Source: a virus. From it: DNA of 33,667 nucleotides. The position numbers and the translations under genes were made by a program. Below the pieces are notes generated by a model. That model worked only from the letters and a program-made list of their open reading frames with translations. It was not told the origin of the DNA and searched no databases. Every line of letters begins with the position of its first letter. Within the stretch, counting starts at the first letter, position 1. The DNA lies in the IMG/VR virus record IMGVR_UViG_3300027749_000315, positions 1 to 33,667 of that record; one strand, written 5' to 3'. Below are positions 1 through 33,667 of the stretch, one piece after another.

Positions 1-1898
1 GTTGGGTCGCCAGTGAGGCCAAGATACCTGCGCAGAGCCGCTGTGGCGTCAGCCGATGTGCCGGTGGCAGTAACGCCGGGCGTAGCCGTAGGGTCGAAGC
101 TGGCGAGGTCGATGGACTGCGGAGTGATAGGGGCAATCGGGCGAGGAACCTCTGCGCCTGCGTTTGCGCCGCCACCCGAGCCGGTGTCAGGGGTCGAGCC
201 GGGCGCAGCACCTGTAGCCCCCGACGTCAGTCCAGCCAGCGTGCCGCCAAGAGGCCCGGATACCGTATAACTTGGACCCTGATCTTGCGATAAAGCAGGT
301 GATGAGGCAGTCGGCCCCTGAACCGTCACGCTAGATGTTGGCGATCCGGGCGCAGGCGAAGCTGCCACAGCCTGAGACGGAGCAGCAGGGCCAACAGCAG
401 TCATGCCAGCATATGGGTCAACTGCGTAGGCTTCCCCGACAGGGCCAGCAGTGGTGAATTGGCCAGTCATGTTGCTGGCGCTAGTTCCAGTCGTGCCAGC
501 CGCCCAGCTACCCGGGGTCGTCGCCGTCGTCATGGAAGGAGCGGAAGAAGTAAAGCCTGCTGTGGCCGCATTCCCGGGGCCGACGCCATTACCAATTTGA
601 CCCTGACCAAGCCCGTATGCGCCGCTGAGCCCTAAAACACCCGTGTTTGCATTTGGATCAGAAGTATATGTTGTCGCTGGGGCGGTATAACCTATGTTTG
701 CAATTGAAGGCGCAGACGTAAATCCGGGGGCCCCAGCTGTGGGGCTACCCGATGTAGCCGGAGATCCCACAACATTAATGCCTCCATAAGCCGGAGAGAA
801 GGTTGCGTTTTGATTTGCCACAGAGGTTGGGTCTAGGGCATTAAATCCATATGTGCCCTGCACCGTAGAAGCCATATTAACGGCATTTCCATAAGGATTA
901 GTGGCGGCTGGACCCGGCTGCGAACCATAAATTGCTTGCTGACCTTGGGCAGCAAGAACGCTGTTACTTGTTGAGCGAAGGCTGTTGACAAACTCTGGGT
1001 TTGTATCAACCCAGCTTGGGCGAGAAGAGGGGGGCAAACTATTGAGCCAACTATCAAACAGGCCCTTTGCAGCAGCGTTCTTGGCATCAGTGACAGTTGC
1101 TGGGTAAGACGCGGTGCTTGGAGCTGCGTTAGCCGACCCAATCCCGAATGCCTCCCCGAGAGCGCCAGCGATCCCACCGGCAATTCCACCAGATCCGCCA
1201 TTGTCTGCCCCAGCGGAGGTGCCCCCCGGCGCACCAGTCGCAGACCCAGCAGCAGTGCCCCCCGGAGCTCCTGTGGCCGATCCGGTAGGAGCACCTGTAG
1301 CAGCGGCGTTAGCAGCAGCAGTTGCGGCGGAAATGCTATCCTCAAGGCTCATGCTCGCCACAGCATCGGGGTCTAAACTTTGAGAAGTGGTAGTGACACT
1401 GATCGAGTCTGGCGCAGTTGCGCTTGGGTCGGCAGGCGCATTTGCTGGGTCAACACCCAGCGCATCCATCATGGCGCTCCAACTGTCAAACGATGTTGTG
1501 GCATTGGTGGCGTTTGTGGAGGGGGCGTCAGCAGTAGCAGGTGCGTCAGCAGTAGCAGGTGCGTCAGCAGTAGCAGGTGCGTCAGTAGTAGCAGGTGCGT
1601 CAGCAGTAGCAGGTGCGTCAGCAGACTCCCCATCATCGTCACCGTCGCCACAGCCGCAACCGCAACCGCAACCGCAACCCTGCGCAGCCAAAGACACCAC
1701 ACGGCACTCCATGGCTCCAGCCATCGGTCCCCCCAGCATGTTCAACAAATTGCGCTCTTCAGCCGTGATCAACGGCACAACCTTTGGCTCGCCGCGTTCA
1801 AGTGCTTTTGTCTCGACGATCTTGGCCACGGCCTCATCTTCGACGACATAGTGCTTCAGCAGCTTGGCCGCGAGGGCGCGAAGGTCATTGTCATTCAT
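1..1898 (-). CDS. Low-complexity Ala/Gly/Pro/Thr-rich phage protein, 3' end off window
   Basis: The open frame starts at an ATG at 1898, in an ATGA overlap with the stop of the upstream gene, and runs without a stop to position 1 (632 codons), so the C-terminus is missing. Residues 1-70 look globular. They are followed by five alternating Cys-Gly units (about 74-84), an acidic patch, a run of ADAPAT repeats (about 92-125), and a long Gly/Ala/Ser/Thr/Pro-rich tract with GAPGG motifs and scattered Tyr. I do not recognise a family. Its place in the late operon, behind terminase and the polyvalent protein, suggests a virion protein. Portal is unlikely, because nothing like a portal core is visible. 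The composition resembles an extended or fibrous protein. The frame is certain and the function unknown. Confidence 0.8.
   Translation of the reverse strand, partial: MNDNDLRALAAKLLKHYVVEDEAVAKIVETKALERGEPKVVPLITAEERNLLNMLGGPMAGAMECRVVSLAAQGCGCGCGCGCGDGDDDGESADAPATADAPATTDAPATADAPATADAPATADAPSTNATNATTSFDSWSAMMDALGVDPANAPADPSATAPDSISVTTTSQSLDPDAVASMSLEDSISAATAAANAAATGAPTGSATGAPGGTAAGSATGAPGGTSAGADNGGSGGIAGGIAGALGEAFGIGSANAAPSTASYPATVTDAKNAAAKGLFDSWLNSLPPSSRPSWVDTNPEFVNSLRSTSNSVLAAQGQQAIYGSQPGPAATNPYGNAVNMASTVQGTYGFNALDPTSVANQNATFSPAYGGINVVGSPATSGSPTAGAPGFTSAPSIANIGYTAPATTYTSDPNANTGVLGLSGAYGLGQGQIGNGVGPGNAATAGFTSSAPSMTTATTPGSWAAGTTGTSASNMTGQFTTAGPVGEAYAVDPYAGMTAVGPAAPSQAVAASPAPGSPTSSVTVQGPTASSPALSQDQGPSYTVSGPLGGTLAGLTSGATGAAPGSTPDTGSGGGANAGAEVPRPIAPITPQSIDLASFDPTATPGVTATGTSADATAALRRYLGLTGDP
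1525..1626 (-). repeat. 18-bp in-frame tandem repeat, five units plus a partial unit
   Basis: Consecutive units begin at 1525, 1543, 1561, 1579 and 1597, with a partial unit from 1615. The plus-strand unit is GCGTCAGCAGTAGCAGGT, and the fourth unit has one mismatch. The 18-bp period keeps frame and encodes a six-residue Ala/Asp/Pro/Thr repeat in the minus-strand protein. Near-identity at DNA level suggests recent slippage expansion. The lack of spacers rules out a CRISPR. Confidence 0.95.
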
Positions 1899-2368
1899 GT
1901 CAGTGCCTGCCGCTCTTGGTTGAACTGCTCAAGGTTCGGGAAGTTGGTGAGCTTCGCCCCATTATCGCGCAGATTGGCTACTTCAATCAACCTCAAGTCG
2001 GAAAGCTCATCTGAAGAGACCTCCACCGGCTCACCCGAGCGCCAATCACGCACATCGCCGCTCTCCAACCCTTGCGGGCGATTGACCGTTGAGAACAGCC
2101 ATGCCAGCCGCTCGGCTCTCTCGCCAAACAACCCTTTGATGACTGGGCGCTGATCCACAGGCACTGACGCATTTCTGAAGGAGTTGGTTCCATAAATCGA
2201 ATGCAGGCCACCGGCCAGCGCCACGTCTTCGTCAGCCCCCATGCGCTTCAGGTCGTCATAAGTGTTCGTCAGGTGCTCGCCCAGCGTCAGGCCCATGCGG
2301 CGGTTGTGCTGCTTCTTGAACGCACCTGTGCGCTTGAGAACAGCAAGAAGGATGTGGCGGCGGCTCAT
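1895..2368 (-). CDS. HD-like protein, DUF6817 type
   Basis: A 157-residue protein. Residues 28-62 carry the features I associate with DUF6817: a His at 32 (EHLTNTYDDL), then GADEDVALAGGLHSIYGT with His56. This layout resembles the first metal-binding helices of HD-domain proteins, but the Asp of the HD pair is replaced by Ser57. Glu129, in LIEVANL, may supply another ligand. It starts in a 4-bp ATGA overlap with the 2OG-Fe(II) oxygenase gene upstream and ends in an ATGA overlap with the next gene, so the three are probably translationally coupled. HD-like proteins beside 2OG oxygenases can form two-step oxidative pathways (PhnY/PhnZ for phosphonates). That parallel is inference, and the substrate is unknown. 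Confidence 0.75.
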   Translation of the reverse strand: MSRRHILLAVLKRTGAFKKQHNRRMGLTLGEHLTNTYDDLKRMGADEDVALAGGLHSIYGTNSFRNASVPVDQRPVIKGLFGERAERLAWLFSTVNRPQGLESGDVRDWRSGEPVEVSSDELSDLRLIEVANLRDNGAKLTNFPNLEQFNQERQALT

Positions 2369-2991
2369 GCCGGGCGGCCTTTGAGCACCAGCACCTTGCG
2401 CGCAACAGGGCAGATGCGGCTTACGCCCCGACCGGCGTGCTTGATGTTGCCGGGGAAGATCGTGAAGCGCCCGTACTTGGGAAGCACGGCGCGAATGATG
2501 TCATCCTCATCCTCATTAAGGAAAATTGTCTCCCCAGCATACTCGGGCTTCCAATCTTTCTCGTAATAGATGATGCAGGTCTCATCCTCGGCAAACTTGC
2601 TGTCCTTGTGGATGTACCCCTCGACGCCATAGGTGTGGGCGTTGGCATAGGCGCGCACCAAGACAGGGGTTGTCGGCATGAAACGAGGCTGAATGTAGTC
2701 CCAGAGCGCGCGGATGCACGGGGACACCTCGTGGTAGACCTCTTCGCGCTCCACCTTGCTGTCAGACAGCACGATATTCCAATGCCCAAAGCCCAGCATC
2801 TTGTTTGAGCGCCAGCCATATTGCCACCCACGGCTTTCAACCTCGACGATGCACTCGGCGAGCAGGTCTTCAGGGATTTGATTGTCGAAGCAGCGGATCT
2901 TGTCGGCATCTGTCAGGCCCTTGGCTGCTTCAAGAAGGCCCGCGTCGGCCTTCAGCTTCTCAACAAGGGCTTGGATTGCGTCATCGTACAT
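2365..2991 (-). CDS. 2OG-Fe(II) oxygenase, prolyl-4-hydroxylase-like
   Basis: A 208-residue protein with the facial-triad layout of Fe(II)/2-oxoglutarate dioxygenases: His128-x-Asp130 in GYIHKDS, distal His185 in GNIKHAGRGVSR, and a likely 2OG-binding Arg198 in ARKVLVL. The intervening region (YAGETIFLNE, GRFTIFPG) matches the double-stranded beta-helix core of P4Hc-type enzymes. It hydroxylates an unidentified substrate. It starts in a TAATG junction with the polyvalent protein stop and overlaps the HD-like gene by 4 bp. Phage 2OG oxygenases are common in aquatic phages. Here the enzyme sits two genes upstream of a Pro/Gly/Ala-rich protein, which is a conceivable substrate. Confidence 0.88.
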   Translation of the reverse strand: MYDDAIQALVEKLKADAGLLEAAKGLTDADKIRCFDNQIPEDLLAECIVEVESRGWQYGWRSNKMLGFGHWNIVLSDSKVEREEVYHEVSPCIRALWDYIQPRFMPTTPVLVRAYANAHTYGVEGYIHKDSKFAEDETCIIYYEKDWKPEYAGETIFLNEDEDDIIRAVLPKYGRFTIFPGNIKHAGRGVSRICPVARKVLVLKGRPA

Positions 2992-5900
2992 TATTGGCTC
3001 CCGACCAATCTATCCATTCGCTGTAGCGCTATCTTGAACGCCGGGTTCAGGTTATGATCCCCCTTCAAGATGTCCTGAAGCTCTTTTCTGGTGTCCATTG
3101 TGTCAGGTGTACGATTGAACGCAGCCTGCGGGTCAATTTGGTTTGACTGCGCCATCTCATTCAACTGCTGAAGCTGCTGCTGATGATGCTGAGCGTGTTG
3201 CGGATCCTGAGCTACGAGGTTTTTGGTGTACTGGTTCAAGGCAAACATCAGCTTTGCGGCATCTCCACCGGCACGCTTGATCATGTTGCGGCCAACCTGA
3301 CCGCCATAGTTCTGCATGGCGAAGTCAGAGAACTGCTCAAAGGCTTCCTTGCCGCCTGTGTGAGGCTTGCGCACCACCTTGCCGCCCTTGGCGTAGCCAG
3401 CGTCCTTGGATCCGGTCGGCGAAGCGGGGTCGGCACGCATTTTTTGATTAGCGAGGGTGCCAAGCGATTGGCCACCCATGCCGCCGAGCGCCAGATCAAC
3501 ACGGGCAAGAACACGGATTGAGCGAGGGTAACGGTTGAAGCGCTCAATCAATGCCTGCGTGTCGTTGCCCATGATCTCGCCTGCAAACGTGTAAGACACG
3601 TCAGCAGGCATAGTGCCGGTCGATGCCTTGCGCAACAAGAAGGCCAGCTTTCGTTGGTCAATGTCCCCATCTGTTGCGAGCCCTACGACATCCTGAACAG
3701 TTTCCTCAACCTTCTGATCAAGGCCGAAGGACTGCGGGCTGCTCTCAGGCGCTACCGGGCCGCCTTGGCTAGTTTGGCCTGCTCCTGCTCCACCGGAACC
3801 GGATCCTGATCCAGAGGATATTGAACCGCCGTCAGCCTTGCGAACAAGGCCCGCTTGTCCAGCGGCGGCCTGACGGAGGATGTCGTCGAGCTTTGTGCGA
3901 TTGACGCCTTCTCTTTCATACCAAGGTGCTCCCACTGTGTCTGTTACTTTGAATTTCTGGCCCTTGACGTTGGGGATGACACCCGACGATGGTTTTTTAA
4001 TGAGGTCCAGCGCAGCAGAATATTGCTCTGGAGACATGATAATATCCTCTCCGGTAGAAAGAGGAATAGAAAACTGCGGGATTCCTTCGGCTGAACGCCC
4101 ATATTTTGCGCCGTAGGCATAGCTCTGATAGTCGCCTTGCTTGGAATATACGCCTTCAAGAGGGTTATTGCTGCCTTGCACCTTCTTAAGGATTGCGGGC
4201 AGGGTTCCGTGCGAGGCTTCCTGATTCGACCTAGCAACCCAAGTTTCCCAATGAAACCGGCCCGGGGAGGCTGCTTCGGGGCGGCCTAGATCAGCGTACA
4301 TCTTGCCGACGTTCTTGTTCAGCGCATCTTCAAGCGCCTCATAGACTAGGATTCCCTTTGCGCCGTAGGTGGCTTCAGCCAGAGACGATCCAGTCACAGC
4401 GGCATTGCCGCCCTTTGACCCCGGATTGGCGGCGACAAACTCGCGCTGAGCCATACGGCCTTCGTCGGTAGGAGGGAAGCGCTTGGTGGTTCCATCCTTC
4501 ATCTTGACGGTCGGCACCGAAATGCCGTCCCAGATGTTCATGTCGCTGTAGCGCCCGTCATCCCAAAGGTTCTTCAGCTGGATCCGGTCGATGACCATCA
4601 CGTCATCGCGCCCTGTCGCCAGAAGGATGAAAGATACAACCTTATTGTCGATACCAACGCCTTCGCCGACCTTGGCGAACTCACGGCGGATGTCGCGACC
4701 TGACATGTCAGGGTTGCTCATGAAGTCATGAAGCTTCTGCATCGGGGTAACACCGTCAACGCCGGGCCTGCCCATCTTGACAAGGAAGTCCTCACCGAAG
4801 GCGTTCAGGTTGTGCATCGCGCCTGCACCGGGCTGTCCCGATCCCTTTGCGGCAGTCGTTGCAGCCCAGTCTTTGAAGGGGCCTTCGGCCACCTCCTTGG
4901 TGAACTTTCCCTCAGCCGCCATCTTAATGAACGGCTCAATGCCGTTGAAGGCGTCAAGGAACAGACCTTCGTGCGTAAACGGGTTTACGCCTCGGGACAT
5001 GATGCCCCACATGAACAGCTTGCCGGTGTCCTGAACACCCATCTCGCCAGCATGGTAGGCGCTGAGGAACTCCTTTCCAGCCTTGAAGCCTGCGTCAGCG
5101 TCGGCGATCTGGCCGGGTGTCAAGGTCTTGAGGAGATCGGTGTACTCGCCATTCTGAATGGCCTTCATAAACCGATAGGGAGGGGCAACGACCTCCTTCG
5201 ACCCAAAGGCCTTCGACATGCCCTGCGCCCACTGCTCAGGGTTCGTCCCCATCTCGGGGAACTCGTTCATCAGCGGCGTGATACCATCCAACTGGCGTGC
5301 AGCGTTGGCGTTCTTCGTGCTGCTCAGCATGAATCCGCTTTTCTTCGACACGTTCTCAGCGCCGCTATCGACGACGTACATGGGGCCAAGACCCATCTTC
5401 GTTGGCAACTGCGCGGCCTCACCGCCAGTCTCGTCGATAGATTGGGTGATGTGGTCGATGGCTTGCGTGCGGATAGCCGCAGGCTCGGGCATGTCCTGAT
5501 AGGCTTGCTGCACGGGCCTGTAGAGCGGGGCGGCTTCCTCGACCGGCTTTGTGCCGATCAAAGTTGTTCCCTTTCTCTGAACGTCAGGGAAGACTGACTG
5601 AACCTCTTCAAGGAAGGCTTGCGCCTTCATGTTGTTCTGCCAACCCTTTGACGTGGCGGCACCCTCGCCGGAACGGCTGCCTTCGTAGACATCGAAATAA
5701 GCCTTACCGCCGGGCTTTAAGTGGTCGAAGGCCTGTTGGATCACCTCAGCCCGTGCTTCGGGTTCAGCGATGACATTAAGGACGTTGGCGGCGGTCACGG
5801 TGTCAGCAGGGTTCTGTTTGAACTCGTCGAGCACGGCAGCATTATGCTCCGGGCTTCTATTGAATGGATCGTAAACGGAACTCTCGACGCCCCGTTCGTT

Positions 5901-7604
5901 CTTCAGATAGTCAGTGCCAAGGTCATACTTGCCACCGCCAATGTCGAGATTTCGGGCCCCCGCCTCGGCCTCAAAAGCCTTGCTCTTGAAGATTGCCGGA
6001 ATCTGCTTGATCGACGTATCAGCAGATGAGATAGCCTGTTTTGCAGCGCTTTCTGCAACATCAGCAATCTCTCGCGCTGCGCCCTTCTCAGCCCCCTTGA
6101 TCGCCGCCTTGGTTGCAGCACCAGCGCCCATAGGCATGACTGCGCCCATGGCTGCAAGCGGCAGGATCTTCTGAAGACGGGCTGCACCTTCCTCGTCGCC
6201 AGACGCCCGAAGCTCGGCGATCTTGTCTTTCAGCTTCGACACATCAGCCGCAGCCATCACGTTACCAATGCCGGGCAGCATTCCGCCGATCAGCCCAACG
6301 GGATCTTCGCCCATCGCCACCATGCCCTGACCAAGGCCCTCAAGGCTCGGGCTTGCCGCACCCTGCGCCTCTGGGTTGAGACTAGCGGCAATCATCTGCG
6401 GAGTGATTGGTCGGCGCACAGGGGCAGGTGGGGCGGTGGTGTAGGCGGCGTCAGCCTGCGGAGTGGAGTAGAGGCTACTGACGCCCTCTGCCACGCCCTG
6501 CAAAGCACTCGTCACTCCTTCAGGGCTCGGGCTCGCAGCCTGACGCCCCTCGATGGGGCTCTGCTCTTCGGGCGGCACCATCTCAGCAGCCAGTCCCTGA
6601 GGCGTCACACCCCGACGGATCGTCAGCGGACGGGGCGGCGGGTCTCCACCGTCAGCCATGTGCACAGGCCCACCGAGCGCCTTCTTCAGCGGCGCGGTGT
6701 GGGGCTTCTTCAGCCAATCTTTAAGCTCGTGCGTGCCCATCTCCACAACCGAATGAATCCGCTTGTGACCCAGTCCATCGCTAAACGAATGCGCATAGTC
6801 ACGGAGGGCATGGGCTCGATCCTTATATCCAAGCAGCACCTTGTGTTCATTGAACTTGCCGGTGTGCGGGTGCTGCTGATTGACGACGAAGACCTTCTTC
6901 GAGTCATGGTGCGGCCCGACGAAGGCATCGGTCTTCATGCCGTCATGGTCGGGCCTCGAAGTGTCGATGTAGCCGTAGTCGGCGGCCATGCGGCTGTTGC
7001 CGCTGTCCTGCCGGTGGCGGATCTCGCCCTTGCGGGTCTCGAGCGAAACGGGCTCACCCGCCGCCGTGGCGTGCCCGACGACTGCCCGGCCACCCGTGGC
7101 GAAGTTCGCGGTGTAGCTGCCGCCGACGTTCACATCCCGACGGCTCGGGTTGTAACCGCCATAGGCGCTGAACCCGCCGTCTTCGCCGCTCTGGCTGACA
7201 TTCGCCCCGTAGGATCGACCGCCCGGACCCTGCTGAGCCGTCATCCCGAAGTAGGTGTCAGCGTCGAAGGGCTGGCCACCCACGCCGATCTGCTGGCTGG
7301 CGGGTGCGCCCTTGAAGGTCGGCTTGTTGTATTGATAGCTAAGCGGGCCCGCCTGAGCCTTGCCACCGACCATCACGGGCTGCCCGGTGATCGGGTCGGC
7401 TGCGACCATCACGCCGCCACCGACAGGGCCCTGCGCCCCGATGCTGGCGTTGTAGCCCTCTCTCGTCCTGCCTGCGCCTGTCGCGATCCTGCCCGGGTTC
7501 AGATCGGGGCGATCCCGCATCTTGAGCTCGATCCGCTTCATGCCCTCGGTCGGGGTCTCGCGGCGGCCATACTGGTAGAAGGCGGGATCGAGTTCAGACG
7601 GCAT
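2991..7604 (-). CDS. Giant polyvalent virion-associated protein (InPase-like and methyltransferase-like domains)
   Basis: A 1537-residue multidomain protein. Residues about 45-180 are Gly-rich with beta-hairpin-like repeats. Residues 186-299 resemble the InPase domain described in phage polyvalent proteins (GYIDTSRPDHDGMKTDAFVG, VFVVNQ, FNEHKVLLGY, then FSDGLG). Residues 549-686 look like a class I SAM methyltransferase (NLDIGGG motif, AANVLNVI, LKPGGKAYFDV). Residues about 740-1250 hold a globular region with an HhH-like stretch (IDNKVVSFILLATGRDDVMVIDR). A Gly/Ser linker follows at 1258-1272, then a helical, Gln-rich C-terminus. The gene starts inside the end of terL, with an 11-bp overlap and an AAGGTG ribosome site. 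Such proteins are thought to be injected with the DNA. Enzyme activity is unproven here, and domain borders are by eye. Confidence 0.8.
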   Translation of the reverse strand: MPSELDPAFYQYGRRETPTEGMKRIELKMRDRPDLNPGRIATGAGRTREGYNASIGAQGPVGGGVMVAADPITGQPVMVGGKAQAGPLSYQYNKPTFKGAPASQQIGVGGQPFDADTYFGMTAQQGPGGRSYGANVSQSGEDGGFSAYGGYNPSRRDVNVGGSYTANFATGGRAVVGHATAAGEPVSLETRKGEIRHRQDSGNSRMAADYGYIDTSRPDHDGMKTDAFVGPHHDSKKVFVVNQQHPHTGKFNEHKVLLGYKDRAHALRDYAHSFSDGLGHKRIHSVVEMGTHELKDWLKKPHTAPLKKALGGPVHMADGGDPPPRPLTIRRGVTPQGLAAEMVPPEEQSPIEGRQAASPSPEGVTSALQGVAEGVSSLYSTPQADAAYTTAPPAPVRRPITPQMIAASLNPEAQGAASPSLEGLGQGMVAMGEDPVGLIGGMLPGIGNVMAAADVSKLKDKIAELRASGDEEGAARLQKILPLAAMGAVMPMGAGAATKAAIKGAEKGAAREIADVAESAAKQAISSADTSIKQIPAIFKSKAFEAEAGARNLDIGGGKYDLGTDYLKNERGVESSVYDPFNRSPEHNAAVLDEFKQNPADTVTAANVLNVIAEPEARAEVIQQAFDHLKPGGKAYFDVYEGSRSGEGAATSKGWQNNMKAQAFLEEVQSVFPDVQRKGTTLIGTKPVEEAAPLYRPVQQAYQDMPEPAAIRTQAIDHITQSIDETGGEAAQLPTKMGLGPMYVVDSGAENVSKKSGFMLSSTKNANAARQLDGITPLMNEFPEMGTNPEQWAQGMSKAFGSKEVVAPPYRFMKAIQNGEYTDLLKTLTPGQIADADAGFKAGKEFLSAYHAGEMGVQDTGKLFMWGIMSRGVNPFTHEGLFLDAFNGIEPFIKMAAEGKFTKEVAEGPFKDWAATTAAKGSGQPGAGAMHNLNAFGEDFLVKMGRPGVDGVTPMQKLHDFMSNPDMSGRDIRREFAKVGEGVGIDNKVVSFILLATGRDDVMVIDRIQLKNLWDDGRYSDMNIWDGISVPTVKMKDGTTKRFPPTDEGRMAQREFVAANPGSKGGNAAVTGSSLAEATYGAKGILVYEALEDALNKNVGKMYADLGRPEAASPGRFHWETWVARSNQEASHGTLPAILKKVQGSNNPLEGVYSKQGDYQSYAYGAKYGRSAEGIPQFSIPLSTGEDIIMSPEQYSAALDLIKKPSSGVIPNVKGQKFKVTDTVGAPWYEREGVNRTKLDDILRQAAAGQAGLVRKADGGSISSGSGSGSGGAGAGQTSQGGPVAPESSPQSFGLDQKVEETVQDVVGLATDGDIDQRKLAFLLRKASTGTMPADVSYTFAGEIMGNDTQALIERFNRYPRSIRVLARVDLALGGMGGQSLGTLANQKMRADPASPTGSKDAGYAKGGKVVRKPHTGGKEAFEQFSDFAMQNYGGQVGRNMIKRAGGDAAKLMFALNQYTKNLVAQDPQHAQHHQQQLQQLNEMAQSNQIDPQAAFNRTPDTMDTRKELQDILKGDHNLNPAFKIALQRMDRLVGSQ

Positions 7605-9042
7605 AGGGGTTCACCTTCGGTCGGTCGTCGCGGACGCGCGGCTCAGGGGCCTCGGGGCGGGTGACACGGATCATATCACGGTCGGCGAGGTATCGTAACC
7701 CTTGGACCCCGGCGTCCATCATGTCGTCATGGGGGATGGACCCCTCGCCGCTGAAAGTGCACAGCTGCTCAATCAGGGTCGAGGCCCAGCTGATCGGGCT
7801 GCCCGGCATCTTCGTGCTCTCAGGCACCCAGATGCGCCCGGCTGCGAACAGGGGCGAGACGGCGTGGAGCCGGTCGAGCTTCCTCGCCCTGCCCGGGTTG
7901 TACGGGGCCGAGATGATGCCCTCCCGACCGAGCGTCTGGCGCAGGCTGATCCCCGATCCCTTGTCTTCGATCAGGAGCACGTCGGGCGTGCGCCCCGAGT
8001 TCTCCATATGGGCAGGCCCGAAGAGGGGCTTCATGAGGGCCTTCTCCCGGGGGGCGTACTCGGCCTTGAACTCGGTCTTCACCCTGCGGATCAGGTCGGG
8101 GAAGCCCAGCCGGTCCTGCCAGCAGTCGAGCAGTATGATGTCGCGGCGCTCCTTCCCCCGGCTGAAGACGCCCCACACGGCGCAGGCCGAGTAGTCGGGG
8201 TCGCCCCGGGTGGTGCTGCCCGTCTCCTCCGTAAAGGCGGTGTCGAGGCTCATCACGATGAACTCAAGCTCGGGCAGGGGCCTGTCGTTTGGCCAGAGCT
8301 TCAGCCAGCTGCGCTTGATGACGCCCATCTCTTCGGGGTTGATCACCTCGGCGTGGATCTCCTGACGACCGATGGTGGTGCCCTCATAGCGCAGGATCTG
8401 ATCCCGAAAGGTGGGAGCGAGGTTGTCGAGGTTGGCGTAGGTGCTCGCCCGGGTGACGATCACATCCTTGCCTTCGCGCGCCAGAAGGTTGCGGATGATC
8501 GTGTTGGGCTTCGGGGTGGTGGTGGCGATGATGCGGGGGTGATCGCCGAGGCGCATCCCGAACATCAGGAGGTCGAAGGCCTCGTCGGCACGCTGCCACG
8601 CAGCGAGCTCGTCGAGCCACCCGCCGTGGAACTGAGGCCCACGGAAACGCTCGGGCTTCTCGGCTGTAATCCCCTTGATCGTCGAGCCGTTGATCATCTT
8701 GATCTCGACCTCGGTGCGGTTGTAGGTCTCGATCAGGGATGGGGGAATGCAGTTGATCAGGCCCGACTCGCCCTCAAAGCAGACGCCGGTCAGATCGCCG
8801 TAGGTGGGGGCTGAGACGAGCCATCGGGTGCCGGGGCGCAGAGTCGCCCACTGACCGAGCACCTCGGCTGCCGTGCGGGTCTTACCTGCGCCACGCCCGG
8901 CCAGCAGCAGCCAAATGGTCCAGTCAGCGCCACGGGGCGGGATCTGGTGGGGCAGGCGCTTCACCATCCAACCCATCTGCCAGTCGGCGATGGCTCGCTC
9001 GACCGGCGTCAGCTTAATATAGGCGGCAGATAGGTCATCCAC
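7594..9042 (-). CDS. terL: Terminase large subunit (DNA-packaging ATPase/nuclease)
   Basis: A 482-residue protein of the Terminase_6 type, which pumps DNA into the prohead and cuts the concatemer. Motifs in order: Walker A AGRGAGKTR (48-56), Walker B WLDE (142-145), coupling motif TTTP (174-177), then the RNase H-like nuclease with Asp267 in SLDTAF, Asp360 in LIEDKGSG, and the C-terminal HDDMMDAG (438-445). All key residues are present and the length is normal, so it should be active. It overlaps the small subunit by 8 bp and the polyvalent gene by 11 bp, which implies coupled translation. A long antisense frame on the other strand is a shadow. Confidence 0.97.
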   Translation of the reverse strand: MDDLSAAYIKLTPVERAIADWQMGWMVKRLPHQIPPRGADWTIWLLLAGRGAGKTRTAAEVLGQWATLRPGTRWLVSAPTYGDLTGVCFEGESGLINCIPPSLIETYNRTEVEIKMINGSTIKGITAEKPERFRGPQFHGGWLDELAAWQRADEAFDLLMFGMRLGDHPRIIATTTPKPNTIIRNLLAREGKDVIVTRASTYANLDNLAPTFRDQILRYEGTTIGRQEIHAEVINPEEMGVIKRSWLKLWPNDRPLPELEFIVMSLDTAFTEETGSTTRGDPDYSACAVWGVFSRGKERRDIILLDCWQDRLGFPDLIRRVKTEFKAEYAPREKALMKPLFGPAHMENSGRTPDVLLIEDKGSGISLRQTLGREGIISAPYNPGRARKLDRLHAVSPLFAAGRIWVPESTKMPGSPISWASTLIEQLCTFSGEGSIPHDDMMDAGVQGLRYLADRDMIRVTRPEAPEPRVRDDRPKVNPYAV

Positions 9043-9442
9043 CCTTCTGGGCCTCCACCGCCGCTAGGAACGCCATCAGGGCCTCGCTGGCCGCCCCTGT
9101 CGTCTCTATCTTGGCGTCGATCTCGACCCGGTCGCCCCACTTCTTCGGCGCGACCTTGCCCGCATACCACTTGCGCGCATCCATCATATTACGCGCAATT
9201 GCAGGGTCTTTGATGGTGTCGGCGATCAAGATCACCTCAGCAGCGAGAACCTCCTGCTGCTGTTCGCGGGCGCGCGCGTAGTTCTTAGCGAAATCGGGGT
9301 GTTTATCGAGCCAATTGTAGACGGTGTACTCAGACGGACACCAATCTTCCTCCTTGCAGACCCTATTGAGGGGCCGCCCATCGGCGATAGCTCGACAGAT
9401 TTTCTCAGCAAGTTCAACGGTATAGCTAGACGTCATGCCCAT
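9035..9442 (-). CDS. terS: Terminase small subunit, Sf6-like
   Basis: A 135-residue protein that recognises the packaging site and recruits TerL. It has an N-terminal HTH-like region (SYTVELAEKICRAIADG, then SEYTVYNWLDKHPDF) and the DARKWYAGKVAPKKWGDR block typical of Sf6-type small terminases. I chose the ATG at 9442 over the longer frame because AGAGGAG lies six bases upstream (9449-9455) and a sigma70-like promoter sits just before it. A second ATG lies at 9436. The stop overlaps terL by 8 bp. It is the first gene of the leftward terminase operon. Confidence 0.88.
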   Translation of the reverse strand: MGMTSSYTVELAEKICRAIADGRPLNRVCKEEDWCPSEYTVYNWLDKHPDFAKNYARAREQQQEVLAAEVILIADTIKDPAIARNMMDARKWYAGKVAPKKWGDRVEIDAKIETTGAASEALMAFLAAVEAQKGG

Positions 9443-9465
9443 GTCCGGCTCCTCTTTCGACGGGG

Positions 9466-9493
9466 AGAATAGCACGAGCGAAAATAATTTCAA
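9466..9493 (-). promoter_or_regulatory. Candidate sigma70 promoter for the terminase operon
   Basis: Minus-strand TTGAAA (9493-9488) and TATTCT (9471-9466) are separated by 16 bp. The predicted start near 9459 gives a short leader of about 17 nt that contains the AGAGGAG ribosome site. The site lies in the 147-bp divergent gap between leftward terS and the rightward early genes. For the rightward genes I see only a weak candidate, TTGCGA at 9522-9527. Assignment is by consensus match only. Confidence 0.45.
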
Positions 9494-9589
9494 AAAAGAT
9501 CAGAAAAGGAGAAAATAGTTCTTGCGAATCAAAAAACAGGAGAATAAGGTAGGTTCATCGAAACAGACCAGCCCAACCGGAGACAGACA

Positions 9590-9868
9590 ATGACCTTCAA
9601 CTTCTTCGCCCTCAACGAGTTCTCCCCCTCCCTGACTTTCGTCGCCACCGGCGAAGGCCTCTGGGATACCCTGTGCGAGTCCATCGTCGATCACGTCCTC
9701 GGCGCTGATCCTTACTCCGAGGTGTCTGCCCGCGATCTGATCGAGATCGTCTCCATGCAGACCCCTGACGAGGCCGAGTATGTCGAGGCCGTGTATGTGC
9801 AGGGCAAGCTGGTCGGCTCAATGGATGCGCCTTTCGAGGTCGATCCCAGCCAGTACGTCAAAATCTAA
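9590..9868 (+). CDS. Hypothetical phage protein, first rightward early gene
   Basis: A 92-residue acidic protein with no family I recognise. The ATG at 9590 is preceded by CCGGAGACAGACA, a good ribosome site. It is mostly hydrophilic, with a hydrophobic N-terminal stretch (MTFNFFALNEF) and an acidic C-terminal half (TPDEAEYVEAVYVQGK). It leads the rightward early cluster, and a GC hairpin follows its stop. No transmembrane segment or catalytic motif is visible. Confidence 0.7.
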   Translation: MTFNFFALNEFSPSLTFVATGEGLWDTLCESIVDHVLGADPYSEVSARDLIEIVSMQTPDEAEYVEAVYVQGKLVGSMDAPFEVDPSQYVKI

Positions 9869-9876
9869 TCACCAAC

Positions 9877-9892
9877 GGGGGCTGCGGCCCCC
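9877..9892 (+). other. Intergenic GC hairpin (copy 1)
   Basis: GGGGGC and GCCCCC (9877-9882 and 9887-9892) form a 6-bp stem closing a TGCG tetraloop. No T-tract follows, so it is not a classical terminator. A purine-rich ribosome site (AAAGGATCC) and the next ATG at 9915 come directly after it. An identical 16-bp hairpin occurs at 10116-10131. Confidence 0.85.
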
Positions 9893-9914
9893 GCCACCCA
9901 AAGGATCCAAAACA

Positions 9915-10094
9915 ATGATCAAGCTGCTCAACGCCTACCGCGCCGACCCCTCCGAGAAGAATGCCCTCCGGCTTGCGGCATACGGGACCAAGCACCCAAT
10001 GGCCGCCTGCTTCCTCGCCACGGACGATCTTCTTGATTTAAAAGAAGCTCTCGAAAAGGCGAAAAAAGTTCTTGTGTCTCTTCAGAAAGCATGA
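9915..10094 (+). CDS. Hypothetical small phage protein
   Basis: A 59-residue protein starting at the ATG at 9915, with AAAGGA about 10 bases upstream and preceded by the copy-1 hairpin. It is predicted largely helical, with a Lys/Glu-rich C-terminal half (DLLDLKEALEKAKKVLVSL) that could form a short coiled coil. I recognise no family. The longer upstream frame overlaps the preceding gene and lacks a ribosome site, so I used the shorter start. Confidence 0.7.
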   Translation: MIKLLNAYRADPSEKNALRLAAYGTKHPMAACFLATDDLLDLKEALEKAKKVLVSLQKA

Positions 10095-10115
10095 TTTAAC
10101 TACATACATCAACCC

Positions 10116-10131
10116 GGGGGCTGCGGCCCCC
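10116..10131 (+). other. Intergenic GC hairpin (copy 2)
   Basis: This 16-bp hairpin is identical to the one at 9877-9892: stem GGGGGC/GCCCCC with a TGCG loop. As at copy 1, a CCAC stretch, then AAAAAGGAACCAAA and the next start (ATG 10153) follow it. The shared block, about 38 bp including the ribosome site, looks like a duplicated hairpin-plus-RBS cassette. Confidence 0.85.
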
Positions 10132-10152
10132 ACCACAAAAAGGAACCAAACC

Positions 10153-10467
10153 ATGTTCGTAGAAATCCATGACCACCTCGCCGCCCAAGCCAAGCTCGCT
10201 GACCGTTATGCTGAAATCAAGGCTGAAATCGAAGGCCTCAAGTTGCTTCTTGAAGAAGTCAAGGAAGACATCATCAAAACTGGCCGCGACAATATTGTCG
10301 GCGCTCGCAACATCGTCACCGTCACCCTGTCAGAGCCCGTGCGCTTCGACGCGGCGACTGCCAAGTCCTTCCTCGCCCCCGAGCAGATCGCCGCCTGCAT
10401 GAAGACCGGCGAGCTCGTGACCACCATCCGCGTCAAGGCGGTCAAGAACGCCAAGGTGTTCTCATGA
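10153..10467 (+). CDS. Hypothetical coiled-coil phage protein
   Basis: A 104-residue protein. The ATG at 10153 follows AAAAGGAACCAAACC, a good ribosome site. Residues about 10-45 are a charged amphipathic helix (AEIKAEIEGLKLLLEEVKEDI), a likely coiled coil. The C-terminal half (NIVTVTLSEPVRFDAATAKSFLAPEQIAACM) looks like a small alpha/beta unit. Proteins of this general layout are frequent in phage early regions, but I cannot name a function. Its stop overlaps the next start in an ATGA. Confidence 0.75.
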   Translation: MFVEIHDHLAAQAKLADRYAEIKAEIEGLKLLLEEVKEDIIKTGRDNIVGARNIVTVTLSEPVRFDAATAKSFLAPEQIAACMKTGELVTTIRVKAVKNAKVFS

Positions 10468-10619
10468 ACCCCGTCTACGCAGTCCTGCGGGACGACGCCA
10501 CGCTGGCAGGCTGGGTGCAAAAGCGCCCAGCAGGGGACTGGAGGGCCCTGACGGTCTCCGGTGTCCTGTCCCATCACTCCACCCGCGAACAAGCCCGTGA
10601 GGCCCTCAGATGCTCATAG
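10464..10619 (+). CDS. Hypothetical small protein
   Basis: A 51-residue frame starting at ATG 10464 in a 4-bp ATGA overlap with the preceding gene. It begins MNPVYAVLRDDATLAGW and ends in a helical REQAREALR segment. The composition is compatible with a small beta-rich fold. Support comes from the tight overlaps on both sides, since the next gene starts at 10610 inside its end. I recognise no family. Confidence 0.6.
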   Translation: MNPVYAVLRDDATLAGWVQKRPAGDWRALTVSGVLSHHSTREQAREALRCS

Positions 10620-10726
10620 ACGCCCTCATCTTCGGCATCCCGATGACGCTGCTAATCCTCTGGCTCTGGCCGGAGGAGAAGCCCGACGACACCTATCAGA
10701 ACCCTGACCATTGGGGCGACCAATGA
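10610..10726 (+). CDS. Small single-pass membrane protein
   Basis: A 38-residue frame, MLIDALIFGIPMTLLILWLW followed by an acidic polar tail (PEEKPDDTYQNPDHWGDQ). The first 20 residues are one hydrophobic segment, probably a transmembrane helix with a cytoplasmic tail. It overlaps the previous gene by 10 bp and the next by 4 bp (ATGA). It is too small for homology by eye. Tiny membrane proteins in phage early operons often act on host envelope or signalling targets, but nothing specific can be claimed here. Confidence 0.55.
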   Translation: MLIDALIFGIPMTLLILWLWPEEKPDDTYQNPDHWGDQ

Positions 10727-10926
10727 CCATCGACGAAGTTGGTAAGACCTATGGTCTGCTGACGGTTCTCAAACACGTCGGCAAGGCCCCCAATGGGCGC
10801 GCAGCATTCCTGTGCGTCTGCGCCTGCGGCAAGACCCGCACCACAACAGGACGAAGGCTCCGGCAAGGCGATGCCTTTGCATGTACACACAAGGGACACC
10901 GAAATGGGGAAATTAACGATAGATGA
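10723..10926 (+). CDS. Zinc-ribbon-like phage protein (tandem copy 1)
   Basis: A 67-residue protein starting at ATG 10723 (ATGA overlap). It begins TIDEVGKTYGLLTVLKHVG and contains FLCVCACGKTRTTTGRRLRQG followed by Cys and His residues. This is a degenerate form of the small phage proteins with YGRLTVI, CxCxCG and SCGCL motifs, often linked to HNH-type endonucleases. It is clearly paralogous to the next gene, with the same TIDEVGK start and a similar Cys block and LRQG. It lacks the final SCGC and has ACTHKG instead. It probably binds zinc; target unknown. Confidence 0.7.
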   Translation: MTIDEVGKTYGLLTVLKHVGKAPNGRAAFLCVCACGKTRTTTGRRLRQGDAFACTHKGHRNGEINDR

Positions 10927-11170
10927 AGTTGGCAAACAATACGGACGCCTGAAGGTCATTGCGCACGGTGGCTTGAACGCTGCAAGAAAAGCCAAGTGGC
11001 TGTGCGAGTGCGAGTGCGGCAAGACCTCGACAGTATTGGGCGCTGACCTCCGGCAAGGGACCACAAGGTCCTGCGGGTGCCTTCAGAGGGAATACCTCAG
11101 CCGACGGGTTAAGCGCCCCAAGATGGGCAGGATCGCCTTCCGAATGTTAGATGTCGAGGACTTCGAATGA
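10904..11170 (+). CDS. Zinc-ribbon-like phage protein (tandem copy 2)
   Basis: An 88-residue protein starting at ATG 10904, with AAGGGA about eight bases upstream and a 23-bp overlap with copy 1. The order is KLTIDEVGKQYGRLKVIAHG, WLCECECGKTS, LRQGTTRSCGCLQRE, then a basic tail (RRVKRPKMGR). The CxCxC and SCGC pairs are complete, giving four or five likely zinc ligands. The domain is common in phages, sometimes as an N-terminal part of homing-type nucleases, but no HNH motif is present here. It is probably a small nucleic-acid-binding protein. Confidence 0.78.
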   Translation: MGKLTIDEVGKQYGRLKVIAHGGLNAARKAKWLCECECGKTSTVLGADLRQGTTRSCGCLQREYLSRRVKRPKMGRIAFRMLDVEDFE

Positions 11171-11373
11171 GAAACCTGCAAGCTTTTCTTGATGACCATT
11201 CGATCCGCCACAAGGATCTGGCCTTCATCACCGGCTGCACCACCCGCAGCGTCTTCAACTGGATTATGGGGGTGCGTCCCTTGCCCAGATCCACCGATCT
11301 CCTGTTGCAGGCCCTCGCCGAGGGCAAGATCGATGAGTCGTGGCTGGCTGAAAAACTTAAAGCTTACATCTAA
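11167..11373 (+). CDS. Small HTH DNA-binding protein
   Basis: A 68-residue protein that starts in an ATGA overlap with the previous gene, with GAGGA about seven bases upstream. It begins MRNLQAFLDDHSIRHKDLAFITGCTTRSVFNWIMGVRPLP. This reads as a Cro/XRE-like helix-turn-helix: helix 2 is HKDLAFITG and the recognition helix is TTRSVFNWIMG. The rest is a dimerisation-like helix (TDLLLQALAEGKI). It is probably a transcriptional regulator of the early region. Operator sites were not identified. Confidence 0.75.
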   Translation: MRNLQAFLDDHSIRHKDLAFITGCTTRSVFNWIMGVRPLPRSTDLLLQALAEGKIDESWLAEKLKAYI

Positions 11374-11390
11374 CAAAACGGAGCAGAACA

Positions 11391-11870
11391 TTGGAAAACC
11401 AATCAAAAAACTCGATTCAATGCTTACTGCCACACTTCAGGAAAGATCTGAGAAGTCAGATCATGCGGTCTCTGATGTGGGGGGATATAAAAACTCTGGA
11501 TGATCTGTGCAAAAAAACAGACTATGAACTTTTGAGGCTTCCCGGTTTAGGGACCATGTGCCTGAAACAAATAAAGAAAGTGCTTGTTGAGTTCGATCTG
11601 GAACTGGCAAAAACACCGCAACCCACAAAAATAACGATACCGCTGATTGCGCGCTGGAAGCCTATTGAGACCGCGCCGAAAGATGGCACGATTATCTTGG
11701 GCACAAACAGTGAATGGGTGGCCACCATGTCCTTCGTGCCGATGCCTGCATGGAGGACAGCTGATGGGTATTTCCGCTTTCGAGGGGTTATAAGTTCAAA
11801 CACTGAATTTGACCTGATGAACCAACCAACCCACTGGGTTCACCTTCCAAAGCCATTAGATCCTCGCTGA
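11391..11870 (+). CDS. RNA polymerase alpha-CTD-like domain fused to DUF551
   Basis: A 159-residue protein with a TTG start at 11391, supported by CGGAG seven bases upstream. Residues about 17-75 match the C-terminal domain of the bacterial RNA polymerase alpha subunit (IKTLDDLCKKTDYELLRLPG, then LGTMCLKQIKKVL), with the two helix-hairpin-helix elements in the right order. The Lys-Ser after the conserved Gly (GRKS in E. coli) is replaced, so DNA contacts probably differ. Residues 89-157 match DUF551 (WKPIETAPKDGTIILGT at the start, PTHWVHLPKPL at the end), a domain common in phages. I do not know this fusion from elsewhere. It may contact sigma or activators as an alpha mimic. Confidence 0.8.
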   Translation: MENQSKNSIQCLLPHFRKDLRSQIMRSLMWGDIKTLDDLCKKTDYELLRLPGLGTMCLKQIKKVLVEFDLELAKTPQPTKITIPLIARWKPIETAPKDGTIILGTNSEWVATMSFVPMPAWRTADGYFRFRGVISSNTEFDLMNQPTHWVHLPKPLDPR

Positions 11871-11880
11871 CGCCCTTCAC

Positions 11881-11907
11881 GGCCCGGAGCTATCTCCGGG
11901 CCTTTTT
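11881..11907 (+). terminator. Rho-independent terminator
   Basis: A perfect 9-bp stem, GGCCCGGAG/CTCCGGGCC (11881-11889 and 11894-11902), closes a CTAT loop and is followed by TTTTT (11903-11907). It ends the rightward early cluster just after the alpha-CTD/DUF551 gene. On the minus strand the hairpin has no downstream T-tract, so it probably acts in one direction, before the convergent gene ending at 11945. Confidence 0.92.
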
Positions 11908-11944
11908 CGTATTCAAGGCCATCAGGTGGCCTCCGCAGGCGTTT

Positions 11945-12574
11945 CTAAAAGGGCAAAGTGTCGTCAATCGGGGCCTTGCTGTCTGGGACAGCCTGCAAGG
12001 GGTCTCTGGGCGGCCCTGACACCCTCGTGACCTGAGCGCCGGGGAAGCTGGCCTTGGCCGCAGCCAGAGCGGGGTATGACGCCAGCAAACGGGCAATCTC
12101 ATCCATCGTGTAAATCTCGACGTGCCTACCCTGCGCTGCGACCAACCGCAGATCCATGTCGTTCCTGACGATGGCCACCACCGTCCCATCCGGTGTCACG
12201 CCCTCCCACACCTCAGGGGCCAGCTTGTCAGCGCCAGCAGCATCCGCAGCCCGATCCAGAGCCCTATACGCCTTGAGCATCCGATCAGCCTCGCGCAGCA
12301 CGTCCTGAAGATCCCCATGCCACATCGCCTGATTGAGCAGGTAGCGCTGCCGGTCGAACTTCTCCCGCAGCCCGGCGTCCACCAGAAGCCTGAGCCGATC
12401 CCTCCCCCACCTCTCCTCCGTCCTGATCGCCACCATGTCCACATCGTCCAAAGCCTCTCGCCCTGTAATGTAGGTCCCGACCGTCTCCTGCCATGGAGGC
12501 GAAACGAACCCAGTCACCGGAATGCCAAAGTTATGCTTCTGCTGCTTGCCGTTGATGAATTTAGGCTTTGTCAT
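11945..12574 (-). CDS. Hypothetical protein with SSB-like C-terminal tip
   Basis: A 209-residue protein with ATG 12574, preceded by AGAAGGAAC. The middle is helical and Arg/Asp-rich (LREKFDRQRYLLNQAMWHGD). A central block, VAIVRNDMDLRLVAAQGRHVEIYTMDEI, looks alpha/beta. I recognise no domain. The last residues are PIDDTLPF-stop, very close to the DDDIPF tip by which bacterial SSB recruits its partners (RecO, PriA, exonuclease I, DnaK-pol chi). No OB fold is visible. It ends the leftward replication block, two bases after the preceding gene. The tip suggests it interacts with the SSB-binding proteins of the host. Confidence 0.75.
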   Translation of the reverse strand: MTKPKFINGKQQKHNFGIPVTGFVSPPWQETVGTYITGREALDDVDMVAIRTEERWGRDRLRLLVDAGLREKFDRQRYLLNQAMWHGDLQDVLREADRMLKAYRALDRAADAAGADKLAPEVWEGVTPDGTVVAIVRNDMDLRLVAAQGRHVEIYTMDEIARLLASYPALAAAKASFPGAQVTRVSGPPRDPLQAVPDSKAPIDDTLPF

Positions 12575-12576
12575 GT

Positions 12577-13179
12577 TTATGTTCCTTCTACTGATTTTAA
12601 TCCTCTTACTTTTGTGTTCCTATCAAATATGTCCGTGATGATCTCACCTTTTTGTATCATATCAATTAACATTTCTTTGATAGATTGATGCGTCATTTTC
12701 CACGCATCACCAATTACCTTCGGGGCATACCTTCCCCTTGCTTTGGTCTGCGGGTGTATCGAAAGCGGACTCCCACTATCCCAAGCAGCATCCACAAACC
12801 GGGATAAAGCATCTTTCATCCCATCAGGGAAAACGTAAATTTTGATTTCATCATCTTTCTCAACCTTCTTAAATTTAGGGATCGGCAAAATAATGCCTTG
12901 AAGTGCATTCATGACCCATTCGCTCATGCCGCCATAATATTTGTTCAAAGTTTCGCTCTCGCGATTAAAAATCAAACGATCTTTCTCCGTGTGCACATTC
13001 AAATACCAAACACGCTTCTTTGCCTTCTTGCCCAAATAGTAAAGCTTAAGGTTACGGTATCTCCCGCATGGTGAAACCGAGACACTGTGAAGAGACCAAT
13101 CTTCACACTGAGCAATTTCCTTCTGCCCTTCGGATATCGAATATTTCCTACCTCTGATTGAAACGTGCTCTTCGATCAT
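12577..13179 (-). CDS. AT-rich protein sharing the primase-helicase C-terminal module
   Basis: A 200-residue protein with ATG 13179. Residues about 122-198 align with the C-terminus of the primase-helicase encoded upstream. The match includes PQTKARGRYAP (143-153; PQTKAKGRYAP in the other), an aromatic-Asp/His-Ser-Gly stretch before it, and a closing TKVRGLK (TKMQGLK). The shared part is probably a winged-helix-like DNA-binding unit. Residues 1-120 are a separate basic, beta-rich part (GRYRNLKLYYLGKKAKKRVWYLNVH). The gene is visibly richer in A and T than both neighbours, which suggests separate acquisition. It may be a replication accessory factor that recognises the same DNA as the helicase. 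Confidence 0.8.
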   Translation of the reverse strand: MIEEHVSIRGRKYSISEGQKEIAQCEDWSLHSVSVSPCGRYRNLKLYYLGKKAKKRVWYLNVHTEKDRLIFNRESETLNKYYGGMSEWVMNALQGIILPIPKFKKVEKDDEIKIYVFPDGMKDALSRFVDAAWDSGSPLSIHPQTKARGRYAPKVIGDAWKMTHQSIKEMLIDMIQKGEIITDIFDRNTKVRGLKSVEGT

Positions 13180-13427
13180 TTTGGTCGAGTCCTTTGCGTA
13201 AGTTCAACGACTGCTATTGATATACCCAGCTTCAAACTTACGCAATCACTTCTTTCCATGCCCTCCAAATCTAACTGTCTGTGCGGGGAGCGCGCAGCGT
13301 CAGCGGAGCGCGAACCCGCCTCGCGGAAGTGTCGTTTACTATAAGTAACGACCTCCTTTGATTTCCGCGCCACCTCCGGTGAACTTCCGGCTAAAAGTTC
13401 AATGATTTCAATGGTCCTATTATCCAA
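13176..13427 (-). CDS. Doubtful 83-codon frame in the repeat region
   Basis: This frame starts at a TTG at 13427 and ends in an ATGA overlap with the next gene, the only point in its favour. Its start abuts a GGAGG with no spacing, it spans the GC-rich hairpins of a regulatory-looking region, and a candidate promoter -10 lies just downstream of the proposed start. The translated product (ending VELTQRTRPK) has no recognisable motif. It may be a leader or an accidental frame. Confidence 0.25.
   Translation of the reverse strand: MDNRTIEIIELLAGSSPEVARKSKEVVTYSKRHFREAGSRSADAARSPHRQLDLEGMERSDCVSLKLGISIAVVELTQRTRPK
13322..13369. other. Nested inverted repeats in the leader region
   Basis: An outer 7-bp stem, CGCGGAA (13322-13328) with TTCCGCG (13363-13369), encloses an inner 6-bp stem, GTCGTT (13331-13336) with AACGAC (13347-13352). 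In the minus-strand RNA a Shine-Dalgarno-like AAAGGAG falls in the bulge between the stems. This could be a regulatory leader or part of a replication origin. Confidence 0.55.
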
Positions 13428-13522
13428 CCTCCGGAACCTCCGGTTAACCTCCGTTTTATATCCTCCGGTAATGATTTCAATGAGTTAGGCTATCTTCCGG
13501 AGGTAACTTCCGGAACCTCCGG
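13372..13522. repeat. Iteron-like AACCTCCGG direct repeats, candidate origin or operator
   Basis: Nine or so copies of A(A)C(C/T)TCCGG on the plus strand lie at 13372, 13382, 13426, 13435, 13446, 13461, 13492, 13505 and 13514 (some imperfect). Two pairs are directly adjacent at 9-bp spacing. A 13-bp repeat, AATGATTTCAATG, occurs at 13401-13413 and 13470-13482. The cluster sits immediately downstream of the primase-helicase gene and upstream of the protein sharing its C-terminal module. Iterons of this type are typical of initiator-binding origins or autoregulatory operators. Nothing else in 13428-13527 looks coding. Confidence 0.65.
13419..13447 (-). promoter_or_regulatory. Candidate leftward promoter inside the repeats
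   Basis: Minus-strand TTAACC (13447-13442) and GATAAT (13424-13419) have a 17-bp spacer made of two repeat units. It would read into the 200-residue and 209-residue genes with a leader of about 230 nt that contains the nested hairpins. Repeat-binding proteins would cover it. The match is moderate at -35 and good at -10. Confidence 0.35.
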
Positions 13523-13527
13523 TCTTT

Positions 13528-15675
13528 TCAGTCGATGCTTCCGGTGACCTTTAAGCCCTGCATTTTGGTTGACTTGTCGCACATGTCGTAAGTCAGGACG
13601 CCGTTCTCCAGCCACGTCTTGATCAGTAGCTCGGCAAGCTTCTCAACCACATCATGGCGCGCCTTGATGAGGGCTGGGGCATACCGTCCCTTGGCCTTCG
13701 TCTGGGGCATAGACGACCAAGGCTTGCCCGAGTGCCACGCCGTCGAGATGTCGCTGAGGATCCTGCGGCACACGTCCTTAGGGGGCAGGACAGACTTCTC
13801 CTTGGCCTGCTGCTCGCACGAAATGGCCACGAGGCTCTTGGTCGCCTTGTTGTCTCCAACGGCTACCTCGACGAGCTCGAAGGACTGCTTCCAGCCATCC
13901 TGCGCCGCCTTGATCTTCTTCGCCGTCATGGTGCCGACCATGTCTCCTTCGTCGCGCTCGATCCCGAACAGGAAGTCACCTGCGCCGTCAAAGACCGTAG
14001 ACCCGCGCATGTTCCCCTGACGTGACGTGTGGTGAACACCGATGACCGTCGCCCCGAAGGTCTCCCGAACCTCGTCGCAGGCCTTGATGAAGAGCGTCAT
14101 GTCCTTTTGCAAGTTCTCGTCTGCGCCGGGCAGCACCCGGGAGACCGTGTCCACTACAATCAGGACTGGAAGCTCCCCGAGCTCTGTGCATAGGGCGTTG
14201 ACTGTCAGAAGCAGGCGGTTCACGTCTGTGTCGAGCATGAAATTGATCGTCTGGCGGATCAGGTAGAAGGGAGCGTCATCCGCCTTCACTTGCATATGGT
14301 TCTCCCATGCCCGCAGACGGAATTTTATGTCACCCACGCCCTCCGAGCTGATATAGATCACGGGGCCCTTGCGGGAAATCTTCCTGCCCCACCACTCATC
14401 AAGGCCGCAGGCAATCGACAGGGCAAGGTTCTGAGCGATGAAAGATTTTCCGCAACCGGGCGGCCCAAACAAGAAACCAAGTCCACGGTCGATGATCATA
14501 CCGAAGGCAAGCCAATCTGGATCGGGGAGGTTCTTGATCGCTGTCACTGAAAGGAGCTCAAAAAGGTTGAAGTCTTCACGAAATTCTGCGGCGGGGTCTT
14601 CAGCGTCGGCCTCGCTCTGATGCTCGGCCTCCGCTTGACCTGCTTGCTGCTGCCCCGCAGACGACTGCTGAGGCCTTTCTTTTTGAGGGGGTGGCGCACC
14701 TGCATGATCCCTGACCTTCCCATCCCACTGGTCAAATGCGTGCTTCCACTTCTGTCTGAAGAGGCTGATACCCCGCCCTTCGCGCTCCAGCAGGATATGG
14801 TTTGGGGTGCCGCGCTCAACGATCCTAGACTTGGCTGATCTCTCGTATTTGGAAAACAGCTCCCGAAACATGTCGTCTTGCTCAGCTTGGCCGGGACTGA
14901 TCGGAGACTCCCTGTATTCCTGAACTACCCGCGCCCAGACCATTCTGGTCATGTGCTCTTCGCGCCCATCTATGATGCGCCCGAAGGAATCTGTAGACGT
15001 GCCGGGGCTGCTGGTGCGCTGGGCGGGGCCTGAAGAGCCTGCGGAGCCCGTAGAGCCACCATGTTCCTGCGCAAGGGTGTTGATCTGATCGCAGAGCCAA
15101 CGGGGTGCTGTGGCGATCTCAAGGGTCCACGGCTCGCGGCCTTCCTTCCAATGGTATGGTGTTCCTGATTCGTGCATCGACGGGGGGAGCATGGCAAAGC
15201 CACCTTGGCCACGAATGTCTACGCCGATGCTTGTCTTGCAGGTGGGCGGTATCCAGCCCAGAGGCGCGCGGAAGAACAGCTGAACACCGCCGCCGCCTGT
15301 TTCCTGCTCAACGGTGTCGAGGTCGCCTGCGGAGGCAGTCATGTGCGACATTTCGTCCCACCAAGCCTGCGCACGAATATTCTTGTGGAGATCGAGATCC
15401 ACCACGAAGACGCCATTGGAGCAGGCGCCAGCGATGACGCCCATGTTGTAGCGCCGGGCATGTTCGCCATTATCGCCATACCAGCGCTCGAAGGTGAAGT
15501 CTGGTGCGAGCTCGTGCTCGAGCTCTCTCCACTTGGGTAGGGCTGGGCGCTTCCACTGCGTCTTATTCTCTGAAGGCTTCATCGCGGGGACGACCTGAAG
15601 GCCGGTCTCGCGATACATTTTCGCCCACTCGGTGGGATCTGCAAAGTCTGGATCAAACGACATTTCTGGTCTCAT
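13528..15675 (-). CDS. Primase-helicase (prim-pol plus RepA-like ATPase)
   Basis: A 715-residue protein from ATG 15675; a TTG at 15702 would add nine residues but overlaps the upstream gene. The N-terminal prim-pol domain (about 10-200) has the VVDLDLHKN metal motif (DLD at 93-95), QETGGGGVQLFFRAP and IRGQGGFAMLPPSMH. A Gln/Ala-rich linker follows (about 325-365). The RecA-like helicase has Walker A GPPGCGKS (404-411), Walker B VLIVVD (504-509) and GVHHTSRQGNMRGST. A C-terminal winged-helix-like module (634-711) is shared with the gene at 12577-13179. It should unwind and prime phage DNA. No phage DNA polymerase is in the window, so the host enzyme may extend. Confidence 0.9.
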   Translation of the reverse strand: MRPEMSFDPDFADPTEWAKMYRETGLQVVPAMKPSENKTQWKRPALPKWRELEHELAPDFTFERWYGDNGEHARRYNMGVIAGACSNGVFVVDLDLHKNIRAQAWWDEMSHMTASAGDLDTVEQETGGGGVQLFFRAPLGWIPPTCKTSIGVDIRGQGGFAMLPPSMHESGTPYHWKEGREPWTLEIATAPRWLCDQINTLAQEHGGSTGSAGSSGPAQRTSSPGTSTDSFGRIIDGREEHMTRMVWARVVQEYRESPISPGQAEQDDMFRELFSKYERSAKSRIVERGTPNHILLEREGRGISLFRQKWKHAFDQWDGKVRDHAGAPPPQKERPQQSSAGQQQAGQAEAEHQSEADAEDPAAEFREDFNLFELLSVTAIKNLPDPDWLAFGMIIDRGLGFLFGPPGCGKSFIAQNLALSIACGLDEWWGRKISRKGPVIYISSEGVGDIKFRLRAWENHMQVKADDAPFYLIRQTINFMLDTDVNRLLLTVNALCTELGELPVLIVVDTVSRVLPGADENLQKDMTLFIKACDEVRETFGATVIGVHHTSRQGNMRGSTVFDGAGDFLFGIERDEGDMVGTMTAKKIKAAQDGWKQSFELVEVAVGDNKATKSLVAISCEQQAKEKSVLPPKDVCRRILSDISTAWHSGKPWSSMPQTKAKGRYAPALIKARHDVVEKLAELLIKTWLENGVLTYDMCDKSTKMQGLKVTGSID

Positions 15676-15680
15676 TGGGC

Positions 15681-16151
15681 TCACTTCGTTGCTGCATACC
15701 AAGCCATGAGGGCCGCATCAGCGCGCCCATCATCTTTCTTTCGTGCGAACAGGTTCGCGTAGTTCGGGAATAGCTCACAGGCGCGCTGGCGAGATCCATC
15801 CTTGCCGCCACGAACGCCAGCAGCCTTCTGCCACGCCTGCGGGGTAACGATGTCAACGGGGATCAGCATCGTGGCGAGAACGCCCTCAATGATGCCGACG
15901 CTGCGCCCGAAGGAGAAGACGGACGTAACGCCCTGACCGGGCATTGCGCCGACACGTTCCAACAAGGCACGGGATACTTTCTCTGCAAGGCCCATGGCAA
16001 CAGCAACACCAACAGGGCTCACCTCGCGCTTGGTTTTGTTGTTCCGCTTCACTTCGAAGGTGGGCATGTCGATGATGGAGAGGTGACCCTTCTCAACGTC
16101 GAGGAAGGCGATAGCTCCAGATAAGCCGGGGTCGATGCCTATGTAGATCAC
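15681..16151 (-). CDS. RuvC-like Holliday junction resolvase
   Basis: A 156-residue protein of the RuvC/RNase H fold: GIDPGLSGA with catalytic Asp7, Glu65 in LERVGAMPGQG followed by VFSFGRSVG, and acidic residues in DDGRADA (140-146). It resolves branched DNA formed in replication and recombination before packaging. It starts in an ATGA overlap with the HTH gene and ends five bases before the primase-helicase start, so it belongs to the same operon. The length fits the family and no catalytic residue is missing. Confidence 0.92.
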   Translation of the reverse strand: MIYIGIDPGLSGAIAFLDVEKGHLSIIDMPTFEVKRNNKTKREVSPVGVAVAMGLAEKVSRALLERVGAMPGQGVTSVFSFGRSVGIIEGVLATMLIPVDIVTPQAWQKAAGVRGGKDGSRQRACELFPNYANLFARKKDDGRADAALMAWYAATK

Positions 16152-16351
16152 GCTGCTTCCTCCCGGTTTTGCTCATCCATTTTGGCGAAATGCTTGGCGG
16201 TGATACGCCCATCCGACCACCAAATGAGGCCCAGCCTCCACTTGTGCGGCACATGGTTGCGCTGCCGCCATTTGCAGCGAGCCCAGTACGAGACGCCCTG
16301 CCTCTCGGCGAAGGTGTCGATCAGATCCCAGTCAATTTGTGATTTGCTCAT
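16148..16351 (-). CDS. Small HTH protein, first gene of the replication operon
   Basis: A 67-residue protein from ATG 16351; a TTG at 16378 would add nine residues. It reads WDLIDTFAERQGVSYWARCKWRQRNHVPHKWRL, a YdaS/Cro-like arrangement in which the second helix and the basic recognition segment are visible. It ends MDEQNREEAA. It overlaps the resolvase start by 4 bp. It sits at the divergent junction with the rightward nuclease gene and could regulate both. A TTGACA lies at 16386-16381 on the minus strand, but the matching -10 is poor. Confidence 0.7.
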   Translation of the reverse strand: MSKSQIDWDLIDTFAERQGVSYWARCKWRQRNHVPHKWRLGLIWWSDGRITAKHFAKMDEQNREEAA

Positions 16352-16466
16352 GCGCCCAGACTTGGACAAAAATTCCAATGTGTCAATCTGTAGAAAGTTA
16401 AAATAATCGCTTGACGGACTTCCGCGACTCAGTCAGCTTGGCGATCAGACCAACAGAGCAAATCAC

Positions 16467-17228
16467 ATGACAAGCCCAACTAATCCCTTTGAAGCCTACA
16501 ACATCCAGCATCTCTCACCCAGCGCTTGCAACACATTCATAGGCTCTCCGGCCTCGTTTGTGCTCGAGCGCTTGATGGGTAAACGGTCACAGGTGGGCGC
16601 TGCTGCACACCGAGGGACTGCGGTAGAAGACGGTGTCGTGCAAGCTTTGCTGAATGATCTGTCAGACGCCGAGGGCATCAAGATTGCGCAGGATACCTTT
16701 GGCCGCCTCACCTCATTGAGCGGGGATCCGCGCAGGGGCAAGGAGCAAGAGGCCGTGCCTGAGATGGTGAAGCAGGCCCTTGGCGAGCTTCGCCCATACG
16801 GCAAACCCTCATCGACGCAGGGTAAGATCTCGTGGGATGTCGAGGGCCTTGCTGTGCCGATCATAGGCTTCTATGACGTTGCGTGGGAGCAGCACGGGAT
16901 CCTTCTCGACCTGAAGACAACCCATGCGCTACCCTCGAAGATCAAGGTCAACCACGCCCGTCAGGTGGCTCTGTATGCTGCCTGCCTTGGTGACAAGATT
17001 GACGCGCGTCTGACCTACATCACGCCGAAGAAGGTGATGACGTATCAGCTTGAGAACGTGCCTGAGCATGTGCAGGCATTGGAGCGCATCGCCTTCACGA
17101 TCCAGCGCTTTCTTGCGATCAGTGATGACGCAAAGGTGCTGGCGTCATTGGTGGTGCCTGACACCGATAGCTTCTATTTTTCGGATCCCGTGACACGCCA
17201 AGCAGCGTTCGAAGTGTGGGGTCTTTAG
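16467..17228 (+). CDS. PD-(D/E)XK nuclease, RecB/Cas4-like
   Basis: A 253-residue protein with ATG 16467. Motifs in order: AAHRGTAVEDG (His48, Glu54), GFYD (Asp137), LLDLKTT (Asp148-x-Lys150), and RQVALYA (Gln166, Tyr170). This is the full active-site set of the PDDEXK_1 exonuclease family. No Cys cluster for an iron-sulfur centre is obvious, which argues against a true Cas4. It stands next to the putative ssDNA-binding protein, so recombination or DNA end processing is the likely role. It leads the second rightward operon. Confidence 0.9.
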   Translation: MTSPTNPFEAYNIQHLSPSACNTFIGSPASFVLERLMGKRSQVGAAAHRGTAVEDGVVQALLNDLSDAEGIKIAQDTFGRLTSLSGDPRRGKEQEAVPEMVKQALGELRPYGKPSSTQGKISWDVEGLAVPIIGFYDVAWEQHGILLDLKTTHALPSKIKVNHARQVALYAACLGDKIDARLTYITPKKVMTYQLENVPEHVQALERIAFTIQRFLAISDDAKVLASLVVPDTDSFYFSDPVTRQAAFEVWGL

Positions 17229-17363
17229 AAATCTTGCCGGTGTTTGTCCGTGCCGGTTCGCAAGGGGAGCTCTGAAAAAGGGGCAACGGACTCCAAGTTC
17301 TGCCCATGTGGGCGAAGGCGAGCGTCTGGCCAAACAGGCGCATCTGGTAAAAGGAAAACGCAA

Positions 17364-18029
17364 ATGGGTCTCGGTCTTAAAATCAACTCTGGCAGCAAAG
17401 ACTTCCTGCCAATCATCAAGTATGACGCCCGCGCTGGGCGCGTGTTTCGTGTCGATAGGGCTGACGGTGTTTCCACGCCTGTGGACATTACAAAGAAGTT
17501 CAAGGCTGTATTCGACTTTGAGAATGTTGAAGTCGGTTACATCAATTTCGCGACTGGTTCGGCACCCGACTTCGTCATGGTTTCGCTTGGGTCTGCGCTT
17601 CCTGCTTGCCCGTCTGAGAATCACAAGCAGGGGATGCGGATGGTTGTGAAGCTGTCTGAAGCCTGCGGTGGCGATTGCCGTGAGCTTGCAGGTACGTCAG
17701 GAGCCTTCCTGACCAGCGTCTCAAGGCTTCATGATGAGTACCTCGCCGGTCTGGAGCAGAATCCCGGCAAGCTTCCTGTGGTGTCACTGATCGACACCAT
17801 TGGGATCGAGAGCGGATCCGGTGCTCGCAAGTCCACCAACTACAGCCCTGTCTTTGAGATCAGCGGCTGGGTGTCTCGTCCGAAGGATCTGGGGCCGAAT
17901 GATCGGTCTTCAGAGACTGCGGCGGCACTTGCTCGGTCTGCGCCTCCTTCTACTGGCTCTGCCCGTGCGCCTGCTCCTGTGCCTCGCTCGCCTGAGCCTG
18001 CAATGGCTGACAGCGAAGACTTCGGTTAA
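17364..18029 (+). CDS. Probable phage ssDNA-binding protein
   Basis: A 221-residue protein from ATG 17364, with AAAAGGAAAAC upstream. Residues 1-175 are beta-rich (GRVFRVDRADGVSTPVDIT, FENVEVGYINFATG, SGARKSTNYSPVFEISGW). A flexible Ala/Pro/Ser tail follows and ends in an acidic MADSEDFG. An OB-like core, disordered linker and acidic tip is the usual plan of phage SSBs, and its position after the nuclease supports this. The family is widespread in prophages, mostly as hypothetical. The 17229-17363 gap before it holds a short GCCCA/TGGGC hairpin and no gene I can support. Confidence 0.65.
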   Translation: MGLGLKINSGSKDFLPIIKYDARAGRVFRVDRADGVSTPVDITKKFKAVFDFENVEVGYINFATGSAPDFVMVSLGSALPACPSENHKQGMRMVVKLSEACGGDCRELAGTSGAFLTSVSRLHDEYLAGLEQNPGKLPVVSLIDTIGIESGSGARKSTNYSPVFEISGWVSRPKDLGPNDRSSETAAALARSAPPSTGSARAPAPVPRSPEPAMADSEDFG

Positions 18030-18035
18030 ACAATT

Positions 18036-18057
18036 GGGGGTGCTTACGGGCACCCCC
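18036..18057 (+). other. Intergenic GC hairpin (variant 3)
   Basis: GGGGGTGC (18036-18043) and GCACCCCC (18050-18057) form an 8-bp stem closing a TTACGG loop, with no T-tract. It lies between the SSB-like gene and the next start and is followed by GAAAGGATCTTAA, the ribosome site. This is the same design as the hairpins at 9877 and 10116. Confidence 0.85.
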
Positions 18058-18075
18058 TCCCCGAAAGGATCTTAA

Positions 18076-18336
18076 ATGCGTTTCGAAGTCATCTTGAATA
18101 TGCCAGTTCGGGGAGACCCTGAATCCGGTAAGCCACCATCACTCATTCACCGGCTGGTCGTAGAGCACCCCGCGAAGTCTCTTGCAGAATTTGCCCATGA
18201 GCTCATGAACATTGACTTCATCATCGTTGAAGAGTTCTTTCCCGGTAAATTTAGTAAAGAGTACGAAAGCCATGGGCTTGTCGCCCTCAACCACCGATAC
18301 GTCGGTAAAGTAAAAGAATGGGACAGAAAGCAATGA
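18076..18336 (+). CDS. Hypothetical phage protein
   Basis: An 86-residue protein with ATG 18076 after AAAGGATCTTAA. The sequence looks like a small alpha/beta protein: strand MRFEVILNMPV, helix AKSLAEFAHELMN, strands IDFIIVEEFFP and GLVALNHRYVGKV. No family is recognised. Its stop overlaps the next start in ATGA, so it is coupled to the DUF6378 gene. Confidence 0.75.
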   Translation: MRFEVILNMPVRGDPESGKPPSLIHRLVVEHPAKSLAEFAHELMNIDFIIVEEFFPGKFSKEYESHGLVALNHRYVGKVKEWDRKQ

Positions 18337-18719
18337 ACCACAAAGACGTACTCTATCAAGCAGCAACTATCCTCAATGATCGTGGCGAAATGTATGGAGA
18401 CATAAAAGATGTTTTCAGCCACGCATCGCAAATAGCATCTCTCATCAGCGGAAAAGAGTACAACGAATATGACATTTCTGTGGTGATGGAGGCGATAAAA
18501 CTGGCAAGACGCCGCGCAAACCCTAAGCTTGCTGATAACTACATCGACAATGTAAACTACACTGCGTTCTCGGCGCAGTTTGCCTTGAGCGACAACGAAG
18601 GAGAGAAACCCGCTGCCGTGGCAACGCAGCCTGAAGACGAAGGAATAGCATATGCACAAGACATCAGCGTACACTTTGACGGGGTTAGCACTACTGTCAT
18701 CGCCAGCCCTAGCCACTGA
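18333..18719 (+). CDS. DUF6378 family phage protein
   Basis: A 128-residue protein starting in an ATGA overlap. Residues 1-90 have the DUF6378 pattern: AATILNDRGEMYGDI, then a helix (DVFSHASQIASLIS), ISVVMEAIKLARRRANPKLADNYIDNVNYTAF split over two helices. The function is unknown, and the all-helical fold has been compared to nucleotide-pyrophosphohydrolase-like proteins. The C-terminal 40 residues lie outside the conserved domain, and the last 68 bp overlap the transglycosylase gene in another frame. Confidence 0.82.
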   Translation: MNHKDVLYQAATILNDRGEMYGDIKDVFSHASQIASLISGKEYNEYDISVVMEAIKLARRRANPKLADNYIDNVNYTAFSAQFALSDNEGEKPAAVATQPEDEGIAYAQDISVHFDGVSTTVIASPSH

Positions 18720-19191
18720 GGAAGATTCTGGTTCATTCTGGCGCGAAGAGGCCATGAGAACTGAGTTTGTGAAACCTGACAAAGTTGCAGTCTCTCAGAA
18801 AAAGAGAATTGTGATTGATCAGATCACTAAAGTGGTGAAGCAAGAAATTGGTGAGCAATGGGTAGCCAGCGCTCTCAAGATCGCAAAGGTTGAGAGTGGT
18901 TACCAATGCAATGCAACGGGTCCAAAGACCCGCCACGGTCGCGCAAAGGGTGTCTTTCAGTTGATTGACTCGTCTGCGCAAACTTTGGGATTTGACCCCG
19001 GTAAAATGTACGACTGCAATGAGAACATCGCGGCAGGTGTCGCCCATATGAAGGTCTGCATCAGGTATGGCGTGAAGGACCCGAGGGGCATGGCGGCTTG
19101 CCACGTTGCAGGCTGGAACCATTGGAACGTGAAGCTTGCTCGTCAGCATGAAAGATACAAGCAACGCTACATCAACATGGCTTCAGCCTAA
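18652..19191 (+). CDS. Exported lytic transglycosylase
   Basis: A 179-residue protein with ATG 18652 after GAAGGAATAGCAT. A signal peptide covers residues 1-21 (hydrophobic YTLTGLALLSS, then PALA before the cut). The SLT goose-lysozyme-like domain spans about 70-165: catalytic Glu81 in IAKVESGY, RAKGVFQLID (98-106), and NIAAGVAHM (125-133). Cysteines at 86, 122, 136 and 150 could form disulfides, which fits the periplasm. It cleaves peptidoglycan. Its place among replication genes, far from the endolysin, is unusual. Its start overlaps the DUF6378 gene by 68 bp. Confidence 0.9.
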   Translation: MHKTSAYTLTGLALLSSPALATEEDSGSFWREEAMRTEFVKPDKVAVSQKKRIVIDQITKVVKQEIGEQWVASALKIAKVESGYQCNATGPKTRHGRAKGVFQLIDSSAQTLGFDPGKMYDCNENIAAGVAHMKVCIRYGVKDPRGMAACHVAGWNHWNVKLARQHERYKQRYINMASA

Positions 19192-19194
19192 CGA

Positions 19195-19214
19195 GGGGGA
19201 GCTTCGGCTCCCCC
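19195..19214 (+). other. Intergenic GC hairpin (variant 4, TTCG loop)
   Basis: GGGGGAGC (19195-19202) and GCTCCCCC (19207-19214) close a TTCG tetraloop, which is especially stable in RNA. No T-tract follows. It sits four bases after the transglycosylase stop and before the GcrA-like gene, and is the fourth hairpin of this design in the rightward genes. Confidence 0.88.
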
Positions 19215-19232
19215 CAACCAAACGAGCCCAGC

Positions 19233-19415
19233 ATGGAGAAAAAGAACGGCATCATGGATCTCAATTTGAGAACCTGTCGCTACATCATCAACAAAGACAC
19301 ATCGCGGCCCGAATATTGCTGCGAGACAGTAACCCGCAGGCCCTACTGCGAAAAACATGCAAGGCTCTGTTACCTCCCGCCAAAGAAAAACGATTTGTTA
19401 ACCCGTACCGAGTAA
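19233..19415 (+). CDS. Stand-alone GcrA sigma-interacting-domain-like protein
   Basis: A 60-residue protein from ATG 19233 (an ATG at 19254 is also possible). Residues 13-50 follow the C-terminal region of the alphaproteobacterial regulator GcrA: a CR-aromatic start (TCRYI, Cys15), a Phe/Tyr-Cys pair (EYCC, 29-30), then RRPYCEKHARLCYLPP with Cys39 and His42. In GcrA this part contacts sigma70 domain 2, while the N-terminal HTH binds methylated GANTC sites. The HTH is absent here, and nothing in the upstream 40 bp could encode it. It may bind host sigma70 or compete with host GcrA. This is inference from motif similarity. Confidence 0.7.
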   Translation: MEKKNGIMDLNLRTCRYIINKDTSRPEYCCETVTRRPYCEKHARLCYLPPKKNDLLTRTE

Positions 19416-19445
19416 GGTGTTCTTGCAACCAGAAAGGAACGCGAT

Positions 19446-19739
19446 ATGATTCAGAACAAGCTCAGGGCAACCAAGGACAAGATAGACCCGCAATATTACC
19501 CGGGGGTTGAGAAGATTCTGATCAATCCTGATGGCCCAGAGGCCGCCAGCTACATTCAGAACATGATTGAGAACATGGGGCATATCATCAAGATTGCCCT
19601 TGAGAATGTAGAAGACGAAGAAACCAGAAAACAGATACAGGCCCACGCACATGCCGCAATCAAAGGAGTTCAAAATGAACATGAAAATGGCAGCCTATTG
19701 GGAATCTCAAGAAAACCGTTGGCACGAACGCTATATTGA
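19446..19739 (+). CDS. Hypothetical helical phage protein
   Basis: A 97-residue protein with ATG 19446 after AGAAAGGAACGCGAT. It is largely helical and charged (SYIQNMIENMGHIIKIALENVEDEETRKQIQAHAHAAIKG). The last 65 bp overlap the next gene, so residues after about 76 may be unconstrained. I recognise no family. Confidence 0.65.
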   Translation: MIQNKLRATKDKIDPQYYPGVEKILINPDGPEAASYIQNMIENMGHIIKIALENVEDEETRKQIQAHAHAAIKGVQNEHENGSLLGISRKPLARTLY

Positions 19740-19911
19740 AGCTGAGAAGCTGATCGACCAGCTTGAGTTGAAGGTCTGGAACCAAGCCAGCAGGATTGAT
19801 TTTCTAGAGGGAGCGCTCCGGGAGATCGCCAAGGTGAATAACAAGCGCGACCGTTTCAGCGATCAGATTGATGGCATTATCATCGCAGCATTGGGAGAAG
19901 GAAATGTCTGA
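19675..19911 (+). CDS. Hypothetical coiled-coil protein
   Basis: A 78-residue protein. I chose ATG 19675 because CAAAGGAG lies six bases upstream. Residues 10-50 form a charged amphipathic helix (ENRWHERYIEAEKLIDQLEL, ASRIDFLEGALREIAK), a likely coiled coil. It resembles the many small helical phage proteins made early. Its end overlaps the DnaA-like gene by 8 bp. No function can be given. Confidence 0.7.
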   Translation: MNMKMAAYWESQENRWHERYIEAEKLIDQLELKVWNQASRIDFLEGALREIAKVNNKRDRFSDQIDGIIIAALGEGNV

Positions 19912-20425
19912 CGCCCTCATAGACCTGCAAGCCCATTACAAGGCCGTCAGGGCCCGTCTGAATGCTGGCCCGCCACCCAAGCCCCTGCCACTACCTGAAC
20001 CTGCCCCTGAGCCTGTTGCAGCGCCTCCTGTGACGCCTCCGCTGGAAGCCCTGTCGATAGCTACCAGAGCACCGCAACTGTTACAGGGACTTCGGTGCTT
20101 CCCTGAGATCAAAGCAAAGATCCTACCGATTCTTGAAAAGCATCGGATTAATTGGAAGGATGCTTCTGGCAGGTCTCAGAAGTGGAGATATGTGGAGTGC
20201 CGCTTTGAGATCTATGCCAAGCTGAATGCTCATGGGTGGTCCCTCAGCCAGATCGGGCGTCTGTGTGGCGACCGCGATCACACAACAGTTCTGAACGGCA
20301 TTAACCGCTTCCTCAAGAAGAACCTGAGTGAGGCACAGTTTGGAATGTGCAAAGACCTTGGGATGCGTCCGGTGGATTACTACGAAGCAAAGGTGGTTTT
20401 GACTTCTATCGGGAGGATGAGATGA
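19904..20425 (+). CDS. DnaA domain IV-like DNA-binding protein
   Basis: A 173-residue protein from ATG 19904, preceded by GGGAGAAGGAA. Residues 21-48 are a proline-rich linker. Residues about 95-138 match the DnaA C-terminal HTH domain: CRFEIYAKLNAHGWSLSQIGRLCG, followed by the signature DRDHTTVLNGI (DnaA has GRDHTTVLH). The AAA+ part of DnaA is absent. It may bind DnaA boxes in host or phage DNA, either to block host initiation or to steer host factors to the phage origin. I saw no clear DnaA box cluster in the window. Its stop overlaps the next start. Confidence 0.85.
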   Translation: MSDALIDLQAHYKAVRARLNAGPPPKPLPLPEPAPEPVAAPPVTPPLEALSIATRAPQLLQGLRCFPEIKAKILPILEKHRINWKDASGRSQKWRYVECRFEIYAKLNAHGWSLSQIGRLCGDRDHTTVLNGINRFLKKNLSEAQFGMCKDLGMRPVDYYEAKVVLTSIGRMR

Positions 20426-20772
20426 TCGACATCAACAAAAAGTACCGCACCCGCGATGGCCGTGAAGTCCGCATCTATGCGACGGATGGTCCAAACACTC
20501 AAAACATTCATGGCGCAGTTAAAGACAGCGACGGATGGACTTTATCTGCTTGGTACATTGATGGAGTTTACACCCGTGCTGAGCGCAAAGGTGGGCCGCG
20601 AGACCTCATCGAAGTCAGCCCCCGCCACAAGCGGACGGTGTGGGTGAATGTGTATGGCAATCATGTTTACGGAACAGATGACCGTTTTGGCGCGGATGCT
20701 GTGGCAAACAAAATTAACCGCATCGCCTGCATCAAGGTCGAGTTGGATTTTGAAGAGGGAGAAGGGCTGTGA
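20422..20772 (+). CDS. Hypothetical phage protein
   Basis: A 116-residue protein with ATG 20422 overlapping the previous stop (ATGA). It is beta-rich (REVRIYATDG, IHGAVKDSDGWTLSAWYIDG, RTVWVNVYGNHVYGTDDRFG) and ends in a short helix and an acidic tail. The layout suggests a small beta-sheet domain seen in other phage hypotheticals. No catalytic motif is visible. It is followed by a GTG-started gene in a GTGA overlap. Confidence 0.75.
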   Translation: MIDINKKYRTRDGREVRIYATDGPNTQNIHGAVKDSDGWTLSAWYIDGVYTRAERKGGPRDLIEVSPRHKRTVWVNVYGNHVYGTDDRFGADAVANKINRIACIKVELDFEEGEGL

Positions 20773-20990
20773 CTGACGCACCCGACTCTTTGCTAGTCCA
20801 CTGCGGCTCATGCAAGCACGAATGGTTTGCCTTGAAGCTGCCAATGCCCATCGCTGAAGCGGCAGAGAAGATGATCGCGATGCGCTGCCCTGAATGCGAC
20901 AAGGCCCTAATCTACTGCGGCCCTGCGCCAGCATATGGTGATGACATAAACACATCCGCAGAACGTGTTAAAAAAACGGGAGAAAGTTAA
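20769..20990 (+). CDS. Small zinc-ribbon protein
   Basis: A 73-residue protein with GTG 20769 and GGGAGAAGGGCT just upstream. Two pairs of cysteines, CGSC (12-15) and CPEC (40-43), with an intervening helix give a rubredoxin- or ribbon-like zinc site. A Trp and charged residues near the first knuckle could touch nucleic acid. No family is recognised. Overlaps on both sides support it as real. Confidence 0.65.
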   Translation: MTDAPDSLLVHCGSCKHEWFALKLPMPIAEAAEKMIAMRCPECDKALIYCGPAPAYGDDINTSAERVKKTGES

Positions 20991-20991
20991 A

Positions 20992-21375
20992 ATGGGCGAT
21001 GATCTTGTGAAGCGGCTGCGGTTAATTGGAGAAAAGCGACTGCAATGCACAGCTTGCTATAAGTTTATTGACACAGCTGATGAAGCCGCCGACCGCATCG
21101 AGAAGCTGGAGGCGGAGGTAGAGCGATTGGTCAAGTCCAGAAACAAGTGGGGCAAACTATATAACAGGACGCTTGAGAAACTTCGTCTATCGGTTATGTC
21201 CGACAGTGAATACGTCAAAATCATCGACGAAAAGTGCGCAGAACAGGCCAGCCGCATCGAGAAGCTGGAGGCGGCGCTAGAAGATGCCCTGCAATACGTT
21301 TCGCGGGCTGATTGGCATTACTTGAAAGACGAAACCCGCAAAGCACTGGAGGGGAAAAATGACATCGCTGACTGA
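20992..21375 (+). CDS. Hypothetical coiled-coil protein
   Basis: A 127-residue protein. ATG 20992 follows GGGAGAAAGTTAAA. It has two related coiled segments: AADRIEKLEAEVERLVKSRN and ASRIEKLEAALEDALQ. A CxxC pair (CTAC) lies near residue 20. The repeated RIEKLEA motif suggests internal duplication. It is similar in kind to the next gene, and proteins like this are common in phage early operons without known function. Confidence 0.7.
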   Translation: MGDDLVKRLRLIGEKRLQCTACYKFIDTADEAADRIEKLEAEVERLVKSRNKWGKLYNRTLEKLRLSVMSDSEYVKIIDEKCAEQASRIEKLEAALEDALQYVSRADWHYLKDETRKALEGKNDIAD

Positions 21376-21628
21376 CATGCTACGCGCCAATGGAAGCTGG
21401 GAAGCTGATGCTGCTGCTGCCAAGATAGCACGGTTGGAGGCGGCGCTGCGGTGGATAGTCGAACAAGAGAAACAGACCGCGCACCCAACGGTATGCGCGA
21501 TTGTTGAAACTGCCCGCAAAGCACTGGAAACTCAAACCTACGGAGGACAGCAGGATGACAGCGCGCTAAAGGCCGACCATCCCATAGCCCTGTCCGCCGA
21601 AGACATCAGAAAGATGAACCATGAATGA
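21359..21628 (+). CDS. Hypothetical helical protein
   Basis: An 89-residue protein with ATG 21359 after GGAGGGGAAAA, overlapping the preceding gene by 17 bp. Its KIARLEAALRWIVEQEKQTA helix resembles the RIEKLEAALEDAL segment of that neighbour, so the two may be diverged paralogues. Two conserved-looking cysteines are absent here. Function unknown. Confidence 0.65.
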   Translation: MTSLTDMLRANGSWEADAAAAKIARLEAALRWIVEQEKQTAHPTVCAIVETARKALETQTYGGQQDDSALKADHPIALSAEDIRKMNHE

Positions 21629-21746
21629 AATCTTGATCACCATCATGCTCACCGCCGTCACAGCCGTTGTTGTGGTTGGGGCTATATCTGCCATAATCTT
21701 CCTCTACGTCCTGCTTCGGGATTTCGTATGCGAGGAGCTTCTATGA
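21621..21746 (+). CDS. Small single-pass membrane protein
   Basis: A 41-residue frame: MNEI, then a continuous hydrophobic stretch from residue 5 to 32 (LITIMLTAVTAVVVVGAISA and onward), then RDFVCEELL. It is clearly a transmembrane helix with a short charged tail. It overlaps both neighbours (8 bp and ATGA). A holin-like or host-envelope role cannot be told from sequence. Confidence 0.55.
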   Translation: MNEILITIMLTAVTAVVVVGAISAIIFLYVLLRDFVCEELL

Positions 21747-22018
21747 CAGATCCCATCGTCAAGCACGGCTGGCACTGGTCATTTGGCTGGATCCGCAGGC
21801 CTGAATGCGATCAGGATGGGATGTCATGTTATGAAGAACCGGACGGGGATCTTGTGTTGAGCACCCGGCCTTCGCACAAAATAGCCATGTATCTTGACTG
21901 CCGAAAGGACGAAGACACAGGCGAGCTCTACACAACCATTTCGCCAATCCCAAAAAGGCCAATGCGGTATGCTCCATCAACTAAACCCACCTCTGCCCGT
22001 CGAGACGCCAAAGGGTAA
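21743..22018 (+). CDS. Hypothetical phage protein
   Basis: A 91-residue protein. ATG 21743 follows GAGGAGCTTCT and overlaps the previous stop (ATGA). It begins MTDPIVKHGWHWSFGWIRRP, continues with a beta-rich middle (GDLVLSTRPSHKIAMYLDCR) and ends in a basic tail that overlaps the next gene by 50 bp. No family recognised. Confidence 0.65.
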   Translation: MTDPIVKHGWHWSFGWIRRPECDQDGMSCYEEPDGDLVLSTRPSHKIAMYLDCRKDEDTGELYTTISPIPKRPMRYAPSTKPTSARRDAKG

Positions 22019-22163
22019 GGCTCTTTGCATTGCATGGATCGACTATGGGCCCGAGCATCATCTGCTTTGGGTCTGCTTTCAAAACGACACTCGAGAATGT
22101 TGGTGCTGGCCGAACCCAGACATCAAGGCGCAAACAAACCCAAGCATGGGGAGAATGAATTGA
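21969..22163 (+). CDS. Small phage protein of the IDYGPEHHLLW type
   Basis: A 64-residue protein from ATG 21969. The core VETPKGKALCIAWIDYGPEH, then HLLWVCFQNDTRECWCWPNP, matches small hypothetical proteins I recall from many phages (conserved IDYGPEHHLLW and a Trp-rich strand). It looks like a compact beta sheet. It overlaps the preceding gene by 50 bp and the glycosyltransferase by 4 bp (TTGA). The role is unknown. Confidence 0.7.
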   Translation: MLHQLNPPLPVETPKGKALCIAWIDYGPEHHLLWVCFQNDTRECWCWPNPDIKAQTNPSMGRMN

Positions 22164-22882
22164 TCCACTTCATCTGGCTGACCCAACCCGGCAGCAGGCC
22201 CTTCAGCTTCATCAATTCGCTGGCAGTTCTGGCGGCGGCCTCAAATCACCTCAAACCTATCATCATGTGGTGCAACGAAGTGCCTCGCAACAATCCAAAT
22301 TGGTACATGGTGAAGGATCTGTTTGAGGTCAGGCCAATTGAATTGCCCACCGAGATCGGCGGTGTACCGCTGGAGCATATCCAATACAAGGCAGACGTGC
22401 TGAGGCTTCAGATCCTTCAGAAGCTGGGTGGCATATATCTCGACACGGATACCCTGCTCCTGAAGGGTCTGCACCCCTTGGTGGGGCCAGAGATGGTGCT
22501 GGCGAGGGAGACGAGCGATTCACTGGGGATGTCGCCGATCATCGCCAAGCCGGGTGCCGAGTTCATTGGGAAATGGCTCGAAAGGATCCCGGCTGCGCTG
22601 GAGGTTGGGACGTGGGCCTACCACTCTGTAAATTTACCTGTGGAAATCTCGAAGGAAATTCCCTGCGATATTCGCCCTCAGGCCGAGTTTTTCCCCTTCG
22701 ATCTGCGTCACAATTACCTATTCGATGACGGTCGGGCAGACGAGCACACGAAGCGTCTAGGGGATCCCTACGCGCTCCATGTCTATGAAACCTACTGGGC
22801 CGGGTACATTGAAGGCGTGGACGAGTCCTACATGAGGACCCGCGACACGCTGTTTGCGAGGCTGTTTAGGGACCTCGTGTAG
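22160..22882 (+). CDS. Glycosyltransferase with DXD motif
   Basis: A 240-residue protein with a TTG start at 22160, preceded by GGGGAG at six or seven bases and overlapping the previous stop. The in-frame upstream extension is not family-like. IHFIWL at the N-terminus, YKADVLRLQIL (76-86), and LGGIYLDTDTLLL with DTD at 95-97 define the Gly_transf_sug family, which uses nucleotide sugars and Mn. Possible substrates are phage DNA, a virion protein or host surface glycans, and none is shown. It closes the rightward operon and overlaps the convergent virion gene by 17 bp. Confidence 0.87.
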   Translation: MIHFIWLTQPGSRPFSFINSLAVLAAASNHLKPIIMWCNEVPRNNPNWYMVKDLFEVRPIELPTEIGGVPLEHIQYKADVLRLQILQKLGGIYLDTDTLLLKGLHPLVGPEMVLARETSDSLGMSPIIAKPGAEFIGKWLERIPAALEVGTWAYHSVNLPVEISKEIPCDIRPQAEFFPFDLRHNYLFDDGRADEHTKRLGDPYALHVYETYWAGYIEGVDESYMRTRDTLFARLFRDLV

Positions 22883-25031
22883 CCTCTGCGGTAGCCATGC
22901 CCGCACCCTTGCCCATCACATTATGCAATGTCCTGAGGGTGTTCATCGCGTCGGGGTTTCTTGACGCCATCTGCATGATGCGGTTCACTACTGCTGGGTC
23001 TTGAGATGTCAGAAGGCGAGCCACTTGGGTAGCCGTAGCCGAGTCGATTTTGCCTTTAGCGGCCCGAACGGCGAGACCTGCAAGAGCGCCCGGACTTGTA
23101 AGCGCCTGTGCGCTTGTTATGTCGTCGCCACCTGCCAATGCACCCGCAGCTCCGTAAGCTGGATAGCTCATGAATTGCTTCATGTGAGAAAGATATTTAG
23201 CCGTCTGAGATCCACCTTGAACGGCGGTACGCAACTGGTCCATGATCTGTTCGGTGCGAAGACGGGCTTCTAGAGCCGCAGAACGCTCAGGCCCAAGCGC
23301 CATCAAATTCTTGGCCCTTTCAACTGGCGAAGTGCCCATGAAAGACTTGTTGACCACACTGAGGTTGTCGCGGACCTTCTGCGTGTCATTGATGAGGTCA
23401 ATTGCGTAGCCGCGAGCAAAGAGTTCTTTCTCCGCTTCATTCATGCCCTTCCAAGCTTGGAAGCCTTCAGAGACTTTTTTCGAATCTGTCCACTTGGCGA
23501 AATTGATGCCAGCCTCAAAAGCGTTTTCCGCTCCAAAGTTCTGAGCAGCAGTTTTGCGCGCATTTCCATATGATGGGACCAGATTATCAAGCGTATCGCG
23601 AAGCTGGTCGCGAATATTCTTGATGTCACCAGCCTCCGAAGGTTTTCCGCCCTTGTAAAGAGAAGTCACTTGATCGTCGAGATTGCGCTTAACGATGTCC
23701 CAGTAACGCAGATTGGCATCAGTGGCGCTCATGCCTTCCTTGGCGATAAGCTGGCCTTCTTTATTGAAAGCGAATGGGTCCACGATGTCACCAATTGGCT
23801 CTCCAAATACTTCCTGATTTTTCGCTCGGCGGCCAACATCTTTCATAGCATCCCGCACTGCGGGAGCCTGCATGAGATTGTAAAGCTCATCGTTGAAGAC
23901 GCCGGATGAGCCTTCATCATATGCCTTGTCATATGCAGGTTTATTGGTGCGGCGAGCCTGCCGGTTCAGGCTTTCAATTTTCTGAGCATAGTCAATTGAG
24001 TCAGGGAACATGCCCCGAATGTCTTTTTCAACACGGCCTGTCTGTCCAATGAACCGTTGCGTGATTGGCTCGTTGAGCGCGACATCTGCTTCTGGAGACA
24101 GATTAGCAGCATCTCGCGCATAATTACGAGTTCCGCGACCACCAACGTCAGCCAACATTACAGGCTCACCTGCGGTGCGCATGGCTGCAAATTCCTGCGG
24201 CGTCATGCTGGGCGTATCACCTGCAAGACGACCAGCTAAAAGCCTTTCAGCCGTCTGCTCAGGCGCGAAAAGAGAGCGGACGCGATTGACGTTTGGCTGA
24301 ATGAGATTCCTATATGCAAGAGAACCAAGAGCGCCGACTCCTTCAGCAGCAGGAGCCAGAAGGGTTCCTAAAGCGCCGCCAGCAACAGTTCCAACAGCTG
24401 CATTTTTGAGCCGCTCTGGCAGGCTAGATCCTTCGCCAAATCCAGTGACACCACCAATCGTAGCACCGCCTGCACCAGCACCAGCAGCGCGAGCTCCAAG
24501 AGCAGCAGCTTGCTCAGCAAGGGAGGCCCCTTCTGCGAGAGGTGCTGCACCCCATGTTGCGCCCGGAAGAGGTAGCCTTCTAAGGGCAGCTATCTGAAGG
24601 CCAATGTTTGCGGCCTGCCCTGCCCTATATGGGCCGGGGTAAGCTTCCTTCATTGCCTCTTGCTGGCCTTCCAAACGAAGTTTTTCTTTGTTTGCCTCCT
24701 CGGTGAAGGGAATCATGCCCTTCCCAATCGTGGCGATGTCTCCACCATATGGAAAAACCGATAAAGAACCTGCACCGATAGGATCGGCCTTGGGTTTCAA
24801 GACGCGCTCGGTCTGGCCAGTAAAAGCACCATCAGGGCTCATGATGGGCACATCAACATATTCGTCAGGCGCAGCCATGCGGGCTTGTGCGGCCTTTTTC
24901 CCTTCAACTAATTCCGCAGGTTTACCGGCATCAGCAGCTGCTGGCGCAAACGCACCAGCGGCGCTCTGCATATCAGGAGCATCAACCTCATAGGTCTTGC
25001 CGTCCGGGCCTTGTACTTCAAAAACTGGCAT
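22866..25031 (-). CDS. Putative internal virion/ejection protein (721 aa)
   Basis: It begins MPVFEVQGPDGKTYEVDAPD, an N-terminal strand pattern shared by many phage internal virion proteins. Residues 140-240 are Ala/Gly-rich and hydrophobic (GAGAGGATIGG, GTVAGGALGTLLAPAAEG), possible membrane-interacting segments. The rest is long, charged and helical, with few cysteines. It is the last gene of the leftward virion operon. Ala/Gly-rich helical proteins in this place often leave the capsid with the DNA and cross the envelope. That role is inference, and no enzymatic domain is seen. Confidence 0.7.
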   Translation of the reverse strand: MPVFEVQGPDGKTYEVDAPDMQSAAGAFAPAAADAGKPAELVEGKKAAQARMAAPDEYVDVPIMSPDGAFTGQTERVLKPKADPIGAGSLSVFPYGGDIATIGKGMIPFTEEANKEKLRLEGQQEAMKEAYPGPYRAGQAANIGLQIAALRRLPLPGATWGAAPLAEGASLAEQAAALGARAAGAGAGGATIGGVTGFGEGSSLPERLKNAAVGTVAGGALGTLLAPAAEGVGALGSLAYRNLIQPNVNRVRSLFAPEQTAERLLAGRLAGDTPSMTPQEFAAMRTAGEPVMLADVGGRGTRNYARDAANLSPEADVALNEPITQRFIGQTGRVEKDIRGMFPDSIDYAQKIESLNRQARRTNKPAYDKAYDEGSSGVFNDELYNLMQAPAVRDAMKDVGRRAKNQEVFGEPIGDIVDPFAFNKEGQLIAKEGMSATDANLRYWDIVKRNLDDQVTSLYKGGKPSEAGDIKNIRDQLRDTLDNLVPSYGNARKTAAQNFGAENAFEAGINFAKWTDSKKVSEGFQAWKGMNEAEKELFARGYAIDLINDTQKVRDNLSVVNKSFMGTSPVERAKNLMALGPERSAALEARLRTEQIMDQLRTAVQGGSQTAKYLSHMKQFMSYPAYGAAGALAGGDDITSAQALTSPGALAGLAVRAAKGKIDSATATQVARLLTSQDPAVVNRIMQMASRNPDAMNTLRTLHNVMGKGAGMATAEATRGP

Positions 25032-25035
25032 GTCA

Positions 25036-26445
25036 CTAATCCTGTTTCTGTCGGACCCTGATCCCGTTCGGTAGCGTCACCCATCCCTGAGCGTCAGGGG
25101 CCGCAGCAGGTTGCGCTTGCTGCTCTGCTGGCTTTGCAGTTCCGCTGGCTGTAGATTTGATCCGGTCATAGGCCTTCTGCGCTTCTGGACTCAAAAGCGT
25201 AAGTCCGCCGTTGGTTTTATATTTATTATTCATGCCGGACTCGTACTTGTATCCGAGTGCCTGCATACGCCCATCAATAAGGTGCATCGCTTCATCCACA
25301 GCAGCATTTAACTGCTTGGGGGACATGGATGAGTTAACAGCCTGATTCCAGCGCTTGACTTCGCCTTCTGTGGCTGTCCCCTTCAAAACTCTTGAGAGTT
25401 CGTCAGCGACAGCTTTTTTGTCTATTTCAAACCTAGAAACAGCATCCTCTCCTGTCTTTTGCGAAATCATGTTCAAAAAGCTATTTACGTCAGGGAAACG
25501 GGTATTATTTAATGCAGAACCAGTCTCTTGCAATCTTCCAATATGGCCCATGACCGTATTGAGAGATTTTAATTGTTCAGCATCGGGACCCGCCGTGAAG
25601 CTGGTAAACAACTTGCGACGAGCGCCAGTCGAAATGTCGTTTACGCCCTCAGGGTCATACTGAGTAACGGCTTGAAGCAGCCGTTGCGCATCAGGCGACC
25701 TTGAGTTTGTCGGCGGCATGGCAAGACGACCATCAGCCACCGCTTTTACCTTTGCAGCAAATGCAGGGTCTTGTTGTTTTAGCGCAGTGAAATAATCTTC
25801 GCCGGTTAGATCGGATCCGACCGTTTGTGGCATTGTATCTGAAGTGATTTCTTTCCCGCTTATGTCGTAATATTTTCCGCCCTTATATGTGCCAGAAACC
25901 TTTGCCCCATTGGGAAGCGTAATGTCAGCCATCTCAGGCTCTTCAGTCTCAGCCGCTACCCGCTCACGCTGCGACTTAATCAGCGACAGCATATCAGCCG
26001 CAGGGACACCCTGTTGCCCAGCCATTTCAACAGCGAGCTTTTGACGGGCAAGCTGAAGCTGCTGAAGCTGGGACTGGCGCTGGCGCTGAGCCTCGGCGGC
26101 CTTCGATAGCGGGCCAGCCACGGACGTAGCAAGATTGCCAAGCGTCTCGCCAAAGCCACCGCTACGGGTCGTCTGACCCAGAGCGCCAGCCGCTTGGAAC
26201 ATCAATGATGCCTTGTCGAGATCGCTCATGCCGGTCTGGCTAAGCGGCCCCTGCTGCTGGTTCATCATTTCCAGCAGTTTCTGTTGCTGCGTACCAACAG
26301 CGCCGCGCTGCTGCTGCATGAGCGCCAGCGCAGCACCTTCTGGGCCGCCCTTCAAATATGAAGCAAGCGTCCCAGTGGCATCGGGCTGATCGTTTTCTTC
26401 GTCCGTCGTCGCTGTTCCGCCGAGCGGAGCTTGTACCACAGCCAT
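25036..26445 (-). CDS. Putative internal virion protein (469 aa)
   Basis: A 469-residue protein with ATG 26445, just after AAGGGGGCGTAAAAG. Residues 40-150 are Gln/Ala-rich and helical (QQQRGAVGTQQQKLLEMMNQ, QRQRQSQLQQLQLARQKL). A helical domain about 220-420 includes LKSLNTVMGHIGRLQETG and FEIDKKAVADELSRVLKG, a pattern I associate with phage DNA-ejection or structural proteins. The C-terminus is LLSPEAQKAYDRIKS plus a Pro/Gln/Ala tail. It sits between two other probable internal proteins. Function is inferred from context. Confidence 0.65.
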   Translation of the reverse strand: MAVVQAPLGGTATTDEENDQPDATGTLASYLKGGPEGAALALMQQQRGAVGTQQQKLLEMMNQQQGPLSQTGMSDLDKASLMFQAAGALGQTTRSGGFGETLGNLATSVAGPLSKAAEAQRQRQSQLQQLQLARQKLAVEMAGQQGVPAADMLSLIKSQRERVAAETEEPEMADITLPNGAKVSGTYKGGKYYDISGKEITSDTMPQTVGSDLTGEDYFTALKQQDPAFAAKVKAVADGRLAMPPTNSRSPDAQRLLQAVTQYDPEGVNDISTGARRKLFTSFTAGPDAEQLKSLNTVMGHIGRLQETGSALNNTRFPDVNSFLNMISQKTGEDAVSRFEIDKKAVADELSRVLKGTATEGEVKRWNQAVNSSMSPKQLNAAVDEAMHLIDGRMQALGYKYESGMNNKYKTNGGLTLLSPEAQKAYDRIKSTASGTAKPAEQQAQPAAAPDAQGWVTLPNGIRVRQKQD

Positions 26446-26448
26446 CTT

Positions 26449-27444
26449 TTACGCCCCCTTCATGAGGTTGCTGAGAGCGGCGGCGCTGAGACCAGCGCTG
26501 GCCAGCGAGGCGAGAGGCGATGCGGAGTATGTCTGGCCCATAGACGACGTTGTGCCCGACGTGGTTCCGCCACCAGACGGCAACCCACGCACGATGTTGC
26601 TGAGGAAGCCCAGCTGCTGCTCGGGGTATTGCGTCTGGGTTTGGAAGTCCTGATAGGCCAGATCAAGGTTCTTCTGGTTCATGGCCTGCTGTTCAGCGCC
26701 AGTAGTCTCAAGGGCCGCAGCGCCCGTCAGACCAAGAGCCTGCGCCTTCTGGGCCAAGTTGGCTTGGGTGTTCGCCAGATTGATGTCTGCCGTCTCCTGC
26801 GTGCCCGCAAGCGTTCCAGCAGCCTGCCCAAGGGACGCCTGCCGAGCAAGATCCGTCTGCGCCTGCTGGCCAGCAGTGGTGTATCCCGCTGCCAACTGGG
26901 TGCCGATGTTCTGCTCCAACCCGCTCGCAATGTCGCGAACGCCGCGCTGAGCAATCTCTTGCTGGCGGCTGGATCCGAATTGACCAGCGCGCGTGAACTG
27001 ATCGCCAATCGCCGGAAGTATTTTCTCCGTCAACTGGCGCTGGGCCTGCGTGCCCATCTGGTCAATTACGTTCTGCTGGTAGGGGTTCATGTAATTGCTG
27101 ATGACACCCGGCGTGGTCTGGCTTGCAGCTGTGAAGTATGGCTGCGCAGCGCCAAGCGTGCTCAGACCAGCGCCTGCGGCAGCCGTCTGTTGAGCGGCCT
27201 GAAGCTGCGGCTGATACGCAGAGGCGGCATTCTGAGTCGCCTGAAATGCCTGCGTCTGCGGGTCTGTGAACCCGGCGATACGAGGGCCGCCATAGGTCTG
27301 ATATGGCTGCTGAGCAGCGCTGTAGGCCCCTGACATGAGGTTGTAGAGGTAATCCGACAGATACTGCGGAACCTGCGAGGTCGAAAGCGTGGAGCTTGTA
27401 GAGGGGAGGGGTGTCCCCTGCGTCAGGAAGTTCAGGAACGCCAT
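26449..27444 (-). CDS. Putative virion protein, Gln/Ala-rich (331 aa)
   Basis: A 331-residue protein that starts two bases after the preceding stop (ATG 27444). It is rich in Gln, Ala, Thr and Gly. The helical, Gln-rich middle (QATQNAASAYQPQLQAAQQT, and a GQFGSSRQQEIAQRGVRDI segment) resembles elongated helical tail or ejection proteins of uncultured aquatic phages. No catalytic site is present. Its place in the P22-type tail gene run points to a structural role. Confidence 0.65.
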   Translation of the reverse strand: MAFLNFLTQGTPLPSTSSTLSTSQVPQYLSDYLYNLMSGAYSAAQQPYQTYGGPRIAGFTDPQTQAFQATQNAASAYQPQLQAAQQTAAAGAGLSTLGAAQPYFTAASQTTPGVISNYMNPYQQNVIDQMGTQAQRQLTEKILPAIGDQFTRAGQFGSSRQQEIAQRGVRDIASGLEQNIGTQLAAGYTTAGQQAQTDLARQASLGQAAGTLAGTQETADINLANTQANLAQKAQALGLTGAAALETTGAEQQAMNQKNLDLAYQDFQTQTQYPEQQLGFLSNIVRGLPSGGGTTSGTTSSMGQTYSASPLASLASAGLSAAALSNLMKGA

Positions 27445-28839
27445 TTATGCTCTCCCACCCATCAGATACCTGTCAGGCGAATGCGCGTCTGGGCTGATCT
27501 TGCCCTGAGACAAGGCGTTGCCCTTCTGCTTGCGGATATTAGCACGGAACTGATCCAATTTGGCAGCCCCCGCCTTCGAAGATCCATCCCCCAGCAAGGC
27601 GACTGTCTCGGCGTCGATGACGTACTCGCCGTCCGACAGCTTGGCGTCGATGCTGTCCGAACGACCAGTGCCGGGGCCATTTACGGCGCTGCTGAGCGGG
27701 CCGCCACGAGCGGCTGCAACGGTCGGCTGCTGGGTCTGCTCGGGCGCGTAGAAGGACTGCTCGGGCATCTTGCCGTAGTTGTAGTAGTCAATAGGAGGTT
27801 GGATGCGTGCGCGGTTCAACGGTGTAGTCGCCAGCCGCTTGGTCATGTTCGGATCGGTAGAGGTGGGCGTTCCTGCTGTGACGCTGGGCATTTCTGGCTG
27901 GCTGGAATCACCACCCATAAGCGACCCGAGACCGACAGCCGCAGCTGCCATCTTGTTAGGGTCTGTAAGATAGCCAGTAAGGCCAGATAGGTAGCCGGAT
28001 CCCTTGGAAGCCGCAGCTGCGGGATCCACATTGAAGGTCATCCCGCTTGCGCCCTTATCGGCAAGGTTCCCGCCAAAAACTTCATTTCCGGGGGTTGTTT
28101 TGATCGCATCAGCGGCCTTATTCAAATAATCCAAGTCGGCGCTGCTGTACCCTCCTGCACCCTCAAGAACGCCTCCGGGAGTTCCAGTAGTCACAGATGT
28201 CGGGGCTGCTGCCCCAAGGTAATTTCCCAACGCCGAAGCGCCAACTGTTCCAGCGCCAGAAAGAAGGCCGCCCATCAGCGCACCCTTGCCGCCGCCAGTC
28301 AGGCCACCAATGCCAGCGCCAAGAAGAGCGTTCCCAGCCAGACCACCGACAGTGGCGCTGCCGAGCGCACCAATGCCCGTAGCCTCAGCAAGCGTTGTAG
28401 CCCCCAGCGTTCCAGCAGCCTCACCCAGAAGCGCCCCGCCAAGCCCAGCACCGACACCAGTGGCCATCAAGGCAGTGCCAGCCAGCGCCGCTACCGGAGC
28501 GAACCAAGACTGCTTCCAGAACGGCGTGAACTGCGGCATCCCGGTGTGAGGGTTGATCGTGGGCTCGCCCCACTCTTTGCAGAGCTTCTGATATTCATCC
28601 TTGTTGATGTGGATGACCATCGTGTCGCCGCCAACGCCAGCGTCAGCCACGTTCTTGGCCTGCCCAGCAAGGCCGCCCTTGGCCATCTTTTCGATGTGCT
28701 CGCGCGGAACCTTGATCTCAAAGGGCTTTGCTCCGACACGCCCGCCCTTGGCGAACATGCTCATGGGGCTGCCACGCCAAGACGAATCGGCTGCATCGTT
28801 GGAGAGGGGGTGCCAATCGGCTGGGTAATCAGGGGCCAT
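27445..28839 (-). CDS. Putative virion protein with tape-measure-like C-terminal motif (464 aa)
   Basis: I chose ATG 28839 (GGTGGA five bases upstream) over a GTG at 28848. Residues 112-215 are a long Gly/Ala-rich hydrophobic stretch with several possible membrane helices. The C-terminal SDSIDAKLSDGEYVIDAETV (394-413) resembles a motif found near the ends of many phage tape-measure and internal proteins. Residues 30-33, 53-56 and 377-380 carry an A(K/R)GG motif that also recurs in the polyvalent protein. A role in DNA ejection is plausible but unproven. Confidence 0.7.
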   Translation of the reverse strand: MAPDYPADWHPLSNDAADSSWRGSPMSMFAKGGRVGAKPFEIKVPREHIEKMAKGGLAGQAKNVADAGVGGDTMVIHINKDEYQKLCKEWGEPTINPHTGMPQFTPFWKQSWFAPVAALAGTALMATGVGAGLGGALLGEAAGTLGATTLAEATGIGALGSATVGGLAGNALLGAGIGGLTGGGKGALMGGLLSGAGTVGASALGNYLGAAAPTSVTTGTPGGVLEGAGGYSSADLDYLNKAADAIKTTPGNEVFGGNLADKGASGMTFNVDPAAAASKGSGYLSGLTGYLTDPNKMAAAAVGLGSLMGGDSSQPEMPSVTAGTPTSTDPNMTKRLATTPLNRARIQPPIDYYNYGKMPEQSFYAPEQTQQPTVAAARGGPLSSAVNGPGTGRSDSIDAKLSDGEYVIDAETVALLGDGSSKAGAAKLDQFRANIRKQKGNALSQGKISPDAHSPDRYLMGGRA

Positions 28840-28840
28840 A

Positions 28841-29077
28841 TTATCCACCGGGTAGGGTTACGGCGCGAATGAAAGCGAATGCCCACTCTTGCCAGTCCGT
28901 GTAGTCCATCGGGTTCGGGGGGTTTTGGGCTCCAACTGTGAAGAAGGAAACCACACCCAGAGCCCACGTTTGCCACTTTTCAGGGTCATCCAATCGACCC
29001 ATCGTCCCATATTTCTCAAGACTATAGACCATTGAGTCGGTCCAGTCAGTAACCGTCATCCCGCGCGGGTCGATCAT
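28841..29077 (-). CDS. Small hypothetical virion-region protein
   Basis: A 78-residue protein starting at ATG 29077 in an ATGA overlap with the gp10-like gene. An upstream in-frame ATG exists but lies inside that gene. It is Trp- and Asp-rich (TVTDWTDSMVYSLEKYGTMG, DDPEKWQTWALGVVSFF, DYTDWQEWAFAFIRAV), with two similar DW-x-EWA-like halves. This type of small protein recurs beside tail genes in aquatic phages and may be a minor tail or assembly factor. Confidence 0.7.
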   Translation of the reverse strand: MIDPRGMTVTDWTDSMVYSLEKYGTMGRLDDPEKWQTWALGVVSFFTVGAQNPPNPMDYTDWQEWAFAFIRAVTLPGG

Positions 29078-30612
29078 CCGAGCACCGTGCCGTCGCCAAC
29101 ATCGAGATGAGCGATGCACTGACCCATTTGGTAGTTGCCACCGACCACGTTCGACTTGAAGATGAAGCGCATTTCGCGGCGCTGCTCTTTGAAGAAAATA
29201 ACCTGCTGCTCTGGAGTTACGGTGTTTTCCTGATCAGGGAAAACCTTTTCCTCGCTTGTCACTTCAGGGGATCGAGCGTTGGCTCTGCCCGTTATTTGGC
29301 AGGTCATGTCGCCGCTCTGAATGAAGTCAGGCTCGACCATCAGGCAGCGCATTGACCTGTTTCGCGGCTGATTTGGGTCTGCAACGTAAGAAATGTCAGC
29401 CGTCTGGAAGTAGGACGGGATCGAACTCACCTGCGTTCCGTCGAGCTCGTCAAGGCCAAACTCCATCTGCCAGAGCTTGTAGAAGCCGCTCACGGGGTCG
29501 ATGCCAGTTGTGATGGGGTATTCATAGACGGTGACGAACTTGCCATTTGACCGGCCAGAGTTTGGCAAGGCTGTGTCGTACCAAGTATTCTCGCGCACGT
29601 TGTAGATGACGGCGTGGGTGCATTCGGTGGCGTCCCCACGAGGATAGCACCACCAGATTTCGCCGAAGCGAGGCACCTTGTAGGCAAAAACCTTTTGCCT
29701 CTGGTCATAGTTGAGGTTGTCGAAGAACCAGTTCTGGTTCAACTGATTCGGTATCTCACGCACAACGCCGTTGAACATCAGGAAGCGGTCAACACCGCAC
29801 CAGTAGAAGATACCATCGTACTCAATTGGAGATTGAGAAGACAGGATCGACGATTGGGATGTCAGCGTGTCAAATTGGAATACCGTGTCGCCGCCCACAA
29901 ATGTGCAGCGGATCAGGCTATCCAAAGACCAGAACAGGCCAGCAGGTGCATTGCCGGGGCCCGCACGAAGCGGGAGAGCCGCAACGATCTTCTGAGACGT
30001 AACGTAGGCGTCTCCAGATCCCGCGCTGAGCCAGTCATTTGGGTTGTTGGCTACAGACCATGCCACATAGCCATCAGAGCCGTATACGAAGACGTAAGGG
30101 TACAGGCTGACGACGCCGCCAGAAACGGCAGGGGCCGTATTTGCTGTCAGAACAGCCGTGCCATTCACGAGGCCCCAATACATGGTTGAGGTGGCGGTTC
30201 CGTCGATCTGGTTCAGGTTCTTGCCCGGGTGAGCGAAGACATACGCGCCAGCTGCCACGCCAACAGAGTCAAAACTTACGTCGAAGGTCCAGAGATTCCG
30301 AGCGTCAGCAGCAAAACCAGAAGGCGTCCTATTAAAGATGCCAGTCACGTTCCCGTTTGCATTGATCTCAAACTGTGTCAGGTAGCTCTGCCCGCCCGAC
30401 AAAAGGTGAAGAGTGCCATCTTGATTGTAGCCATTGAGGCCCCGAGAAACCTCAGGCATCTGAGTGCTGAGGGTGCGATAGCCCCACATCTTACGGGGCA
30501 ATCCACGCTGGAACCTGCACCATTGGCCATCCACATAGAAACCGTTTTCAAGGCGCGTTCCATCGCGCTTGATGCCGGGGAGGGACTTGATGGTGTAGGG
30601 TTGTGAAGCCAT
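29074..30612 (-). CDS. P22 gp10-like tail/stabilisation protein
   Basis: A 512-residue protein starting in a TAATG junction. The beta-rich N-terminus (LPGIKRDGTRLENGFYVDGQ, WCRFQRGLPRKMWGYR) and repeated Trp/Tyr strands (IFYWCGVDRFLMFNG, GEIWWCYPRG, VIYNVRENTWYDT) fit the DNA-stabilisation/tail accessory family of P22-like podophages, which forms the tail hub below the portal. Its neighbours, an adaptor and a fibre-like protein, agree. Distant homology by eye; the exact role is inferred. Confidence 0.72.
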   Translation of the reverse strand: MASQPYTIKSLPGIKRDGTRLENGFYVDGQWCRFQRGLPRKMWGYRTLSTQMPEVSRGLNGYNQDGTLHLLSGGQSYLTQFEINANGNVTGIFNRTPSGFAADARNLWTFDVSFDSVGVAAGAYVFAHPGKNLNQIDGTATSTMYWGLVNGTAVLTANTAPAVSGGVVSLYPYVFVYGSDGYVAWSVANNPNDWLSAGSGDAYVTSQKIVAALPLRAGPGNAPAGLFWSLDSLIRCTFVGGDTVFQFDTLTSQSSILSSQSPIEYDGIFYWCGVDRFLMFNGVVREIPNQLNQNWFFDNLNYDQRQKVFAYKVPRFGEIWWCYPRGDATECTHAVIYNVRENTWYDTALPNSGRSNGKFVTVYEYPITTGIDPVSGFYKLWQMEFGLDELDGTQVSSIPSYFQTADISYVADPNQPRNRSMRCLMVEPDFIQSGDMTCQITGRANARSPEVTSEEKVFPDQENTVTPEQQVIFFKEQRREMRFIFKSNVVGGNYQMGQCIAHLDVGDGTVLG

Positions 30613-31856
30613 TAGCCGAGAGCCACCGCATACTGGATTGCAATTGCCGCCGCCTCAGCAGAAGACACAGCGCTGATGGCCGTTCTCCCGGCAGCCGCAT
30701 CAGCAGCCGTAAAGACTGCGATTCCGGTAGACGTGCCGCCAAGATTGATGCGAGCGCCAGATGCCGTTGTCGCACCTGTGCCGCCGTTGGCGATTGAAAT
30801 TGGCGTTGTTACGGTTGCCCCGCTTTGCCCACGGACAACATTTGTACCGTTGCAATAGAGGATCAAAGCATCTGCTGCCGTGACGGCAATGCCTGTTCCA
30901 GCGGATGTTTTCACGGTCAGGGTAAAAGCGCCGCTGGTGGAGTTTGTGATCCAATATTGCTGAACAGTGGCAGGAACGATGATGTTCCTGTTCCCGGTCA
31001 AAGTTCCGGTCAGGTTGTAGGATATGCGATTCAGTTCAAACGTCGATAGCGTGTAGTTGCCCGTTCCAGACACGTCGATTGAGAGGTAATCAAACGAGCT
31101 TGCAGACGATACCTGAGAAAGGCCAACCGTGTAGAAGTTCGTGCCATCGCAGATGATCATGCACGAATTGCCGGGGGCAAGCGTCAGGGTGGTTGCGCCG
31201 TTGATGGTCTCTACAAGGTTAGGATCGAGCGAAATGTTGCTGGATCCGCTGTTGCGGATGTAGCAGAACCAATCAGACCCAAGCGTCGAAGACGCCGCAA
31301 AGCTTAGCGTTCCAGAAGCACCGTTCCAGTTGATGAGCTTGGCGCGCTCAGAAGTGTTAAGCGTGTAGGCCGAATTTAGGGTTACAACGGAAATGGCCTG
31401 ATTGAGCGTTGTTGTGATCGCCTTCAGACCAGCGCCAGCAAGGATTCCGGCGTCTGCGCTCGACGTTGCGGCTCCAAATTGATAGCCAGTCCACACGCCA
31501 GCAGCGGTGGTATTGGAGGTCATATAGACCTGCCACAGATCCCCGGCATTTACGTTTGCGACGACTGTCCCTGTAGCGCCAACCACCGTGTAGGGTAGCG
31601 TTCCGGTGTTGTTGAACAGAAAGCACTCGCCGACCGAAGCTTCATTGGCTGCGGGCAGATAGATTTTCTTGCTGGTCCCAGTGCAGTTCACATCCATAAT
31701 ACGCGCAGCAACATAGTCTGCGAGCGCATTAGGGGCATTGGTCTCGACGGGCCACGCCAGCGTGATGTCAGAGGTAGTTAGGTCAAAGGCTAAATATGAA
31801 ACATCTGACGGGTAGATGTTCGTGCCGCCAAAGACTTCTGTGTAGCTGGTGGTCAT
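30612..31856 (-). CDS. Tail fibre/appendage-like protein
   Basis: A 414-residue Thr/Ser/Gly/Asn-rich beta protein with ATG 31856 after GGAGGCATAA. Repeated strand-like units (TLTGNRNIIVPATVQQYWIT, FTLTVKTSAGTGIAVTAADA) lead to the hallmark fibre motif NGGTGATTASGARINLG (357-373). The C-terminus ends AIAIQYAVALG. This pattern is typical of phage tail fibres and spikes that contact the host. The N-terminal part may mount on the adaptor or tail hub. No chaperone or peptidase domain is seen. Confidence 0.8.
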   Translation of the reverse strand: MTTSYTEVFGGTNIYPSDVSYLAFDLTTSDITLAWPVETNAPNALADYVAARIMDVNCTGTSKKIYLPAANEASVGECFLFNNTGTLPYTVVGATGTVVANVNAGDLWQVYMTSNTTAAGVWTGYQFGAATSSADAGILAGAGLKAITTTLNQAISVVTLNSAYTLNTSERAKLINWNGASGTLSFAASSTLGSDWFCYIRNSGSSNISLDPNLVETINGATTLTLAPGNSCMIICDGTNFYTVGLSQVSSASSFDYLSIDVSGTGNYTLSTFELNRISYNLTGTLTGNRNIIVPATVQQYWITNSTSGAFTLTVKTSAGTGIAVTAADALILYCNGTNVVRGQSGATVTTPISIANGGTGATTASGARINLGGTSTGIAVFTAADAAAGRTAISAVSSAEAAAIAIQYAVALG

Positions 31857-32501
31857 TTATGCCTCCGTCCGACGCGCGGAGCGATCAAGGATCTTCGACA
31901 GGTCTTCGCCGTTGAGCGCCTGTGCCGAACGGTCGTACATGGACTGCCAAACCGCGATGCGCTCATCATTCTTCAGGAATGGCGTGGCCTCAAGCAGGGA
32001 GGCGTAGAGAAGCACCTGCGGAGCGTATTCCGTCAGCCAGTTCGTCTGGTTCGAATCGTCGAGCAGGGGCAGAAGCTGGTAGACTAGAACCTCAAAGGGG
32101 TAGGCCTGATCAGGCGTCGGGGAGACGATCCAGTTGTTGTAGTCGTAATCGGCATAAAAGAGCGGCTGGCTCGTTTCATCGCGATTGGGCCAGTATGACC
32201 GCACATATTCGTAGGATCGCGGGAACAGTTGGGTGTACTGATTGTCGATGCCGTAGTTGAACGACACCGTGGTGCGCCAGCGGTCGGGCTTCGGGTAGAC
32301 AGCGAGCCCGACCTGCATGGTGCTTGTAACGACGTTGATCAGCCCCTCAACCTTGAGCTCGCGGGCGATGCGGCGCTCAGCGAGATTGATCAGCCGGGGG
32401 ATTTGCTCATAGACAATCGCATCCGACGCAAGCGTGAAGCCACGCTCAAGATAGCGTCGGATGTCTTGCTGAAGCGTGGTGAACGTCGTCGTTGTAGCCA
32501 T
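31857..32501 (-). CDS. Head-tail adaptor protein, SU10/P22 gp4-like
   Basis: A 214-residue protein with ATG 32501 after TTAGGATAGGGC. It begins TTTTFTTLQQDIRRYLERGF and contains IPRLINLAERRIARELKVEG, then YPKPDRWR, RSYEYVRSYWP, FYADYDYNNWIVSPTP and NWLTEYAPQVLLYASLLEA. This is the pattern of phage adaptor (head completion) proteins that dock under the portal. The portal gene itself is outside the window. It is the first tail-type gene after the lysis pair. Confidence 0.8.
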   Translation of the reverse strand: MATTTTFTTLQQDIRRYLERGFTLASDAIVYEQIPRLINLAERRIARELKVEGLINVVTSTMQVGLAVYPKPDRWRTTVSFNYGIDNQYTQLFPRSYEYVRSYWPNRDETSQPLFYADYDYNNWIVSPTPDQAYPFEVLVYQLLPLLDDSNQTNWLTEYAPQVLLYASLLEATPFLKNDERIAVWQSMYDRSAQALNGEDLSKILDRSARRTEA

Positions 32502-32518
32502 GCCCTATCCTAACACTA

Positions 32519-33037
32519 TCAGGTGTTATCCGCCATACTGACCGCTTTGGCCTTTACCCTGCCGACCCGGTCGGTCCAGCCCTTGCCAAAGGTGCTGAAG
32601 GTCGAAAGACCCTTGAGGAAATCCAAGCGCATATCGCAGATTGCGTCGGCTGTTTCCTTGGCGTCACAGGATTGTATAGCCTCAAGAGACTTGGGGCCAA
32701 TCATGCCATCAACAGTCACGCCAGCGATCTTCTGGAGGTACTGGGCAGCCTTGTGAGGACCGCTGTTCACGGCCAGATCATAGGCGGCATAATCCACGCC
32801 GTCAGGAAGGCTGTCGCCTTTGATGCGGTCCCAATAGAGGGCCTTGTAGAAGGGCTTGACGGCGTCCGGTGTCAGAGCGCGCATTTCGGTCTCTGTTACA
32901 TCGCGGTTCAGGTATCCTTGCCACGCAGAACGGGTGACACCCAAGTTGGTCATGCCACCCGGATCTTTCGGGTTATTTACAAATCCGCCTTCGCTCTTGA
33001 TAACCATGGCGAAGCATTCATCCCAGTTCTCGTTCAT
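32519..33037 (-). CDS. Endolysin, glycosyl hydrolase 108 family
   Basis: A 172-residue protein. I chose ATG 33037 with AAGGA eight bases upstream rather than the longer frame. The N-terminal GH108 domain has FAMVIKSEGGFVNNPKDPGG with catalytic Glu16, followed by TNLGVTRSAWQGYL. The C-terminal peptidoglycan-binding domain (PG_binding_3, about 92-165) includes VNSGPHKAAQYLQKIAGV and DGMIGPKSLEAI. It is an N-acetylmuramidase that degrades the cell wall at the end of infection. It has no signal peptide, so it needs the adjacent holin. Confidence 0.93.
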   Translation of the reverse strand: MNENWDECFAMVIKSEGGFVNNPKDPGGMTNLGVTRSAWQGYLNRDVTETEMRALTPDAVKPFYKALYWDRIKGDSLPDGVDYAAYDLAVNSGPHKAAQYLQKIAGVTVDGMIGPKSLEAIQSCDAKETADAICDMRLDFLKGLSTFSTFGKGWTDRVGRVKAKAVSMADNT

Positions 33038-33038
33038 G

Positions 33039-33560
33039 TCACTTGTCCTTCGTAGCAAGTAGGTCATTTTTGGCCTTAGAGCCAGCAGACGATCCGTAAT
33101 AGAAGTTGACCACCCCAGTCCATGCGGTTCCCAGAGCGCCAAGCATCATCAAGAGCGCCTCCGTGCCCGTCTTTGGCATTCCGTTGAGGAGCATCCAGAT
33201 CAGGATGCCGAAGAACCCAAGCGTGATGACGATGGCGAGGACCTTGGGAACCCAGTCCTTGGTGTCCCGCTGCATCTGCCGGGCGCTGTCTCGATCACCG
33301 GCTGCGATGCGCTCCAGATCAATGTCCAGAGACTTCATCTGGACCTTGAAGTCAGCGTCAATCTTCTTAATAGCGGCAAGCTGGTCAGGCGTGGCTGTAG
33401 CCATAGCCGCAGAGATCTGCTCCTCAGTGCCGTCCTCGTGACCAAAGAGGGCGCTAGATAGCGTTTTTACGGCAACGCCAGCCAGCGGGCCGCCCAGCGC
33501 CGTGGCGATGGACGGGGCCAGTTGACCAAGTAGGGGGCCGAATTGCTTCAGTAAGTCCAT
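33039..33560 (-). CDS. Holin-like membrane protein (3TM/GTA-holin type)
   Basis: A 173-residue protein from ATG 33560, preceded by AAGGGGAAG. It has an amphipathic Gly/Ala/Leu N-terminus (1-40), a charged helical middle (60-100), and two clear transmembrane helices at about 104-126 and 134-156, with a basic tail (SKAKNDLLATKDK). The layout fits the holin family described from gene transfer agents. It probably forms the membrane lesion that releases the endolysin, whose gene starts one base after this stop. Confidence 0.8.
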   Translation of the reverse strand: MDLLKQFGPLLGQLAPSIATALGGPLAGVAVKTLSSALFGHEDGTEEQISAAMATATPDQLAAIKKIDADFKVQMKSLDIDLERIAAGDRDSARQMQRDTKDWVPKVLAIVITLGFFGILIWMLLNGMPKTGTEALLMMLGALGTAWTGVVNFYYGSSAGSKAKNDLLATKDK

Positions 33561-33561
33561 C

Positions 33562-33666
33562 TTACTTCCCCTTCTCAATAAGTGTGATTCGCTTGTCGAG
33601 TTCCGCCACCAGCTTCATCATATCAAAGCGAATAGCCGCTCTAGCTTGCGCAGCATCAGCCGCCAT
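33562..33666 (-). CDS. Partial or small helical ORF at right edge
   Basis: A 34-residue frame from ATG 33666 to a TAA one base before the holin start. It may extend beyond the right edge. It is helical and charged (AAIRFDMMKLVAELDKRITL). Its ribosome site, if it starts here, lies outside the window. If the two window ends were joined, it would read in frame with the open C-terminus of the left-edge gene. It may be the tail of that or another gene. Confidence 0.5.
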   Translation of the reverse strand: MAADAAQARAAIRFDMMKLVAELDKRITLIEKGK

Positions 33667-33667
33667 A

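Follow-up and report, generated by a model that had tools for sequence, protein, structure and literature searches.

A phage gene encoding a free-standing GcrA sigma-interacting domain

Introduction

GcrA is a master cell-cycle activator of alphaproteobacteria, in which it joins DNA methylation to cell-cycle transcription. Its sigma-interacting domain (SID) binds region 2 of the sigma factor and its DNA-binding domain recognises methylated DNA (reviewed in PMC7403470). Once bound to sigma70, the protein is thought to stimulate only those promoters that have an adjacent methylated site (PMC7987155). Full-length GcrA is already known from phages phiCbK (gp222; PMC3556154) and Atu_ph08 (gp5; PMC6630229); Caulobacter phage DMCA and Agrobacterium phage 7-7-1 (gp14) also carry one, and two GcrA-like ORFs have been reported in Brucella phage Y17 (PMC11836647). 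Small proteins of other kinds act on sigma factors as well. Crl, which serves sigma S, and the actinobacterial RbpA dock on region 2; the phage-borne AsiA and gp39 target region 4.

Here we analyse a gene in the virus record IMGVR_UViG_3300027749_000315, the whole of which (33,667 bases) is referred to below as the window. Its 60-residue product resembles Caulobacter crescentus GcrA (PF07750; structures 5yix, 7ye1 and 7ye2) in SID homology, in an invariant Cys/Cys/Cys/His set, in the PYCxxHA motif with the aromatic residue that follows it and, going by a model built partly on GcrA SIDs, perhaps in fold. It differs in having neither HTH nor linker, in carrying YIxNK for WPxGD and in length, the Caulobacter protein having 173 residues. 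The full-length phage proteins likewise represent a phage-borne SID, and that of 7-7-1 shares with the window protein the CRYI form of the motif and a similar tail; unlike the window protein, they possess an N-terminal DNA-binding region. If the window SID binds sigma, it would be comparable to Crl and RbpA in docking on region 2 and to AsiA and gp39 as a small phage-borne sigma-binding protein; however, no homology to the former pair was shown, and no sequence relation to the latter was seen. Our searches of the open literature turned up no account of a phage gene limited to the SID.

Results

The product corresponds to the C-terminal part of GcrA

The ORF (Table 1) runs from an ATG to a terminal stop codon and translates as MEKKNGIMDLNLRTCRYIINKDTSRPEYCCETVTRRPYCEKHARLCYLPPKKNDLLTRTE. 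The first-pass annotation had taken this product for the C-terminal piece of GcrA lacking the HTH, an identification that sequence, profile and gene-order comparisons all bear out. The profile search proposed there as a test returned GcrA matches from two sides. Pfam PF07750 matched with E=3.4e-6 and 27.9 bits, narrowly above the curated cut-off of 26.9 bits (some clade members score 20-21 bits, under the cut-off), and hhalign aligned the stand-alone family profile with the GcrA SID profile at a probability of 97.4% and E=1.3e-11. The Pfam match is limited to the C-terminal third of the model, residues 3-51 falling on profile positions 99-149 of 155. The nearest PDB entry by sequence search was the GcrA SID 5yix_B (E=0.0065), and 7ye1 GcrA was also retrieved. 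The equivalog NCBIfam model for the sigma 70 cofactor GcrA (NF050816) gave 17.3 bits against a cut-off of 280, a value hardly within reach of a 60-residue fragment.

Residues C15, C29, C39 and H42 are invariant across 58 aligned SIDs, and the pattern suggests that they may bind metal. In place of the canonical CxWPxGD motif, the window protein reads CRYIINKD, so that WPxGD becomes YIxNK. Two extra cysteines, C30 and C46, are kept in nearly all members of the clade. The CRY[IV] form of the motif also occurs in phage GcrA proteins that have an N-terminal DNA-binding region, namely those of viral contig L122, 7-7-1 (gp14) and OLIVR4 (gp17c).

An AlphaFold2 model built on the 58-SID alignment had mean pLDDT values of 81-87 over blocks of residues 11-50. 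Foldseek placed three GcrA structures first among its matches (probabilities 1.00, 0.99 and 0.90); the rmsd to 5yix_B was 1.5-1.7 A, and VIA-align gave Z values of 5.1-5.3 for GcrA structures. This support for the fold is partly circular, since the modelling alignment holds many GcrA SIDs; a model from the stand-alone sequences alone reached a pLDDT of 56 and yielded no usable structural match.

The HTH is missing from the gene and from the window

The N-terminal HTH is absent from the ORF, as had been claimed, and a viral-GcrA HTH profile gave no significant match in any frame of the window, including upstream of the SID. As a positive control, this profile picked out the HTH in L122, a relative with full-length GcrA, at E=2e-6. 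A split GcrA whose HTH is coded elsewhere in the window was rejected on this basis.

Three viral contigs of a neighbouring lineage (L121-L123) are informative in this respect. They encode a full-length GcrA, with HTH and SID (Pfam positions 13-152 of 155, E=1e-15), whose SID shares the signature CRYI...HAKLCYLPP with the window protein. This gene sits right after homologs, in the same order, of the two genes upstream of the window SID, which are 40% (gene 18318) and 49% (SLT gene) identical. Because a full-length GcrA follows homologous genes in these contigs, the stand-alone SID is best read as GcrA minus its HTH. On the simplest reading, a phage GcrA gave up its HTH and linker at this locus and the gene encodes the SID that was left.

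In a tree of 38 SIDs, whose inner branching order is unsure because the alignment has few columns, the window clade falls together with L160, L120, L122 and L010 (support 96/85) and is separate from canonical GcrA. Branches with good support require no fewer than two switches between the SID-only and the full-length form. Further SID-only genes are those of L160 and L120 and, with the canonical WPIGDP motif, those of L124 and L125; in the latter two the form arose independently, and no GcrA HTH was found within 4 kb of their SIDs. Nearly all of 68 viral GcrA loci recovered by a scan for the canonical motif are long enough for an HTH. One of them (L049, on the same contig as L124) is SID-only, another (L089) is possibly so and lies near a contig end, and a third (L084) runs off its contig.

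The reading frame is conserved and under purifying selection

A stand-alone SID gene of 55-100 codons is present in 22 related viral contigs and in one contig of a metagenome-assembled genome (MAG), L033. A scan with the stand-alone-family alignment returned 26 viral loci, 22 of them in the window clade; each of the 22 codes for a SID alone and has a stop codon a short way upstream. Comparison of the window gene with four relatives gave dN/dS values of 0.03-0.14, and differences among 21 members distribute over the three codon positions as 2143/1397/4380, third positions varying most. The SID reading frame is under purifying selection. Despite wide divergence, the gene is intact in all members and its position and start are constant.

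A plasmid search for the SID gene gave no match. A match to Rhizobium phage RHEph12 was due to chance and lay in a different reading frame, and pattern matches in L023 and L029 proved to be low-complexity Cys-rich frames unrelated to the SID. Two phage contigs of the wider group, L033 (CANBWJ010000127.1) and contig C128 of G001 (L160, L162), each with a SID-only gene, are found in one Opitutae MAG, a placement that is probably a binning error.

Gene neighbourhood and host

The order SLT gene, SID gene, gene 19446 and DnaA domain IV-like gene is fixed in all 22 records checked. The last of these matches PF08299 with E=4.3e-6, below the cut-off, which its relative in L109 exceeds; it carries an RDHTTV signature. 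DnaA C-terminal domain ORFs also occur about 1 kb or less from GcrA in three other viral records, G018, G026 and G030 (L036, L048 and L055).

Table 1. Features of the SID locus (window coordinates)
Feature	Position	Strand	Remarks
Free-standing GcrA sigma-interacting domain (SID), 60 aa	19233..19415	+	Invariant C15, C29, C39, H42
Gene upstream of SLT	18318..18719	+	Order conserved in L121-L123; PHROG matches, naming uncertain
SLT transglycosylase-like gene, directly upstream of SID	18652..19191	+	Homolog also precedes full-length GcrA in L121-L123
Small conserved gene between SID and DnaA-like gene	19446..19739	+	Clade gene order
Free-standing DnaA domain IV-like protein (DnaA-box-binding HTH, GDRDHTTVLNGI signature)	19904..20425	+	Always near SID in clade
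Perfect hairpin GGGGGAGC-TTCG-GCTCCCCC between SLT and SID genes	19195..19214	+	21/21 clade members examined
Intergenic region ahead of rightward SID-bearing cluster	16379..16466	+	TTGAC 6/6 relatives; GACTC (GANTC site) at 16426, 5/6

The hairpin ahead of the SID gene, with its TTCG loop, is not followed by a T-run and exists in a single copy in the window; in L033 it has one change, in the stem arm beside the base. The intergenic region ahead of the cluster could be a putative GcrA/CcrM-responsive promoter, judging from its TTGAC and GANTC elements. The gene content of the window includes a terminase, a primase-helicase, a resolvase of the RuvC type and lysis-type genes. Reading through the window ORF list brought no phage RNA polymerase to light, and scanning the window for Rfam families and tRNAs returned nothing. 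A gene at 2365-2991 is 2OG-Fe(II) oxygenase-like; its match to the FlmC family of NCBIfam (E=1.4e-23) falls under the cut-off.

At 48-52%, the nearest relatives of the TerL protein are those of a Manatee Spring phage and of Caulobacter phages; that of the primase is from a Rhizobium phage (41%). GANTC is rarer in the window than expected, with 55 sites versus 149 under a first-order model and, within genes, 46 versus 74 +/- 6.5 in codon shuffles. These relationships, together with the GANTC depletion, suggest an alphaproteobacterial host.

Discussion

What might a phage gain from half of GcrA? If GcrA activates only promoters with a methylated site, a SID deprived of the DNA-binding domain is expected to occupy sigma70 without activating, and so would compete with host GcrA. 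One could picture the phage SID, in an alphaproteobacterial host, still binding the primary sigma factor at domain 2 and, for want of an HTH, being unable to use methylated GANTC promoters. By filling the GcrA site on RNA polymerase it would displace the host protein, and GcrA-dependent transcription would fall during infection. We propose this competition tentatively, as the leading reading but one with somewhat less than an even chance of being correct. The main doubt concerns its first step: sigma binding cannot be assumed, because WPxGD is replaced by YIxNK. The replacement alone need not mean that function was lost, since CRY[IV] occurs in full-length phage GcrA.

Occupancy of sigma could also have the opposite outcome. 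The SID alone, seated on sigma70 domain 2, might stabilise sigma region 2 and open complexes much as Crl does, thereby raising transcription from phage promoters with no need for GANTC methylation. The sigma2-binding activators Crl and RbpA strengthen sigma-core and -10 contacts, Crl without touching DNA, and the SID gene belongs to a replication or early-type cluster. Moreover, a methyl-independent cofactor would suit a phage whose genes are depleted in GANTC. However, the literature ties activation by GcrA and sigma70 to promoters with methylated sites, and the SID alone is not a known activator; we consider a positive role of this sort unlikely.

The altered motif invites a different thought, namely that the CCCH fold was kept while sigma binding was lost and the domain took on another role, for instance as a small zinc-binding adaptor. 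Conservation of C30 and C46 in nearly all clade members, added to the YIxNK replacement, would fit such repurposing. On the other hand, HTH-bearing GcrA proteins of L122, 7-7-1 and OLIVR4 combine CRY[IV] with a similar C-terminal tail, and in these proteins the SID is expected to contact sigma. A change of function therefore strikes us as improbable.

The constant company of the DnaA domain IV-like gene raises the question of whether two polypeptides replace GcrA, the DnaA-like protein binding DNA in trans and the SID contacting sigma. The former gene lies a few genes downstream in all 22 synteny-checked records with a stand-alone SID; in the more distant L160, it comes immediately before the SID gene, with a 14-nt overlap between the two. 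Furthermore, no DnaA_C match turned up in L121-L123, the related records that carry full-length GcrA and that may be fragments. Yet the 22 records amount to a single lineage, and 7 of the 34 other viral records in which GcrA occurs have a DnaA_C gene as well, mostly with full-length GcrA, as does Ssp-JY42. DnaA boxes are not enriched in the window either (1 found versus 1.4 expected). A split activator is accordingly a quite unlikely arrangement, and there is only a slim chance that the two proteins form a phage GcrA in which the SID makes the sigma70 contact and DnaA-type sites take the place of methylated GANTC in marking phage promoters. Finally, the absence of the HTH might betray a functionless GcrA remnant in decay, an idea so strongly disfavoured by the low dN/dS, the intact gene and its constant position and start as to be barely credible.

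Whichever way the SID acts, a natural version without HTH tests which half of GcrA does what: sigma docking alone may activate, do nothing or block. Should the competition model hold, the SID would rank as a sigma appropriator of phage origin that works on region 2; the phage sigma repressors given in a review act on region 4 (PMC7403470). Such a protein might also provide a small genetic tool to shut off the GcrA regulon.
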